In this document: positions 1 to 64,000 of the stretch, piece after piece
Position numbering within the stretch: the stretch's first letter is position 1
Layout: each line of letters starts with the position of its first letter
Assembly: GCF_001425165.1 (NCBI RefSeq)
Contig: NZ_LMDU01000011.1
Coordinates: 620,058-684,057, forward strand
Length of the DNA stretch: 64,000 nt
From: Pelomonas sp. Root405
GTDB lineage: Bacteria; Pseudomonadota; Gammaproteobacteria; Burkholderiales; Burkholderiaceae_C
Direction: 5' to 3'
Program-made: the position numbers and the translations under genes
Notes under the pieces: model-generated
Told to the model about the DNA's origin: nothing
Seen by the model: only the letters and a program-made list of their open reading frames with translations
Databases searched by the model: none

Positions 1-1
1 G

Positions 2-232
2 CTGTCCATGATCGGCCTGCTCGGCGGCGCGCAGGTGGCGGCCCTCAGCGTCGACCTGGCCAGCGCAGGCAGCTTTGCGCTGGCCAGCAGCTGGGCCAAG
101 CTGGACTCGGTCAGCTTTTCGGCCACCGGCGGTTTCGCGCTCGACAACATCAGCGCCGTGCCGGAGCCCGGCAGCTTTGCACTGGCGGGCGCAGGCCTGC
201 TGCTGCTCGCTGCAGCGCGCCGTCGACGCTGA
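2..232 (+). CDS. PEP-CTERM exported protein, C-terminal part
   Basis: This is the 3' end of a gene that begins before the window, so only about 76 codons are visible. The C-terminus has the full PEP-CTERM sorting signal: a VPEPGS motif, a hydrophobic stretch rich in Ala, Gly and Leu, and a terminal RRRR cluster. In this family the tag directs an exported protein to the exosortase/EpsH machinery at the cell envelope. The visible upstream part is a serine- and alanine-rich beta-type sequence with no recognisable domain. A strong hairpin terminator follows 20 bases after the stop. The sorting call is secure; the function of the mature protein is unknown. Confidence 0.85.
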   Translation: MSMIGLLGGAQVAALSVDLASAGSFALASSWAKLDSVSFSATGGFALDNISAVPEPGSFALAGAGLLLLAAARRRR

Positions 233-251
233 GCGGGCAGCGGTGCCCCTG

Positions 252-275
252 AGGGCGGCTTCGGCCGCCCTTTTT
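252..275 (+). terminator. Rho-independent terminator
   Basis: A perfect 8-bp stem (AGGGCGGC / GCCGCCCT) closes a TTCG tetraloop and runs into a T tract. It lies just downstream of the PEP-CTERM gene stop and should end that transcript. The rest of 233-431 holds nothing else that I recognise. Confidence 0.85.
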
Positions 276-431
276 CATGGCGCCGGGCGGCAGCCGGACC
301 AGTGCGGGTATCGGGCGGGTATCGGGCGGATAAGGGCTTGATCGTGGGATGGGACCGCCTGCGCGCCTCGTATCCTTGCGCAGCTCACGATCAGCCATTC
401 CACGCCGCCGGCCATCCAGAAGGAAGAACCC

Positions 432-1124
432 ATGCGCTGCACCATCTGCGGATCCCAGAACTTCGTCCAGAACCATGTGCTGTGGGACGGCCTGGTCTCC
501 GAATGGCAGCTTGCGCCGCACGAGGCTCGCTATATCAACGCCCAGCAAGGCACTGCCTGTGCGCACTGCGGCGCCAACCTGCGCTCGATCGCGTTGGCCG
601 ATGCCATGCGGGCCTTCCTCGGCACGGACCTGCTGCTGGCCCAGGTGAACGTGCAAGAGCGCTGTGCCAACATGGCCACGCTGGAGATCAATGAGGCCGG
701 CACGCTGACCCCCTTCCTCAGGACCCTGCCCCGCTACACCTTCGGCGCCTATCCGGAAGTCGACATGCATGCGCTCCCGTATGCCGACGGCTCCTTCGAC
801 CTGGTGCTGCACTCGGACACGCTGGAACATGTGCAACACCCGGTCCACGCCTTGCGCGAATGCTGGCGCGTGCTGCGACCGGGCGGTGCGCTCGCCTTCA
901 CAGTGCCCATCGTCGTGGGCCGGATGTCCAGAAGCCGCGACGGTCTGGCGCCGAGCTACCACGGCAACCCGGCGACCGATACGCAGGACTACATCGTCCA
1001 TACCGAGTTCGGCGCCGATGCGTGGACACACGTGATGCAGGCCGGGTTCAAGCGCGTGGAGCTGCACACGGTGGAGTTTCCCAATGCCGTCTCCATGCTG
1101 GCGCGCAAGGACGCCGGCGCCTGA
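432..1124 (+). CDS. Class I SAM-dependent methyltransferase (type 11-like)
   Basis: The protein has 230 residues and probably methylates a small molecule or sugar using S-adenosylmethionine; the substrate is unknown. The N-terminus carries two CxxC pairs (CTIC near residue 3, CAHC near 43), a likely zinc knuckle. The methyltransferase core is visible as DGSFDLVLHSDTLEHV followed by a WRVLRPGGALAF strand-turn, typical of Methyltransf_11. The glycine-rich motif I is not obvious, so the fold is partly degenerate or shortened. An AAGGAAG ribosome-binding site lies 6 bases before the ATG. It is monocistronic and convergent with the next gene. Function beyond methyl transfer cannot be read. Confidence 0.75.
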   Translation: MRCTICGSQNFVQNHVLWDGLVSEWQLAPHEARYINAQQGTACAHCGANLRSIALADAMRAFLGTDLLLAQVNVQERCANMATLEINEAGTLTPFLRTLPRYTFGAYPEVDMHALPYADGSFDLVLHSDTLEHVQHPVHALRECWRVLRPGGALAFTVPIVVGRMSRSRDGLAPSYHGNPATDTQDYIVHTEFGADAWTHVMQAGFKRVELHTVEFPNAVSMLARKDAGA

Positions 1125-1137
1125 AACGCCGCGGAGT

Positions 1138-1529
1138 TCAGCCCGGCTTGTCGGCACCTGCGCGCAGCCGCTGCAGTTCGCCGGCCAGCCACTTCGCGCT
1201 TTCCACCGGCGCCTTGCCGCCGCAGCGGACAAGGTAGGGCTTGCCGCTCATGCTGCTGGCCGACGCACGCGCTCGATGAACTGCTCGGCGGTCTGCACGA
1301 GGTTCTTGCGCTCCAAATAGTCCAGCTTCTTCAGCAAATGCGCCCGGGCCTCGGCGCCGGCATGCCAACTGCCGTTGCGGTTGAACTGACAGCCGGAGGA
1401 TTGCAGGCGGGTGAGTAGTGCGTCGACTTCGGCGCGGGCGGTGGCGGGCAGAGGTGCGGCGTTGGCGACGGATGCCAAGGCAAGCAATGACGTCAGCACA
1501 AGGCGCATGAGGAAGTGACAGGCATTCAT
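1138..1529 (-). pseudogene. YfeK-like DUF5329 protein, frameshifted
   Basis: The first frame starts at 1529 (or 1508) with a signal peptide ending ASVANA and reads to a conserved TAEQFIERV block, then runs into a stop at 1248. The next conserved block, ASSMSGKPYLVRCGG, continues in another frame down to the stop at 1138. Enterobacterial YfeK has these two blocks fused as TAEQFI..VAS.SS.SGKPY, so one base is missing near 1266, where GTGGCG is expected and GTGCG is found. Restored, the protein would be about 130 residues, exported, and of unknown function. The lesion could be a true mutation or a sequencing error in a short G run. Confidence 0.8.
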
Positions 1530-1616
1530 GATTCGGACTCTTAAAAAAGTTCGGCACTCCAACGCACGCTCGGCGGCCAGAAACGTTGAGCTCACACCGT
1601 TCACCAACCGACTTCG

Positions 1617-3149
1617 TTAGGGATAGTCTTTCATCGGCGGCAGGCGCTCCACCGGAATTCGAAACGCCGTAACAGCGTAAGAGTCGGCTGGTCCCTTTTC
1701 TTTCGGCTGTACAAGCTGCCCACGGCCGTACAACACCAGATCACCCCCTTCAACAGCTGCGCCCTTGAAATCAAGCGCAGGTTCGTCTCGGCGCGTAGAT
1801 AGGCCGTCTTCTGCAGCGATAGATACCACCCACTCCAGCTGGCCCTGGCGCGTGAAGCGAGCCAGCAGTCGTTTTCCATCAACGCCTTCCCGCTTCATGA
1901 CAAAGAAGCCGTTGAATGCAGCATGCGTCCACCAATTTAAGTGCCCCTCGTTCCCCGAATCAAGTCGGATGAGCGTCGCCTCGCCGAGATCGATCAGTTG
2001 GTGGCCGTGGGGGGCGATGCCGTCGGCATTGCGTTTCGCGTTCTCAATATGTTCCGTCCACTCCTCTAATCGAATCGACGAGTTGAAGATGTTCCACTCC
2101 TCTTCCTTGCTGAGGTACACCGCTTGACCTGAGGCCCGCAATGTTGGCCACTCCGAAGCGCGGGTTGCCACTTCGCTCAGCGCGGTATTGGGTTGAATGC
2201 CGACCTCCGATAAAACTTGCGTTTGGGAGCGCGGTGGCGCACGGCGGGGGTTTCGCAACAAGTCCGCAAGTAGGTAGTGTGGCGCGAGGCAACGGGAAGA
2301 TCTAGGCGGTTGACCGGGCCGGCTCAGGCGATCCCCCAAGCCATAGCCAGCCACCGCGCTTGAGGTTAGTTGCGCAAGTACCTGCTCGCTTTTCGCGTCA
2401 ACTACCCGGACCCAACCGTGCCCCCGTGGCTCGTTGTCCTTGGCGCCCAACTCCTCAAGCCGGACTGCCGCGGAAGGCTGATCGATTTCTTCCGCCAACA
2501 GGCAGGTGTTTGGCAGAAAAGGGGCCGCCTGCCAAGAGGGCGCTGTAAGTTCGGGATGGCAAGTTGAATCTGAGGTCTTGCCAAGTTTCAACCGCACATA
2601 CGGCTTTTGCGTCCAGCCCGCTCTTACCCAGCCCGAGTTGCAACAGTCTTCACGGAAGATCGCCTTCGCTCTGAAAGGTTCCTCCGCGACCTTGACCTCA
2701 ACGAATTCCAGTCCGCGCTCGGAAAATAACTGGAGAAGTCCTGTCCTCGCGAGACTAACGGTGGTGTCAACGACATTCGTGGTTTCAATGACTTTCGGAA
2801 GCGTCGCGTATTCGGCTTCGCATGCCTCCCGCGCAGAGCGCCTCCAATCGTTCAGCGAACGCTGAGTTTCAGCGTCCCCGCTGATCTGGATGGCCCACCA
2901 ACCGAGGTAAGCGCCGCCCAAAATGATCGCCGCCCCAACGCCCTTCCCCCCACCAACTGCATACGCGACTCCCAGGACGACTGCAACCGCCACAAAGAAC
3001 GCGGCCAGGACGAGTCCGCCAAGGTCGAAATAGATCGGCGCAGCCGCGTTAGCCGCGCTAGAGGCCAACAGCCCGCAAGTAAAGAAGGCTTTGGGTGCGT
3101 GAACCGCCGCGTCAGACTTGCCAGTTGGAGATACCCGCTGCGCCTTCAC
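1617..3149 (-). CDS. Hypothetical membrane protein coupled to alpha-2-macroglobulin
   Basis: The 510-residue product matches no family I know. After a 35-residue N-terminus rich in small residues come two hydrophobic segments (about residues 44-66 and 70-90), then a long soluble domain with paired cysteines (a DCCNSG motif) and a C-terminal half rich in beta-strand patterns (for example LARFTRQGQLEWVVSI). The GTG start overlaps the stop of the macroglobulin gene as GTGA, so the two are translationally coupled and probably act in the same envelope process. In E. coli the partner of this kind of macroglobulin is PbpC; this protein shows no penicillin-binding motifs. Confidence 0.65.
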   Translation of the reverse strand: MKAQRVSPTGKSDAAVHAPKAFFTCGLLASSAANAAAPIYFDLGGLVLAAFFVAVAVVLGVAYAVGGGKGVGAAIILGGAYLGWWAIQISGDAETQRSLNDWRRSAREACEAEYATLPKVIETTNVVDTTVSLARTGLLQLFSERGLEFVEVKVAEEPFRAKAIFREDCCNSGWVRAGWTQKPYVRLKLGKTSDSTCHPELTAPSWQAAPFLPNTCLLAEEIDQPSAAVRLEELGAKDNEPRGHGWVRVVDAKSEQVLAQLTSSAVAGYGLGDRLSRPGQPPRSSRCLAPHYLLADLLRNPRRAPPRSQTQVLSEVGIQPNTALSEVATRASEWPTLRASGQAVYLSKEEEWNIFNSSIRLEEWTEHIENAKRNADGIAPHGHQLIDLGEATLIRLDSGNEGHLNWWTHAAFNGFFVMKREGVDGKRLLARFTRQGQLEWVVSIAAEDGLSTRRDEPALDFKGAAVEGGDLVLYGRGQLVQPKEKGPADSYAVTAFRIPVERLPPMKDYP

Positions 3150-6100
3150 TTCTTTTCCACCACCGCAATCTCCCCGTCCGCCTTCCCGATCCCCCTCACC
3201 TCCGGCCGATACATATCCTCCGCAAACGTCGCCGGCACCACGTACTTGCCCGGCGTCACCACGCGCACCAGATAGAACAGCTCCAGCGGCTGCCCCAACT
3301 GTGCGGCGGCCACGAAGCGGTCGTCCCGGTACTCGGTATGCACGATGCGCTCGTTCGCGTTGGCCTGGGCGATGTTGACGCCCTCCACCGTGAATTCGCC
3401 GGCCTTGGGTCCCTGGCTCAGGTTCAGGTTCTCGATCTCGAAACCGGCCGGGATGCGGTCGACGACCAGGCCGTCCTTGATGGCCTGCGCGGCCTTCACG
3501 CGCAGGCGGACGATGAACATCTCGCCGGTGGTGAACTGCTTCGCCGTCACCAGCTTGCCGTCGGTCGTGAACATCGCGCGCTCGACCGAGATGCGGTCGC
3601 TGGTCGGCGGCAGCGGCTTGGTCGGGTAGCCCTGGGCCGTGACATCCAGGTAGAGCGGCGCTGCGCCGTCGTTCTTCAGCGCAATGCCGGACTTCAGCTG
3701 GGCCAGCGCAAAGGTCTGCTGGCCAACGCCGCTGCCGGCCCAGGCGTCGGCTTTGGTGCCGACGGTCAACGCGGTCTTCCAGCCGTCGTCCTTGCCGGCG
3801 CCATTGGTCGCGGCCTGCACAGCGAGGAACAGCGACAGCCGCTCCTGCGTGGAGTAGTAGTTGCGCCTTTGGAAGTCCTCAGCCAGGTCAAACAGCAGGT
3901 TCTCGCGCTTCTCATGCGCGACCTTGTGGCGCAGCAGCAGCGCATAGGCCAGCGCCCGGTCGCGCACCTTGCTGCCGTAGTCGCCCAGCCATTGACCCCA
4001 GTAGTTGTTGGGGTCATCGGGCTGGTAGCCGTAAGGCCGCTGCATCGCATCGTCCAGTGCTTGCCTTGCGCGGTTCTCGTCGCCCATCAGCTTGAGCGCC
4101 AGGCTCAGCTGCACAAGAGGCAGCGGCGACAGCGCATGGCTGCGGTACTGGTCGTGCAGCGTGCGCAGCGTGGCCAGCGGCGCCTTCTGCTCGCGAGCGA
4201 GGATGTAGCCGGCGTGCGCGGCTTCGGCGAAGCGTTGGTGGGCCAGGCGCAGCGTCTCGGCGTCGCGCCAGTCGGCGATCCGGCCCTTGTCGTCGCGCCG
4301 CGGCGCCTTGGCCGGCGTGGTCTGCTGCGCGGGGCTGCGCTGGAACTGCTCCAGCAGGTTGTCCAGCGAGCGCTTGAGCATGGCCTCGGGCACCACGAAA
4401 CCGGCATCGCGCGAGTCCTGCAGGAAGCCGGTCACATAGGCGGAGAGCCAGCCCTCGTACGACCCGCTGGCCGCCCACAGGCCATAACCGCCGCGCGGCT
4501 GCTGCATGCTGGCGATGCGGGCGAAGGCACCGTCCAGCCGCTTGGCGCGCTCTTCTCGCGGCACGGGCGTCAGGCCCCAGCGCTTGGCGGCCTCGTCATC
4601 GATGAAGAGCAGCGGGTAGGCGCTCGACGTCGTCTGCTCCAGGCAGCCGTAGGGGTAGGTCAGCAGCCCGCGCACCTGGTCCTTGATGTCGATGGGCGGG
4701 GTGTTGGACACGCTCAGGGCAACGCTGGCCGATCCGGCCCAGAAGGCATCGAGCAGCGCCTTGTCCAGCGCCTGCGTGGCACCCGGCTCCAGGCGGATGC
4801 GGCGGCTCTCGCGCACCAGCGGCGTGGCGGGCTGGACCTGCAGCGCGGCCTCGCGCACGAGGTTGAGGGCGCCCGCGCTGACCTTCACCTCGATCGGCGC
4901 CAGCCCATACGCATCCAGCGCCTCAGCCTGAAAACGCAGGATCTGGCGCTGCTTGTCGGCGAGCTGCATCGGCTCGGCCGACCCCGTGATGCGCACGGGC
5001 CCGCTCGACGTGACCGACACCTTCACCTCCTGCGGCGCACCGCTGAGATTGGTCACGTCCAGCGCGATCGTCGCCTTGTCGCCGGGCGACACGAAGCGCG
5101 GCATGTTCAGCTCGGCCACCAGCGGCGCCGCGACGAGCACGTCGGCCTGCGCCGAGCCGTAGCTGTCGGCGCTGCTCACAACGGCCATCACGCGCAGCGT
5201 GCCGTTGAAGTCGGGCAGCTTGAGTTGAATCGTCGCCTCGCCCTTGGCGTCCAACTGCACGGGGCCGCTGAACAGGTCCACCAGCAGCACCTTGCGCGGC
5301 ATGCTCTGCGTGTCGCGCTTGCCGGCGTCGCCGCCGAAGCGCTGCTTGGCGGTGTTGCCTTCCATCTTCTCGATGAGGCGGCCATACAGGTCCAGCATGT
5401 CGGCGCCGTAGCGGTGCTTGCCGAAGAAGAAGTCCTGCGGGTCGGGCGTCTTGTAGTTGGTGATGTTCAAGATGCCGACGTCGACCGCGCTGACGGTCAC
5501 GATTGCCGCCTTGCCCGCCAGAGCCGGCACCTTGACGCTGACGGGCAGCGGCACGGATGGCTGCGTCTTGGCCGGCACGGTTAGCGCCACCTTGGGCTTG
5601 CGGTCCTCGCGCGTCAGCGGCAGGTGCACCAGGCCCAGCGCACGCGCCGGGGTCACGCGGTCGCCCTCACTGCCAGGGCGGAAGGCGGCCACGGTGATGT
5701 AGAGGTCATGCCGCGCCCAGCTCGCATCGACCGGAATCTCGATGTCCGTGCCACCGGCCTTCACGGCCAGGCGCTTGGTCCACAGGACGCGGTCGCCCTC
5801 CACCGTGACGATGGCCTCGCCGTCGTGCGGCGGCTTGATGGCCAGCTTGGCCACATCGCCCGGCTTGAAGGGCGCGCCCTTGAGCTGCAACTGAACGCGG
5901 TCCGGCCGGTTGCCGATGTCGTCGGCGTCCTGCGCGCCATAGCCCGCGTAGAAGCCATAACGCAGCGACAGGCCGGTATCGGGGTCGCTCACCTCCAGGC
6001 GGTAGCGGCCCCACCGCACGGGCAGCGCGACCTTGGTGCGCTGGGTCAGCGCCAGCGTGCGCGCCTCGACGAGTTCTTCCGTCACGTTGAAGCCCGAGTG

Positions 6101-8224
6101 CCAGCCACGGCCGTCGTCATAACGCCAATACCACTGGCGTTCCTCGTAGATCAGCTTGAGCTGCACCTGCTTGGCCGGCTTGAAGTTGCCGGCCGCGTCC
6201 ACGCGCACCAGCTCGAATTCGGCCAGGCCGTTCTCGGGCGACACATTGCGGTCGAACAGCGGGCGCGCGCCGATCAGCACGGGCGCCGGCCACCAGTTGC
6301 GCTCCAGCGTGCGCACGACCGGGCGACCGCCCGATTCCAGCAGGCTGAAGGCAGCGCGCAGCTTCATTGGCGACTTGCGCTCGCCGAAGGCGGTCGCGAT
6401 GTCCACGCTCGCCTTGCCCTCGTCGTCCAGCGCCTGCTCTTCCAGGTCCTGCCGATTGCGCGCCTTGTCGTCGGCCAGGTCGCCGAAGACGAAGCCCGGC
6501 AGCTTGGCCGGCAGCGGCATCACCAGACGCTCGGAGTACGCGCTGCCTTGCAGCCGGTTGCCCGCGGCGGGCGCGCCGTACAGATAGTCGCCCTGCACGT
6601 CCACCGTCACGCCCTCGCTGCCGGTCAGCGTGGCTTCGGGCGCAGTCAACGTGAGCTTCGTGCGCTCCGGCAAAAACTCCTCGACCTTGAAGGCCCATTG
6701 CGCATCCGGCTGCTTGGCGCCGGGGTCGATGCGGGCCTGCACGGTCCAACCGCCGGTGGGTGCATCGGCCGGGAGCGTGATGGCTTGCTGGTAGTAGCCG
6801 GCGCCCACCTTGCCGGGTTGAACGAGCTGCTCGACCAGCTTGCTGCCATCGGGCTTCTTGACTGTCAGCGTGACGGGCAATGGCTTGGGCAGCGGCTTGC
6901 CATCGGCGTCGCGCGCGAGCAGCGAGAGCTGGAACGTCTCACCCGGCCGGTAAAGGTCGCGGCCCGCGTAGACGAAGAGCTTGTTGCTGCGCGACGGGTG
7001 GCCGGTGGCGTCGAACTCGCTCAGGTCCAGCGCCGCATCGCGCAGCGACAGGACGGACATCTCCTTGCCGCCGCGCCGCGCGAGCACCGCGCGCGCCTTG
7101 TCCGTTTTGCCAGTGAACACCGCATGACCGTCGTTGTCGGTCTGCGCCTGCCCGATGGCCTTGCCGTTCTCATCCACCAGGCTCAGCTCAATGCCCGGCA
7201 GCGCGCGGCCGTTTTTCAGGGAGGTGGTGAAGACGTCGATCTGCGACGCATGCCGGCGCAGGTGCAGGCCGATGTCGGTCACGTAGTAATGCGTGACTTG
7301 GTAGTCCCAGCCGAAGCGGCCGGGTTGGTTCATGACGGCCACGTAGATCCCGGGCTCCTGCAGCTCCTTGATGCCCTCTACAGGCAGGAAGCTGACGTTG
7401 CGCCGGTTGGGCCGCGTGTCGGTCGTGAAGCGGCCGAGGTAGACGCTGTCGCTCATCGCGCGCAGCTCGTCCAGCGCCCAGCCGCCGACCGTCCCCTTCA
7501 GTCGCCGCTGGTTGTCGCTGTAACCGTCGTAGTAGGCGCCCTCGCCCTCTTCTTCGCCCGCATTGGCGTCGACATTGCCGCGATCACGCCGGCCGCCCAC
7601 CTGCTCCAAAAAAGCCGGCAGCGACGCCGGCTTGATGCGCAGGAACTGCACGTCCACCTCGGGCGTGTTGATGGTCACCACCGGCAGGCCGCCGTTCTGG
7701 CCGGCCGGCAGCACCAGGCCGCGGCTGGCGAAGTAGTAGCTGTCGGGCATGGCCTCGCTGACAGCGTCGCAGGCCTGCGCGGTCGCCAGCTTGGCGCCGC
7801 CGCGCGCGGCCAGGTCGGCGTTGAAGGCGAACTTGAAGCTGCGGTCCGGCGTGACGAAGGGAAGGTAGAGCACGCGCGGGTTGTCGCCCAGCACCCAGCG
7901 GGCAGGCAGCGGCTTGAAGCTGGTGGCCGGCGGCGGTGTCTTCTTGTCGCCTTCCACGGTCGGCGCAGCACCTTCCTGCGCGGTGACGAGGGCGCCGAAA
8001 TCCTGCTTGGCATCCAGCGGCTGCGTGAAGCTCAGCGCGATGGCCGGCGATCCGTCGAACAGCCGCGCCTTGCAGTCCAGCAGCGCAAAGGCCGCCTGCT
8101 CGCCGCCGATCTCGGCGCTGCTCGGCAGGCCGGGCTCGGACTGACGTTGCCAGGCCCACCAACCCGCGCCTGCCAACACGCCCACGCCCACCAGTGCCGT
8201 GACGGCCTTCTTCCAAGCGACCAT
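3146..8224 (-). CDS. Bacterial alpha-2-macroglobulin (YfhM-like), thioester type
   Basis: The product of about 1692 residues is a periplasmic protease trap of the alpha-2-macroglobulin family. Such proteins are thought to entangle proteases attacking the envelope and link to them through a thioester. The reactive motif GCLEQ is present (Cys near residue 1194), followed by the alpha-toroid (AYVTGFLQDSRDAGF and similar), with the receptor-like C-terminal domain at the end. Long repeated beta domains (MG1 onward) fill the first 1100 residues. The N-terminus is a membrane anchor (about residues 8-25) without a lipobox cysteine. GGGGGAG lies 6 bases before the ATG at 8224, a better start than the ATG at 8230. 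A coupled membrane-protein gene follows; no pbpC is seen. Confidence 0.92.
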   Translation of the reverse strand: MVAWKKAVTALVGVGVLAGAGWWAWQRQSEPGLPSSAEIGGEQAAFALLDCKARLFDGSPAIALSFTQPLDAKQDFGALVTAQEGAAPTVEGDKKTPPPATSFKPLPARWVLGDNPRVLYLPFVTPDRSFKFAFNADLAARGGAKLATAQACDAVSEAMPDSYYFASRGLVLPAGQNGGLPVVTINTPEVDVQFLRIKPASLPAFLEQVGGRRDRGNVDANAGEEEGEGAYYDGYSDNQRRLKGTVGGWALDELRAMSDSVYLGRFTTDTRPNRRNVSFLPVEGIKELQEPGIYVAVMNQPGRFGWDYQVTHYYVTDIGLHLRRHASQIDVFTTSLKNGRALPGIELSLVDENGKAIGQAQTDNDGHAVFTGKTDKARAVLARRGGKEMSVLSLRDAALDLSEFDATGHPSRSNKLFVYAGRDLYRPGETFQLSLLARDADGKPLPKPLPVTLTVKKPDGSKLVEQLVQPGKVGAGYYQQAITLPADAPTGGWTVQARIDPGAKQPDAQWAFKVEEFLPERTKLTLTAPEATLTGSEGVTVDVQGDYLYGAPAAGNRLQGSAYSERLVMPLPAKLPGFVFGDLADDKARNRQDLEEQALDDEGKASVDIATAFGERKSPMKLRAAFSLLESGGRPVVRTLERNWWPAPVLIGARPLFDRNVSPENGLAEFELVRVDAAGNFKPAKQVQLKLIYEERQWYWRYDDGRGWHSGFNVTEELVEARTLALTQRTKVALPVRWGRYRLEVSDPDTGLSLRYGFYAGYGAQDADDIGNRPDRVQLQLKGAPFKPGDVAKLAIKPPHDGEAIVTVEGDRVLWTKRLAVKAGGTDIEIPVDASWARHDLYITVAAFRPGSEGDRVTPARALGLVHLPLTREDRKPKVALTVPAKTQPSVPLPVSVKVPALAGKAAIVTVSAVDVGILNITNYKTPDPQDFFFGKHRYGADMLDLYGRLIEKMEGNTAKQRFGGDAGKRDTQSMPRKVLLVDLFSGPVQLDAKGEATIQLKLPDFNGTLRVMAVVSSADSYGSAQADVLVAAPLVAELNMPRFVSPGDKATIALDVTNLSGAPQEVKVSVTSSGPVRITGSAEPMQLADKQRQILRFQAEALDAYGLAPIEVKVSAGALNLVREAALQVQPATPLVRESRRIRLEPGATQALDKALLDAFWAGSASVALSVSNTPPIDIKDQVRGLLTYPYGCLEQTTSSAYPLLFIDDEAAKRWGLTPVPREERAKRLDGAFARIASMQQPRGGYGLWAASGSYEGWLSAYVTGFLQDSRDAGFVVPEAMLKRSLDNLLEQFQRSPAQQTTPAKAPRRDDKGRIADWRDAETLRLAHQRFAEAAHAGYILAREQKAPLATLRTLHDQYRSHALSPLPLVQLSLALKLMGDENRARQALDDAMQRPYGYQPDDPNNYWGQWLGDYGSKVRDRALAYALLLRHKVAHEKRENLLFDLAEDFQRRNYYSTQERLSLFLAVQAATNGAGKDDGWKTALTVGTKADAWAGSGVGQQTFALAQLKSGIALKNDGAAPLYLDVTAQGYPTKPLPPTSDRISVERAMFTTDGKLVTAKQFTTGEMFIVRLRVKAAQAIKDGLVVDRIPAGFEIENLNLSQGPKAGEFTVEGVNIAQANANERIVHTEYRDDRFVAAAQLGQPLELFYLVRVVTPGKYVVPATFAEDMYRPEVRGIGKADGEIAVVEKK

Positions 8225-8412
8225 GTCCATCTCCCCCGCTATGTGGCGCGGAGTTTAGGGACAGCCCAGCGTGGCGCTGGACCCGCCGTTTCATCCTCAA
8301 CCGGTGGCTCGGCGTCCTAGGGGGAACCGCCTCGCATCGATTGACCCCCTTGCCGCACGGGCGTAGAACGCCCTGAGCTCGGAAGTTCGCCGGGCAGTCA
8401 AGGAGAGGTTCC

Positions 8413-9327
8413 ATGAAATTCCGACACCTCCTGGTGGGCCTGACGGCCCTCGGCTGCGCCTTCGCGGCCACCGCAGCGTCCACGATTGCCAACACATCGG
8501 CCAGTGCCCTCGGCAAGGCGACCGACCCGCCGTTTGTCGACCTCGACACCGGCACGTTCAGCTCCTCGTCATCCGCCAGCGGCAATGGCGCCGGCGCCAC
8601 GGCCGACGCCTCGGTGCAGCTGGGCGTCATCAAGCTCTACGCCTCCAGCTTCGGCGGCGCCGGCAACAGCATCGGCGACGCCCATGCCGGTGCTTCCTAC
8701 GGGGAAGACATCACCATCAGCTCCGCCGGCTTCAACGGCATGCAGGCCAAGGTCAAGATGGGCGTCACGCTGCAAGGCCTGATCGACCCGACCGGCGGCG
8801 GCTACGGCTCGGTGGACTTCTTCTTCGGCGTGGGCAGCAACACCAATTCATTTCTGGGCACGTGGACGGCGAACTCCAATCCGGCCTTCCCGGGCGGCTT
8901 CCCGGTGGCCAACGTCAGCGCCGTCGCCGGCGGCCCGCTGTACTACTCGGGCATCCACGAGATCACGGCCAACATCACGCTGGGTTCGGTCTTCACGGTC
9001 ATCGAGCGCCTCAGGCTGCACACCCACAAGGTCGACTGCGGCGGCACCGACCTGCAGTGCAGCTTCAGCGCCGCCGGCTCGGCGACCGCGGATTTCGGGC
9101 ACTCCTCCTACTGGAACGGCATCTCCGCGATCTCCGTGCTCGACCCCAACTCCGGCCTGTATGTGCCGGCAGACCTGTCGCTGTTCAGCGTCTCATCGCC
9201 CTCCGGGCTGGACTGGACCAAGTCCTTCGCCCCGGTGCCGGAGCCGTCCACGCTGTGGCTGATGGCCGTGGGCGGCCTTGTCGCCGGCTGGCGTTGCCGC
9301 CGCGCGGCCCGGCCGACCTCGACGTAA
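8413..9327 (+). CDS. PEP-CTERM domain protein
   Basis: The protein has 304 residues with a signal peptide (LLVGLTALGCAFAATAA) and a C-terminal PEP-CTERM tag: VPEPSTLWLMAVGG, a hydrophobic helix and a WRCRRAARP basic end. The body is rich in Gly, Ser, Ala and Thr and looks like a beta-rich secreted domain without a named family; a pair of cysteines lies near HKVDCGGTDLQCSF. An AAGGAGAGG ribosome-binding site precedes the ATG. It is divergent from the macroglobulin gene across a 180-base gap that must contain both promoters. It is likely an exopolysaccharide-associated surface protein by analogy with the class. Confidence 0.85.
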   Translation: MKFRHLLVGLTALGCAFAATAASTIANTSASALGKATDPPFVDLDTGTFSSSSSASGNGAGATADASVQLGVIKLYASSFGGAGNSIGDAHAGASYGEDITISSAGFNGMQAKVKMGVTLQGLIDPTGGGYGSVDFFFGVGSNTNSFLGTWTANSNPAFPGGFPVANVSAVAGGPLYYSGIHEITANITLGSVFTVIERLRLHTHKVDCGGTDLQCSFSAAGSATADFGHSSYWNGISAISVLDPNSGLYVPADLSLFSVSSPSGLDWTKSFAPVPEPSTLWLMAVGGLVAGWRCRRAARPTST

Positions 9328-9351
9328 GCGCTGCCCGGTCGCAGCGCGGCG

Positions 9352-10203
9352 TCAATGCCGCCGTGCGCCACGCGCGCTGATCGAGCCCATGCCCGACACC
9401 GAGCGCTGCACCGCGGGGTTGCCGTAGTAATCGACCGAGCCGATGCCGGAGATGTGGGCCGCCAGGTCGTCGGTGACCCACAGGGCCACGTTGCCGATGC
9501 CGCTGACGTTGACGCGGGCCCGCTGGGCCTGCAGGCGCTCGGCCGAGACCTTGCCCTTGCCGGAGATCTGCAGCGCAAGGTCATCCACGCGCCCCCCCAG
9601 CCGGCCGTCGCCTGCGCCCGAGATCGCAAAGGTGATCTGGCGCGCGTCCAGCTGGTCCAGCCGCGCCACGCCTGCGCCGCTGATGCTGAGCAGCAGCTGG
9701 TCGCAGCGCAGCGGCCCGGGCGCGTGCACGTCGCTCGCGCCGGTCAGCGAAAGCTGGCGCAGCTCGCGCATTTCCACCTGCACGAACAGCTTGCTGCTGT
9801 GCCAGAACTTCCAGCCACCGGCCGGGCGGATGACGAGCTGACGGTCGACCAGTTCGACTTCGACGCTCTTGAGCACCTCCTCGTCGCCGGCGATGAAGGC
9901 TTGATCCCGGTCGCCCTGCACGAGAACAACGCGCGCCGCGCCGGCCAGCTCCAGGCGGTCGAACGGGCCGGGCGCATAGACCCTGCCCTCGCCGGCCGGC
10001 GGCAGAGGCGGCGCGGGGCGGACCACCGGCGCAGGGTGAGGCAGCGGCAGCGGTCGCGGTTGCAAATGGGGCCGGGGTGGTGAGGCCGGTTGCGCCGGCT
10101 GGGCCGACGGCGCGGCCGGCGCAGCGGCTGCGGGCGGCGCGGGCTGGGCGCCGGCCAGGCCCGTCGCCAGCAGCAGCACCGGCAAAAGGCGCATCAGCGT
10201 CAT
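9352..10203 (-). CDS. DUF2807 (GIN-type auto-adhesin-like) exported protein
   Basis: The 283-residue product starts with a signal peptide (MRLLPVLLLATGLAGAQ, preceded by MTL) and a linker of about 50 residues made almost only of Pro, Ala and Gln/Arg. Then comes a DUF2807 beta-helix with regular repeats such as LSISGAGVARLDQL, ISGAGDGRLGG, ISGKGKVSAERL and VSGIGNVALWV. Proteins of this kind are predicted to be envelope-located with unknown function. The ATG overlaps the stop of the upstream response-regulator gene (ATGA), making it the third gene of a kinase-regulator-target operon. An upstream start is rejected because it would run through the regulator gene. Confidence 0.85.
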   Translation of the reverse strand: MTLMRLLPVLLLATGLAGAQPAPPAAAAPAAPSAQPAQPASPPRPHLQPRPLPLPHPAPVVRPAPPLPPAGEGRVYAPGPFDRLELAGAARVVLVQGDRDQAFIAGDEEVLKSVEVELVDRQLVIRPAGGWKFWHSSKLFVQVEMRELRQLSLTGASDVHAPGPLRCDQLLLSISGAGVARLDQLDARQITFAISGAGDGRLGGRVDDLALQISGKGKVSAERLQAQRARVNVSGIGNVALWVTDDLAAHISGIGSVDYYGNPAVQRSVSGMGSISARGARRH

Positions 10204-10943
10204 AGCGACTGCTCCCTCAGCATCTTGGACACCTCGCGGTTGGCCGTGATGCGCGTGCCGTCGCGCAGCTGCACGACCAGCTGCGAGTTCTCGTCGGGCG
10301 TCATGCTGTCGACGAAGTCCAGGTTGACGATGCAGCCCCGCTGCACGCGCAGGAAGCGCGCGGGGTCCAGCCGGGACTCGAAGTCCGCAATCGGCAGGCG
10401 CACCAGGAAGCTGCGGCCCTTGGCCGTGATAGCGGTGTACTTGTTGTCCGAGCGCAGGCACTCGATGTCGCTGATCTGCAGCGGAAAGATCTTGCCCTGG
10501 TCACGCACCAGCAGCCGCGTCAGCGGTGCGTCATGCGGGGCGCCCAGCGCCTGCGCGACGTCCGCGGTGCTGGGTGCGGCATCGCGCAGCGCATGTTGCA
10601 CGGCCTCGTCGAAGCGCTCGCGCGAGAAGGGCTTGAGCAGGTAGTCCACCGCGTGCAGCTCGAAGGCGGTCAGCGCATGCTGGTCATACGCCGTCGTGAA
10701 GATGATGCGCGGCTGGTGCGCATCGCCCTGCAGCGCCTGCACCACCTGCAGGCCGGTCAGGCCGGGCATCTGGATGTCGGTCAGCACCAGGCCGGGCTTG
10801 AGCGCGCGGATCTTGGCCAGCGCGTCGTCGCCGTCCTCACAGACGGCAACCAGCTGCAGGCCCGGCGTGGCCTTGACCCAATCGGCCAGCGCGTCGGCAG
10901 CCAGGTGTTCGTCTTCGGCGATGAGGACAGTGGTCATGTTCAT
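10200..10943 (-). CDS. LytTR-family response regulator
   Basis: The 247-residue protein is a transcription regulator with an N-terminal receiver domain (residues 4-120; phosphoacceptor Asp56 in VLTDIQMPG, conserved Thr in IIFTTAYD, Lys in YLLKPFSRE) and a C-terminal LytTR DNA-binding domain (SDIECLRSDNKYTAI, FLRVQRGCIVNLDFV). It is the AlgR/LytR type that pairs with LytS-like kinases. Its ATG overlaps the kinase stop (ATGA), so the pair is co-translated. The gene downstream (DUF2807) also overlaps by 4 bases, suggesting that all three belong to one envelope-related response. Confidence 0.93.
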   Translation of the reverse strand: MNMTTVLIAEDEHLAADALADWVKATPGLQLVAVCEDGDDALAKIRALKPGLVLTDIQMPGLTGLQVVQALQGDAHQPRIIFTTAYDQHALTAFELHAVDYLLKPFSRERFDEAVQHALRDAAPSTADVAQALGAPHDAPLTRLLVRDQGKIFPLQISDIECLRSDNKYTAITAKGRSFLVRLPIADFESRLDPARFLRVQRGCIVNLDFVDSMTPDENSQLVVQLRDGTRITANREVSKMLREQSL

Positions 10944-12031
10944 GTCTGCGGGATAAACAAATCGACGCGAAAGCCCGCGCCGGGGGCGGTGTGGATGCGC
11001 AGGCGCGCCTGGCCGTTGTAGTCCAGCGCAAAGCGCTTTTTGAGCGCCGCCAGGCCCACGCCGCGGCGCTGGCCGGGCTGGGGTTCCAGCGCCTCGGGCT
11101 CGCAGCCCGGGCCATCGTCGGCCACGGCCAGGTCCAGCCCCTGGTTGAGCGCATTGCGGCGCGCGCTGATCGTCACGCGGCCCCCGCCCTTGCGCGGCGC
11201 CACGGCGTGCAGGATGGAGTTCTCGACCAGCGGCTGGAGTGTGAGCGGCGGCAACTCGTCGGCCAGCACGCGCTCCTCCAGGTCCCAGTCCACGCGCAGC
11301 CGCGTGCCCAGGCGCAGGGCTTCCAGCGCAAGGTAGTCGCGCAGGAAGTCGATCTCGTCGGACAGCATCACGCGGTCCTCGGCGCCGCGCTTGGTGTCCA
11401 GCACATAACGCAGCATGGACGAGAACTTCAGCAGCGCGGCCTCGGCGGCGGCCGGGTCCTTTCGCGTCAGTGCGATCAGCGAGTTCAGCGTGTTGAACAG
11501 GAAATGCGGGTTGAGCTTGCCGCTGATGGCCGACAGCTCGGCCTTGGCCAGTGCGCTCTCCGCCTGGGCCGTGGCCACCGCCGCCGCGCGCGCCGCGCGC
11601 GCCTGCAGCACGGCCGTGAAGGCGGTGGCAATGGCGGCGTACACCACCACCCCCCACACCGAGCGCCACAGCAGCCCGGCCAGCAGCACGGCGCCGGCAT
11701 GGTCGGTGCCGAACAGCACGGCGTTGACGGCGAACTCCCCCACCTGCCACAGCGCCGAGAACGACAGCGCCGCGATCCAGTGCGCCAGCGCGGCGGCGGC
11801 CGGGCCGGCATCACTGCCATGCAGCAGGCGAGCCACCGGCCACACGGCGATACCCAGCAACATCGGCGCCCACAGCATGGTCGTGGCCTGGTAGACGGCC
11901 AGCCAGAACGGATCCAGCCCGCGATCGAACTCGCTGCCGGCCAGCACGAACAGGCACCAGGCCAGCGCGCAGCCACCGGCGTACGCCAACCAGAGGCGGC
12001 GGTTGCTGTGGCGGTGGCTGGGCGGGTTCAT
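10940..12031 (-). CDS. LytS/AlgZ-type sensor histidine kinase
   Basis: The 363-residue kinase has an N-terminal membrane region with four or five hydrophobic segments (about residues 12-140), no extracellular domain of note, and a His_kinase domain of the LytS type with phosphoacceptor His176 in NPHFLFNTLNSL. The ATP-binding part is visible as LQPLVENSILHA and DDGPG with GVGLAALKKRF. The AAVATAQAESALAKAEL stretch is a short coiled coil linking membrane and catalytic parts. It should phosphorylate the LytTR regulator encoded immediately downstream. The input signal is not evident. Confidence 0.92.
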   Translation of the reverse strand: MNPPSHRHSNRRLWLAYAGGCALAWCLFVLAGSEFDRGLDPFWLAVYQATTMLWAPMLLGIAVWPVARLLHGSDAGPAAAALAHWIAALSFSALWQVGEFAVNAVLFGTDHAGAVLLAGLLWRSVWGVVVYAAIATAFTAVLQARAARAAAVATAQAESALAKAELSAISGKLNPHFLFNTLNSLIALTRKDPAAAEAALLKFSSMLRYVLDTKRGAEDRVMLSDEIDFLRDYLALEALRLGTRLRVDWDLEERVLADELPPLTLQPLVENSILHAVAPRKGGGRVTISARRNALNQGLDLAVADDGPGCEPEALEPQPGQRRGVGLAALKKRFALDYNGQARLRIHTAPGAGFRVDLFIPQT

Positions 12032-12187
12032 GGCTTCATCTTAGGGAGGGCAGCCAGCCTGGTGACGGGCGGGGAGACGAAGTGCAGGCCCTAGGGTGCG
12101 GGATGCGGTCTGCGGGGTGTTGCTGACGAATTGGGACAGGTCGCTCGGCATAATTCGCCCCTTCCCCATCGAATTCAGGCGAGCGTC

Positions 12188-12751
12188 ATGGCCAGCGTCA
12201 ACAAAGTCATCCTCATCGGCAACGTCGGCAAGGACCCCGAGGTCCGCTACAACCCCAGCGGCGGCGCCTGGGTCACCCTCAGCCTGGCGACGACCCGCAA
12301 CTGGAAGAACCGCGAGACCGGCGAGCGCCAGGAAGAGACCGAATGGCACCGCGTCGTCTTCAACGACCGCCTCGCCGAGATCGTCGGCGAGTACGTCAAG
12401 AAGGGCCGCCCTCTCTACGTCGAAGGCCGCCTCAAGACCCGCAAGTGGCAGGACAAGGAAGGCAAGGACACCTACACGACGGAAATCATTGCCCAGGAAA
12501 TGCAACTCCTCGGCGGCCGTGACGGCCAGGGCGGTGGGGATGAAGGCGGCGGGGGCGGATACGCCCGTGGTGGTGCTGGCGCTGGCGGTGGTGGCGGCGG
12601 CTACGGTCGCGGCGATGACGAGGGCGGTGGCGGTGCCCGTCCAGCGGCGCGTCCGGCAGCGGCTCAGCGCCCGGCGCCTCCGCGTGCGCCGGCTGCGGCG
12701 CCCAAGGCGTCAACGGGGTTCGATGATATGGATGACGATATTCCGTTCTAA
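12188..12751 (+). CDS. ssb: Single-stranded DNA-binding protein
   Basis: The 187-residue SSB coats single-stranded DNA in replication and repair. The OB fold occupies residues 1-110 ([47 protein letters not shown]). A linker of about 60 residues rich in Gly, Arg, Ala and Pro follows, and the acidic tip DDDIPF is the usual docking peptide for partner proteins. I place the start at MASVNKV, as in the family; an upstream in-frame codon would add 19 unrelated residues. It is divergent from the kinase gene and ended by a strong terminator. Confidence 0.97.
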
Positions 12752-12773
12752 AACGGACTTCACGCGAACAACG

Positions 12774-12805
12774 GGCCCGTGGTGTGAAACGCCACGGGCC
12801 TTTTT
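12774..12805 (+). terminator. Rho-independent terminator after ssb
   Basis: An 11-bp stem (GGCCCGTGGTG / CGCCACGGGCC, one G-T pair) with a short TGAAA loop is followed by TTTTT. It is 22 bases past the ssb stop. The remaining 200 bases up to the next gene hold no recognisable element other than a ribosome-binding site at the end. Confidence 0.92.
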
Positions 12806-13010
12806 GTTTGCTCCCTGCTCGCACGGCATTGGTGACCTGCACGCAGAGTTCGTAGCAGTCCCGGCGGTGTCGCGGGATCAGTACTTGGCGGCCAGGTGCA
12901 TGCCAATAGCGCTTTGAACCCGTGGCGGCTTTGTTACGACGCTTCCCACAAAAATATCTGCTTTTCGATAACAATCTTTCCTGAGAAATCGAGAGAGTCT
13001 AAGGAAGGCG

Positions 13011-13385
13011 ATGCAAATCAGTCCCGCGATGGAAGTCGACCGCAGCCATGTGCTTGGCAAAGCCACGCAGCGCGCAGCCGAGGCCTTGGGCTTGAATGGC
13101 CGTACGCTGGCGCAAGTCGTCGGGTTCAGCGAGCCGACCGTGTCCCGCATCTTGCGGGGCGAACGCGGCATTGACCCCGCCTCCAAGGAGGGCCAGCTCA
13201 GCCTGATGCTGGTGCGCGTGTTCCGTTCACTTGACGCACTGGTTGGCGGAGATGCGGCCAAGCGTCAGACCTGGATGACGTCGCACAACGCCGCTCTCAA
13301 CGGCGTGCCCGCAGCACTCATCGTGACGGCCGAGGGGCTAGCGCGCACCTTGGCCTATCTGGACGGCATGCGCGCCCCAATCTGA
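13011..13385 (+). CDS. Xre/MbcA/ParS-type antitoxin
   Basis: The 124-residue protein should neutralise the RES toxin encoded next to it and repress its own operon. Residues 18-60 form a Cro/Xre-like helix-turn-helix (LAQVVGFSEPTVSRIL). The C-terminal half is the MbcA/ParS/Xre toxin-binding domain (TWMTSHNAALNG, PAALIVTAEGLARTLAYLD). An AAGGAAGG ribosome-binding site precedes the ATG. The stop overlaps the toxin start by one base (TGATG). The pair and its gene order match the Xre-RES class of type II modules. Confidence 0.93.
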   Translation: MQISPAMEVDRSHVLGKATQRAAEALGLNGRTLAQVVGFSEPTVSRILRGERGIDPASKEGQLSLMLVRVFRSLDALVGGDAAKRQTWMTSHNAALNGVPAALIVTAEGLARTLAYLDGMRAPI

Positions 13386-14110
13386 TGACAACCGGACCGG
13401 CAGAAGCACCGTTTGCTTGGGACGCTGATTGGTTCCAGCGTTGCGCACCGGCGGAAATGACGGCTTGGCGCGGCGTCGAACGCCAGGCGCAAGTCGCCAC
13501 TTGGCGACTTGTCGACTCGGGCGCGGAGCACGACGCGCTAGAGGAAATGCTGGAAGCGTCGAAGCCCCCGCTGCCCGAAGGCTGCGAGGGGCTGCACTAC
13601 CTGCTCTTTACGCCGTTTCGGTACACCTCCCCCTATCCGTCGCGCTTCCGGCGGCCCAACGAAGCAGGCATCTGGTACGGCGCCGCATCGGTTGAGACCG
13701 TCTGCGCTGAGTTGGCCTATTGGCGTCACCGCTTCATTCTGGATTCGGCAGGCTTGGCCAAAGATGCCAGCGGACTGCTGACCTTGCACACCCTGTTTCA
13801 GACCCACATCCATGGTTTGGCCATGAACCTGACCGAACCACCCTGGCACGCAGGACGCGCGCGGTGGATAGATGGCGCCGACTACAGCGGCACGCAGGCG
13901 GTCGCCGCCGAAGCGCGCGTTCATGGCATCGAATGGATTCGCTATGAGTCGGTGCGCTGCCCCGGGACGCACTGCGCTGCGGTTGTGAGCCCGCGCGCGC
14001 TGCGCACCGCCCCGCCCTACGATCTGCAGGAATGGATTTGCAGCGCAACCCGCAGCCGCGTCATCGTTACCCACAAGGACAGCGGTTCGACCTATAGCTG
14101 GGACTTTTAG
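13385..14110 (+). CDS. RES-domain toxin
   Basis: The 241-residue protein carries a RES domain. Characterised members (for example Pseudomonas Res and mycobacterial MbcT) break down NAD+ and stop growth. Visible family features are the FRYTSPYPSRFRR block with the conserved Arg, the GIWYGAASVETVCAELAYWR block with the central Tyr/Glu, and a late SVRCPGTHCAAVVSPRAL block. At 241 residues it is of normal length for the longer RES subtype. It is translated from the same transcript as the antitoxin. No damage is seen, so the module should be functional. Confidence 0.93.
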   Translation: MTTGPAEAPFAWDADWFQRCAPAEMTAWRGVERQAQVATWRLVDSGAEHDALEEMLEASKPPLPEGCEGLHYLLFTPFRYTSPYPSRFRRPNEAGIWYGAASVETVCAELAYWRHRFILDSAGLAKDASGLLTLHTLFQTHIHGLAMNLTEPPWHAGRARWIDGADYSGTQAVAAEARVHGIEWIRYESVRCPGTHCAAVVSPRALRTAPPYDLQEWICSATRSRVIVTHKDSGSTYSWDF

Positions 14111-14258
14111 CATTCGCAGCAGCAGATACGCTCGTGCAGCCGCCGGAGTCACCGGTCTGCGTGTCGTAGATGAAGCCCGCGTTCAGCTATGGGCGGGCCG
14201 TGACGAAGTCTTCATCAGCGGGTCATGTTCGCAAGAACGGCGCGCCTGATTAGTTGGC

Positions 14259-14340
14259 AGCCGCCGGCCGATATGGAAACTGAGCACCCGGGCCAGTCGA
14301 CAGTCTCCCGCGTCGTGCACTCGCGAGGCGCACGCACCGA
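14259..14340 (-). pseudogene. Fragment of the NTF2-like gene (copy A)
   Basis: About 80 bases resemble the 3' end of the intact NTF2-like gene around 16815-16900 (shared GCCGGCCGAT and CTGAGCACCCG blocks). The reading frame is lost. It is the most decayed of three copies and lies just left of the IS21-like repeats. The rest of 14111-14480 has no gene. Confidence 0.45.
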
Positions 14341-14354
14341 GTGGCGAGTCTTGG

Positions 14355-14449
14355 GGACATTGCGTGTTCCACCCGATCGCGGACACCGTTCCGCTCTGAT
14401 GGCGGACAGTATTCCGCGGTGATGGCGGACACCGTTCCACGCTGATCGC
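14355..14449. repeat. Tandem 23-bp repeats of IS21-like terminal type
   Basis: Three consecutive 23-bp units start at 14381, 14404 and 14427, each of the form GGACAccgTTCCrcnnTGATsGC, and a fourth, 26-bp unit precedes them at 14355. Imperfect repeats of this pattern are found at the ends of IS21-family elements, where the transposase binds. No istA or istB gene is present, so this looks like a solo end left after deletion. It sits exactly where AbiEi copy A loses its first 32 codons. Confidence 0.6.
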
Positions 14450-14463
14450 ACCCGCAATCCCAG

Positions 14464-14790
14464 CGCGTACGCTGTCGCGCATGACGGCCAGAGGCCACAT
14501 CCGCCGCGTTTGCCGTGGGCTATGCGCCTGCGCGAACAGCCCGCCGAGCGTGCATCAGTCTGCCATCGAGGTAAGCGAGCTCGCGTCAAGGGCCTTGGTG
14601 GTAGGGCTGGATGTCGCAATTGAAGCGCTGTGCGAGGCTAGGACTAAGCGAAAGTTGACGATGGACGAGTTGTGGCGCTTCACCCAGTTCAACCGCATGA
14701 CCCATATGCTGCGACCGTACCTCGGCACGCTGGCAGCGCCGTGCGCGCCGATCGCTCGGCATAGGTGCTGGCTCGGCGGGCCACTCTGTG
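14464..14790 (+). pseudogene. AbiEi-like antitoxin, broken copy A
   Basis: This stretch is a degenerate copy of the intact AbiEi gene at 15865-16473. It begins at the equivalent of codon 33 (MTARGHIRRVCRGL versus MTASGHIRRVGRGL), then an internal stretch of about 240 bases is missing: SRAL is joined directly to VGLDVAIEAL. The end matches again (MDELWRFTQFNRMTHMLRPYL). Beyond the end, the first 40 bases of the AbiEii-like toxin copy are also recognisable. The start has been replaced by IS21-like repeats. Not expected to be functional. Confidence 0.8.
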
Positions 14791-14924
14791 CTGAAGGGCA
14801 CGCAGCTGTTTGTGCCTGGTACGACTGTAGTGACAGACCCGTTTTGGTCTCAGGCCCGTTGGCATTCAAGAACAGGCAGCCGCCCGCTCGGCAGCCCACA
14901 GTTCCCCGCGACCGGGACGCAGTG

Positions 14925-15380
14925 CTAGCTCGGATGCAAGCTCAGCGAGATTCGTTTTCCGTCAGTCAGCGTGGGTGGGCACTCGCCACGACGACCAGCG
15001 TAAGAGCCAATGGCGCTCACTGTTTGCGAGATGTAGCCGGGTGCCGAGACGGTGAAGGCTTGTTCTCCCGCCGACGCCGAGAAGCCGCACGGCAGCGTGC
15101 ATTCCAGCGTGTTGCCGACCACTCTGACATTGAGCGACTGCTGGCTCAGCAACTCCAGCGGGACGCGTGAGCCACCGACCGTGATGTCGCTCAGTACAAC
15201 CACAGGGATTGATGCAGCGGTGGCGGCATTCTGGACCGAGGCAAGGATGAGCGACGGCCCGTCGCTCAGGACAATGGCCGGACAACCCACGGATTCACGA
15301 TCATCACCCCCGCCACCGCAAGCGGTCAGGCCGAGCAGCAAACTAGCCATTGCAAATGACAGGACGGGGACTTGGCGCAT
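14925..15380 (-). CDS. Putative lipoprotein of unknown function
   Basis: The 151-residue protein begins with a signal peptide ending in the lipobox LTAC, followed by a GGGG spacer, so it should be lipidated at Cys21 and anchored in the envelope. The mature part has two cysteine pairs and a beta-rich pattern (SLNVRVVGNTLECTLPCGF, AFTVSAPGYISQTVSAIGSY), reminiscent of a small Ig-like or carboxypeptidase-regulatory fold, but no family is recognised. It sits between two copies of the AbiEi/NTF2 segment and may have arrived with that rearrangement. No clear ribosome-binding site was seen. Confidence 0.6.
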   Translation of the reverse strand: MRQVPVLSFAMASLLLGLTACGGGGDDRESVGCPAIVLSDGPSLILASVQNAATAASIPVVVLSDITVGGSRVPLELLSQQSLNVRVVGNTLECTLPCGFSASAGEQAFTVSAPGYISQTVSAIGSYAGRRGECPPTLTDGKRISLSLHPS

Positions 15381-15508
15381 GAAAGGGGGACCCTGCGCCG
15401 AGGAGGTAGCGCTCAGCCTAACGATTCAGATGGGCGGGCATGTTAGCCAATACCTGCCCAGTCACCGGGCCGCTCAGGCTAAATGACGCTTCCAACTCAA
15501 AGCCCAGC

Positions 15509-15790
15509 CTAGGGTGCCTTTTGTCGGGTCGGCCGGTGCTCAAAACTCAACACCCGCCAGCCGCCATCCGCCGGCCTCGCGCTTCCACAGGTGCACGAAC
15601 TTCGCCTCCGCGGAGCCCGGTTAGCACGTCTTGGCAAGACATGTCGGCCCATCTGCACGGCGCCATAGCCTTGCATCGGATAGACCTCCAGGCTGTCGGG
15701 CATCAGGGTGCGGATGACTCTGCTTCATGGCCTCGCCAACACTGGCGCCGGTTTTGCCATGAAAGAACTCGGCGCCCTCGTGAGGAGGTC
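15509..15790 (-). pseudogene. NTF2-like protein, broken copy B
   Basis: This region is homologous to codons 50-170 of the intact NTF2-like gene at 16801-17319. The block LEVYPMQGYGAVQMGRHV is conserved, and a GASFGEA-equivalent block lies near 15750. It is split by frameshifts after GRHV and around 15720, and the 5' part including the signal peptide is missing, replaced by the promoter of AbiEi. It is a relic of a duplication. Confidence 0.75.
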
Positions 15791-15817
15791 AAAGTGGCAA
15801 GTCCGGATGTCATGATC

Positions 15818-15845
15818 GTGCACTACTTCCACACAAGTAGTGCAC
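15818..15845. promoter_or_regulatory. Perfect inverted repeat upstream of AbiEi
   Basis: An 11-bp perfect inverted repeat (GTGCACTACTT / AAGTAGTGCAC) with a 6-base spacer ends 19 bases before the AbiEi start. AbiEi antitoxins bind inverted repeats in their own promoters, so an operator is the likely role. A run of six T directly follows, so on sequence alone it could also act as a terminator on the plus strand, but no plus-strand gene upstream needs one. Confidence 0.6.
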
Positions 15846-15864
15846 TTTTTTACCATTCCGTCCC

Positions 15865-16473
15865 ATGTCAGCCCAAAGCCGCGCCACCAAGCTGCTGCGC
15901 CTCGCTGCAAAGCAGCCGGCGCTGTCCTCCCGCGAGCTGAACGAGGCGGGGATTCCGGCGCGCACGCTCTCACGCATGACGGCCAGTGGCCATATCCGGC
16001 GCGTCGGCCGTGGGCTCTACGCCGGCACGGACACCCCGCCGAGCGCGCATCAATCTGCCATCGAGGTAACCAAGCTCGCGCCCAGGGCCGTGCTCTGCCT
16101 GCTCTCCGCGCTGGAGATTCATGGCATCGGCGTGCAGGCCCCCTTCGAGGTCTGGATCGCGCTGCCGGCCGGCACCCACGCACCCAAGGGCAGCACGGCA
16201 GTCCTGCGCATCACGCGCCTGTCTGGTGCCGCCTTCACCGACGGCATAGAGACCCACGTGCTCGACGGTGCGCCGGTGCGCGTCTACTCCCTCGCCAAGA
16301 CCATCACCGACTGTTTCAAGCTGCGCGGCAAGGTGGGGCTGGATGTCGCACTCGAAGCGCTGCGCGAGGCGTGGACCGAGCGCAAGGTGACGATGGACGA
16401 GCTGTGGCGCTTTGCCCAGATCAACCGCATGACCAACGTGATGCGGCCGTATCTGGAGGCGCTGGCGGCGTGA
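15865..16473 (+). CDS. AbiEi-family antitoxin / transcriptional regulator
   Basis: The 202-residue protein has the AbiEi layout: an N-terminal winged helix (about residues 5-55, LLRLAAKQPALSSRELNEAG, SRMTASGHIRRVGRGLY) and a C-terminal antitoxin domain (SLAKTITDCFKLRGKVGLDVALEALREAW, MDELWRFAQINRMTNVMRPYLEAL). In type IV abortive-infection modules it represses its operon and counteracts the nucleotidyltransferase AbiEii. Here the cognate toxin gene that overlaps its stop (GTGA) is a remnant, so this is an orphan antitoxin. A perfect inverted repeat lies just upstream. Confidence 0.88.
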   Translation: MSAQSRATKLLRLAAKQPALSSRELNEAGIPARTLSRMTASGHIRRVGRGLYAGTDTPPSAHQSAIEVTKLAPRAVLCLLSALEIHGIGVQAPFEVWIALPAGTHAPKGSTAVLRITRLSGAAFTDGIETHVLDGAPVRVYSLAKTITDCFKLRGKVGLDVALEALREAWTERKVTMDELWRFAQINRMTNVMRPYLEALAA

Positions 16474-16691
16474 GCGCTGATCGCTCGGCATCGGTGCTGG
16501 CCCGGCTGCTGAACCGGTCGCGCAGCAAGGGCGAAAACTTCAACCTGCCCCTTTCGAGTTGACGCCCTACTTCGGCACCGATCCCGCGAAGATGAAGCAA
16601 TGGCGCGCCTTCCTGTCCAAGGCTGCGCTCGAGGACCAAGCGCTGGCGGACGTCACGGCATTGCTCGGCGAATTCCTGCTTCTACCGAGCC
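16470..16691 (+). pseudogene. AbiEii-like toxin, internal deletion remnant
   Basis: A GTG overlapping the AbiEi stop opens a frame reading SVLARLLNRSRSKGENFNL, the usual N-terminus of AbiEii-type nucleotidyltransferases, and it stops after about 30 codons. Immediately after, in another frame, comes GTDPAKMKQWRAFLSKAAL and LLGEFLL, the usual C-terminus. The whole catalytic core with the GS..D nucleotidyltransferase motif is missing. The toxin is therefore inactive. Bases 16692-16800 show nothing recognisable. Confidence 0.8.
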
Positions 16692-16800
16692 GCAGCAGAG
16701 AGTTCTCGAATCGGAGCAGTCTGGCATCCTGCTGCAGGCCAGTGGACGGAGCGCTGATGGGTCTTGGCTCGCCGAGCTGGCGACCCACGCTGCCCTGGAC

Positions 16801-17319
16801 TCAAGGCGCCCTGGCCGCCGCCGGCCGATGGTCAAAGCTGAGCACCCGCGCTAAGCGCCACCCGCCCGCCTCACGCTTCCACAGGTGCACGAACTTCGCC
16901 TCCTCGGAGCCCGGTTCGCCCTGCTTGGCAAACACATGCCGCCCCATCTGCACGGCGCCGTAGCCCTGCATGGGATAGACCTCCAGGCTCCCGGGGACCA
17001 GCGTGCGCGTGACGCCGTTGTCGCGGGGGCAGGACTTCATGACCTTCACGGCCTCACCAAAACTGGCGCCGGTTTTGTCGTGATAGAACTCGGCGTCGTC
17101 CGTGAAAAGCCTTCTGAACTTGGCCGCGTCACAGGTGACGAAAGCGGCTTCGAACAACGCGGCGTCCATGCCTGCAAGTTCGTCATGGAGCGGCCCCGAC
17201 CGGGCCGTGTCCTGCGCAAAGCAGGGCGTGGCCAAGGCGGCGAGGCACATCCCGGCCAACATCTGGCGTGAACGCGAGCGCATCGCTTGAACGGGGCGCT
17301 CGATGGAAATGGGCGGCAT
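16801..17319 (-). CDS. Exported NTF2-like (DUF4440/SnoaL-like) protein
   Basis: The 172-residue protein has a signal peptide ending TPCFA|QD and an NTF2-like fold with the typical order: FVTCDAAKFRRLFTDDAEFYHD, a central helix, LEVYPMQGYGAVQMGRHVF, and the final strands KFVHLWKREAGGWRLARVLSFDH. Such domains are found in small-molecule isomerases or binding proteins; no catalytic residue identifies the activity. The ATG at 17319 has AAGGAG 6 bases before it. It is the intact member of three copies in the area (others at 14259-14340 and 15509-15790). Confidence 0.85.
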   Translation of the reverse strand: MPPISIERPVQAMRSRSRQMLAGMCLAALATPCFAQDTARSGPLHDELAGMDAALFEAAFVTCDAAKFRRLFTDDAEFYHDKTGASFGEAVKVMKSCPRDNGVTRTLVPGSLEVYPMQGYGAVQMGRHVFAKQGEPGSEEAKFVHLWKREAGGWRLARVLSFDHRPAAARAP

Positions 17320-17452
17320 GGCGGCTCCTTGCAAAGCTGAATATGCCGGGCAGTTTGCAAAGCGCGCCGCGGCGCGGCCAGCAGCAGGCGACGAAGCGCG
17401 TGGGCCAACGGACGAGCCGAAGCGCTGGCCGACAGGCCGCGCGCCCCAGTGC

Positions 17453-17611
17453 CTACAACTTGCCCATCAGCAGCAGCACCAAAAGGATCACCAGCACCAG
17501 ACCCAGCCCGCCCGTGGGCCCGTAGCCCCAGCTGCGGCTGTGCGGCCAGGCCGGCAGGACGCCGACGAGCAGCAGGATCACGACGACGAGGAGGATGGCG
17601 CTGATGCTCAT
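17453..17611 (-). CDS. DUF3309 small membrane protein
   Basis: The 52-residue protein consists of two hydrophobic stretches flanking a conserved central LPAWPHSRSWGYGPTGG block, which is the signature of the DUF3309 family of small inner-membrane proteins found in many Proteobacteria. The function is unknown. The start at 17611 has AAGGA at the right distance; the ATG at 17617 lies too close to it. No partner genes are apparent. Confidence 0.88.
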   Translation of the reverse strand: MSISAILLVVVILLLVGVLPAWPHSRSWGYGPTGGLGLVLVILLVLLLMGKL

Positions 17612-17753
17612 GTTCATTCCTTGGAAGGTGCGGAGCCACGCCATGAACGGCGTCGCAGTCCTGCCGCACTGTCGGTCGCCCATCGATGCGGGGCTGTAGT
17701 CCAGGATGCGGGGCGCGAGTAGGCAGACCGGGCGTTGCGCCGGCTGAACGCCC

Positions 17754-18872
17754 TCAGCAGGCGAACACGAACTTGAACGTCGTGCCCTGCTCCCGCGACG
17801 AGGTCACCGTGACCGAGCCGCCATGCGCCTGGGCAATCGCCTTGACGATGAACAGGCCAAGGCCGACGCTGCGTGTCGAGTGATCGGGCGTGCCGCCGCG
17901 CACCAGCGGTTCGAACACGCGCGCCAGCATGGGCTCGGGAATGGGTTCGCCGAGGTTGTGGACGGTGAGCACGCACTCGCCGCCGTCGCCCCAGGAGGTC
18001 ACCGTGATCGGGCCGCCCGGCTCGCCGTAGGTGACGGCATTGGCGACGAGGTTGCCCAGCAGCTGCGCGATGCGGTCGGCGTCGACCGCGCAGCCTCCCG
18101 GCCCCTCGGCGCTGTGCCGTATCGGGTTGGAAGGGAACGCGAGCTTGAGCTCCTCGACGAGCTGGCCGACCAGCTCGTGGAAGTTGGCCGGCTTGTGCGC
18201 CACGGTCAGGCCATGTCCGACGCGGATCATCGTGAAGTCCAGCAGCTCGTCGATGAGGCGACGGGCGCGGCGCGCGGAGCGGTGGATGTTGTCCAACACC
18301 TTGGCATGGCGCTCGCCCAGCGTGGCATCGCGCCCGATGGTGGTGGCACCCATGGTGATGGCCGCGAGCGGATTGCGCAGGTCATGGCTGACGATGCCGA
18401 CCATCTGCTCGGCGAACAGCGCGCGGTCCTCGGCTTCGCGCAGCTGCTTCTGCGAAAGCTCTTCCGAGCGCTTGCGCTCCAGCAAGAGCTGGCGTTCGTA
18501 CTTGTTCCGCTCCTCGGCAACGACGACCGAGACGACGTCGTGGCAGCCAGCCCCCGCGCCCCGGCGCACGGCGTTGAGCATGACCGTCAGCACGCGGCCA
18601 TCGCTGCGGCGCAGGTCGAACTTGACCTCGGAGATGGAGCCCTGCACCTGCAGGATGGGCATCCAGTGCGTCTGGTGAAAAATGCGCCCGCCCACGGTGA
18701 ACAGGTCCTGCAGCTTCTTCTGCCCTACCAGCTCCTGCGCGTTGTAGCCCGACCAGTTGCACAGCGTGCCATTGACGCTGGTGATGGTGCCAACAGCGTC
18801 GGTGACGAGCAGGCCGACGGGCACCTCGTCGAGCAACTGCTCGAGCGGCGGGCAGGGCGGTGCGGTTGCCAC
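17754..18872 (-). CDS. PAS-domain sensor histidine kinase, paired with RsbQ-like hydrolase
   Basis: The 372-residue protein has an N-terminal PAS domain (about residues 10-120, LLVTDAVGTITSVNGTLCNW, GRIFHQTHWMPILQ), a coiled-coil linker (RNKYERQLLLERKRSEEL), a HisKA domain with phosphoacceptor His163 in VSHDLRNPLAAI, and a HATPase domain (LLGNLVANAVTYG, GLGLFIVKAIAQAHGG). No membrane segment is seen, so it is cytosolic. The GTG start is 2 bases after the stop of the upstream RsbQ-like gene, so the two are one operon. In Bacillus the partner of RsbQ is a PAS-phosphatase (RsbP); here the output is a kinase. No response regulator lies beside it. Confidence 0.88.
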   Translation of the reverse strand: MATAPPCPPLEQLLDEVPVGLLVTDAVGTITSVNGTLCNWSGYNAQELVGQKKLQDLFTVGGRIFHQTHWMPILQVQGSISEVKFDLRRSDGRVLTVMLNAVRRGAGAGCHDVVSVVVAEERNKYERQLLLERKRSEELSQKQLREAEDRALFAEQMVGIVSHDLRNPLAAITMGATTIGRDATLGERHAKVLDNIHRSARRARRLIDELLDFTMIRVGHGLTVAHKPANFHELVGQLVEELKLAFPSNPIRHSAEGPGGCAVDADRIAQLLGNLVANAVTYGEPGGPITVTSWGDGGECVLTVHNLGEPIPEPMLARVFEPLVRGGTPDHSTRSVGLGLFIVKAIAQAHGGSVTVTSSREQGTTFKFVFAC

Positions 18873-18874
18873 GA

Positions 18875-19678
18875 TCAGAGTTCGAGCGAGGCGATGAAGC
18901 GGTCGATGGCCTGCTCGCTGGCGCTGGGCGCGCTCAAGTGCGGGCAATGGCCGACGTTGTCCACCAGGGTCAGCGTCGCACGCGGCAGCACGCGGTGCAT
19001 GTACTCGCCAACGGCCACGGGGGCGATGATGTCCTCGGTGGACTGCAGGATCAGCGTCGGCTCCTGCAGCTTGGCCAGGTCCGCGCGGTTGTCCGACAGG
19101 AAGGTCACGCGCGCGAACTGCTTGGCGATCTCGGGGTCGGTACGGCAGAAGCTCTCGGCCAGCTCCAGCCCCAGCTCCGGCCGCTCGGGCGCACCCATGA
19201 TGGCAGGCGCCATGTTGCTGGCCCAGCCCAGGTAGTTGGACTCCAGCATGTCGAGCAGGCCGTCGATGTCTTCGCGCGAGAAGCCGCCCACGTAGTCACC
19301 GTCATTGATGTAGCAGGGCGACGGGCCGACCATCACATGCGCCGCGATGGCGCCCGGCGCGCGCAGCGCCGCAACCAGGCCGATCATGGCGCTGACCGAA
19401 TGGCCCACAAGGATGACGGGGCCCGAGCCGCAGTCGCGGATGATCTCCAGGAGGTCGTCGGCATAACCGCCCAGGGAGTTGTACTTCTCGCGGTTGTAGG
19501 CGCCCAGGTCCGAGCTGCCGCTGCCGACATGGTCGAACGTGACGACCCTGTACCGACGGGCGTACTGCGGCGCCAACAGGCGCCACATGGCCTGGTCACA
19601 GCCGAAACCGTGGGCGAAGACGATGGTCGCCGTGCCGACGCCGCTGACCTGGACGTTATTGCGCCGGGCAATGCTCAT
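18875..19678 (-). CDS. RsbQ-like alpha/beta hydrolase (stress-signal receptor type)
   Basis: The 267-residue protein is a close match to RsbQ of Bacillus and to the plant receptors D14/KAI2 of the same fold. Diagnostic blocks are FAHGFGCDQAMW, FDHVGSGSSDL, VMVGPSPCYIND, YLGWASNMAP, RQFA-like AKQFARVTFLSD and LILQSTEDIIAP. The catalytic triad is intact: Ser94 (GHSVSA), Asp216 and His244 (GHCPHLS). In Bacillus, RsbQ is needed for energy-stress signalling by RsbP, presumably by processing a hydrophobic ligand for its PAS domain. The PAS kinase gene follows 2 bases downstream. Confidence 0.92.
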   Translation of the reverse strand: MSIARRNNVQVSGVGTATIVFAHGFGCDQAMWRLLAPQYARRYRVVTFDHVGSGSSDLGAYNREKYNSLGGYADDLLEIIRDCGSGPVILVGHSVSAMIGLVAALRAPGAIAAHVMVGPSPCYINDGDYVGGFSREDIDGLLDMLESNYLGWASNMAPAIMGAPERPELGLELAESFCRTDPEIAKQFARVTFLSDNRADLAKLQEPTLILQSTEDIIAPVAVGEYMHRVLPRATLTLVDNVGHCPHLSAPSASEQAIDRFIASLEL

Positions 19679-19861
19679 GGGGGCCTTTGTGGGCGTATTT
19701 CTACTACTGGAGCACTGTATCCGGCTGACCCCCTAATCCAGCGGCATCGACGGACCGTTACGCACTGCCCTGCGGCCAGGGCTGTCCCTTGAGCGCGCGA
19801 CGCGCGGGCCGCGACTGTTACGACTTGCGGCCGGCGGAGCGGGCGCTTTCGTGGCAGCGGA

Positions 19862-20341
19862 TCAGCCCTTGAGAGCCTTCTCGATGGCGGCCACGTCGAT
19901 CTTGCGCATCGTCATCATGGCCTCGAAGGCCCGCTTGGCGGCGGCGCGGTCGGGGTTGTCCATCGCCTCGTTGAGCACGCGCGGGCTGATCTGCCAGGAC
20001 ACGCCCCAGCGGTCCTTGCACCAGCCGCACTGGCTCTCCTGGCCGCCGTTGCCCACGATGGCGTTCCACAGCTTGTCGGTCTCGGCCTGATCCTCGGTCT
20101 CGATCTGGAAGGAGAAGGCCTCGCTGTGCTTGAACTCGGGCCCGCCATTGAGGCCGACGCAGGGGATGCCGTAGACGGTGAAGTCGACGGTGATGACGTC
20201 GCCCTGCTTGCCCGAGGGATAGTCGCCCGGCGCGCGGCGGATGGCGCCGACCTGGCTGTTGGGGAAAGTCTGGGCGTAGAAGCGCGCCGCGTCTTCGGCC
20301 TCGCCGTTGAACCAGAGACAGATGGTGTTCTTGCTAGTCAT
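19862..20341 (-). CDS. VOC/PhnB-like protein (glyoxalase superfamily)
   Basis: The 159-residue protein belongs to the 3-demethylubiquinone-methyltransferase-like/PhnB group of the vicinal oxygen chelate superfamily: ICLWFNGEAEDAARFYAQTFPNS, GDVITVDFTVYGIPCVGLNGGP, and CGWCKDRWGVSWQISP, ending in a MMTMRKIDVAAIEKA helix. Members are metal-binding dimers of mostly unknown substrate. AAGGAG lies 6 bases before the ATG. It stands alone. The 180 bases upstream of the RsbQ-like gene and the 145 bases before this gene hold no other recognisable feature. Confidence 0.88.
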   Translation of the reverse strand: MTSKNTICLWFNGEAEDAARFYAQTFPNSQVGAIRRAPGDYPSGKQGDVITVDFTVYGIPCVGLNGGPEFKHSEAFSFQIETEDQAETDKLWNAIVGNGGQESQCGWCKDRWGVSWQISPRVLNEAMDNPDRAAAKRAFEAMMTMRKIDVAAIEKALKG

Positions 20342-20486
20342 GAGGGCTCCTTGAGGTGGGACGGCAACGCTGCCGACATCGATTCGACGAGTCAACGGCA
20401 TCGTTTTCGACGAATCCCGCCGGCAAGACGTGAGTCGATGTTTCGAAGACGGATGTGTGGGCGACGACCCGCCGACCTCGAGGACG

Positions 20487-21596
20487 TCAAGCCGCCTTGC
20501 CGATCTTTTCCTGCGCCTCCTGGTGCTCCTCGGCGCTGGCCTCCGGCTGGTCCTGGGTGGCCTGCGCATCCGGTTCGAAGCTCAGCTTGATGAAGACGGG
20601 GAAGTGGTCCGATCCCCAGTGCGGCAGCCGGCGGAAGTCGACCAGGCGGAAGTGCGTGCTGTGGAAGACATGGTCGAGCGGGAACCGGATCAGCGGCCAC
20701 TTGGAACTGAAGGTATGAAAAAAGCCGCGGCCGATCCGCGGGTCGAGCAGGCCGCTGACGTCGCAGAAGAGGTCGTTGGTGTGCGACCAGGCCACGTCGT
20801 TCATGTCGCCGCAGACCAGCGCCGGTGCCTGCAGCGCCTTGATCTCCTTGCCGACCAGCAGCAGCTCGGCGTCGCGCTCGGTCGAGCGGCTGCTTTCCCC
20901 AGGCGCGGGCGGGCGCGGGTGCAGGCAGCGCAGCACGATCTCCTGCCCGGAGCGCAGCCGAACGCGGGCGTGGATGGAAGGCACCTCGTCCTCCACGAGG
21001 AAGCGCACACGGGCATCGATCAGCTCGAGCCGCGAGTAAAGCAGCAGGCCATAGGTGTTGCCCTGCGGCTGCTGCACGGTATGGGGATGCGAGGCCTCGA
21101 GATGCTTCAAGGCCTGCTGCCACCAGCCGTCGGGCTCGGCCGCCAGGATGAGGTCGGGGTCGTTCTCCTGGATGAGGCGGCACAGGCCCGCGGCGCTGCG
21201 ATTGCTCATCAGCACGTTGGCGCACAGCAGGCTGATCTTGGCGGCGGGGTCGCCACCCTCGCTGTCCTGCACCTGCTTGGCATGCAGCGGCGTATAGGGA
21301 AACATGCGCCAGCCCTGGTAGAGCGTGCAGGCGGCCAGCGCCGCCAGCCAGAGGTTGTGCAGCATGCCGGCGTCGTCGCGCACAAGGGGCGTGAGCACCA
21401 ACACCGCGGCAGACACCGCCGCGATCTGCAGACGCGGGAAATCGAAGACGCGAACCCACCAGTCGTCCAGCCTGGCCAGCGGCAGCAGCGTCGCGACGAT
21501 CATCAGCGTTCCCAGCAGGGTAAGCGTGGTTTCCAGGGTCTGCTCCTCCAACGAATGCCACATCGCACCGCGCCCATCGGTGAAGGGCGAGCGCAA
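20487..21596 (-). CDS. Endonuclease/exonuclease/phosphatase-family membrane protein
   Basis: The 369-residue protein has three N-terminal hydrophobic segments (about residues 22-40, 55-72 and 80-97) and then an EEP domain. Catalytic motifs are visible: LLCANVLMSNR (metal-binding Asn), LILAAEPDGWW (Glu), LVCGDMNDVAW (Asp-x-Asn) and GSDHFPVFIKL (the final Asp-His pair). The active domain should face the periplasm, as in other EEP proteins with this layout, acting on a nucleic acid, phospholipid or phosphate ester. The acidic tail is rich in Glu and Gln. ATG at 21563 is an alternative start. Confidence 0.85.
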   Translation of the reverse strand: MRSPFTDGRGAMWHSLEEQTLETTLTLLGTLMIVATLLPLARLDDWWVRVFDFPRLQIAAVSAAVLVLTPLVRDDAGMLHNLWLAALAACTLYQGWRMFPYTPLHAKQVQDSEGGDPAAKISLLCANVLMSNRSAAGLCRLIQENDPDLILAAEPDGWWQQALKHLEASHPHTVQQPQGNTYGLLLYSRLELIDARVRFLVEDEVPSIHARVRLRSGQEIVLRCLHPRPPAPGESSRSTERDAELLLVGKEIKALQAPALVCGDMNDVAWSHTNDLFCDVSGLLDPRIGRGFFHTFSSKWPLIRFPLDHVFHSTHFRLVDFRRLPHWGSDHFPVFIKLSFEPDAQATQDQPEASAEEHQEAQEKIGKAA

Positions 21597-21673
21597 CGAC
21601 AGGCCCCACTCAACTCGCCGGCATGCGCCCGTGACACCCCGAGCGCGCTATCCGGGCTCCCGCACAGGCGCGC

Positions 21674-22582
21674 TCAAGCCGCCTTCTTGCGCGGCGCCCC
21701 AGCCTTGGCCGCGGGCTTCTTTCCCGCGGCTGGCTTGCTCACCTTCTCGTCGCCCTTGGCGGCCTTGGCCTTGCCGCCCAGGCTCTGCCTGAGCAGCTCT
21801 GTCAGGTCGACCACATTGGCGGCGCCGCTGAGGTCGGGCGCCTCTTCCAGCGGCTGCACGGTGGCCTTGTCGCCGGCCTTGGCCTTCTGGCTGACCAGCG
21901 CGCGGATGGCGCTGCTGAAGTCGTCCTTGAACTGCTCGGGCTTCCAGGCATCGGTCATCTGGGCGATGAGCTGCTGCGCCATCTTCAGCTCTGCGGGCTT
22001 GAGGTCGCCTGCCCCCGCCTTGGGCAGGTCCAGCGGCTCGGGCGAGCGGATCTCCTCGGCCCAGCGCAGCGTGCCCAGCATCAGCGCGGGGCCCGCGGGG
22101 ATCAACGCGGCCAGGTGCTCCTTGTTGTGCAACACGAAGCGCGCGATGCCGATGACGCCGGACTTCTCCAGCGCCTCGCGCAGCAGCGCATAGACACGGC
22201 CGGCGCGGCCGTCGGGCGCCAGGTAGTAGGGCTTCTCGATGTAGACGAAGGACACCTCGGTGGCCTTGACGAAGCTCTCGATCTGGATGGTCTGCGTTCG
22301 CTTGGGGTAGGCCGCCTTGATCTCGTCGTCCGACAGCACCACGTAGTCATCGCCTTCGAGCTTGACACCCTTGACGATGTTCTCCTTGGTGATCTCCTTG
22401 CCGGTGCGCTTGTTGATGCGCTTGTAGCCGACCGGGTCCATGCTGCGCTTGTCCAGCCAGTCGAAGTCGACCTCCTGCTCGCTGGTGGCCGTGTGCAGGG
22501 ACACCGGCACATGGACCAGGCCAAAGGAGATGGCGCCCTTCCAGATGGCGCGAGGATTGGCGGGTTTTGCGTTGTCAGCCAT
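21674..22582 (-). CDS. ku: Ku DNA end-binding protein
   Basis: The 302-residue protein is bacterial Ku, which binds double-strand ends for non-homologous end joining, usually with LigD. Core motifs run through residues 12-260: ISFGLVHVPVSLHTAT, VDFDWLD, GYKRINKRTGKEI, IEKPYYLAPDGR, YALLREALEKSG and LAALIPAGPALMLGTLRW. The C-terminal 40 residues are a Lys/Ala-rich tail (KAAKGDEKVSKPAAGKKPA) as in other Ku proteins, where it supports DNA threading and LigD contact. No ligD is in the window. It is convergent with no close partner; the gene before it is 80 bases away. Confidence 0.96.
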   Translation of the reverse strand: MADNAKPANPRAIWKGAISFGLVHVPVSLHTATSEQEVDFDWLDKRSMDPVGYKRINKRTGKEITKENIVKGVKLEGDDYVVLSDDEIKAAYPKRTQTIQIESFVKATEVSFVYIEKPYYLAPDGRAGRVYALLREALEKSGVIGIARFVLHNKEHLAALIPAGPALMLGTLRWAEEIRSPEPLDLPKAGAGDLKPAELKMAQQLIAQMTDAWKPEQFKDDFSSAIRALVSQKAKAGDKATVQPLEEAPDLSGAANVVDLTELLRQSLGGKAKAAKGDEKVSKPAAGKKPAAKAGAPRKKAA

Positions 22583-22729
22583 GCGCCCACTGTCGGCGCG
22601 CCGCTTGGCCCGCGTCGTCGGCGGGCCGGAAACCGTCGTGTAGGTACGCGCCGACGGCTGAGTCCATGGCTTTCGGCCAAGAACCGGCTCGGCACGAGAC
22701 TCGCGACCTGCCGCACTCGAAGGACCGCC

Positions 22730-23611
22730 ATGAAGGCTTTGCTGGCCCTCAGCCTCGCCATAGCCGCCGCTGCTGCAGCGGCCGCAGGCGCACCGCTGCG
22801 CTGGACGCCCGAGCGCCTCTCGACCGCGGACTACGAGTCATCGCCCAGCTTCGCGCCCGACGGCCGCACGCTGGTCTTCATGCGCGCCAATCCGCAGTTC
22901 TCGGCCTACCGCCTCCTGCAGTCGAGCTGCGGCCCGGCCGGCTGGGGCGAGGCCACGCCGCTGGCCATCGCGGCGCCGCCGCCGGCCAGCGAGGCCGACC
23001 CCTTCATCACGGCCGACGGCCGCCAGATCTGGTTCGTCTCCAACCGGCCCTTCCCCGGCAAGCGGGGCGACGACCTGGACATCTGGGTCGCCGACAGCGA
23101 CGGCCGCGGGGGCTGGCGCGCACCGCGGCGCCTGCCCGAACCGATCAATTCAGCGCAGGCCGAGCTGCTGCCGCGCCTGCTGCCCGATGGTCGCCTCTTC
23201 TTCGGCTCCGACCGCGCTGGCGGCCTCGGCGGCAACGACGTCTACGTGGCCACGCGGCAGGCCGACGGGGGCTGGCGCGTCGCCAACCTCGGCGCGCCGC
23301 TGAACACGGCGCGCAACGACTACGAGGTCGAGATGTCGCGCGACGGCAGCCAGGCCGTCGTCGTGTCCGACCGCGAAGGCCGCTCCCATCTCTACCGCTT
23401 CGCGCGCAGCGGCGACGGCTGGCGCCCGCTGGGCCGGCTGGCGGCACGCGACGACGTCTTCCAGGTCGGCCCGCTGCTGTCGCCCAAGGCCGACCGGCTG
23501 CTGTTCGCGCAAGCCGACGGCACGCGCTCGGGCGAGCTCTTCGTCATCGACCTCCAGCCCGGTGCCGATCCAACCTGGCCGCCGGCCTGCCCAGGGAGCA
23601 CCTCGCCATGA
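22730..23611 (+). CDS. PD40/TolB-like beta-propeller exported protein
   Basis: The 293-residue protein has a signal peptide (LLALSLAIAAAAAAAAGAP) and several WD40-like PD40 repeats, for example SPSFAPDGRTLVFMRANP, DPFITADGRQIWFVSNRP, LPRLLPDGRLFFGSDRAGG and EVEMSRDGSQAVVVSDREG. It should form a periplasmic six-bladed propeller of the TolB type; the ligand is unknown. The start is the ATG after AAGGACCGCC, and its stop overlaps the start of the RidA-like gene (ATGA), so the two are co-translated. Confidence 0.85.
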   Translation: MKALLALSLAIAAAAAAAAGAPLRWTPERLSTADYESSPSFAPDGRTLVFMRANPQFSAYRLLQSSCGPAGWGEATPLAIAAPPPASEADPFITADGRQIWFVSNRPFPGKRGDDLDIWVADSDGRGGWRAPRRLPEPINSAQAELLPRLLPDGRLFFGSDRAGGLGGNDVYVATRQADGGWRVANLGAPLNTARNDYEVEMSRDGSQAVVVSDREGRSHLYRFARSGDGWRPLGRLAARDDVFQVGPLLSPKADRLLFAQADGTRSGELFVIDLQPGADPTWPPACPGSTSP

Positions 23612-24060
23612 CCGTCACGCGCCGCGCGCTGGCCCTAAGCCTGGCGACCACCACCACTGCAGGAGCCGCCATGGCCACCAAGACCCGCGCCATCAACACC
23701 CCCGCAGCGCCCGCGCCGTCCGGCGGCTATGCCCAGGCGCTGGAGTTGAAGGCGCCGTCTCGCCTGCTCTTCATCAGCGGCCAGATCCCCGTCGACAAGG
23801 ACGGCGCCGTACCCAAGGACTTCGCCGCGCAATGCCGCCTCGTCTGGGCGCATGTCGGCGCCCAACTGCACGCAGCAGGCATGACGCTGGACCACCTCGT
23901 CAAGGTGACCACCTATCTCGGCGACCGCAAGCACGCGCTGGAGAACTCGGCCATTCGCCGTGAGGTGCTGGGCACGCGCAGCCCGGCGCTGACGGTGTTG
24001 ATCGCCGGCATCTACGACAGCGACTGGCTGCTGGAGATCGAGGCCATCGCCGCCGACTGA
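23608..24060 (+). CDS. RidA-family (YjgF/UK114) protein
   Basis: The protein is a RidA-type enamine/imine deaminase homologue. Family blocks are LLFISGQIPVDKDG, DFAAQCRLVWAHVGAQL, GMTLDHLVKVTTYL and ALTVLIAGIYDSDWLLEIEAIA. Position 107 of classical RidA is an Arg (RxxVxV); here the equivalent segment is RSPALTVL, so deaminase activity is uncertain. Two starts are possible: ATG at 23608 overlaps the previous stop and gives 150 residues with a Tat-like TRRALALSLATTTTAGAA leader; ATG at 23671 has CAGGAG 6 bases ahead and gives the usual 129 residues. The second looks like the cytosolic enzyme. Confidence 0.85.
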   Translation: MTVTRRALALSLATTTTAGAAMATKTRAINTPAAPAPSGGYAQALELKAPSRLLFISGQIPVDKDGAVPKDFAAQCRLVWAHVGAQLHAAGMTLDHLVKVTTYLGDRKHALENSAIRREVLGTRSPALTVLIAGIYDSDWLLEIEAIAAD

Positions 24061-24233
24061 CGCCACCGTCATGGGCTGGCGCCGCCCGGTCGGCCAGTTC
24101 CTACATCCCTGAGGGGCCCAGCCCGACTGTGAACGCGGGCGCTGCGGCGCACATTGGAGACATGGTGCACAGCACCTGCCGGGGCGCGCAACGCCCGCCC
24201 CGCCCGATGTTCAACCTCACAGGAGCAATCACC

Positions 24234-24584
24234 ATGACTAGCGCCAATCCCACCATCTCCTCGTCCAAGGTCGAGGGCACCACGGTCTTCAGCCCCAACG
24301 GCGACAAGCTTGGCTCCATCGACGACCTCGTCATCGACAAGAAGAGCGGCCAGGTCCGCTACGCCGCGCTGGAATTCGGCGGCTTCCTGGGCATGGGCAC
24401 CGACCGCTACCCCCTGCCATGGGACCAGCTGAAGTACGACACGGCCAAGGACGGCTATGTCGTCAACGTCGACAAGACCCAGCTGGAGCGCGCACCCCGC
24501 TACCCGATGGACGAAACGCCCACCTACAACGACGAGTACGGCCGCAAGGTTTATGACTACTACGGTTCGAGCTGGTGGGTCTGA
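24234..24584 (+). CDS. PRC-barrel domain protein
   Basis: The 116-residue protein has a PRC-barrel (residues 8-85): SSKVEGTTVFSPNGDKLGSI, DDLVIDKKSGQVRYAAL, FGGFLGMGTDRYPLPWDQL. Such free-standing barrels are often stress-induced and of unknown role. The C-terminus is rich in Tyr and Trp (YGRKVYDYYGSSWWV). AGGAG precedes the ATG. A strong terminator follows directly, so the next small gene is separate or a read-through product. Confidence 0.9.
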   Translation: MTSANPTISSSKVEGTTVFSPNGDKLGSIDDLVIDKKSGQVRYAALEFGGFLGMGTDRYPLPWDQLKYDTAKDGYVVNVDKTQLERAPRYPMDETPTYNDEYGRKVYDYYGSSWWV

Positions 24585-24608
24585 GCGCCAGCCGCTTCGT
24601 GATTGAAG

Positions 24609-24633
24609 GGGGCGGCGGTTGCCGCCCCTTTTT
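24609..24633 (+). terminator. Rho-independent terminator after the PRC-barrel gene
   Basis: An 8-bp perfect stem GGGGCGGC / GCCGCCCC closes a GGTT loop and is followed by TTTTT. Confidence 0.9.
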
Positions 24634-24652
24634 GCTAGCCCTTGGAGGCCTT

Positions 24653-24850
24653 ATGCCCGACCCCACCCGCACCCCGCCGATTCCGCCCGAGAACGCTCCG
24701 GCGATACCAACCGTCGACAGCGACCGGCCCACTGCGAAGCAGCGGCCCGCGCGCGATGTGAAGAATGGGTCGTTCGACGACTCGGTGGCCGGCGAAGAAG
24801 ACCCCGGCGCGGGCATCGACACCATGACACCGCGACCTGGCCGCACCTAA
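24653..24850 (+). CDS. Small hypothetical protein, Pro-rich and charged
   Basis: A 65-residue frame with a GGAGG ribosome-binding site 5 bases before the ATG. The product is Pro-, Asp- and Arg-rich (TRTPPIPPENAPAIP, DSVAGEEDPGAGIDTM), with no hydrophobic core and no known domain, probably disordered. It overlaps the stop of eutC on the other strand by 4 bases. The good ribosome-binding site is the main reason to keep it. Confidence 0.45.
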   Translation: MPDPTRTPPIPPENAPAIPTVDSDRPTAKQRPARDVKNGSFDDSVAGEEDPGAGIDTMTPRPGRT

Positions 24851-25641
24851 CCGCCGAGCAAACGCATCAGCGGCGCCGCCGCGGCGGTTTGAGGCAAGGC
24901 GCGTTCGTCCTGCTCGTCCTTCAAGGCAATGCCGCTGACCTGGCGCGTTCGCGCCTCGCGCAGCAGCGCATGCAGCTTCGCCGCGGCGGCAGCCGGCGCA
25001 ATGCCGGCAGCTCGCACGTTGGAGATGCAGTTGCGCTGGGAGTCCACCAGGCCGATGCGCGGCGCCCAGCTGAAGTAGACGCCCAGGCTGTCCGGCGCCG
25101 ACAGGCCGGGCCGCTCGCCGATCAGCACCACGATGCAACGCGCGTTGAGCAGCGCGCCGACCTCGTCACCCAGCGCGACCCGCGCCTGCGTTGCGACGAC
25201 GGGCGGCGCCCACGTCCAGCCACCCTCAAGCAACAGCCGCTCGCGCAGCGCGCTGAATAGCGGCAGCCCTTGTCGCTGCAGCGCAAGCGCCGACAGCCCG
25301 TCAGCGAAAACAAAGGCGAGATCGCACACCGGCGCATGAAGCCCCGCCAAGACAGCGGCGTCGGCCGCGTCGAGGCGGCGACCCAGGTCCGGCCGCTGAA
25401 GGTACACAGCCCGGTCCGGCGCCTGGCTCTGAACGGCCAGCGGCGCCTCACCCAGCGCGCGCAGGCCGCCCGACAAATCCTCGACATCCAGCGGCGCATG
25501 CACGGCGTCGCGCGCTTCGGCATGGGCCTGCTGGAAGGCGAGGTGGGCAGCAGTCGGCACGCTGACACCGGCGCGGCCCAGCGCGATGCGCGCGGCAGTG
25601 TGGCGACGCAGGCTGGCCCAGGGCTGGGTGATCACCGTCAT
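24847..25641 (-). CDS. eutC: Ethanolamine ammonia-lyase small subunit
   Basis: The 264-residue protein is the light chain of the adenosylcobalamin-dependent ethanolamine ammonia-lyase, which splits ethanolamine into acetaldehyde and ammonia. Family blocks are TAARIALGRAGVSVPT, LDVEDLS, FVFADGLSALALQRQG, VALGDEVGALLNARCIVVLIGERPGL and SLGVYFSWAPRIGLVDSQRNCISNVR. Its ATG overlaps the eutB stop (ATGA), assuring a balanced ratio of subunits. No microcompartment or eutA gene is seen in the window, so this is the simple soluble pathway. Confidence 0.95.
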   Translation of the reverse strand: MTVITQPWASLRRHTAARIALGRAGVSVPTAAHLAFQQAHAEARDAVHAPLDVEDLSGGLRALGEAPLAVQSQAPDRAVYLQRPDLGRRLDAADAAVLAGLHAPVCDLAFVFADGLSALALQRQGLPLFSALRERLLLEGGWTWAPPVVATQARVALGDEVGALLNARCIVVLIGERPGLSAPDSLGVYFSWAPRIGLVDSQRNCISNVRAAGIAPAAAAAKLHALLREARTRQVSGIALKDEQDERALPQTAAAAPLMRLLGG

Positions 25642-27008
25642 GTCGCCGCCAACAGTGCCGCAAAGCCCGATGGCATGCCGTCGGCCAGCCGCGGTTCGGG
25701 GCCGGGCGTGAACACGCCCATGCGCTGCAGCCAGGCCTCGAACTCCGGCGCGGGCCGCAGCCCCAGCAGGCGGCGCATCGCCAGCGCGTCGTGGAAGCTG
25801 GTGCTCTGGTAGCCCAGCATGATGTCGTCCGATCCCGGCACGCCCATGACGTAGTTGCAGCCCGAAGCGCACAGCAGCGTCAGCAAGCTGTCCACATCGT
25901 CGACATCGGCCTCGGCATGGTTGGTGAAGCAGACGTCCACACCCATCGGCAAACCCAGCAACTTCCCGCAGCAATGGTCTTCCAGGCCGGCGCGCAGGAT
26001 CTGCTTGCCGTCGAACAAGTACTCCGGCCCGATGAAGCCGACGACGCTGTTGACCAGCAGCGGCTCGAACTGCCGGGCCACCGCATAGGCCCGGCACTCC
26101 AGCGTCTGCTGGTCGCAGCCGTGGTGGGCACCGCTGGACAGCGCGCTGCCCTGGCCGGTCTCGAAGTACATGACCTGCCGGCCACCGCGCTTGAGCGCCA
26201 GCGCGGCGGCCTGCGCCTCTTCGAGCAGCGCCAGCGTGATGCCGAAGCCGGTGTTGGCGGCCTGCGTGCCGGCGATGGACTGGAACACCAAATCCACCGG
26301 TGCACCGCGCCGGATGGCCTCGATGGTCGTCGTCACATGCGTCAGCACGCAGCTCTGTGTCGGGATCTCGTGGTGTGTGATGACGGCGTCGAGCATCTGC
26401 AGCAGGCGCATGACCTGCGGCAGGTTGTCGGTGGCCGGGTTGATGCCGATGACCGCATCGCCCGCGCCCATCAGCAGGCCGTCCAGCAGGCTGGCCGCGA
26501 TGCCGGCCTCGTCGTCCGTCGGATGGTTGGGCTGCAGCCGCGTGGCCAGCCGCCCGCGCAGCCCCAGCGTGCTGCGGAACTGCGTGACCACCTCGCAGCG
26601 GCGCGCGATCAGCATCAGGTCCTGCACGCGGCACAGCTTGCTGACCGCAGCGGCCATCTCGGGCGTCAGGCCGCGTGCGATTTGCGCGGGGTCCACCGCG
26701 TCGGCCAGCAGCGCATCCCGCAGGCCGCCGACGGTCAGGTGGGCGATGGGGGCGAAGGCGGCCGCGTCGTGGGTGTCGAGGATGAGGCGCGTGACCTCGT
26801 CGGCCTCGTAGGGCACGACGGCCTCGTTCAAAAAGGTGCGGAGCGGCAGGTCGGCCAGCGCCAGCTGCGCCGCCACGCGCTCGCGCGCATTCGCTGCGGC
26901 CACGCCGGCAAGCTCGTCGCCCGAGCGCCGCGGGCTGGCGCGCGCGAGCAGGGTGCGCAGGTCGGGGAAGTGAAAACGCTCGGCGCCGAGGGTGTGGGCG
27001 TAGGCCAT
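25638..27008 (-). CDS. eutB: Ethanolamine ammonia-lyase large subunit
   Basis: The 456-residue protein is the catalytic heavy chain, of normal length. Recognisable blocks are FPDLRTLLARASPRRSGDELAG, NPATDNLPQVMRLLQMLDAV, TQSCVLTHVTTTIEAIRRG, FETGQGSALSSGAHHGCDQQ, NSVVGFIGPEYL and CTNH-like CFTNHAEADVDDVDSLL. It forms the TIM barrel with the substrate site and B12 contacts. It is the second gene of a three-gene operon: a glutamine amidotransferase gene ends 63 bases upstream and eutC overlaps downstream. The Shine-Dalgarno sequence is weak. Confidence 0.96.
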   Translation of the reverse strand: MAYAHTLGAERFHFPDLRTLLARASPRRSGDELAGVAAANARERVAAQLALADLPLRTFLNEAVVPYEADEVTRLILDTHDAAAFAPIAHLTVGGLRDALLADAVDPAQIARGLTPEMAAAVSKLCRVQDLMLIARRCEVVTQFRSTLGLRGRLATRLQPNHPTDDEAGIAASLLDGLLMGAGDAVIGINPATDNLPQVMRLLQMLDAVITHHEIPTQSCVLTHVTTTIEAIRRGAPVDLVFQSIAGTQAANTGFGITLALLEEAQAAALALKRGGRQVMYFETGQGSALSSGAHHGCDQQTLECRAYAVARQFEPLLVNSVVGFIGPEYLFDGKQILRAGLEDHCCGKLLGLPMGVDVCFTNHAEADVDDVDSLLTLLCASGCNYVMGVPGSDDIMLGYQSTSFHDALAMRRLLGLRPAPEFEAWLQRMGVFTPGPEPRLADGMPSGFAALLAAT

Positions 27009-27071
27009 GACGGGAGTGTCCGCAAAAGCCGTGGCGCCTGCATGACCGGCTCGCCCCCGCCGGGCCGCCGG

Positions 27072-27956
27072 TCAGGACGGCCGGAAGCCGTGCTTGCCGC
27101 CGTGTGACGGCAGGCGCATGACCCGCTCGACGGTCACCGGCTCGGTCACCTCGCTGGCCCGCCGGCAGGCCAACAGGAAGTCGGCCAGCAGCTTCGAATC
27201 ATCGAACACGGTCGGCTCGCCGATGCCGTGGAACTCGGGGTGCCACTGCACGCCGGCCACGAAGGGGTGGCGCGTGCTGCGGATGGCTTCGACGATATCG
27301 TCATCGGGGCAGCGCGCCTCGACACGGAAGGCCGGCGCCAGGTCCTTGACACCCTGGTGGTGGATGCTGTTGACCCGGCAGTGCCGTGCGTTCGGGTAGA
27401 GATGGGCCAGCCAGCCGCCCGGCACCATGTCCACATGGTGGAAATTCTGCTCGTAGGCCTGGCGAGCGAAATGCGTTTCGCCTGTCTGCGGACGCTGGGT
27501 GGGCAGGTCCTGGTAAAGGGTGCCGCCAAAGGCCACGTTGAGCAACTGCATGCCCCGGCAGATGCCGAACACCGGCTTGCCGGCCTGGACGAAGGCGTCG
27601 ATGAGGTTGAGCTCATAGTGGTCGCGGATGGCGTCGCCGGCCCATTCCGGCCGCAGCGCCTCCTCGCCGTAGGTGGCGGGGCAGACATCGTTGCCGCCCT
27701 GCAGCACCAGGCCATCCAGGGCCTGCGCATAACGGTCGATCTGATCGGCGCCGATCAAGGCCAGGCTGCGTGAATCCACGCCCGGCACCATCACCGGCAG
27801 GGCACCGCTGCGCGCCAGCCAGACCGCGGCCGATTGCTCCAGGTAGTGCAGGGTCCGGGTCCAGACGCCGCCCAGGTCGAGCACTGGCGTGGCGGGGTAG
27901 TAGATGCGCGCGGAAACGCCGATCAGCAGCGGTCGCAACTTGTCTGGGGTATGCAA
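27072..27956 (-). CDS. Class I glutamine amidotransferase, PuuD-like gamma-glutamyl hydrolase
   Basis: The product is a peptidase C26-type hydrolase that cleaves gamma-glutamyl amides. The nucleophile elbow is GICRGMQLLNVAFGG and the His-Glu pair is in VQWHPEFHG. Other blocks are LVLQGGNDVCPATYG and NSIHHQGVKDL. It lies upstream of eutBC on the same strand, so its substrate may be gamma-glutamyl-ethanolamide, analogous to PuuD acting on gamma-glutamyl-GABA; this is inference. No ATG or GTG lies in frame near the conserved start. I take TTG at 27956 (CLHTPDKLRPLLIGVSAR); a TTG at about 28004 preceded by GGTGAGG is an alternative. Confidence 0.85.
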   Translation of the reverse strand: MHTPDKLRPLLIGVSARIYYPATPVLDLGGVWTRTLHYLEQSAAVWLARSGALPVMVPGVDSRSLALIGADQIDRYAQALDGLVLQGGNDVCPATYGEEALRPEWAGDAIRDHYELNLIDAFVQAGKPVFGICRGMQLLNVAFGGTLYQDLPTQRPQTGETHFARQAYEQNFHHVDMVPGGWLAHLYPNARHCRVNSIHHQGVKDLAPAFRVEARCPDDDIVEAIRSTRHPFVAGVQWHPEFHGIGEPTVFDDSKLLADFLLACRRASEVTEPVTVERVMRLPSHGGKHGFRPS

Positions 27957-28046
27957 GCACTCAAATATACGTGGGTCACCGCTGCGCGGGCGTAACAAGG
28001 GCGCCTCACCATGCTGTAACGGTGGGCGGATAGGCTGATATGCAAC

Positions 28047-28907
28047 ATGAATGACCTCCCACCCTGGAGCTGGCCTCTGCTCGCATGGGCCGCGTTGATA
28101 GCCGCCATCGTCCTGCTGCAGGGCAAGCTGTTGTTCGGTCGCACCTGGGTCATCCGCCGCACCGACCCCGGCCCGGCCGCAGCCCGGCGGCGCAGCGAGG
28201 CCGTCTGGCTGACCCGCCCACGCGGCGTGCAGTTGCAGGGCTGGCTGACCGTGCCCGCGGGTGACACGCCGCCGCGGCGAATGCTGCTGTGGTTCGGCGG
28301 CCGCAACGAGAACGTGGCCTGGACGCCAGACCTGGCGGGCTGGCTGCCCGACGACTGCGCCCTGCTGGCCTTCAACTACCGCAGCCTGGGCGCCAGCGGC
28401 GGCTGGCCGTCGGAGGCCGCCTGCGTGGCCGACGCCGAGGCAGCCGCGGCCTGGGGACTGGCGCAACTGGCGCTGCCGCCCGGCGCCCTGCACCTGGCTG
28501 GCCGCAGCCTGGGCACCGGCGTGGCCATGCAGCTGGCCGCGCGACTGGCCGCTTCCGGCCGGCCGGCGGCCAGCGTCGCACTGATCACGCCGCTGAAGAG
28601 CCTGCGCGCGGTGCTCGCGCGCAACCTGCTGCTGGCCCCGCTGACACCCTGGCTGCGCTCGCCGCTGGACAGCATCGCCGCCGCGCGGGCGCTGAACTGC
28701 GGGGTGCTGGTGCTGCTGGCCGAGCGCGACCGGCAGGTGCCGCATGCGCATTCGCGCACGCTGGTGAAGGCACTGCAGACCGCCGGCGCCGCCGTGACCG
28801 TGCACCAGCTGGCGGGCACCGATCACCGCAGCCTGGCACGCACGCCGGCGGCCATGCAACACCTGGGCGGGTGGCTGCGCATGACACCTCGGGGACACGC
28901 TGGCTAA
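28047..28907 (+). CDS. Membrane-anchored alpha/beta hydrolase
   Basis: The 286-residue protein starts with one transmembrane helix (about residues 7-27) and carries an alpha/beta-hydrolase domain: LLWFGGRNENVAW (oxyanion region), FNYRSLGASGG, LAGRSLGTGVAMQLAA with the nucleophile Ser, LVLLAERDRQVPHAHS with the acid, and GTDHRSLA with the final His. It resembles the YqiK/BEM46 group of serine hydrolases; the substrate is unknown. It is divergent from the amidotransferase gene. Confidence 0.85.
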   Translation: MNDLPPWSWPLLAWAALIAAIVLLQGKLLFGRTWVIRRTDPGPAAARRRSEAVWLTRPRGVQLQGWLTVPAGDTPPRRMLLWFGGRNENVAWTPDLAGWLPDDCALLAFNYRSLGASGGWPSEAACVADAEAAAAWGLAQLALPPGALHLAGRSLGTGVAMQLAARLAASGRPAASVALITPLKSLRAVLARNLLLAPLTPWLRSPLDSIAAARALNCGVLVLLAERDRQVPHAHSRTLVKALQTAGAAVTVHQLAGTDHRSLARTPAAMQHLGGWLRMTPRGHAG

Positions 28908-28970
28908 CCCTCTTGTCAGCGCCTGGCCGGGTGCCTAGCGTCGGCCTCCCACAAAACCAATGGAGACCTC

Positions 28971-29915
28971 ATGACCCGACCCCTTCGCAGCCAGCTCGCC
29001 GCCGCGGCACTCGTGGCGCTGTTCGCCGGCCCCGCGTCTGCCAGCTTCAGCAACGCCTTCTTCTTCGGCGACAGCCTGTCCGACACCGGCAACGTCTTGG
29101 CGTTCGGCCAGATGCCTGCTGGCCCCTACTACCAGGGCCGCTTCTCCGACGGCCCGGTCTGGGTGGAATACCTCGCGGCCGGCATCGGCCACGCCGTCGC
29201 GGCCAAGGCGAACTACCTGGGCGGCAACAATTACGCCATCGGCGGCGCCCGCGTGGCGTCTGGTGCCACCAGCGTGCTCAACCAGATCGGCACCTTCAGC
29301 AGCAACTACGCCGTGGCCGACCCGAACGCGCTCTATGTCGTCGTCGCCGGCGGCAACGACATGCGTGATGCCCGCAGCGGCAACCCGGCCAACATCGACA
29401 CCGCCGCTGCTGCGGCCGCCAACAATCTCAAGACCGCCATCGACCAGCTCGCCGGCAAGGGCGCCAAGCACTTCCTCGTGGCCAACCTGCCCGACCTCGG
29501 CGCAACACCCGAGGCCATGATGCTCGGCCTGACCGCCGCATCCACGCAAGCCACCAATGCCTTCAATGCAGAGATGAGCGGCGTGGTCAGCTACGGACAG
29601 GGCCTGGGCCTGACCATGAGCTTCTTCGACTTTGCCGCGCTCAGCGCCACGGTCCGCAACGATGCGCTCAACAACGGCGGCGGCCTCTACGGCATCACCA
29701 ATGTCACGACGTCCTGCGGCAGCTTCCAGTTCTCGCCGGGCACGTCGTGCGCCGTCTCGCAGTTCAGCGACGCGCTGCACCCGTCGGCCGTGTCGCACGC
29801 CCTGATGGGCGCCGCGGCCATCGCCGCCGTGCCGGAGCCCGAGACCTACGGCCTGATGGCGCTCGGCCTGGGCGTCATCGGCTTCATGTCGCGCCGCCGC
29901 CGCGCCGGGGCCTGA
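28971..29915 (+). CDS. GDSL-type lipase/esterase with PEP-CTERM tag
   Basis: The 314-residue protein has a signal peptide (AALVALFAGPASA), then an SGNH/GDSL lipase domain: FFFGDSLSDTGN with the nucleophile Ser, GGNNYAIGGAR, VVVAGGNDMRD and the catalytic Asp-x-x-His in FSDALHPSAVSHALMG. The C-terminus VPEPETYGLMALGLGVIGF plus an RRRRAG end is a PEP-CTERM tag, so the enzyme should be sorted to the envelope/exopolysaccharide. Two cysteines near CGSFQFSPGTSCAV may form a disulfide. A hairpin follows the stop. Confidence 0.93.
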   Translation: MTRPLRSQLAAAALVALFAGPASASFSNAFFFGDSLSDTGNVLAFGQMPAGPYYQGRFSDGPVWVEYLAAGIGHAVAAKANYLGGNNYAIGGARVASGATSVLNQIGTFSSNYAVADPNALYVVVAGGNDMRDARSGNPANIDTAAAAAANNLKTAIDQLAGKGAKHFLVANLPDLGATPEAMMLGLTAASTQATNAFNAEMSGVVSYGQGLGLTMSFFDFAALSATVRNDALNNGGGLYGITNVTTSCGSFQFSPGTSCAVSQFSDALHPSAVSHALMGAAAIAAVPEPETYGLMALGLGVIGFMSRRRRAGA

Positions 29916-29924
29916 AGCCCGCCA

Positions 29925-29960
29925 CCCCGCAGGCGCCACCTTGCGTGCGCCTGCGGGGTT
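29925..29960 (+). terminator. Probable terminator hairpin
   Basis: A 12-bp perfect stem CCCCGCAGGCGC / GCGCCTGCGGGG with a 10-base loop starts 9 bases after the GDSL gene stop. Only two T follow, so it is weaker than a classical terminator. Confidence 0.6.
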
Positions 29961-29995
29961 AGCGCCGGCCACGCGGGCAGGGAGAATCGTCGCCC

Positions 29996-30766
29996 ATGAA
30001 GCTCAACCACGTCCTGCCCGCCCTGGCCGCCGCCGCGCTCTCCAGCACCGCCATCGCAGCCGATGGCCAGTTCCAGCTGCTGGTGCTGGCCATGCCCACC
30101 AAGTACCACTACGAGTACATCCCGGTGGCGCGCGAGAGCTTCGAGAAGCTCGCCAGGCTGCACGCCTTCGAGCTGACCTGGGCGGCGCAGCCCTATGCCT
30201 TCGAAGGCGACCTGAGCAAGTACGCGGCCGTCGTGCTGCTCAACAGCTCGGGCGAGGAATTCAACGAGGCGCAGCGCGCGGGGTTCGAGCGTTACATCAA
30301 GGCTGGCGGCAACGCCGTCGTCGTGCACCGCGCCATCATCAGCAAGCCGGGCCTGTGGCCCTGGTACGAAAAGCTGGTGGGCCGCTCCTTCGTCATCCAC
30401 CCCATGCTGCAGACGGCCGTCGTCACCAAGACCGACCCGACCCACCCCGCCACCTTCGGCCTGCCGGACAAGTGGATCTGGAGCGACGAGTGGTACGAGT
30501 TCAGCAACCCGCACGGCGTGAAGATCAACCCCGTGCTGGCCGTGGACGAGCGCACCTACGACCCCACCAAGATCTGGCCGGGCCAGGTCGCCAAGGGCAT
30601 GGGCGCGGACCACCCGGTGAGCTGGTGGCAGACCTACGAGAAGGGCCGCGTGTTCGTCACGGCGCTGGGGCACAACGGCGCGATGTACCGCGACGAGCGG
30701 TATCTGGACCACCTGTGGGGCGGGGTGTGGTGGGCGGCCACGGGCTACGGCCGGCCGCAGAAGTAG
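29996..30766 (+). CDS. ThuA-domain exported protein
   Basis: The 256-residue protein has a signal peptide (MKLNHVLPALAAAALSSTAIA) and a ThuA domain, a glutamine-amidotransferase-like fold: LLVLAMPTKYHYEYIPVARE, FELTW, AAVVLLNSSGEEFNEAQRAG, GGNAVVVHRAI, and W-rich WIWSDEWYEFSNP and VFVTALGHNGAMYRDERYL. ThuA proteins are linked to sugar metabolism (for example keto-trehalose), often periplasmic. The neighbours are a GDSL lipase and an esterase, so it could belong to an exported carbohydrate/ester-degrading set. The ligand is unknown. Confidence 0.85.
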   Translation: MKLNHVLPALAAAALSSTAIAADGQFQLLVLAMPTKYHYEYIPVARESFEKLARLHAFELTWAAQPYAFEGDLSKYAAVVLLNSSGEEFNEAQRAGFERYIKAGGNAVVVHRAIISKPGLWPWYEKLVGRSFVIHPMLQTAVVTKTDPTHPATFGLPDKWIWSDEWYEFSNPHGVKINPVLAVDERTYDPTKIWPGQVAKGMGADHPVSWWQTYEKGRVFVTALGHNGAMYRDERYLDHLWGGVWWAATGYGRPQK

Positions 30767-30846
30767 CCACAGCCGCGCGGTCAAGGCGCTGAGCGCTTGC
30801 GACCACCCCGCGCCGAAACCGCCGCCCGCTGGCAGACTGAGCCGCC

Positions 30847-31812
30847 ATGAACACCAAGCGCCGATTGCTGACCTTGTCGCCGTTGCTCGCGCTGCTCCCG
30901 ACGCACGCCCGGGCCGCCCCGCCCAACGTGCTGCCGCTCTGGCCCGAGGGCGTGCCCGCCGCGATGCGCGCCGACGCGCCTGCCGCCCGCGGCGAACTCG
31001 GCCCCGAGCGCGTGGACGCCAACGGCGCCATTGCCAATGTGTCGGTGCCCACGCTCACCGTCGTGGCGCCCGCCGTCGACCGCCACTCACCGCCCCATGG
31101 CACCGCCGTCATCCTGTGCCCGGGCGGCGGCTACCGCTACCTGTCCTGGCAGCACGAGGGCCTGCAATACGCTGCCTGGCTGAGCACGTTGGGCATCACG
31201 ACCTTCATCCTCAAGAGCCGCCTGCAGGAGTGGGGCCACCCCGCACCCCTGCAGGACGTGCTGCGCGCCATCCGCCTGGTGCGCTCACGCGCGGCCGAGT
31301 TCGGCATCGCGCCAAACCGCATCGGCGTGATGGGCAGCTCCGCCGGCGGCCACCTGGCGGCCAGCGCCAGCACGCTGTTCGACCACGCTGACGGCCGCAC
31401 CGGCGCCGCGCTGGACAACAACGTCAACGCCCGGCCCGACTTCGCCGCGCTCGTCTACCCCGTCATCACGATGACTGATCCCGCCGCCCACGCCGGCTCG
31501 CGCCGCTCGCTGCTGGGCGACAAGCCCAGTCCGGCGCTGCTGGCGCTGACCTCGCTGGAGCAGCAGGTGAGCAAGGACACACCGCCCACCTTGCTGCTGC
31601 ACACCCAGCGCGACAAGACGGTGCCGGTGGACAACAGCATCCTGTACTACCAGGCCCTCACGCGCGCCGGCGTGCCGGCCGAGCTGTACGTCTTCGAGCA
31701 AGGCGGCCACGGCATCGGCATGCGCGACGGGTTCGGCACCGCTTCCGCCTGGCCACGCCACGCCGAGGACTGGCTGCGGCAGCGGGGGTTGTTAAGCGCG
31801 GCGGGGCGGTAA
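30847..31812 (+). CDS. Exported alpha/beta hydrolase, acetyl-xylan esterase-like
   Basis: The 321-residue protein has a short signal peptide (LLTLSPLLALLPTHARA) and a BD-FAE/Abhydrolase_3-type domain: VILCPGGGYRYLSWQHEG (oxyanion GGGY), GVMGSSAGGHLAASAS with the nucleophile Ser, HTQRDKTVPVDNS with the acid, and FEQGGHGIG with the His. Related enzymes deacetylate plant polysaccharides. With the ThuA gene 80 bases upstream on the same strand it may form a two-gene set for saccharide ester use. Confidence 0.88.
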   Translation: MNTKRRLLTLSPLLALLPTHARAAPPNVLPLWPEGVPAAMRADAPAARGELGPERVDANGAIANVSVPTLTVVAPAVDRHSPPHGTAVILCPGGGYRYLSWQHEGLQYAAWLSTLGITTFILKSRLQEWGHPAPLQDVLRAIRLVRSRAAEFGIAPNRIGVMGSSAGGHLAASASTLFDHADGRTGAALDNNVNARPDFAALVYPVITMTDPAAHAGSRRSLLGDKPSPALLALTSLEQQVSKDTPPTLLLHTQRDKTVPVDNSILYYQALTRAGVPAELYVFEQGGHGIGMRDGFGTASAWPRHAEDWLRQRGLLSAAGR

Positions 31813-31979
31813 GGCGCGTTGCAAGGCGCCGCAAGGCCGGCGGCCAGCGGCATGGGCAAGACGTGGTGAGGAGGCGTGGCCCGCGCTGATGCCCCTCTAG
31901 ATCACCTGGGCGCGTGGCGACGGGGTACGAAAGCAAGCAGAGGCTTAGCCGTGTCCTGAGCGTTCTCGTCACCGTAAAT

Positions 31980-32016
31980 GCGCCGCCCGTTAGAGTGCTG
32001 GCCCAACGGGCGGCGC
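31980..32016. repeat. Inverted repeat upstream of the type I operon
   Basis: A perfect 12-bp inverted repeat GCGCCGCCCGTT / AACGGGCGGCGC with a 13-base loop. It lies in the 324-base gene-free stretch between the esterase and hsdM (31813-32136). It could end the esterase transcript, but no T tract follows. It may also mark the left edge of the inserted restriction cluster. The rest of the gap holds no gene. Confidence 0.6.
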
Positions 32017-32029
32017 CTCCACACCGCCC

Positions 32030-32052
32030 GTCGTGACTCGCTTGGTCACGAC
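32030..32052. repeat. Second inverted repeat upstream of hsdM
   Basis: A perfect 8-bp inverted repeat GTCGTGAC / GTCACGAC with a 7-base spacer, 85 bases before hsdM. It could be an operator for the restriction operon. No function is proven. Confidence 0.45.
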
Positions 32053-32136
32053 TGATCTACCAGCGCCAGCAAAGCCAGGGCCAACCTGCTCTGCCCTTGA
32101 ACTTGTAGGCACCACGTCCGCATTGCTGACAGACAC

Positions 32137-34428
32137 ATGAAGAACCAAGAATCTCTGAAGCAGCAAGGCGATGTCATCTGGAACATCGCCAATCTTCTAC
32201 GCGGCCCCTACCGGCCACCGCAATACCGGCGCGTGATGATCCCGCTGACAGTGCTGAGGCGACTCGACTGCGTGCTGGAGGCCACAAAGAAGAACGTGCT
32301 GACCTACCACGGCCAGCTCAAGGCCAGCGGCAAGCACGACGACGAGACCATCGAGAAGATGGTGAACCACAAGTTCAAGCTCAGTTTTCACAACACCAGC
32401 GCCTTCACTTTCAAGAGCTTGCTGGCAGACGCCGACAAGCTCAATCCGAACCTTCGCGCCTACATCGCTGGCTTCTCCGCCAACGCCCGCAAGATTCTGG
32501 AGAAGTTCAAGTTTGAGGAGGAGATCGAGAAGCTTGACGAGGCCAATCGTCTCTTCGAAGTGGTTCAGTCGGTCGCCAAGGTCGACCTGCACCCTGACCG
32601 CATCCCCAACATCGAAATGGGCTACCTCTTCGAAGACTTGGTGCGTCGCTTCAACGAGCAGGCCAACGAGGAGGCCGGAGACCACTTCACGCCGCGCGAG
32701 GTTATCAAGCTGATGGTCAAGCTGCTGTTCACGCACGACGACCTCGTGTACGTAGACGGCAAGCGAATCACGATCTATGACCCCACCTGCGGGACCGGAG
32801 GCATGCTTTCCGAATCCGACAAGCTGATCGCAGACCCTGAGACAGGCCTGAACCCCGGTGCAAACCTTGAGCTGTTCGGCCAGGAATACAACCCAGAGTC
32901 CTACGCTATCTGTGGCTCCGACTTGATGATCAAGGACGAGGCAGTAAAGAACATCGTCTATGGCAACACCCTCGGCACCGGCAAGCCCAAGGAAGGCTTT
33001 GTGGACGGTGATGGGCACCCCGACGAGCGGTTCCACTACATGCTGGCCAACCCACCTTTTGGCGTGGAGTGGAAGCCCGAGAAGGACCACGTCACCAAAG
33101 AGCATGAGCAATTCGGCTTCAAGGGCCGTTTTGGCCCGGGCCTACCGCGCATCAACGACGGCGCGTTGCTCTTCCTGCTGCACATGATTTCGAAGATGCG
33201 CCCGGCCGACCGTAAGGGCGAGGGCTCGCGCATTGCCGTGGTGTTCAACGGCTCGCCGCTGTTCACCGGCGATGCCGGCGGTGGCGAAAGCAACATCCGC
33301 CGCTGGATCATCGAGAACGACATGCTGGAGGCCGTCATCGGCCTGCCCGACCAGCTCTTCTACAACACCGGCATCAGCACCTACATCTGGCTGGTCACCA
33401 ACCGCAAGCGGCCCGAGCGGCGCGGCAAGGTGCAGCTCATCAACGCCGCCGACTTCGCCCGCCGCATGAAGAAAAGCCTGGGCGACAAGCGCAAACGCCT
33501 GGGTGACGGCACCAACGGCGAGAGCGACCAGCCCGACGGCTCGCCGGACCAGATCGGCTTCATCACGCGCCTGTACGGCAACTTCGGCCACGAGGTGCGC
33601 ATGCCCTGGGCCGACATCGGCAACAACATCGACAACAGTGACCGTGATGCCGACGAGACTCTGTGCGTGAGCAAGGTGTTCCGCAACCAGGATTTCGGCT
33701 ACCTCAAGATCACCGTCGAGCGCCCGCTGCGGCTGAACTTCACCGTCACCAACGAGCGCCTTCGCCGCGCGCAGCGCACCGGCGCCTTGGCCAACCTGCT
33801 GCTCTCGCGCAAGCGCAAGAACAAGGCGGCTGCCGAGGCAGAAATAGTCGCCGGCCGGCAGGCGCAGGCCAGCCTACTCAAGGTACTGCGCGGCATGCGC
33901 ATGGCGTTTTTGGATGGCCGGCTCGTCAAGGACCGGGCCGAGTTCGACCAGATGCTCAACCAGGCCTTCAAAGCCGCCGGCTACGAGCTGGAGGCCGGTC
34001 TCAAGACTGCGTTGCTCGCCCCGGGCAGCTTGGGTGAGAAAGACCCCAAGGCCGAGGTCTGCTGGAACAAGAAGGGTGAATCCGAGCCCGATCCAGACTT
34101 GCGCGACACCGAGAACGTGCCCCTGCCCGAAGGCATCCAGCTGCCCCTCCCGCTGGACTACGAAGGCAAGAAGAATAAGGGCAAGGTCAGCCTTGAGCCC
34201 TTGCTGGAGTTGGTGCAGCAACACTGCGAGGACTACCTCGCCCGCGAGGTGTTGCCCTATCGTGACGACGCCTGGATCGACCACAGCAAGACCAAGGTCG
34301 GCTACGAGATCCCCTTTAACCGCCACTTTTACGAATACAAGCCGCCCCGCGACCTTACGGCCATCGAGAAGGACATCGAGGACCTGGAGCGCGACATCGT
34401 CGCCATGCTCAAGGAGATCACGGCATGA
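32137..34428 (+). CDS. hsdM: Type I restriction-modification methylase subunit
   Basis: The 763-residue protein is the N6-adenine methylase of a type I system. The N-terminal helical HsdM_N domain (LKQQGDVIWNIANLLRGPYRP) is followed by the catalytic domain with motif I DPTCGTGGML (about residue 215) and motif IV NPPFG (about 305). The protein is some 230 residues longer than EcoKI HsdM; the extra C-terminal part is highly charged and may contact the other subunits. The stop overlaps the start of the RhuM gene (ATGA). It is the first gene of the operon hsdM-rhuM-hsdS-hsdR. Confidence 0.95.
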   Translation: MKNQESLKQQGDVIWNIANLLRGPYRPPQYRRVMIPLTVLRRLDCVLEATKKNVLTYHGQLKASGKHDDETIEKMVNHKFKLSFHNTSAFTFKSLLADADKLNPNLRAYIAGFSANARKILEKFKFEEEIEKLDEANRLFEVVQSVAKVDLHPDRIPNIEMGYLFEDLVRRFNEQANEEAGDHFTPREVIKLMVKLLFTHDDLVYVDGKRITIYDPTCGTGGMLSESDKLIADPETGLNPGANLELFGQEYNPESYAICGSDLMIKDEAVKNIVYGNTLGTGKPKEGFVDGDGHPDERFHYMLANPPFGVEWKPEKDHVTKEHEQFGFKGRFGPGLPRINDGALLFLLHMISKMRPADRKGEGSRIAVVFNGSPLFTGDAGGGESNIRRWIIENDMLEAVIGLPDQLFYNTGISTYIWLVTNRKRPERRGKVQLINAADFARRMKKSLGDKRKRLGDGTNGESDQPDGSPDQIGFITRLYGNFGHEVRMPWADIGNNIDNSDRDADETLCVSKVFRNQDFGYLKITVERPLRLNFTVTNERLRRAQRTGALANLLLSRKRKNKAAAEAEIVAGRQAQASLLKVLRGMRMAFLDGRLVKDRAEFDQMLNQAFKAAGYELEAGLKTALLAPGSLGEKDPKAEVCWNKKGESEPDPDLRDTENVPLPEGIQLPLPLDYEGKKNKGKVSLEPLLELVQQHCEDYLAREVLPYRDDAWIDHSKTKVGYEIPFNRHFYEYKPPRDLTAIEKDIEDLERDIVAMLKEITA

Positions 34429-35435
34429 GCGGTGAACTGGTCATCTACCAAAGCGACGACGGTCAGGCCCGGGTGCAGTTCCGGCCCATCGAGGGCAGCC
34501 TGTGGCTCACCCAGCTGCAGTTGGCCGAGCTGTATGGCGTGACCGTCGCCAACATCAACATCCACCTGCGCAAGATCGTGCAGGAGGGCGAGCTGGCCGC
34601 CGAGGCAGTTATTAAGCAGGACTTAATAGCTGCCGCCGATGGCAAGCGCTACCCCACCAAGCTCTACCGGCTGGACATGGTGCTGGCCGTGGGCTACCGG
34701 GTGCGTTCCGTGCGCGGCACCCAGTTCCGCCAATGGGCCACGGCCCACCTCGCCGAGTACCTGGTCAAGGGCTTCGTCATGGATGACGAGCGCCTGAAGA
34801 ACCCGGGCGGCGCTTGGGACTACTTCGACGAGCTGCTGGCCCGCATCCGCGAGATCCGCGCCTCGGAGAAGCGCTTCTACCAAAAGGTGCGCGACCTCTT
34901 TGCCCTCAGCAGCGACTATCGCGCGGGCGACGCCGGCACCCAGGTCTTCTTCGCCGAGGTGCAGAACAAGCTGCTCTATGCGGTGACGCAGAGGACCGCC
35001 GCCGAGCTGATCGTGGCTCGCGCTAACCCGGCCGAGCCCAACATGGCCCTCACCACATGGGAAGGCAGCCGCGTGCGCAAGGCCGACGTGGTGGTGGCCA
35101 AGAACTACCTGAGCGCCGACGAGGTGGACACCCTTAACCGCCTGGTGGTGATCTTCCTGGAACAGGCAGAACTGCGCGCCAAGGAGCGCCAGGACCTGAG
35201 CCTGGACTATTGGCGCCAGAACGTGGATCGCCTGCTGCAGTTCAGCGAACGCCCGGTGCTGCAGGGCGCCGGCAGCTTGCGCAAGGACGATGCCGACGCC
35301 ATCGCCCACGAGCGGTACGCTCAATTCGACACGCAGCGTCGGCGTGGCGAGGCGCTGGCGGCCGATGCGGCGGACCTGGCGGAACTGGAGGCCTTGGGCG
35401 AGGCGGCCAAGCGGGCGCAGAGGAAGAAGGCGTGA
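34425..35435 (+). CDS. RhuM-family protein inside the type I operon
   Basis: The 336-residue protein belongs to the RhuM family (named from Salmonella SPI-3): QSDDGQARVQFRPIEGSLWLTQ, LAELYGVTVANINIHLRKI, YRLDMVLAVGYRVRSVRGTQFRQWA and a Fic/DOC-like later part (ADEVDTLNRLVVIFLEQAELRA). Its biochemical role is not established; the first part looks like a DNA-binding phage-antirepressor fold. It overlaps hsdM by 4 bases upstream and hsdS by 4 bases downstream (GTGA), so it is made together with the methylase and specificity subunits. A role as an operon guard or regulator is inference. Confidence 0.88.
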   Translation: MSGELVIYQSDDGQARVQFRPIEGSLWLTQLQLAELYGVTVANINIHLRKIVQEGELAAEAVIKQDLIAAADGKRYPTKLYRLDMVLAVGYRVRSVRGTQFRQWATAHLAEYLVKGFVMDDERLKNPGGAWDYFDELLARIREIRASEKRFYQKVRDLFALSSDYRAGDAGTQVFFAEVQNKLLYAVTQRTAAELIVARANPAEPNMALTTWEGSRVRKADVVVAKNYLSADEVDTLNRLVVIFLEQAELRAKERQDLSLDYWRQNVDRLLQFSERPVLQGAGSLRKDDADAIAHERYAQFDTQRRRGEALAADAADLAELEALGEAAKRAQRKKA

Positions 35436-36163
35436 GGTATCCGGCGTATCCCGAGTGGCAGCCGACCCACCACGGCCCGCTGAGCCGTTTGCCTGCCCAC
35501 TGGGGCTGGCGCCGACTGCGCTTCCTGACCGAGCGCATCGAGCAAGGCTGGTCGCCCCAGTGCGACAACCTGCCTGCCGACGAAGAAGCCTGGGGCGTCA
35601 TGAAGGTGGGTTGCGTCAACGGTCATGGCTTTGACGCGACCGAAAACAAGGCTTTGCCGCCAGACCTTGCGCCGTTGCCCGAATACGAACTCCAGCCCGG
35701 CGACGTGCTGGTGAGCCGCGCGAACACCCGTGAGCTGGTGGGCAGCGCCGCCCTGGTGCCGCAAGGCGTGCGCCCGCGTCTGCTGCTATGCGACAAGCTG
35801 TTCCGGCTGCGGCCGGTGCCGGGCATCCGGCGCGAGTTCCTGGTCTACCTGCTACGCACGCCTGCCGCCCGATTTCACTACGAGCGCGACGCCACGGGCG
35901 CCAGCGGCTCGATGCAGAACATCGGCCAGGACACGCTGAAGGACCTGGTGGTGCCGCTGCCGCCGGAGGATGAACAACGACACATCGCCAACTTCCTCGA
36001 CTGGAAGACAGGCCAGATCGATGCGTTGATTGATCGGAAAAGCGGACTTAGCAGCAGCCTGAAAGGAGCGGAACTTTTGACCGAATACCGCTCCGCCCTC
36101 ATTACCGCCGCCATCACCGGTCAGATCGATGTGCGCGGTGTGGCGGTGCCGGCCGCCGCCTGA
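35432..36163 (+). CDS. hsdS: Type I restriction specificity subunit, single-TRD form
   Basis: The 243-residue protein is about half the length of a normal HsdS. The N-terminus MRYPAYPEW..LPAHWGWRRLRFLTE and the C-terminus LTEYRSALITAAITGQIDVRG are both those of full-length subunits, but only one target-recognition domain and one conserved helix (EDEQRHIANFLDWKTGQIDALIDRK) lie between them. A half-size subunit can work as a dimer recognising a symmetric bipartite site, or it may be an internal-deletion product. The GTG start overlaps the RhuM stop. Confidence 0.88.
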   Translation: MRYPAYPEWQPTHHGPLSRLPAHWGWRRLRFLTERIEQGWSPQCDNLPADEEAWGVMKVGCVNGHGFDATENKALPPDLAPLPEYELQPGDVLVSRANTRELVGSAALVPQGVRPRLLLCDKLFRLRPVPGIRREFLVYLLRTPAARFHYERDATGASGSMQNIGQDTLKDLVVPLPPEDEQRHIANFLDWKTGQIDALIDRKSGLSSSLKGAELLTEYRSALITAAITGQIDVRGVAVPAAA

Positions 36164-36203
36164 CTCACGACAACACAAGCACAAGCACACCAGGGAGCCC
36201 GCC

Positions 36204-39200
36204 ATGCGCCAACACACCGAAGCCCGGCTGGAAGACGCCATCGTCCACGCGCTGTGCGAGGGTGGGGGCGGCTATCGCTTCATCGACTACCGACAGGGCG
36301 AGGCGGTCGGCCGTTTTGACAAGGCGCGTGCGCTGGATGCCGCCGAGTTGCTGGCCTTCATCCGGCAGACCCAGCCCAAGACCTGGGCCAGCCTGCACGC
36401 CGTGCATGGCGCCGAGACCGAGCGCATCGTCATCGACCACCTGGTGAAGGAGCTGGACACCAAGGGCATGCTCAAGGTGCTTCGCCAGGGCTTCAAGTGC
36501 TATGGCAAGACGCTGCGGGTGGCCAGCTTTGCGCCGGCCAATGGCCTGAACCCGCTGACCCAGGCCGAGTACGCGGCCAACCGGCTGGTGATGACGCGGC
36601 AGCTGCAGTACAGCGAGACCCACCACAACAGCCTGGATCTCGTGCTGCTGCTCAACGGCCTGCCGCTGGTGACGGCCGAGCTGAAGAACCCGATGACGGG
36701 GCAGACGGTGGAGTACGCCAAGCTCCAGTACAAGCGCGACCGCGATGGGCGGGAGGCGATCTTCGAGTTCAAGAAGCGGGCGCTGGTGCACTTCGCGGTG
36801 GATCCGGACCAGGTGTTCATGACCACCCGGCTCTCGGGCAGCCAGACGCACTTCCTGCCCTTCAACCGGGGCGACCACGGCCACGCAGGCAACCCGCCAG
36901 CGGCGGATGGCGGCTACCGCAGCGCCTACCTGTGGCGCGAGGTGTGGCAACGCGACAGCCTGCTTGACATCCTGGGGCGCTTCATGCACTTGCAGGTGGA
37001 GGAGAAACGCATCCTCACCGACGAGGGCATCAGGAAGATCAGCAAGGAGACCATGGTGTTCCCTCGCTACCACCAGCTGGACGCGGTGCGGCGCCTGGTG
37101 GCCCATGCGCGCGAACACGGCGCGGGGCGCAACTACCTGGTGCAGCACTCGGCGGGTTCGGGCAAGAGCAACACCATTGCCTGGCTGGCGCACCGGCTGG
37201 CCAGCCTGCACGACGCGGGCGAGGGCAAGGTGTTCGACTCGGTCATCGTGGTGACCGACCGCCGGGTGCTGGACCAGCAGTTGCAGAACACCATCCACCA
37301 GTTCGACCACAAGCAGGGCGTGGTGCAGAAGATCGACGAGGACACGCGCCAGCTGGTGCAGGCGCTGGCCAAGGGCACGCCCATCGTCATCACCACGCTG
37401 CAGAAGTTCCCGTTCGTGACCGAAACGCTGGACAAGCTGCGTGAGGCGCAGGCCGAAGGCGGCGGCGAGCTGGGCATTGCGACGCAGGGCAAGCGCTTTG
37501 CGGTGATCGTGGACGAGGCGCACAGCTCGCAGTCGGGCGAGAGCGCAATGCAGCTCAAGGGCGTACTGAACGCCCACGGCGTGCAGGAGGCAGCAGCGGA
37601 GTACGTGATCGAGCATGGGCTGGTGGACGACGAAGACGCAGCCGACCTGATGGCCGGCGTGGTGCGCGAGATGAGCAAGCGAGGCCGCCAGCCCAACCTG
37701 AGCTTCTTCGCCTTCACGGCCACCCCCAAGTACAAGACCAAGCAGGTCTTCAACGAGCCGGGGCCGGATGGCCGCACGCCGTTTCACCAGTACACGATGC
37801 GCCAGGCCATCGAGGAGCGCTTCATCCTCGACGTGCTGCGCCACTACATCACCTACGAGACCTACTTCCACCTGGTGCAGGTGGGCGATGACGACCCGCA
37901 TGTGGAGCGCAAGCAGGCGGCGCGGGCGCTGGCCCGCACGCTGACCTTCCACGAGGTGAACCTGCGCACCAAGACCGAGGTGATCGTGGAGCACTTCCGC
38001 ACCCATGTCCGCCACAAGATCGGCGGCCGGGCCAAGGCCATGGTGGTGACGGATGGCCGTCTGCACGCGGTGCGCTACAAGCGCGCGTTCGACAAGTACA
38101 TCGCCGACAAGGGCTACACCGACATCAAGACGCTGGTGGCCTTCTCGGGCACGGTGGAAGACCCGGACCTGCCCGGCCAGCGCTGGACCGAAGTGGGCAT
38201 GAACCAGGGCATCAAAGAGAGCGAGCTGCCCGAGCGCTTCGACTCGCAGGATTACCAGCTGCTGCTGGTGGCCGAGAAGTACCAGACCGGCTTTGACCAG
38301 CCCTTCCTGCACACCATGTACGTGGACCGCACGCTCACGGGCCTACAGGCGGTACAGACGCTGTCGCGCCTGAACCGCACCTGCGCGGGCAAGGAGGACA
38401 CCTTCGTGCTGGACTTCCGTAACAAACCGGGGGAGATCTTCAAGGCCTTCAAGCCCTACTACGAAGACACGCCGACCGAGCCGCTGACCGACCCGCAGCA
38501 CCTCTATCGCCTGCAGCACGACATCGAGGAGGCGGGCCTTGTTCACACTGCGGAGGTTCAGGCCTTCTGCGCGGTGTACTTTAAGCCGCGCCGCAAGTCA
38601 TCGGTCACTGATCACGAGCAGATGAACGCGGTGCTGGACCAGGCGGTGCAGCGCTACAAAGCCTTGGTTGTTGAAGAGCAAGATGAGCTGAAGGCGCAGC
38701 TGGTGAACTTCCGCAACCTGTACGGATTCCTCTCGCAGGTCATCCCGTACCAGGACAGTGACCTGGAGCAGCTCTACACGTACCTGCGGTTCCTGCTCAC
38801 CAAGCTACCCAGGCGCGAGGGTGGCACGCCCGTGCAGGTGGAAGATGAAGTGGAACTGGAGTACTACCGCCTGCAGAAGATCGGCGAGCAGCGCATCGAC
38901 CTGAGCCAGGGTGAGGCCAAGCCGCTAAAAGGGCCGGGCGACGTGGGGACGGGGCAGCCGGAACAGATGGTTCGGCTGTCAGAGCTGATCGACATCCTCA
39001 ACGAACGTTTTGGCACCGACTTCAGGCAGGCCGATCAGCTGTTCTTTGATCAGATCCAGGAGCAGGCCGTGGAAAACGAGGCGCTTCGCAAGGCCGCGAC
39101 CAGCAACTCCAAGGACGACTTCCGCTCGGTGTTCGAGAAGGCCTTTGAGGGGCTGGTGATCGACCGCATGGAGGGCAACGAAGACATCTTCGGCCGGTTA

Positions 39201-39287
39201 ATGGCTGATGGCGAGTTCCGCAGACTGGCTGTGGAGCACCTGCTGAGCAAGGTCTACGCGCAGTTGAAAAACGCGCCAAGCGCCTAG
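36204..39287 (+). CDS. hsdR: Type I restriction endonuclease / translocase subunit
   Basis: The 1027-residue protein cuts DNA after ATP-driven translocation. The nuclease domain is N-terminal with Asp145 and the Glu159-Leu-Lys161 pair (TAELKNP) plus a QxxxY-like YAKLQYKRD. The SF2 motor follows: Walker A in QHSAGSGKSN (about residue 316), DEAH in VIVDEAHSSQSG (about 436), motif III FFAFTATP and motif VI in QTLSRLNRT. The C-terminal helical domain contacts the methylase core. A ribosome-binding site AGGGAG precedes the ATG at 36204, so the frame upstream is not used. It starts 40 bases after hsdS. Confidence 0.96.
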   Translation: MRQHTEARLEDAIVHALCEGGGGYRFIDYRQGEAVGRFDKARALDAAELLAFIRQTQPKTWASLHAVHGAETERIVIDHLVKELDTKGMLKVLRQGFKCYGKTLRVASFAPANGLNPLTQAEYAANRLVMTRQLQYSETHHNSLDLVLLLNGLPLVTAELKNPMTGQTVEYAKLQYKRDRDGREAIFEFKKRALVHFAVDPDQVFMTTRLSGSQTHFLPFNRGDHGHAGNPPAADGGYRSAYLWREVWQRDSLLDILGRFMHLQVEEKRILTDEGIRKISKETMVFPRYHQLDAVRRLVAHAREHGAGRNYLVQHSAGSGKSNTIAWLAHRLASLHDAGEGKVFDSVIVVTDRRVLDQQLQNTIHQFDHKQGVVQKIDEDTRQLVQALAKGTPIVITTLQKFPFVTETLDKLREAQAEGGGELGIATQGKRFAVIVDEAHSSQSGESAMQLKGVLNAHGVQEAAAEYVIEHGLVDDEDAADLMAGVVREMSKRGRQPNLSFFAFTATPKYKTKQVFNEPGPDGRTPFHQYTMRQAIEERFILDVLRHYITYETYFHLVQVGDDDPHVERKQAARALARTLTFHEVNLRTKTEVIVEHFRTHVRHKIGGRAKAMVVTDGRLHAVRYKRAFDKYIADKGYTDIKTLVAFSGTVEDPDLPGQRWTEVGMNQGIKESELPERFDSQDYQLLLVAEKYQTGFDQPFLHTMYVDRTLTGLQAVQTLSRLNRTCAGKEDTFVLDFRNKPGEIFKAFKPYYEDTPTEPLTDPQHLYRLQHDIEEAGLVHTAEVQAFCAVYFKPRRKSSVTDHEQMNAVLDQAVQRYKALVVEEQDELKAQLVNFRNLYGFLSQVIPYQDSDLEQLYTYLRFLLTKLPRREGGTPVQVEDEVELEYYRLQKIGEQRIDLSQGEAKPLKGPGDVGTGQPEQMVRLSELIDILNERFGTDFRQADQLFFDQIQEQAVENEALRKAATSNSKDDFRSVFEKAFEGLVIDRMEGNEDIFGRLMADGEFRRLAVEHLLSKVYAQLKNAPSA

Positions 39288-39324
39288 TTTCCTAGAGTTG
39301 CCGGCCGGCGCGCCCGGACGGACG

Positions 39325-39657
39325 TCAAACGTCGATATTCCCCGCCCTCAACGCATTCGTCTCAATGAAATCACGACGCGGCTCCACCTCGTCGCCCATC
39401 AGCATCGTGAACACCTTGTCCGCCTCGATGGCGTCGTCGATCTGCACGCGCAGCAGGCGGCGCACGTTGAGGTCCATCGTCGTTTCCCAGAGCTGCTCGG
39501 GGTTCATCTCGCCCAGGCCCTTGTAGCGCTGGCGGCCGACGGCGCTTTCGGCTTGCTGCATCAGCTAGGCCATGGCGGCGCGGAAGTCCTCGACCTTGCT
39601 TTGCTTGGCTTTCTCGCCTCGCCCTTGCGCACGTTGACGTGTCGGTGCACCGGGCTT
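39325..39657 (-). pseudogene. Duplicated 3' end of gyrB
   Basis: About 330 bases repeat the last 320 bases of gyrB (41631-41952), including the stop. The copied C-terminus [35 protein letters not shown] and [16 protein letters not shown] is nearly identical. An in-frame TAG (near 39565) replaces the Trp codon context, small indels occur before it, and the similarity ends near 39657. It is not translatable into GyrB. It separates the type I operon from the Fic gene, so it marks an insertion boundary. Confidence 0.93.
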
Positions 39658-39679
39658 GAGTGGACATGCTTTTCATAAA

Positions 39680-39760
39680 ATGTCGATTTACCAAAGATAA
39701 ATCGACATGTAATGGCATCATGTCGATCAGCTAGACATATCCGCCTAATAGGTCGATTTC
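39680..39760. promoter_or_regulatory. Repeated TGTCGATTT operator-like sites before the Fic gene
   Basis: A perfect 11-bp inverted repeat ATGTCGATTTA / TAAATCGACAT (39680-39690 and 39698-39708) is followed by two more direct half-sites, ATGTCGATCAG at 39720 and AGGTCGATTTC at 39750. The region is AT-rich compared with the neighbourhood. The spacing and position suggest binding sites for a repressor, possibly the winged-helix C-terminus of the Fic protein itself. Confidence 0.6.
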
Positions 39761-39778
39761 CAATCTAAAGATCAACAC

Positions 39779-40873
39779 ATGCCTTTCGATCCCACTCGGC
39801 CACACAACGATCTGCCGGCCTTGCCGCCAGCGGTGGAGCTGGAGTCAAGGGCCGTCTTGAAAGCCTGCATTTCCGCGCGTGCCGTCGTCGCAGAGCTGAA
39901 AGCCGTTGGACGCCTCATTCCCAACCAGGGTGTGCTGATCAACACCATTCCGCTACTCGAGGCTCAGGCGAGCAGCGAGATCGAGAACATCGTGACGACG
40001 ACCGATCAGATGTTCCTGTTCGATGGCGTGAGTGAAGGTAACGCCGACCCAGCCACCAAGGAGGCGTTGCGCTACCGCACGGCTTTGTGGGAGGGCTTTC
40101 AGGCCCTCAAGGAGCGTCCGCTGTCCACCAACACTGCGGTACAGATCTGCCGCGCGATCAAGGGCGTGGACATGGACGTGCGCCGCACGCCAGGCACCAC
40201 GCTCAGCAACGCCCAGACTCTTGAAGTCATCTACACGCCGCCCGAGGGTGAAGCTCTGTTGCGCGAGAAGCTGGCCAACTGGGAGCGGTGGATGCACGGT
40301 GCGCTGCCCGGTAGCGAAGAGATTGATCCGCTGGTGCGCATGGCGGTAGCGCACTATCAGTTCGAGGCCATCCACCCATTCACCGATGGCAACGGCCGCA
40401 CGGGCCGAGTCATCAACTTGCTGTATTTGGTAGAGCAGGAATTGCTAGACATCCCTGTGCTTTACCTGAGCCGGCACATTCTCCGTAACCGCGCCGAGTA
40501 CTACCGCGGCCTGCAGTCCGTCACCCAGGATGGCGCATGGGAACCCTGGTTGCTGTACATGCTGCAAGGTGTGTCCGACACGGCCCGCTGGACGATGAAC
40601 AAGATCCACGCCGTGCGCAAGCTGTTGGACGTGACGACTGAACGCATGCGGCAGGAGGCACCGCAGGTCTACTCGCGTGAGCTGGCCGAACTCGTCTTCG
40701 AACGACCGTATTGCCGCATCGCGCATGTGACGAATGCCGGCCTGGCAAAGCGCCAGACAGCCAGTGTTTATCTGAAGCAATTGGCCGACATCGGCATCTT
40801 GCGCGAGCACAAAGTAGGTCGCGAGAAGATCTTTGTGAATCCGGCGTTCGTTGACTTGCTGAAGCAGGACTGA
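39779..40873 (+). CDS. Fic-domain protein (class II, inhibitory helix at N-terminus)
   Basis: The 364-residue protein transfers AMP (or a related nucleotide) to target proteins. The catalytic Fic motif HPFTDGNGRTGR is intact (about residue 199). An N-terminal inhibitory motif SSEIEN (residues 65-70, matching S/T-x-x-x-E-G/N) marks the self-inhibited class II type. The C-terminus (residues 290-364) is a winged-helix domain (FERPYCRIAHVTNAGLAKRQTASVYLKQL, ILREHKVGREKIF), as in the Shewanella SoFic group. The winged helix and the upstream repeats point to autoregulation. It lies between a gyrB fragment and gyrB itself, so it came with an insertion. Confidence 0.93.
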   Translation: MPFDPTRPHNDLPALPPAVELESRAVLKACISARAVVAELKAVGRLIPNQGVLINTIPLLEAQASSEIENIVTTTDQMFLFDGVSEGNADPATKEALRYRTALWEGFQALKERPLSTNTAVQICRAIKGVDMDVRRTPGTTLSNAQTLEVIYTPPEGEALLREKLANWERWMHGALPGSEEIDPLVRMAVAHYQFEAIHPFTDGNGRTGRVINLLYLVEQELLDIPVLYLSRHILRNRAEYYRGLQSVTQDGAWEPWLLYMLQGVSDTARWTMNKIHAVRKLLDVTTERMRQEAPQVYSRELAELVFERPYCRIAHVTNAGLAKRQTASVYLKQLADIGILREHKVGREKIFVNPAFVDLLKQD

Positions 40874-40889
40874 GCAGCGTCGTCGGTTG

Positions 40890-41618
40890 TTACTCCGCCG
40901 CAGCCTCTTTGCGCTTGATTGCCATAGCCAGCAAATCACGCAGGTAGCCCATCCGCTCCCACTGACTCGAAAGCGTCAGGCCTCCCAGCAGGATGCCGCC
41001 CAGAAGCGCCAGCCCGAGTAAAAACCAAGGCGGTTCGCCTCCCTGAAGCAGGCCCCGGATCTCTTTCCACGACGCCCACCCCGCCGCGATCAAGGTCAGC
41101 AGCGCGAGCTTGTCATGGCCACCGAAAAATCGCGTTTGGCGCCGCTCAATGCGCTTGATCTTCTGCTCGAACCACGCGTCGGCTGATCGCAATACGTCTA
41201 TCGAGAACTTTGCGAGTGAATCCGCGTACGAGGCGTCGTTTTCGTATTCACTCGCCCAGTTCTGTCCCTGCCGTTGTTGCATCTCACGAAAGTGGAGAAC
41301 TTCGGCCGCGACGGTGCAAAACAAGCTCACGACGGCCACTAGCGGCATGACGCCTAGACCGAAGAACCAGAGAAGCCAGTCCAAGCTAGGCCCGACTGAG
41401 CCAATGCCGTACCTAAGCCAAGCAAAGATGGCAACACAGGCGAGCAGGGGCAGGCCAATCAAATTCGCACGAGTGGCAATTCGATTCAATACTTTGGACT
41501 GGGGGCCTCGAGTGCCTTCAATGTCGAAGGGAACACAAATGGCCAGCTGTTCAAAGACAGCTCTGACGTCAGAGCCCGAGGCCTGCCCATCTACTGGCTC
41601 CGATGCGTCGCCATCCAT
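40890..41618 (-). CDS. Four-helix membrane protein of unknown function
   Basis: The 242-residue protein has two pairs of transmembrane helices (about residues 53-72, 83-107, 168-187 and 197-216) separated by a 55-residue charged, soluble segment (FREMQQRQGQNWASEYEND, FEQKIKRIERRQTRFFGG). The N-terminal 45 residues are acidic and soluble. No family is recognised. It lies 12 bases after the gyrB stop on the same strand and could be transcribed with it. Its position between the Fic gene and gyrB, inside an inserted zone, makes a defence or toxin role possible but unproven. Confidence 0.65.
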   Translation of the reverse strand: MDGDASEPVDGQASGSDVRAVFEQLAICVPFDIEGTRGPQSKVLNRIATRANLIGLPLLACVAIFAWLRYGIGSVGPSLDWLLWFFGLGVMPLVAVVSLFCTVAAEVLHFREMQQRQGQNWASEYENDASYADSLAKFSIDVLRSADAWFEQKIKRIERRQTRFFGGHDKLALLTLIAAGWASWKEIRGLLQGGEPPWFLLGLALLGGILLGGLTLSSQWERMGYLRDLLAMAIKRKEAAAE

Positions 41619-41630
41619 TGCCAGAGCCCG

Positions 41631-44222
<2,592 letters not shown>

Positions 44223-44275
44223 TTAAAAGCACTGAAGCGGGCCGAGGCCCGCTGTGTGTCCAAGTCAGTTCTGAC

Positions 44276-45397
44276 TCAGATCCGCATCGGCATCACGACG
44301 TACTTGAAGCCGGTGGTGTCGGGGATGGTCAGCAGCGCGCTGCTGGCGCTGTCGTTGAGGTCGATACAGACCATGTCCTGGCTCATGTTGGCCAGGGCAT
44401 CCATCAGGTAGGTGACGTTGAAGCCGGTCTCGATCTTGTCGCCGGCGTAGTCGATCTCGATCTCTTCCTTGGCCTCTTCCTGCTCGGCGTTGCTGGACGC
44501 GATGGACAGCAGGCCCGGCTCGAAACTCAGGCGCACGGCCTTGAACTTCTCGCTGGTCAGGATGGCGGCGCGCTGCAGGCTGGACAGCAGCGGCGCGCGG
44601 CCCAGCGTCAGGCGGAACTTGTGGTTCTTGGGAATGACGCGGTTGTAGTCGGGGAACTTGCCCTCGACGAGCTTGGTGACGAACTCCATGCCGCTGAACG
44701 AGAACTTGGCCTGGTTGCCAGCGAAGCGCATCTCGATGAGGGTGTTCTCGTCGACGTCCTTGCCGTCCTTGAGCAGTCGCTGCAGCTCCAGCACGGTCTT
44801 GCGCGGCAGGATGACTTCCTGCTTGGGGATGTCGGTGTCCAGCTCGGCCTGGGCCAGCGCCAGGCGGTGGCCGTCGGTGGCCACCAGCGTCAGGTTCTTG
44901 CCTTCGGCGACGAACAGGATGCCGTTGAGGTAGTAGCGGATGTCATGCACCGCCATCGCGAAGTGGACCTGGTTGATCAGGCCCTTGAGCGCCTTTTGCG
45001 GCACGCTGAAGGCAGGGCCGAAGTCGGCGGCTTCCTGCACCAGCGGGAAGTCGTCGGACGGCAGGGTCTGCAGCGTGAAGCGACTCTTGCCGCCCTGCAG
45101 CGTCATCTTGTTGGCGTTGCTCGTCAGACTGACGACCTGGTCGCTCGGCATGGAGCGCAGGATGTCGATGAGCTTGCGCGCGCCGACGGTGGTGGACAGG
45201 TTGCCCGCATCGCCATCAAACTGCACCGTGGTGCGTACCTGGATCTCGAGGTCGCTCGTCGTCAGCTCCACCTGGTTGCCGGTCTTGCGGATCAACACAT
45301 TGGCCAGGATGGGCAGCGTGTGACGCCGCTCAACGATGCCGGCCACTGCTTGCAGCGCGCCGAGCACCTGATCCTGGGGAGCTTTCAAAACGATCAT
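44276..45397 (-). CDS. dnaN: DNA polymerase III beta sliding clamp
   Basis: The 373-residue clamp has normal length and the three-domain repeat. Recognisable blocks: LKAPQDQVLGALQAVAGIVERRHTLPILANVL, DGDAGNLSTTVGARKL, NGILFVAEGKNLTLVATDGHRLALA, FPDYNRVIPK and the last CIDLNDSASSALLTIPD with KYVVMPMRI. It sits between dnaA and gyrB as in most bacteria. A GGGGGGAGAG ribosome-binding site precedes the start. The 150-base gap to dnaA has no DnaA box. Confidence 0.98.
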   Translation of the reverse strand: MIVLKAPQDQVLGALQAVAGIVERRHTLPILANVLIRKTGNQVELTTSDLEIQVRTTVQFDGDAGNLSTTVGARKLIDILRSMPSDQVVSLTSNANKMTLQGGKSRFTLQTLPSDDFPLVQEAADFGPAFSVPQKALKGLINQVHFAMAVHDIRYYLNGILFVAEGKNLTLVATDGHRLALAQAELDTDIPKQEVILPRKTVLELQRLLKDGKDVDENTLIEMRFAGNQAKFSFSGMEFVTKLVEGKFPDYNRVIPKNHKFRLTLGRAPLLSSLQRAAILTSEKFKAVRLSFEPGLLSIASSNAEQEEAKEEIEIDYAGDKIETGFNVTYLMDALANMSQDMVCIDLNDSASSALLTIPDTTGFKYVVMPMRI

Positions 45398-45546
45398 GAG
45401 GGCCTCTTGGGGGGAGAGATTTCAGCTGGGGCCAAGCCCAAAAACGCGCGCGCGCGTGAAGCTGCGATTGTCGCCCGGAAAGGGTGCGCGGCCAGGCTGC
45501 CGGGGCTTGGCGAAGGCTACGGGTCAACCCGTAGCCGACCTTTGGT

Positions 45547-47061
<1,515 letters not shown>

Positions 47062-47345
47062 TGTGGAAAACTTCTTTTCGAGCGGCCGGATTGTACGGAA
47101 CCGAGGCCGACGAAGGACGGGTTATCCACAGAATTCGGACGAGGGTCAATCCCTGGCAAACCCGGCTTGAGACTGGCGACTTATTGACCGGTGTTGCCGC
47201 TTCTGCTGTAATGCCGGGTTTTCGCCCACTGCGATTTATCGCCGTGCGCTTTTCTTGCCCGACCTGCTTCGGGCATTTCCTGCCCGGGTGCCAACCGCTG
47301 TGCCCGGACCGAACAAGCCCTCAAAAGCCTCAAAAGGGGTTCCCC
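47062..47345. other. Origin-proximal intergenic region with DnaA boxes
   Basis: The 284 bases between dnaA and rpmH hold a perfect DnaA box TTATCCACA (47122-47130, plus strand) and a second match TTTTCCACA on the minus strand (47062-47070, directly at the dnaA start). This is the classical place for oriC or for dnaA autoregulation. A sigma70-like promoter for rpmH lies inside. A clear AT-rich melting zone is not seen here, so the actual unwinding element may be elsewhere. Confidence 0.65.
47184..47212 (+). promoter_or_regulatory. Sigma70-type promoter of rpmH
   Basis: TTGACC at 47184-47189 and TGTAAT at 47207-47212 are separated by 17 bases, each one mismatch from consensus. It is 134 bases before the rpmH start. 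Confidence 0.7.
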
Positions 47346-47480
47346 ATGAAGCGTACCTACCAAGCCTCCAAGACCCGCCGCGCCCGCACCCATGGCTTCC
47401 TCGTGCGCATGAAGACGCGCGGTGGCCGCGCCGTGATCGCCGCTCGCCGCGCCAAGGGCCGCAAGCGCCTGGCCGTCTAA
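47346..47480 (+). CDS. rpmH: Ribosomal protein L34
   Basis: The 44-residue L34 is of exact usual length, with [18 protein letters not shown] and the Arg/Lys-rich end [13 protein letters not shown]. It is part of the 50S subunit. AAAAGGGG precedes the ATG. First gene of the rpmH-rnpA-yidD-yidC cluster. Confidence 0.99.
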
Positions 47481-47531
47481 GGTCTTGTCGCACAAGGCGG
47501 CGCTCCCGCGTCGCCCGCATCCGGGCTCCCG

Positions 47532-48011
47532 ATGATCGGTCGCATCCAACGCCCGGTGGATTTCGAGCGGGTTCTCGCCCGCCCGAGCCGCTCTCGCAGC
47601 GTCCACTTCGCCTTGCACCATCTCTCGGCCCACCCGGCGCCCAGCGCCTGGGCAGCTGCAAAGTTACGCACAGCCCAGGCCGAGTTATCAACAGGCGACG
47701 AACAAGCTGCCCACAATGTTGTGGAACCAAGCCCGCCCCGCGACTGCTGGGTGGGCATCGTCGTGCCCAAACGGCACGCCAAGCGGTCGGTGACGCGGGC
47801 ACTCTTGAAGCGCCAGATCCGCGCCGCATTTGCCGAGCGTCCCGGCATGCCGCCGGGTTTGTGGGTCGTCCGCTTGCGCTCGCCGTTTGATCGCCAGAAG
47901 TTCCCGAGCGCCGCATCCGATGCGCTGCGCCAGGCCGCACGCGCTGAACTGGCCCAGTTGCTTGATCGCGCCCTGGCCCCGGCTGCACCGAAAGCCGGAG
48001 CGCCGGCATGA
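47532..48011 (+). CDS. rnpA: Ribonuclease P protein component
   Basis: The 159-residue protein binds RNase P RNA for tRNA 5'-end maturation. The core RNR motif is present in VGIVVPKRHAKRSVTRALLKRQIRAAF. A stretch of about 35 residues between the first strand and the core (KLRTAQAELSTG to PPRDCW) makes it longer than the usual 120 residues, as in other Burkholderiales. The DNA coding for its LSTG motif contains TTATCAACA, a DnaA-box-like sequence. It overlaps yidD by 4 bases. Confidence 0.97.
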   Translation: MIGRIQRPVDFERVLARPSRSRSVHFALHHLSAHPAPSAWAAAKLRTAQAELSTGDEQAAHNVVEPSPPRDCWVGIVVPKRHAKRSVTRALLKRQIRAAFAERPGMPPGLWVVRLRSPFDRQKFPSAASDALRQAARAELAQLLDRALAPAAPKAGAPA

Positions 48012-48334
48012 CGCCGAGCTGGCCCGCCCGCGCGCTGATGGCCGTCGTGCGCGGCTACCGCCTCATGCTCAGCCCCTGGCTGGGCAGCGCCTGCCGCTTC
48101 GAGCCGACCTGTTCGCGCTATTCGCTCGCCGCCCTTGAAAAACACGGCGCGCTGGCCGGCAGCTACCTGACCGTGCACCGCATCCTGCGCTGCGCTCCGT
48201 GGTGCGCCGGCGGGCACGACCCCGTGCCTGACCGCGTGCTTGACAATGCGCCGCGGCTGTTTTCGCGCCTCATTTCTCCCTCCCTGGCGCGCACCTGCGC
48301 GTCCTCTTCCTCGTCCGAGTCTCCCAATGACTGA
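48008..48334 (+). CDS. yidD: Membrane protein insertion efficiency factor YidD
   Basis: The 108-residue protein helps YidC-dependent membrane insertion. The family signature is clear: RGYRLMLSPWLGSACRFEPTCSRYSLAALEKHG and CAPWCAGGHDPVPD, with three conserved Cys. An N-terminal amphipathic helix should lie on the inner membrane. The Ser-rich tail after PRLFSRL is less conserved. The stop overlaps the yidC start by 8 bases, so the two are coupled. Confidence 0.97.
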   Translation: MTPSWPARALMAVVRGYRLMLSPWLGSACRFEPTCSRYSLAALEKHGALAGSYLTVHRILRCAPWCAGGHDPVPDRVLDNAPRLFSRLISPSLARTCASSSSSESPND

Positions 48335-50042
48335 TATTCGCCGCACCGTGCTGTGGGTGGTGTTCACCATGTCCCTCGTCCTGCTCTGGGACGGCTGGCA
48401 GAAGCACAACGGACAACCCTCGATGTTCAGCCCCGCGCCGCGGGCAGCGTCGACAGCACCGGCCTCGCCCGCATCCGGCGGCGTGCCGTCCGCGATTGCC
48501 GGCGCTGCACAGGCAACCGGTGCCGTCCCCGCGCCTGCTGCGGCAGCGCCTTCCGAGAAGATCACGGTACGCACCGACGTGCTGACCGTCACGGTCGACA
48601 CGCTGGGAGGCGACATCGTCCGCGCCGAACTGCCCAAATACCTGACGTCCTATGACCCGGACGTCACCGACCAGCTGCTGCAGATGGTCGGCTTGCAGAA
48701 GAAGCCCGAGTTCAAGCCGCAGCCGGTCGTCCTGTTCAACGCCGGCCAGCAGTACCGCGCCCAGACCGGTCTGGTGGGCGGCCCGGCACCGCTGCCGACG
48801 CACAACACGCCGATGACGGCCGTGGAAGGCCCGCGCGAGCTGGAAGCCGGCAGCGACGAAGTCAAGCTGCGCCTGGAGTCGCCCGAGGTCGGTGGCGTCA
48901 AGCTGGTCAAGACCTATACCTTCAAGCGCGGCGCCTACACGATCGGCGTCACCCACGAGATCATCAACGCCGGTGCCGCGGCGGTCACGCCGCAGGTCTA
49001 TCTGCAACTGGTGCGCGACGGAAGCACCGTCACCGGTGGCGCGGCGTTCACGCCGAGCTTCACCGGTCCGGCGGTCTACAGCGACAAGGCCAAGTTCCAG
49101 ACCGTCACCTTCGAGGACATCGACAAGAACAAGGTCGACATCGAGAAGCAGGCGACCGACGGCTGGGTCTCGATGATCCAGCACTACTTCGCCAGCGCCT
49201 GGCTGGTCAACGAGCAGGTCAGCCGCGAGTTCTTCGTGCGCAAGCTGCCCGGCCAGGCCGGCGTGCGCGGGGACACCTATGCCACCGGCATGGTGTTCAC
49301 GCTGCCCACCTTGGCGCCAGGCGCCAGCACGACGCAACAGGCCACGCTGTTTGCAGGCCCACAGGAGGAGAACAACCTCGCCAAGCTGGCCCCGGGTCTC
49401 GAGCGCGTCAAGGACTACGGCGTGCTGACGATCCTGGCCGAGCCACTGTTCTGGCTGCTCGACAAGCTGCACGGCTTCATCGGCAACTGGGGCTGGACCA
49501 TCGTCGCCCTGGTCGTGCTGCTGAAGATTGCGCTGTACTGGCTCAACGCCAGCGCCTACAAGTCCATGGCCAAGATGAAGGCCGTCGCGCCGCGCGTCGC
49601 CGAGCTCAAGGAGCGCTACAAGGACAAGCCGCAGGAAATGCAGCAGGAGATGATGAAGATCTACCGCGAGGAGAAGGTCAACCCGATCGGCGGCTGCCTG
49701 CCCATCTTTGCGCAGATGCCCATCTTCATGGCGCTGTACTGGGTGCTGCTGTCCACCGTCGAGATGCGCCAGGCGCCGTGGATTCTGTGGATCACCGACC
49801 TGTCCGTGCGCGACCCCTACTTCATCCTGCCGCTGCTGATGATGGCGACCAGCCTGTTCCAGGTCTGGCTCAACCCGCCGGCAGCCGACCCCATGCAGCA
49901 GAAGATGATGTGGATCATGCCCGTGGCCTTCGGCGTCATGTTCTTTGTCTTCCCGGCCGGCTTGGTGCTGTACTGGCTGACGAACAACATCCTGTCGATC
50001 GCACAGCAGTGGATGATCAACAAACAGATGGGCGTGAACTGA
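48327..50042 (+). CDS. yidC: Membrane protein insertase YidC
   Basis: The 571-residue protein inserts and folds inner-membrane proteins. The N-terminal membrane anchor (VLWVVFTMSLVLLWDGW) precedes the large periplasmic domain (about residues 60-370) and the five-helix Oxa1/60KD_IMP core, with GWTIVALVVLLKIALYWLNA, the cytosolic hairpin KMKAVAPRVAELKERYKDKPQ and GGCLPIFAQMPIFMALYW. The start at 48327 matches the family; frames further upstream are inside yidD. Two hairpins lie behind the stop. Confidence 0.98.
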   Translation: MTDIRRTVLWVVFTMSLVLLWDGWQKHNGQPSMFSPAPRAASTAPASPASGGVPSAIAGAAQATGAVPAPAAAAPSEKITVRTDVLTVTVDTLGGDIVRAELPKYLTSYDPDVTDQLLQMVGLQKKPEFKPQPVVLFNAGQQYRAQTGLVGGPAPLPTHNTPMTAVEGPRELEAGSDEVKLRLESPEVGGVKLVKTYTFKRGAYTIGVTHEIINAGAAAVTPQVYLQLVRDGSTVTGGAAFTPSFTGPAVYSDKAKFQTVTFEDIDKNKVDIEKQATDGWVSMIQHYFASAWLVNEQVSREFFVRKLPGQAGVRGDTYATGMVFTLPTLAPGASTTQQATLFAGPQEENNLAKLAPGLERVKDYGVLTILAEPLFWLLDKLHGFIGNWGWTIVALVVLLKIALYWLNASAYKSMAKMKAVAPRVAELKERYKDKPQEMQQEMMKIYREEKVNPIGGCLPIFAQMPIFMALYWVLLSTVEMRQAPWILWITDLSVRDPYFILPLLMMATSLFQVWLNPPAADPMQQKMMWIMPVAFGVMFFVFPAGLVLYWLTNNILSIAQQWMINKQMGVN

Positions 50043-50059
50043 GTCACGTGAATCTGCAC

Positions 50060-50079
50060 AGCCCCCGCAGCCGGGGGCT
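50060..50079 (+). terminator. Hairpin after yidC
   Basis: An 8-bp stem AGCCCCCG / CGGGGGCT closed by a 4-base loop, 17 bases after the yidC stop; a weak CTTTCTG tail follows. Likely ends the rpmH-yidC transcript in part. Confidence 0.6.
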
Positions 50080-50186
50080 ACTTTCTGCCTGCAGTTAGCA
50101 GTTCAATGGCTTCGCGGGGCAGAGAACACCGGCCTGGACGGGGCTCACGAGAGCGACCGAAACTGGCCTCCCCCGCGCCAATGCCC

Positions 50187-50219
50187 GCAACAGCCGCTCA
50201 CCGAGCGGCTGTTGCTTTT
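50187..50219 (+). terminator. Strong terminator between yidC and mnmE
   Basis: A 13-bp perfect stem GCAACAGCCGCTC / GAGCGGCTGTTGC with a 3-base loop is followed by TTTT. It ends 20 bases before mnmE, so mnmE needs its own promoter downstream or read-through. Confidence 0.9.
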
Positions 50220-50239
50220 GGGGCCGCGACAATCGCGTC

Positions 50240-51616
50240 ATGCTTGCCCGCTCACTGACTGGACACAGCGACCCCATCGCCGCCATCGCCACCGCGCCGG
50301 GGCGCGGCGCCGTCGGCATCGTGCGCGTGTCGTCACCGCAGGACCTGGCACCGATCATCGAAGCCGTCTGCGGCCGCACGCTCAAACCGCGTGAGGCCAC
50401 CTACCTGCCGTTCCGTGACGCGAACGGCGGATCAATCGACCAGGGCCTGGCGCTGCATTTCCCGGCGCCGCACTCCTATACCGGCGAACATGTGCTGGAG
50501 CTCCAGGCCCACGGGGGCGCCGTCGTCATGCAGTTGCTGCTGGCGCGGGTCATCCAGGCCGGCCCCGGCGTCAGGCTTGCAGAACCCGGCGAGTTCACCC
50601 AGCGCGCCTTCCTGAACGGCAAGCTCGACCTGGCCCAGGCCGAGGCGGTGGCCGACCTCATCGACGCCAGCACCGAAGCTGCGGCGCGCAGCGCCAGCCG
50701 CGCACTCGGTGGCGCGCTGTCGCACGAGGTCGGCGTGCTGCGCGATCAGCTGATCCAGCTGCGCATGCTGGTCGAGGCCACGTTGGACTTTCCCGAAGAA
50801 GAAATCGACTTCCTCGAGAAGGCCGACGCCTTTGGCCGGCTAGACCGCCTGACGGCGCAACTGGGCGCCGTGCAGGCCCGCACGCGCCAGGGCGCGCTGC
50901 TGCGCGACGGGCTCAAGGTCGTGCTCGCCGGCCAGCCCAATGTGGGAAAAAGCTCGCTGCTGAACGCGCTCGCAGGCGCAGAACTCGCCATCGTCACCCC
51001 CATCCCCGGCACGACGCGCGACAAGGTCAGCCAGACCATCCAGATCGAAGGCGTGCCCCTGCACATCACCGACACCGCCGGCCTGCGCGACGCGACGGCC
51101 GATGAGGTCGAGCGCATCGGCGTATCACGCAGCTGGGATGCCATCGCCGATGCGGACGTGGTGCTCTTCCTGCATGACCTGGGCCGAGTCGGCCAGGCGG
51201 ACTACGAGGCCGAGGACGAGCGCATCCGCGCGCGGCTGGCCGGCGTGGACGCAAGCCGCATCGTGCAGGTCTTCAACAAGGCCGACCTCGCCACAGCACC
51301 CGAAGGCGAAATCGCGCTGAGCTTGAAGACTGGCGACGGCCTGGAATCACTGCGCCAGCGCCTGCTGCTAACGGCCGGCTGGCAGGCTGTGCCGGAAGGC
51401 CTCTTCATCGCCCGCGAGCGGCATGTACAGGCATTGGCCCGCACGGCTGAGCATTTGATGCTTGCACGAGAGGTCGCCGCTCAGCGCGACGCGGCGCTGG
51501 ATCTGCTGGCCGAGGAGCTGCGCCTGGCGCACGACGCGCTGGGCGAGATCACCGGCGCGTTCTCGGCTGACGAACTGCTGGGCGTCATCTTCAGCAGCTT
51601 TTGCATCGGCAAATGA
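50240..51616 (+). CDS. mnmE: tRNA-modifying GTPase MnmE (TrmE)
   Basis: The 458-residue protein works with MnmG to modify wobble uridines in tRNA. The N-terminal folate-binding domain ([35 protein letters not shown]), the G domain ([38 protein letters not shown]) and the C-terminal catalytic Cys motif in FCIGK are all intact. The 3' end codes for FCIGK exactly where the attL core of the mobile element lies, so insertion did not change the protein. This site is a known target of island integrases (SGI1). Confidence 0.98.
51599..51609. other. Putative attL core at the mnmE 3' end
   Basis: TTTTGCATCGG in the mnmE stop region has a near copy, TTCTGCATCGG, at 62329-62339 (10 of 11 bases identical). 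It is the expected core of an mnmE-specific integration. Inferred from position and match, not proven. Confidence 0.5.
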
Positions 51617-51681
51617 CACCGCTTCCTAGACGATCCATCGGAATCTAAAGATCGCTCGTAAACCGTTGATCTGCAAAGGAA

Positions 51682-53013
51682 TTGTCTTCCTACAATGTCC
51701 ACCTGGACCCAACGGCAGCCGATAGCTACTGGGTCCACGGTTGGGTCCATGGAGCGATCTGGACCCAGAAATCAAAATTCCATGGGCCCAGCGAGGCAGC
51801 GATAGCCCTGACAGACACCGCCCTGAAGGCACTCAAACCCAAGGACGCGGCTTACACCGTGGCGGATGAGCGGGGGCTGTATGTGGAGGTGCTGCCCACC
51901 GGCAGCATCGTCTGGCGCTACCGCTACCGCATTGGGGGCAAGCGCGAAAAGCTGACTCTGGGAAAGTACCCGGCGCTGACACTCAAGAACGCGCGCATCA
52001 AGCGCGACGAGGCGGCGCAAGCGGCGGCAATGGACCAGTCGCCGGCCAAACAGAAGCAGCTCGCCAAGGTGGCTGCCGCCGACGCCACCACCGTGGCGGA
52101 GTTTGGTGAGCGCTTCTTCAGTGAGATCGTGGCTAAGGACCGGCGCGACCTGACCATTCCGCGCCGCTACTTCGACAAGGCCATCGTGCCGGCGATCGGC
52201 AGCAAACCGGTGCGTGACGTGACGACCGAGGACGTGCGGGCCATCATCTGGAAGAAGAAGGACGAGGGCTTCGACGCTGCAGCCGGCAACATCCGGGGCG
52301 TGCTGAAGCGGCTGTTCGACTATGCGATGACCGCCGGGCTGGCGACGGTGAACCCGGTGCTGGCACTGCCCATGCGCCATGTCCACAAGGCCAAGTCACG
52401 CGACCGCGCGCTGGCGCCGGACGAGATCCGCAAGTTCCTGAAGGCTGCGTTCGAGTCCAACATCCGGCGCCAGTTCAAGATTGGGCTGCACCTCATCCTC
52501 CTGACGATGGTGCGCAAGTCCGAGCTGCTGCTGGCGCGCTGGTCCGACGTGGATTTCGAGCAGGCCGAGTGGCACATTCCCGCCGAGCACTCCAAGACGG
52601 GCAAGCCGCACATCGTCTTTCTCTCGCGGCAGGCGGTGGCGATGTTCAAGGAACTCCAGGCCCTGGCTGGCGGCAGCGAGCTGGTACTGCCCGGGCGGGG
52701 CAGCCTGACCAAGCCGTTTGCCCAGAATGCGATCAACAACGCTTTGAAGATGGCGCTGCAGGGGCAGGACATACCTGCGTTCACCATCCACGACCTGCGC
52801 CGCACCGCTTCCACGCTGCTGCATGAAAACGGCTGGCCTTCCGACGTGGTGGAAAAGGCTTTGAACCACACCATCGGCGGGGTGCGTGGCGTCTACAACC
52901 GTGCAGAGTACGAATCGCAGCGGCGCGAAATGCTGCAGTTCTGGTCCGACTACACCGAGCAGTTGATGATGAGCGGGCAGCTAATCCTGGGGAGGTTCAA
53001 GCAGGTCGCTTGA
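51682..53013 (+). CDS. Tyrosine integrase (P4-like) of the mnmE element
   Basis: The protein (443 residues from a TTG at 51682, about 403 from codon 51802) catalyses integration and excision. The DUF4102-type N-terminal arm-binding domain is seen in LTDTALKALKP and RYRYRIGGKREKLTLGKYP, the core-binding SAM-like part follows, and the catalytic residues are Arg in LLTMVRKSELL, Lys, HDLRRTAST, His and Tyr in GVRGVYNRAEY. The family start (usually M-A-L-T-D) is here ATA at 51802; the upstream frame overlaps the arm-type repeats and a TTGATC/TACAAT promoter-like pair, so it may be untranslated. Direction away from mnmE is normal for such elements. Confidence 0.92.
   Translation: MSSYNVHLDPTAADSYWVHGWVHGAIWTQKSKFHGPSEAAIALTDTALKALKPKDAAYTVADERGLYVEVLPTGSIVWRYRYRIGGKREKLTLGKYPALTLKNARIKRDEAAQAAAMDQSPAKQKQLAKVAAADATTVAEFGERFFSEIVAKDRRDLTIPRRYFDKAIVPAIGSKPVRDVTTEDVRAIIWKKKDEGFDAAAGNIRGVLKRLFDYAMTAGLATVNPVLALPMRHVHKAKSRDRALAPDEIRKFLKAAFESNIRRQFKIGLHLILLTMVRKSELLLARWSDVDFEQAEWHIPAEHSKTGKPHIVFLSRQAVAMFKELQALAGGSELVLPGRGSLTKPFAQNAINNALKMALQGQDIPAFTIHDLRRTASTLLHENGWPSDVVEKALNHTIGGVRGVYNRAEYESQRREMLQFWSDYTEQLMMSGQLILGRFKQVA
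51704..51767. repeat. TGGGTCCA repeats, left end
   Basis: Four copies of TGGGTCCA or its complement, at 51704, 51730, 51742 and 51760, two in each direction, lie just before the family-conserved start of the integrase. The same octamer occurs twice at the right end (62249, 62261). Likely arm-type binding sites. Confidence 0.6.
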
Positions 53014-53042
53014 AGCAAGTTACCGTACTCCAAGCAATGCCG

Positions 53043-53522
53043 TTAAGGCGGTTGATGTCCCGCAAACCAAATGGCACTGGTTATCGTGATGAACGCTAAT
53101 GTCGTAGGCACCAGGACGTAGAACAACACCTTGGCCGCTGATTTCAGACCATTGCGGATCCGATCGTTGACGGTGAACGGCACAAACGCTTGGGCTTGCT
53201 TCTGAGCAATAACCCACGACTGAGCGAGAGTAATGACGAAGAAAGCACACGCGATGGCAGTAAGTAGTCCGCCTGCAAATGCCGTCATGCCGGCCTTGCT
53301 TAAGAGCGTGACCCCCGCCGCGTACGATGCTGCCGCAATGCCATAGTTCTTGAGGTTGTCAGCAGCATCCTTCAGCGTCACCGGCTTGCCGACATCATGC
53401 AAACGCGGCCAAAAGCCGCCTGTGCGCAAGTGGATTGGTCCGTCAAGTCGAGGTGGCGGTGGCGGTGGCGATATTGGTTCTTCTACGTCAGCGCCAGTAG
53501 TCACGGGTAATGTGTCACTCAT
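53043..53522 (-). CDS. Small membrane protein at the end of the restriction operon
   Basis: The 159-residue protein begins with a soluble N-terminus that contains a run of seven prolines (SPPPPPPR), a basic stretch, a short amphipathic segment (about 50-60) and two or three hydrophobic segments (61-76, 80-102, 131-153). No family is recognised. It starts 46 bases after the helicase-nuclease gene on the same strand, so it should be the fourth gene of the methylase operon. The nature of its role (effector, anchor or passenger) cannot be read from sequence. Confidence 0.6.
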   Translation of the reverse strand: MSDTLPVTTGADVEEPISPPPPPPRLDGPIHLRTGGFWPRLHDVGKPVTLKDAADNLKNYGIAAASYAAGVTLLSKAGMTAFAGGLLTAIACAFFVITLAQSWVIAQKQAQAFVPFTVNDRIRNGLKSAAKVLFYVLVPTTLAFITITSAIWFAGHQPP

Positions 53523-53568
53523 AGGTTCACCGTAAATCTTGGCGGCTGAGCGCAAAGTGGCGACTCGT

Positions 53569-56500
53569 TCATGCAGCAACCGCCATTGCAACCTGATCCA
53601 GCAGCTTGCTCAAATTCGCCGGCTGCATCACCAGGTGATAGCTCCACCGCCCAAACCGCCCATCGTTGTTCACTGCCCGGCACCACCGCTGCGCCGCTGC
53701 TGCCTTGATCTCGGCATCACCCGGCTGGCCCTTGATCTCGACAATCAGCCGTTCGCCGCTCGCCAGCTCCACGATGAAGTCCGGCAGGTAGCGCTTGCGC
53801 AGCCCGTCCTTGCGGTAGGGCACGACAAACCCGAGGTGGTCGTTCTTCACCCATGAACGCACCGCCGGATGCGCGTCCAGCGCTGTGGCTGCCGCCTGCT
53901 CCCAGGTCTTGGTGTCGGCCACGATGGCGTTCAGGTGGCACTTGTGTGCGGCCCAGGGTTGGCGGCCGGTGGCGAACTCGACAAAACGGGTGGAGCGCTC
54001 GCCCGCCGGGCCTGGCGCGATCAGGGGCCGTTCCATCGCTGCGCCGCTGGCATCCACAGGGTGCAAGGCATCAAAGAGCAGCGCCACAGCCTTCTGGAAG
54101 TACGGATTCAGCGCCACGTCTTGCGCCGCGCGATTGCCCATGCAGTCCAGCTTCGTGGCCAGGAATCGCTGCGTGTAGCCCAGCATTTGCGGAAAGACTC
54201 GGTGCATCGGGATGGTGTCGCCGCGCACCTGCACCCATTGCTGCGACAGCACCTTGGCCAGCGTGAACGCCACCTGCTGCACGCGCACCCCGGCGCGCCA
54301 GGCATCCAGCGTCATCACGTCCACGGCGCCGGGGCCATACGCTGCCAGGGCGCCGTCGGCACCTGCCAGGCCTTTCATCAGCACTGTGTCGGGCACCGTC
54401 ATCGGGTCCAGCTTTAGCTTCGGCACTGTGGCCCAGTCGATGGCCAGCCGAGTGATGCCAGGGTCGGTGTAACCCTCCACGACCGGGAAGCGAATCTCGT
54501 AACCCGACTTGGCCGGCACCGCATAGATCTGGTTGGCGGGTGGCGACGGGGGCTGCTGCGCGCCGCCTTCCACCTTGAACGGGATCAGCTCGAAGGGCAC
54601 GCCAAAGACCTTGGCGGTTTCCTCGCGGAAGAAGCCGGTGGCCTCGTCCACCGCGTAGGACGTGCGGCGCAGCGCCCGGCCCACCACCTGCTCACACAGC
54701 AGTTGCGAACCGAACGGCCGCAGACCCACCACATGCGTCACCGTGGTGGCGTCCCAGCCTTCAGACAGCATGGCGACGCTGATGATGCAGCGCACATCGC
54801 GCCCCGGGGGCACGCTCGCGTCCAGCGTCACCAAGCCGTTGTCGTCGTCCAGCGCGCGGTGGTTGTGGCGGTTCACCAGGTCGGTGTACTCCTCGGGCAC
54901 CTGGTTGCCGTGCCAGGCTGTCTTGCCGATGGTTTCCAGCACGAAGCGCAGCCGCCGCGCCTCGTCGTTCTTGCCGCCGCCCTCGGCGATGTCCTCGGCC
55001 ACCTTGCTGTCCACGCGCACCGTCCACTCACGGCCCGGTGCGTTGCGAAAGTACTCGGGCGCGGCCCCATACTCGCTCTTGCCATGGGCCAGCCAGTCAT
55101 GCATCTCCTTGGCCAGCGCCGTGTCGCGGCACACGATGATGAAGACGGGCGGCACGTCGCTCTTGCGGTGGCCGGCGGCGAACTGCATCTGCCAGTCGGC
55201 CGCTGTCTTGCGCCACTCGTCGGCCATCTGCACGATGGGCTGGGTGGCGTAGCGCATCAGCAGCTCCGGCGTCAGCCCTTTGCCAAGTCCGTCCTTCTCG
55301 GCAATCTCTTGCACCCAGCGCCAGACATTGAAGTAAGCCGGCGTCGCGGTGCCGCCGCCGTCTTGCGTGGGTAGTTGCGGGATCTTCACCAACCCGGCCT
55401 CGATGGCCTCCAACAGGCTGAAGTCCGACACCACCCAGGGGAAGGGCTTGCCCACCTCGTTGCCGCTGCCCTGGATGAAGAAGGGCGTGGCCGACAGGTC
55501 CACGCACAGCCGGATGCCATTGCCCCGGTTGGCGCGCCCGCCCAAGGCCTTGTTGATGCGGTCAAGGCCCTCGATCCACACGGTGGCCTCACGGGCATCG
55601 ACCTCGGCTGTTTCCTCGTCGATGGCGTAGGTGTCATCCGCATCCAGCTTGCCGCGCCGGTAGGCATGGTGCGCCTCGTCGTTCATCACCAGGATGGCCG
55701 AACTGCGCCCCTTGCGGTTGCCCAGCACGCGGCGCAGAAAGGCGGCATCGCTCTCGTAGTAGCGGGTCTCCTTGACCTCGAAGCCAGTTAGCACCTCCTT
55801 CTTGTCGCGCAGCTCGCGCACGATGTCGAAGGCGCCGGTCAAGGCCTGGTGCCGGATGTCGGCCTCGCTCAGGTCGTCGCGCCCGCCCAGCTTGATGGTG
55901 CGCAGCTTCTCCACCGGTGTGCCTCGGCGCACCACGCGCGCTGATGAGCCGCTCACGTCGCCCAGCTCGCGCCGCTCCAGGTTGTGCCAGTTGGTGATGA
56001 ACACCTCGCCGCGCCGCAGCTCGGGCATGCGGTGCAGGGGCACGAGCTGGCGGGTGCGGTACAGGCTCAGTTCGTCTTGGTTCGGGTCCAGCTCGCGCAG
56101 CCGGTCGCGGATGGTGACGTTAGGGCAGACGATCAGCACGGTGTCCGAATACGCGGCGGCCTGCGCGTCGTTGACCTTGTTCAGGATGGACCACGCAGCC
56201 AGCATGCCCATCACCGTGGTCTTGCCGCTGCCGGTGGCCATCTTCAGCGCATAGCGCACGAACGCCTTGTAGCCGGCGGCCTTGGCGTCCTCTCCCGGCT
56301 CGTCCGAGGGCACCACCACGCCCTGCTTCAGGTCATCCGGCCCTTCCACCAGGAACAGCACGGACTCGACTGCTTCGAGCTGGGCAAAGAACAGCCTCTG
56401 CGAGCGCTCGGGGTCGTGCCATAGCGCCAGCAGCTCGCGCGTGACCTTAGTGGCGCCTGCGTACTCACGCGCCCGCCATTCCTTGATCCGCAGGCGGATC

Positions 56501-56736
56501 AGGTTGGCTAGGTCCAGCAGGTATTCCTGGCCCTTGGACGCGTCATCGAACAACGCCTTTTGCACCTTGCCCTTGGCACCTCGGGCGGCGCGCTCAGGCA
56601 CGCGGAAGAAGTAGGAGGCTTGCCGGCGGCCCGGTCGCTTCTCGGGCTGCTTCGCTGCCTCGATGTGCCAGTGGAAAGCCGGCTCGACGTAGGGCAGGTT
56701 GATGATCGGCGCTTCAACTGCGTTGATCTGGCTCAT
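53569..56736 (-). CDS. Type III-like restriction helicase-nuclease (Res/BPTD_3080 type)
   Basis: The 1055-residue protein has an SF2 helicase motor: Walker A in KMATGSGKTTVMG (about residue 170), motif II NDEAHHAYR, motif III CVDLSATPFF, and motif VI in EQVVGRALRRT. At the C-terminus a PD-D/ExK nuclease is visible: LPDFIVEL with Asp986 and the Glu1000-Ile-Lys1002 pair. This is the composition of type III Res proteins. The start overlaps the stop of the unknown upstream gene by 4 bases (ATGA). It should cut DNA lacking the Mod mark. Confidence 0.92.
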   Translation of the reverse strand: MSQINAVEAPIINLPYVEPAFHWHIEAAKQPEKRPGRRQASYFFRVPERAARGAKGKVQKALFDDASKGQEYLLDLANLIRLRIKEWRAREYAGATKVTRELLALWHDPERSQRLFFAQLEAVESVLFLVEGPDDLKQGVVVPSDEPGEDAKAAGYKAFVRYALKMATGSGKTTVMGMLAAWSILNKVNDAQAAAYSDTVLIVCPNVTIRDRLRELDPNQDELSLYRTRQLVPLHRMPELRRGEVFITNWHNLERRELGDVSGSSARVVRRGTPVEKLRTIKLGGRDDLSEADIRHQALTGAFDIVRELRDKKEVLTGFEVKETRYYESDAAFLRRVLGNRKGRSSAILVMNDEAHHAYRRGKLDADDTYAIDEETAEVDAREATVWIEGLDRINKALGGRANRGNGIRLCVDLSATPFFIQGSGNEVGKPFPWVVSDFSLLEAIEAGLVKIPQLPTQDGGGTATPAYFNVWRWVQEIAEKDGLGKGLTPELLMRYATQPIVQMADEWRKTAADWQMQFAAGHRKSDVPPVFIIVCRDTALAKEMHDWLAHGKSEYGAAPEYFRNAPGREWTVRVDSKVAEDIAEGGGKNDEARRLRFVLETIGKTAWHGNQVPEEYTDLVNRHNHRALDDDNGLVTLDASVPPGRDVRCIISVAMLSEGWDATTVTHVVGLRPFGSQLLCEQVVGRALRRTSYAVDEATGFFREETAKVFGVPFELIPFKVEGGAQQPPSPPANQIYAVPAKSGYEIRFPVVEGYTDPGITRLAIDWATVPKLKLDPMTVPDTVLMKGLAGADGALAAYGPGAVDVMTLDAWRAGVRVQQVAFTLAKVLSQQWVQVRGDTIPMHRVFPQMLGYTQRFLATKLDCMGNRAAQDVALNPYFQKAVALLFDALHPVDASGAAMERPLIAPGPAGERSTRFVEFATGRQPWAAHKCHLNAIVADTKTWEQAAATALDAHPAVRSWVKNDHLGFVVPYRKDGLRKRYLPDFIVELASGERLIVEIKGQPGDAEIKAAAAQRWCRAVNNDGRFGRWSYHLVMQPANLSKLLDQVAMAVAA

Positions 56737-57551
56737 TCAATCGCTCCGATCAACCAAGACACCCCGAAATAGTCAACCGCAAGCTCTTGAACGGCCTCCA
56801 CAGCCTGCGCTAGGTCAGGGACTTCTCGAACTTTCGGAAGATGGTCGGGCATCAGTTGCGATTCGCTTGCTTCCGACTTCCTCCGCAGCTTTTGCCGATG
56901 TGGCCACCACTCATTCAGATCCTCAAGAAGGTCGTTGTAAATCTCAACTACGGCATCCCGATCAAATTTCTCAATGCGGCCGGTATCCAGCCTCCATTCG
57001 GAAGGAGCGCCGCCGGTTGCGCGCACGGGTTGGTCTGAGAACCTGTGGACTTGCGACGCGTCAAGGTTGTAAACGATGGAGTGGGAGCGTGCGTCTGTAA
57101 TGGCACCTGCGTTCAATACGTCGATCCAAACGGAGTTGTCCACGACAGAGCCTGTCGCAAAGTGTTGGTCCACTTCGGCGCGCGTCGTGAACGCGGGGGC
57201 GCAGTAGAAGAAGTTCTGCTTCCCCCCTTGAACCGCTTTGTGAATGAGGTTGTACTGCTCGATATCCAGCTCGAACTTGAAGTACGGTCCACCAACCGCG
57301 TCATAGAACTTGGCGTTCGACCCTGTGCGTGAATCAACATGCCGGGCCACTTTGTGCTGGAGGAATAGGGACGACACCGCTCCTCCCGCCACGAGAGTCT
57401 GGATCTCAACGTCATAGCCCAAACGCTTTTCCTGTTGCTGGGAGGGCAGGTACGGACAGGCGGCCAACACCGCTTTGTGAGCGGCGCAGTACTCAGCGTT
57501 AAACGCGAACTCGAAGACGCGCTCTGCGAAACCGGGCTTCTTTACCGTCAC
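56733..57551 (-). CDS. Uncharacterised accessory protein between Mod and Res
   Basis: The 272-residue protein has no firm family. A pattern compatible with a PD-D/ExK-like nuclease core is seen: Glu20, Asp47 in GYDVEIQ and Gln65-His-Lys67 in LFLQHKVAR, followed by FYDAVGGPYFKFELDIEQYN and NFFYCAPAF. The C-terminal third is helical and charged (EIYNDLLEDLNEWWPHRQKLRRK). The gene overlaps the methylase stop and the helicase-nuclease start by 4 bases each, so it is made in step with both. This place and tight coupling argue for a working component of the restriction system, not a passenger. The nuclease reading is a hypothesis. Confidence 0.7.
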   Translation of the reverse strand: MTVKKPGFAERVFEFAFNAEYCAAHKAVLAACPYLPSQQQEKRLGYDVEIQTLVAGGAVSSLFLQHKVARHVDSRTGSNAKFYDAVGGPYFKFELDIEQYNLIHKAVQGGKQNFFYCAPAFTTRAEVDQHFATGSVVDNSVWIDVLNAGAITDARSHSIVYNLDASQVHRFSDQPVRATGGAPSEWRLDTGRIEKFDRDAVVEIYNDLLEDLNEWWPHRQKLRRKSEASESQLMPDHLPKVREVPDLAQAVEAVQELAVDYFGVSWLIGAIE

Positions 57552-60355
57552 GTCCCCACCTCCAAGACACGCACCAGCTCATTCCCCCGCTCGTCGATGA
57601 CCTTCACCGCCACGCGCCGCCTCGGCCCGACAGGGAAGGGCTCGCTGACGGTGCCGGCCAGGTGTTCCCACACTGAGGGGTCAAACTCGGCTTTCAGGCT
57701 TTTCTGCAGGTTGTCCCAAGCGGCGGTCTTGGGAAAGAACACCTGCGTGGCGTAGAAGCACATGCCGTCGTAGTCGGTGTCCAGCATCCAGCAAGGCAGG
57801 TTCTGGCCCTCAATAGCCTCCTGCTCCATCGTGGCAGGGTTGAAGATGTCCAGCCCGCGCAGTTCCACCTCGTAGAGTGCCGCGCCGTCGTCGTTCTTCA
57901 GCTTTGTCTTGCGCGGCACTGCGTCTGGCAAACCGGTGACGCTAAAGATCTGGCTTGCGCGGCTGGTCTTGAGCAGGTCGCTCATCGCCACGTCGGGCGT
58001 CACCGTCACATAGGTGCAGGGAATGCGCAGCTTGTTGCGGTCTTCAAGTAGCTCGCGGGCCTTGGCCTGGATGGCGAAGCCGAAGAAGTACAGGTGCGCA
58101 AACTTCAGGTAATGCGCCTCGCGCGCCGCCTCGTAGACCAGCTCCGAGCCGATGGCTCCATCCTCGGGGCCGAAGACGATGCCGATGCGCTGGCCTTCGG
58201 CGTCCACCCCTTCGGCGTGCAGCACATCGCTGTCAGCGCGGCGGATGCCCTCCAGCGCCAGCTCGCGGTTGCCCGGCAGGCGCAGCGTGCGGCTTTGGCG
58301 CAGCACCTGAGTCATGCGCTCGATGTGGGTGGCGGGGTCGTTGTAGCGGGCTGCGGTCTCGGCCACACCGCGCGGCAGCGCACCATTGGCGGCATCCGAC
58401 TCGGCCAGCGCGGCGTCCAGGGACTGCGCGGCCAGGGCCTCGGCGGGCTCACTCGCACCCACCGGCTCATCCAGCGACTGCGCCGGGGCAATGGTGGCCT
58501 CCACCACAAAGGGGCCGGCCACCCGGGTGACGGTGTTGTTGATCTCGGGCCGGTCCACCAGCACCTCGGTGGCCGGCGGCTCGTCGTTGGCAATGGACTT
58601 CAGCGTAATGTGCGGCACCAGCCCGCCCACCTCCTCGCCCTTGCGGTTCTGCCGCCGCTTGTAGACAAACCCGCCCTGCGGGCCGGCCTGCGGGTTCTTC
58701 AACTCGTAGTACGGAAAGGTTGCGGTCAGCAGCCGTTGCCGGGCCAGCGCCAGCGGCACGCGGCTGGTGTCGCAAGTGATCCAGCGGCGGCCCCATTGTT
58801 CGGCGACATAGGCGGTAGTGCCGCTGCCACAGGTGGGGTCAAGAACTAGATCACCCGGGTCGGTGCACATGAGCATGCAGCGCTGGATCGTCTTTGTGGT
58901 CGTTTGAACGACGTAGTAGCGAGTCTCGGCATATCCGCCGGTCAGCGTGTCATCCCACAAGTTGCTGAGTGGGAGAAAAGGGAAGTCAGTTACGAAGCGC
59001 CGATAAGAAAGCGTCGCACCGTAGGCCTCTAAGCGTTTTGCCTTTGCAAGTCTGTCAAGCCCCTTCTTGTCAGTCTTGAAGGTTCCCTTCCCTGGCGTGT
59101 AAGACTTGCCTTCGTATTCGTATTGACGGACATCACCATCCTGTGCGGGACGCTGGCTTGTCAGGTTGTCACGCCTATAGACAGTGCTGCCTTCTGGCAA
59201 AAGGGACCAGTCTCTACGTTCGTCACCTGACATGCGCCGAAACTCACCTTGGCCGGTCTTGAGATAGTCATAGTTCACCCAGCCCTCGCCGTCCCGACGT
59301 AGGTACAAGTCGCGGTACTTGGTACGCGCCGAGTCCTTACCGTACCAAAGAAGATAGTCACAAACCGAGGCCAAGCCCGACCCAGAAGCACTAGTCGTCT
59401 TCGAGAAGACGATGACGCCCATTGAATTTGCACTGCCAAAGACCTCATCCATCACTTCGCGGACGTGATGCAGGTTTTCATCCGAGATCTGTACGAACAC
59501 GCTCCCGCTCTCGTGCAGCAACTCCTTTGCCACCATCAACCGGTCACGCAGATAGGTCAGATAGGAATGCAGGCCCAGCTCCCAGGTGTCCCGGTAGGCT
59601 TTGACCATCTCAGGCTCGCGAGTCATATCCTCGTCGGCGTTGGGCTTCACGTCGCGCTTGCGCACGAAGGGCTGGAAGTTCGAGCCGAACTTCACGCCAT
59701 AGGGCGGGTCCATGTAGATCATCTGCACCTGGCCACCCAGGCCCTCGAACTCCAGCAATGAGTTCATCACCTGCAGGCTGTCGCCCAGCACCATGCGGTT
59801 CTGCCAGGGGCCTCTATGTTCGTAGGCGTCGAGCTTGTCGGTCACGTCCAGGCCCCCGTCGCCGAACAGGTCCAGCGTGGTGCCCTTGGCCTTGCGGTGG
59901 CTGATGCCGTCCAGGATCGCCTTGGTGGAATGGCGCTCATGCACGAACAGCGGCACGGTGGGCACGCTGAGCTGGTGGCGCTCGGCCTTGCCGGCCCAGT
60001 TGAGGAAGGGCTGGCTCAAGTGCTGCAGCAGGTCGGCTGCCGCCTTAAGCGACTGCACTTGCACGCCACCGCCAGCCCAAGCCTCGGGCTGCGCGAATAC
60101 GGCCGCCTCGCCTTCGGTCGCGCAGCGCTGCACCAAGCCGATGAGCCATTCGGCCAGTTCGCGGTCGCGGCTTTCGTCCCAGCTCAGGGCGGGGTCCAGG
60201 CTGCTGTCGTAGCGGTAGGTCTTGGCAGGCTTGCGGTTGCTGAACTGGTCCTGCACGCCGGCATCGGGGCGCTGAACGGCCTGCTGGTTGTGGCGGTAGG
60301 TGCCGGTCTGGCTGGCAGGCGTTGCTGCCGCTGCGGCGGTGCGTTTTTTGGCCAA
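57548..60355 (-). CDS. Site-specific DNA methyltransferase (type III Mod-like)
   Basis: The 935-residue protein is a beta-class N6-adenine methylase: motif IV DPPYG (about residue 215, YMDPPYGVKFG) precedes motif I DPTCGSGTT (about residue 507). The long segment between holds the target-recognition region, and the last 350 residues (after VDRPEINNTVTRVAGPF) are an extension beyond usual Mod proteins of 600-700 residues, possibly for contact with the other subunits. It is the first gene of the operon; its promoter lies in the 120 bases shared with the divergent interrupted gene. Confidence 0.92.
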   Translation of the reverse strand: MAKKRTAAAAATPASQTGTYRHNQQAVQRPDAGVQDQFSNRKPAKTYRYDSSLDPALSWDESRDRELAEWLIGLVQRCATEGEAAVFAQPEAWAGGGVQVQSLKAAADLLQHLSQPFLNWAGKAERHQLSVPTVPLFVHERHSTKAILDGISHRKAKGTTLDLFGDGGLDVTDKLDAYEHRGPWQNRMVLGDSLQVMNSLLEFEGLGGQVQMIYMDPPYGVKFGSNFQPFVRKRDVKPNADEDMTREPEMVKAYRDTWELGLHSYLTYLRDRLMVAKELLHESGSVFVQISDENLHHVREVMDEVFGSANSMGVIVFSKTTSASGSGLASVCDYLLWYGKDSARTKYRDLYLRRDGEGWVNYDYLKTGQGEFRRMSGDERRDWSLLPEGSTVYRRDNLTSQRPAQDGDVRQYEYEGKSYTPGKGTFKTDKKGLDRLAKAKRLEAYGATLSYRRFVTDFPFLPLSNLWDDTLTGGYAETRYYVVQTTTKTIQRCMLMCTDPGDLVLDPTCGSGTTAYVAEQWGRRWITCDTSRVPLALARQRLLTATFPYYELKNPQAGPQGGFVYKRRQNRKGEEVGGLVPHITLKSIANDEPPATEVLVDRPEINNTVTRVAGPFVVEATIAPAQSLDEPVGASEPAEALAAQSLDAALAESDAANGALPRGVAETAARYNDPATHIERMTQVLRQSRTLRLPGNRELALEGIRRADSDVLHAEGVDAEGQRIGIVFGPEDGAIGSELVYEAAREAHYLKFAHLYFFGFAIQAKARELLEDRNKLRIPCTYVTVTPDVAMSDLLKTSRASQIFSVTGLPDAVPRKTKLKNDDGAALYEVELRGLDIFNPATMEQEAIEGQNLPCWMLDTDYDGMCFYATQVFFPKTAAWDNLQKSLKAEFDPSVWEHLAGTVSEPFPVGPRRRVAVKVIDERGNELVRVLEVGT

Positions 60356-60475
60356 TGGTTCCCCCTGATCTTGTCGCTCTGCCGGTGGCCCGGCGGCGTG
60401 GCTGCGCTTGGTGCGCGCTGGCCGTGTTTGTACATTAGCTGCCCATAACGTCCATCAGTGACGGGGAGGAGCCGG

Positions 60476-61702
60476 ATGAGTCGACATTATTCGAGCAAAG
60501 ACTTCTTTCGCCAGATGCCGAAACCCCTGCTGGGGCGGTACTTCGCGGGACGAAGGTTGATGACGGGCCTGGACTTCGGCGCGATGCCCGAGGGCAAGCC
60601 AGAGGCGTTGTTCGAGGCCTGGACAGGCTTGACGGATGAGCAGCGCAGCAGCGCCGAGGCGGACTTTCGCGAGATCTGGCTGATGAGCAACGCGAAGGGC
60701 TTTGGCGCCATCGTCGATGAGGCTCGCTGGCAGCCCGCGGATGAGCCGGACGCTTTGCAGGCCTTCATCGACGACCTGGCCGCGTTGGGCGACCACCCGG
60801 CACGGGCACTGGTGACGTTTCTTGATCACCCGCAGTGCTGGAAGGGCGCGCAGCGCTTTCACTACGCCGACCAGCTCACCCACTGGCGCAAGCGCTAGAA
60901 CTTGCCGCGCGTGGTGGCGGCAACGGACAAGGCCAGCGTGGCGCGGCTGGCGGACCTCATCAAGAACTACTTCCGGGCGACCGAAGGCCGGGGCCGGAAC
61001 TGCGTGGTGGAGGCCTACCGACGCGGGGAGCGGGACTACTTCTTCGCCTTTCCCGAGGACCACGCGCAGCGCAGCGTGGAGTGGGTGGATGGCGAGTTCA
61101 ACCCGCGACCACACAACCCGGCGTTCGAAATCGTGTTCGTCTATGCGCAAGGCGAGGGAACGCTGGACTTGAACTTTCGGGGCGGGCAGAAGTTCATCGC
61201 CGCGCTTCAAGGCATGTTTGCGCAGGCCATCCTGAAGCTGGACGAGCTGCCGCCAGACCCGAAGGACGAGCGGGTGTATGACCTGGCGCCGCTGACGCAG
61301 GCCGGTTTCGAGTTCACGCATGCTCTGGGTAGCAGCATCGGCACGGTGGTGGTGAAGAAGCTGCGGCTGTCGTCGCGCGTGCGAGCGGGCGACAAGATCA
61401 CGGTGGAGGCGGACGGGCGCAGCAACCGGCAGGCGGTGCATGAGCTGCTGGCGCAGGTGGGCCAATCTGTGCCGCTGCACCTCTACAACGTGACGCAGGT
61501 GGACCTGGCAGCGACGGTGTTTGTGGCCGAAGGGAAGCCGCCCAAGACGGTGAACATCCGCATCACGCACCCGAACTCGTGTTCACTCAAATATGACGAG
61601 ATCGACCTGAGCCTGCGGCAGATGTTGGAGGACTCGGGCATCGAACCGCACGCGCCGGCACCGGTGGAGCAGGCAAGCCCGGCCCAGGCTGCAGCGGCCT
61701 GA
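60476..61702 (+). pseudogene. Hypothetical gene interrupted by an amber codon
   Basis: Two frames are in register: 60476-60895 ends at TAG (60896-60898) after LTHWRKR, and the next codon continues without shift into NLPRVVAATDKASVARLADL and on to 61702. The joint protein would be about 408 residues. The second half contains GRGRNCVVEAYRRGERDYFFAFPED and FNPRPHNPAFEIVFVY. No family function is known to me. A single AAG- or CAG-to-TAG change explains the break; amber read-through or a sequencing error are alternatives. The ribosome-binding site GGAGGA fits the ATG at 60476. It is divergent from the methylase gene. Confidence 0.75.
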
Positions 61703-61703
61703 C

Positions 61704-62202
61704 ATGGCGCCAGCCACGCCAGACGCGGCCCTGGCCGAGCTGCTGGCGCGCCTGACGCACCTGCGCCGGGATCTGCTGTGGGGTAACGACGCCCCCCTGT
61801 TTCCGGCAACCCGCATCGAGCTGGGGCGAAAAGCTGCACTTCGAAGCCACCGGCATCGACCGCAAGGGCTGGGCGACGGCTGCGCCCATACGGGCCATCT
61901 TCAAACAGGCCTTCGAGGCGGCCGGACTGCCTTACTTCAACCCGCACAGCCTGCGCAGCACGCTGGTGCAGCTGGGCGAGACAATTTGCCAGTCGCCCGA
62001 GGACTTCAAGGCATGGAGCCAGAACCTCGGGCACGAGGGCGTGCTGACGACCTTTTACAGCTATGGCACGGTGTCGGGCCGCCGCCAGGGGGAGATCATC
62101 AAGACGCTTGCCAAGCCGAAAGTCAGCAAGCCTGGCTCGACCGAGGAGCTGGCCGAGGCGCTGGTGCGAGCGATGCGCAGGGAAGGCGTTAGTCTGGGAT
62201 AG
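61704..62202 (+). pseudogene. Tyrosine recombinase C-terminal fragment, frameshifted
   Basis: The first part (to about 61827) reads LLWGNDAPLFPATRIELG; after an extra base it continues in the next frame with GIDRKGWATAAPIRAIFKQAFEAAG, HSLRSTLVQLGE, AWSQNLGHEGVLTTFYSYG and an end typical of phage-like integrases. The His and Arg boxes and the catalytic Tyr are visible, but the N-terminal half is missing. It is a decayed recombinase, different from the intact integrase at 51682. It lies 1 base after the stop of the interrupted gene, so they may have been one operon. Confidence 0.82.
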
Positions 62203-62248
62203 ATTCGATGAAGCAACGCACCCCTGCGGCTGAGACACATGGCATGGC

Positions 62249-62268
62249 TGGGTCCATATTTGGGTCCA
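62249..62268. repeat. TGGGTCCA repeats, right end
   Basis: Two direct copies of TGGGTCCA at 62249 and 62261 match the four at the integrase end. Supports the extent of the element. Confidence 0.55.
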
Positions 62269-62328
62269 TGCTCACTAAAGTTCAGTCGAGAAGTGAGCAT
62301 TCATGCGGGCTGCAGGAGGTTTTCTATG

Positions 62329-62339
62329 TTCTGCATCGG
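62329..62339. other. Putative attR core
   Basis: TTCTGCATCGG resembles the TTTTGCATCGG at the mnmE end and lies 60 bases past the right-end repeats. It is the likely right junction of the element. Confidence 0.45.
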
Positions 62340-62802
62340 TTGTTTCCGGCGGCTGCCGAAGGCGGACGACGTCGAAATGTGGCGAAGTGAGGGCAGCTGC
62401 TTTTGCTCGGCCCGCCAAGCCAGTGCGACGCGGCGAGACACAGCGCTGACTGTTGGGCTGTCGTACTAAAAAAATTGGACACGTCGTCGCATTTAACGGA
62501 AATCCGCACCTCGTACGAAAAAAATGAGGTTGCCGGGCAGCAGGCATGGCCGAACCAACTCGCGCTTGAGCTCTGGGCTGTGCTCGCGCTGACGGCGTTT
62601 GGAGGGAGTGTCTTGATCAGCCATGGTTCGCGTTAGCGATGCCTGATGCACACCAACTCTGGCGCGCAGGATCAGCCGATCTTGCTCACCACGCCACCGC
62701 CATGCCAGAGGGCCGTGAGGCCCCGCTCATCCCGAAGGCGACTTCGTGTTGAAGCTGTCGGACGGCGCGGATGGATGCCTGGGTGCAGAAGCCCGCGCTG
62801 GA
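62340..62802. other. Non-coding stretch right of the element
   Basis: No gene, RNA or hairpin that I can support. Short open frames here lack a ribosome-binding site and recognisable sequence. The stretch is lower in GC around 62460-62530 (A-runs before TTGGACACG), so it may include remnants of earlier insertion. Confidence 0.4.
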
Positions 62803-63720
62803 TCAAGCGTCGTTGAACAGCGGCTCAACCAGATACAGCCCCGTCTCGACGGTCATGCCGAACAGGCTGCCGGACAGCGGACGGGCCATCAGATCGGCCG
62901 TGCTCAGGCCTTCGCGGGCGGTGCTGACCATCAGCTGGTCACCGGCCGGGCCGCCGAAGGCGGGACAGGTGGTGTTACTGACGGGGACGGAGTAGCGGCC
63001 CAGCTGCCGACCGTCGGGCGCGTAGCGGGCGACCGTGCCCGCGCCCCATTCGGCGTTCCACAGGCAGCCCTTGGCGTCGATGCAGGAGCCGTCGGGATAG
63101 CCGTCTCGGGCCTCCTTCTTCACGAACACGCGCGGCTCACTGACGCGGGCGCTGGCCGAGTCGTAGTCGCAGACCATGATGCGGCGGCTGGGCGTGTCGC
63201 AGTAGTACATGCGCTGGCCGTTGGGGCTGAAGCAGATGCTGTTGGCGATGGCCACGCCGTCGAGCGGCAGGCGGCGCAGCCCCCTGGCCAGCGAGTACTG
63301 GTAGAAGCCGCCGATGGACTGACGGGGCTCGGCCTCGTCCAGCGTGCCGAAGACGAAGGCGCCGCTGCGGTCGCAGCGACCATCGTTGGCGCGTGTGGTG
63401 GGCAGGTGGGCTTCGAGCGACGTGATGGTCTCGGGTTCGCCGGCGATGCTGCCGGTGGCCTGCAGGTCGGGCAGCGTCAGGCGCGCCAGCCGCTTGGCCA
63501 TGGCCAGAACAATAGCGCCGGAGCGTCCGTGCACGAAGCAGCCGACTCGCTCGGGCAGGCGGACCTGCAGCGTGGCATTGGCGCCAGGCGTCCAGGCGTA
63601 GATGCAGGCACCCTCGATATCGGTCCACCACCAGCGGCCGCTGGGGCCATGCCATTGCAGGCCTTCGCCGAGGCTGTTGGCCTGGGCGAGCGCGAGAGTG
63701 AAGGGATGTTCAGTGGGCAT
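62803..63720 (-). CDS. SMP-30/gluconolactonase-family protein
   Basis: The 305-residue protein is a six-bladed propeller of the SMP-30/regucalcin family, enzymes that hydrolyse sugar lactones with a divalent metal. Motifs: NSLGEGLQWHGPSGRWWWTDIEG with the metal Glu, RANDGRCDRSGAFVFGTLDE, IANSICFSPNGQRMYYCDT and YPDGSCIDAKGCLWNAEWGAG. The ATG at 63720 overlaps the end of the thioesterase gene by 11 bases, so the two are one operon. The substrate may be a pentono- or hexonolactone. Confidence 0.92.
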   Translation of the reverse strand: MPTEHPFTLALAQANSLGEGLQWHGPSGRWWWTDIEGACIYAWTPGANATLQVRLPERVGCFVHGRSGAIVLAMAKRLARLTLPDLQATGSIAGEPETITSLEAHLPTTRANDGRCDRSGAFVFGTLDEAEPRQSIGGFYQYSLARGLRRLPLDGVAIANSICFSPNGQRMYYCDTPSRRIMVCDYDSASARVSEPRVFVKKEARDGYPDGSCIDAKGCLWNAEWGAGTVARYAPDGRQLGRYSVPVSNTTCPAFGGPAGDQLMVSTAREGLSTADLMARPLSGSLFGMTVETGLYLVEPLFNDA

Positions 63721-64000
63721 CGGGTGAAGCTTCCAGGCTGGCGCGGGCCTGCTTGCGGGCGAGCGCGGCCGCATGGCGCCGGCGCTCATCGGGGGTGAAG
63801 GGGCGCAGCGGTGCGACGGGCACGGGCTTGTTGTCGTCGCCCACGGCCACCATCGTGAAATAGCAGCTGTTGACGTGCCGCGAGTCTTGCGTGCGAATGT
63901 TCTCGGCCACGACCTTGATGCCGACCTCCATCGACGAGGTGCCGGTCATGTTGATGCTGGCCAGGAAGGTGACGAGTTCGCCGACGTGGATGGCCTGCCT
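63710..64000 (-). CDS. Acyl-CoA thioesterase (YciA-like hotdog), 5' end outside window
   Basis: The visible 96 codons belong to a hotdog thioesterase hydrolysing acyl-CoA: HVGELVTFLASINMTGTSSMEVGIKV, the family helix-strand, and NSCYFTMVAVGDDNKPVPVAPL. The C-terminal 30 residues are Arg/Ala-rich and charged. The start lies beyond base 64000. It is the upstream partner of the SMP-30 gene. Confidence 0.88.
   Translation of the reverse strand, partial: RQAIHVGELVTFLASINMTGTSSMEVGIKVVAENIRTQDSRHVNSCYFTMVAVGDDNKPVPVAPLRPFTPDERRRHAAALARKQARASLEASPDAH

Follow-up and report, generated by a model that had tools for sequence, protein, structure and literature searches.

Introduction

A gene for a 272-aa protein lies between the methyltransferase gene (mod) and the restriction gene (res) of a restriction-modification (RM) operon in the window (the whole stretch of 64,000 nucleotides analysed here). 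Is this protein a required part of the restriction enzyme, or the product of a separate gene lodged in the operon? Payne et al. (2024; bioRxiv 10.1101/2024.01.29.577857) reportedly proposed the HEC and PDC candidates, genes embedded in defence systems. A first-pass annotation of the window suggested a third required subunit and, for the small protein encoded at the end of the operon, a possible membrane effector. In this study, we compared the operon with related loci and the middle protein with its own family.

Materials and methods

Fifty-seven related loci were gathered, and the 51 with both core genes (mod and res) were counted; 49 of these were found through Res. Six loci had only one of the two core genes and were left out of the counts (L100, L116, L118, L120, L121, and L122). 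Res matches were sampled with the high-scoring ones first, which gave 26 stretches from the 90 genomes, out of 299, that had a match (many matches were weak). Further Res loci were taken from stretches of 20 of 29 other matching genomes and from 5 of 24 plasmid records. The cargo calls leave out the gaps of L094, L102, and L109, and the Res tree additionally leaves out L119 and L123. Profile rows for hhalign were picked by a motif filter. Of 30 Mrr loci it retained 15, and of 8 NOV_C loci 7; L059 was used in addition.

Organization of the operon and its core

The operon consists of four genes on the minus strand, in the order mod, middle gene, res, and tail, as the first-pass annotation had placed them:

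57548..60355, minus strand: mod, predicted type III-like N6-adenine/N4-cytosine DNA methyltransferase (935 aa, TTG start)
57548..57551, minus strand: 4-nt overlap GTGA of the mod stop and the middle-gene start, upstream slot edge
56733..57551, minus strand: middle (slot) gene, predicted PD-(D/E)XK nuclease (272 aa, GTG start)
56733..56736, minus strand: 4-nt overlap ATGA of the middle-gene stop and the res start, downstream slot edge
53569..56736, minus strand: res, BPTD_3080-family restriction endonuclease (1055 aa, ATG start)
53043..53522, minus strand: tail (159 aa from ATG), with two strongly hydrophobic stretches

The 4-base overlaps reported earlier were found exactly at both junctions. 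They are not chance, because the middle frame has homologues that span its whole length (identity 63% and lower) and two relatives, L031 and L033, have the same two overlaps.

Type III systems methylate one strand and need two inverted sites for ATP-driven cleavage, and in their Mod the DPPY motif precedes the AdoMet motif (beta order). The Mod protein of the window follows this order, with DPPY at residues 216-219 (59699-59710) and the AdoMet motif DPTCGSG at residues 506-512 (58820-58840); it matches Pfam N6_N4_Mtase (2.6e-27) and the PADLOC model MTase_III PDLC03632 (2.3e-160). Its C-terminal extension of about 350 residues, pointed out earlier as unusual, is real but not peculiar to the window, since relatives share the full length: Mod of L033, L049, and L059 aligns over 921-937 residues at 73-75% identity.

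Res matches NCBIfam NF046055 (BPTD_3080) over residues 8-1048 with 1118.8 bits, well above the cut-off of 800, and Pfam ResIII at 2e-06. It carries a Walker A motif (168-173), DEAH (353-356), and a C-terminal PDF-x12-EIK (985-1002; 53731-53784), the composition, as recognized by motif only, of a superfamily 2 helicase with a C-terminal PD-(D/E)XK nuclease. Against the classical type III Res family (PRK15483), it scores 12.9 bits with a cut-off of 564. The name type III-like is used because Res belongs to the BPTD_3080 family and not to PRK15483. These family matches and motifs support the core as a type III-like RM system formed by Mod and a BPTD_3080 Res, in agreement with the first reading of the operon. 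Mod and res lie no more than 2.1 kb apart in the 51 counted loci, which were chosen for holding both. The title of the NF046055 model is silent on any cargo slot, and no paper came up when the literature was searched for the name BPTD_3080.

The mod/res junction is a cargo slot

The junction of mod and res is a cargo slot whose edges lie at the core stop and start codons. No frame of 80 aa separates the two genes in 19 of the 51 loci. Relatives of the window with Res of 63-84% identity have different slot contents:

L031 and L033: 272-aa family
L049: HEC-01 pair
L059: NOV_C protein
L091: GmrSD/HEC-05
L093: AAA_14/DUF4143
L090 and L092: empty

Even Res proteins of 83-84% identity adjoin other cargo in L049 and L059 (in L059, res is an interrupted gene), and L031, with the 272-aa family, and L049, with HEC-01, are sisters on the Res tree (SH-aLRT 99). 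Among the window, L031, L033, L049, and L059, the longest aligned pieces of DNA are 77-85% identical in mod and 78-88% in res, and no DNA match is seen between slots that carry different kinds of cargo. The flanks outside mod and res vary too among the compared loci. The distribution of cargo on the Res tree is not random: it takes 22 changes, the mean after shuffling is 29.4, and 0 of 200 shuffles gave so low a number. Cargo is therefore also inherited.

Of 33 gaps of at least 150 nt, 24 contain a gene that matches a Pfam or PADLOC model, and 21 of these are of a defence or toxin kind by our own reading. Counting mod/res gaps only, both edges fall within 10 nt of the adjacent core stop or start codon in 17 of the 33 slots, and the longest open stretch is on the operon strand in 28. 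Slot genes match the PADLOC models HEC-01, HEC-05, PDC-S01, PDC-S02, and PDC-M56; some cargo consists of AAA_21 and DUF4276 pairs that match HEC-01 and, more weakly, AriA models. In L054, a gene for a PemK-type toxin fills the gap and leaves no room for an antitoxin. The idea that toxin-type cargo lacks antitoxins was dropped, since three of four such slots (ParE in L099, PIN in L123, and zeta in L119) also contain a second frame, which is small (66-81 aa).

Embedded genes of the HEC and PDC kind lie between the core genes of another defence system, are exchangeable, and have anti-phage activity of their own; the middle gene of the window shows the first two of these marks. Because related operons swap or omit the slot gene, it looks like an exchangeable plug-in and not like a required subunit.

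The middle protein is a predicted nuclease

As the description "unknown protein" implied, the 272-aa protein has no match in Pfam, NCBIfam, PADLOC, or PHROGs. A PDB profile search returned three chance hits only (E 0.48-4) and no convincing relative. Pfam searches with 44 family members gave scattered single-member matches at 0.019 or worse, and the viral contigs searched contained no relative.

Nucleases of the PD-(D/E)XK pattern share a catalytic set of E, D, and (D,E,Q)xK. The alignment of the 272-aa family has a conserved set of this type: 48 of 48 sequences have E10 (57522-57524), D47 (57411-57413), and K67, and 47 have Q65, with E in the remaining one (Q65-x-K67, 57351-57359). In hhalign, the family gave p values of 0.056 with Mrr_cat and 0.038 with NOV_C, in an underpowered comparison in which these two accepted nuclease families gave 0.18 against each other; the corresponding controls were 0.29 and 0.46 for reversed profiles and 0.16 and 0.32 for the C-terminal half of the protein. 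The D and QxK columns line up with Mrr_cat, and the NOV_C alignment covers D only; these aligned columns are weak evidence because the profile rows were selected by the motif itself. The family therefore resembles the Mrr_cat/NOV_C-type nucleases in having E, D, and (Q/E)xK invariant in the same order, but it has no significant profile match to either and differs in an H66 that is invariant in the near family and in an unassigned C-terminal half. Judged by its conserved residues, the middle protein is likely a nuclease of the PD-(D/E)XK pattern.

Members of this family occupy the mod/res slot in three loci (the window, L031, and L033), two of which were found by the family search itself, and on the family tree the three slot copies are not grouped together. 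Seven of nine family loci in named genomes have no mod/res in the fetched stretch (some stretches are short on one side). Elsewhere, a member follows hsdR (L032), precedes S_4TM and SMODS, which are CBASS-type genes (L034), or follows an OLD-like ATPase gene (L131), and a distant relative lies near a ThsB_TIR gene (L132). In a survey of Burkholderiales, the family was present in 2 of 399 genomes, one of them the window's own.

Genomic setting

The operon adjoins an integrase gene in a variable stretch:

51682..53013, plus strand: tyrosine integrase (Phage_integrase 4.5e-25, with Arm-DNA-bind_3)
50240-51616: mnmE, directly before the integrase gene

Between mnmE and the next gene that is shared lie 11.2 kb here; of three genomes from the same genus, two have about 1.9 and 2.2 kb in this interval. 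No convincing direct repeats marking the island ends were found.

Possible roles of the middle protein

The best reading of the locus, and a probable one, is that an exchangeable embedded defence nuclease occupies the mod/res slot of a type III-like RM system. On this reading, the slot gene, which overlaps each core gene by 4 nt, encodes a predicted PD-(D/E)XK nuclease that is self-contained, and this protein may serve as an accessory nuclease against phages, a second line of defence next to restriction. It might cut phage DNA missed by restriction or damage nucleic acid once an infection gets through, and translational coupling would tie its dose to that of Mod and Res. The middle gene is likely to be an accessory defence gene, dispensable for modification or restriction.

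The double overlap could also be a sign of physical partnership with Mod or Res, and it speaks, together with the three loci of the same order and overlaps, for a genuine third component of the restriction enzyme, one that would bind Mod or Res and be required for cleavage, or alter it, in this sub-lineage. Nonetheless, the family is absent from most homologous mod-res loci, with 0 of 49 Res-found loci (0 of 6 at Res identity of at least 63%) carrying it; this absence, together with the family loci devoid of mod/res in the fetched stretch, contradicts the required subunit of the first-pass annotation. A third core subunit was accordingly rejected as the main reading, and with close Res relatives beside other cargo and the slot copies scattered on the family tree, a subunit confined to a sub-lineage is very unlikely. 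Recombination in a defence island could instead have landed genes between mod and res by accident, their co-transcription being neutral. The adjoining integrase gene, in a stretch that varies between genomes of the genus, and the variable flanks are in its favour; the tight edges, the shared strand, and the defence or toxin kind of most matched cargo make it quite improbable.

It is possible, though doubtful, that the middle protein is a PrrC-like guard whose specific trigger is that the RM core fails or is inhibited: Mod and Res would hold the nuclease inactive, phage anti-restriction proteins would release it to cause abortive infection, and the slot would keep guard and guarded linked. Guards embedded in type I RM, such as PrrC in EcoPrrI, are known from the excerpted parts of PMC12707154 and PMC3506569, and the AAA_21 and DUF4276 pairs and the PemK-type toxin of L054 fit such a role. 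However, toxin-type cargo may be self-contained, because the second small frame of the other three slots could be an antitoxin; the 272-aa family adjoins other defence genes without mod/res; and TgvAB, embedded in a Vibrio cholerae type I RM locus, still gives protection when the RM genes are absent, although it is weaker against several phages, according to extracts of PMC11411939. The same extracts describe a GmrSD-related pair embedded in a V. cholerae type I system, and GmrSD_N proteins occupy the slot in L091 and L042, as would suit a modification-dependent (type IV-like) restriction nuclease complementing the core against phages with modified DNA. This role is unlikely for the 272-aa protein, which has no recognizable modified-base reader domain and no part with a convincing Pfam match. 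More broadly, and with still less confidence, BPTD_3080 systems of either gene order might have a general plug-in port at the mod/res junction, the core sensing infection or its own inhibition and firing or releasing the resident effector (nuclease, ATPase-DUF4276 pair, GmrSD, or toxin); lineages would then swap effectors and keep one sensor.

Relation to known embedded systems

Embedding of genes in defence systems is already known; the slot and the 272-aa family are apparently undescribed, as no description of either was found in the literature, where Payne et al. (2024) was represented by passages citing it. As excerpted, PrrC (EcoPrrI) and TgvAB (V. cholerae type I RM) are likewise accessory defence genes inside RM operons, but their hosts are type I, their protein families are different, and their activity was shown, whereas activity is predicted from sequence here. 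The HEC and PDC genes, as the citing passages present them, also sit between core genes of another defence system; the 272-aa family matches no PADLOC model, though other slot genes match HEC and PDC models.

Related Mod and Res proteins (Res 63-84% identical) with six slot contents, an empty one included, form a compact natural series for asking directly whether such embedded genes work on their own or need a trigger from the RM enzyme that hosts them. The comparison also brings out an unnamed, probably nuclease family that recurs beside an OLD-like ATPase, CBASS-type genes, and type I RM. A rule for finding further candidates follows as well, namely to inspect the genes between mod and a BPTD_3080 res.

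The tail gene

With the ATG as start codon, 46 nt separate the tail from the end of res; an alternative TTG start gives a 182-aa version that overlaps res. Its hydrophobic stretches lie at about residues 78-106 and 129-151 by hydropathy, and a PHROGs holin matched only at 0.057. The proposal of a membrane effector did not hold up: one foreign homologue was found, and there was none in the 57 related loci or in the plasmid collection. The tail was therefore rejected as part of the system, being a near-orphan that is not conserved with res, and is probably a lineage-specific passenger.

Organization of the operon and its core genes

The predicted restriction operon comprises four genes:

57548-60355, minus strand: mod, first in the operon
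56733-57551, minus strand: middle gene (272 aa), between mod and res
53569-56736, minus strand: res, after the middle gene
53043-53522, minus strand: tail, a small membrane-protein gene after res

The gene order and overlaps described in the first-pass annotation are correct; on the minus strand, mod/middle and middle/res each overlap by exactly 4 nt. Res matched the curated BPTD_3080 restriction endonuclease model (NF046055) over residues 8-1048 (1118.8 bits; cut-off, 800) and the classical type III Res model at 12.9 bits, below its cut-off of 564. It carries Walker A, DEAH, and C-terminal PDF-x12-EIK motifs and is the only match to its model in the whole genome. Mod matched the PADLOC type III methyltransferase model (2.3e-160), and its DPPY motif precedes the AdoMet motif. 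Judged by family, Mod would mark host DNA, and Mod-Res would cleave DNA that lacks the mark, as type III systems do.

The tail protein has two hydrophobic stretches. It has one foreign homolog, the other protein listed being encoded on the window's own contig; none was found in plasmids or in 57 related loci. The tail was tentatively proposed to be a membrane effector; given this distribution, we treat it as a passenger.

The middle gene is absent from most related loci

Of the 57 loci examined, 55 were found through Res, using NF046055 or the window's Res as the query against plasmids and against genomes at the levels of family, order, class, and phylum; these are the high-scoring part of all matches. 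The sample includes two pairs of near-copies (L125/L126 and L057/L058; L-numbers denote fetched loci of relatives). Both core genes lie on one strand in 51 loci, in the order mod-res in 35 and res-mod in 16. No homolog of the middle protein (the 272-aa family) was detected within the fetched stretch of any of the 49 Res-found two-core loci (BLASTP, 1e-8), including the six whose Res is 63-84% identical (L049, L059, L090, L091, L092, and L093). The only two loci with the family, L031 and L033, came from a search with the family itself. The first-pass annotation had taken the middle protein for a required third subunit and had named absence from most homologous mod-res loci as evidence against this; its absence from all 49 therefore contradicts that reading.

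The mod/res junction carries varied cargo

The gap between the core genes holds at least one open frame of at least 80 aa in 32 of the 51 loci; of the 19 others, 18 have a gap below 150 nt. Among the 33 gaps of at least 150 nt, 24 contain a gene matched in Pfam or PADLOC, two the 272-aa family, and four a gene without a good match, and three were left unassigned. The poorly matched genes are those of L127 and L057 (no match), L040 (sole match, PADLOC, 2.1e-5), and L058, which was not scanned and was classed through 93% identity to L057.

Matched cargo at the mod/res junction (HEC and PDC, PADLOC candidate defence models)
AAA_21 ATPase of the HEC-01 kind: L049 and L103, with a DUF4276/HEC-01B partner; L050; L055 (related to L050 and L103)
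Large AAA_15/AAA_21 proteins: L053, L095, L096, L097, L115
GmrSD_N: L042; L091 (also matches HEC-05)
AAA_14/DUF4143: L093; L098 (also matches PDC-S01)
NOV_C: L059
PDC-M56 pair: L052
PD-T4-4 pair: L101
YhcG PDDEXK (PDC-S02): L105
Toxin type: PemK, L054; ParE, L099; zeta, L119; PIN_3, L123
Other: KilA-N, L043; ORF6N, L046; Bro-N, L104

By our reading of these matches, 21 of the 24 genes are of a defence or toxin sort, with KilA-N, ORF6N, and Bro-N set aside. The three AAA_15/AAA_21 proteins scanned with PADLOC matched general ATPase models only (for example, AriA, GajA, and Old). A second small frame is present in three of the four toxin-type slots; hence whole toxin-antitoxin pairs may be cargo. 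This is what L099 and L123 look like, where antitoxin-like frames of 77 and 81 aa precede the ParE and PIN genes, respectively, between the core genes. Counting mod/res gaps only, both edges of the cargo lie 10 nt or less from the stop and start codons of the core genes in 17 of 33 slots, and in 28 of 33 the operon's strand carries the longest open stretch.

Other arrangements were observed around the core genes. In L125 (Shinella plasmid pfSHIWSC3, 1-9108), the overlapping mod and res come directly after genes for a phospholipase D family protein and a helicase, an arrangement that points to a larger defence cluster surrounding an unfilled slot; the order in L126 is similar. A 190-aa RNA_ligase-domain protein is encoded after res in L049 (10495-11067), the slot of which holds the HEC-01 pair. 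In L059 (6855-11546), the two parts of res flank about 1.3 kb of DNA that contains a frame on the opposite strand.

Cargo is exchanged against a conserved core

Among the window, L031, L033, L049, and L059, DNA identity is 77-85% over the longest aligned mod piece (about 1.3-1.4 kb of 2.8) and 78-88% over that of res, and slots with different cargo types gave no DNA match. The mod tail and res start are nearly identical in L031, L033, L049, and L059, up to the codons bounding the slot. Flanking DNA is shared by one pair only, L031 and L033, which match at 73% over 694 nt downstream of res. Where both slots hold the 272-aa family, the match was 70% over 438 nt (window/L031), 77% over 56 nt (L031/L033), or absent (window/L033); the middle gene is thus also diverging more rapidly than mod and res.

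In a quick IQ-TREE phylogeny of Res with SH-aLRT supports, L031 (272-aa gene) is sister to L049 (HEC-01 pair; support, 99), within a clade of five that includes NOV_C cargo (support, 100). On the res-mod branch, L040 (211-aa gene) pairs with L042 (GmrSD), and L043 (KilA-N) with L044 (empty), both at 100. The cargo genes of L093 and L098 are 71% identical, and their Res branches are far apart. Long branches are joined at the deep forks of this tree; the swap points rest on shallow ones. Cargo is clustered on the tree (22 changes versus a shuffled mean of 29.4, with none of 200 shuffles giving so few), which speaks against purely random exchange; it is therefore passed on for some time before being replaced. 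The slot swap is recent and precise. As far as sequence comparison can tell, the middle gene represents a new family, carried as cargo in an exchangeable slot within a type III-like restriction-modification (RM) operon.

Sequence and genomic homes of the 272-aa family

Pfam, NCBIfam, PADLOC, and PHROGs yielded no match to the middle protein, and sequence searches of the PDB gave no convincing relative. Searches listed 62 and then 79 family members, the window's own included. In an alignment of 48 sequences (44 close and four distant), E10, P33, P36, E41, D47, K67, Q99, P119, and H157 are invariant; Q65 is kept in 47 and replaced by E in the other, and H66 is invariant in the close sequences and lost in distant ones. 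The loop between D and QxK varies across the family. An E - D - (Q/E)xK set with such a variable loop is the PD-(D/E)XK nuclease pattern. Profile comparison with the Mrr_cat and NOV_C nuclease families yielded no significant match, and the C-terminal half could be assigned to no family.

Nine loci of the family lie in named genomes: two in the slot and seven without mod/res in the fetched stretch. Of these seven, L032 has its copy after hsdR of a type I system, and L034 (616-3891) just before an S_4TM effector and SMODS/AGS_C synthase, beside a CBASS-like operon; the other five have unassigned, transposase, SNase-domain, or other neighbors. A plasmid copy (L131), matching residues 1-175 only, follows an OLD-type AAA_15 ATPase. 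In L132 (6777-8592), a distant relative retaining D and QFK lies near a ThsB_TIR gene, with one frame between. On the family tree, which is unrooted and has known neighborhoods for 10 of 53 rows (43 without), the slot copy of L033 clusters with those from the plasmid and the hsdR locus, apart from the window and L031 copies (starred branches). This split requires a minimum of two moves, in either direction, between the slot and other sites.

Proposed role of the middle protein

We infer that the middle protein is a separate predicted nuclease effector that occupies the slot as cargo, its dose probably set by translational coupling. Such an effector could attack phage DNA directly, or it could act as a last resort when restriction fails. 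A guard model, in which the RM core would hold the nuclease inactive until it is released, has a good precedent in type I RM, namely PrrC (PMC12707154, PMC3506569). We consider direct attack slightly more likely, because members of the family occur next to several unrelated systems and because the slot's other contents, such as ATPase pairs and toxin genes that may have a partner frame, look self-contained.

That defence genes can be embedded in other systems is already established; the nearest statement found is that of Makarova et al., and TgvAB (PMC11411939) and DarTG2 (PMC12255303) both sit in type I RM loci. Among open-licence PMC papers, none was found on this mod/res junction or on BPTD_3080 by name. 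A 2024 preprint by Payne et al. is cited for systematic 'guilt by embedding'.

Genomic surroundings of the operon

Between mnmE and the operon is a gene for a tyrosine integrase. The distance from mnmE to the next shared gene is 11.2 kb in the window; in three genomes of the same genus it is about 1.9, 2.2, and 9 kb, and in the last of these the longest match to the window's stretch is 22 nt. The region from mnmE to an SMP-30-like gene (51616-62803) is thus variable within the genus and possibly an integration hot spot. Upstream of mod (60458-61702) are two plus-strand frames of 146 and 266 aa without a PADLOC match; the sole Pfam match of the larger is a sub-threshold one to HPr.
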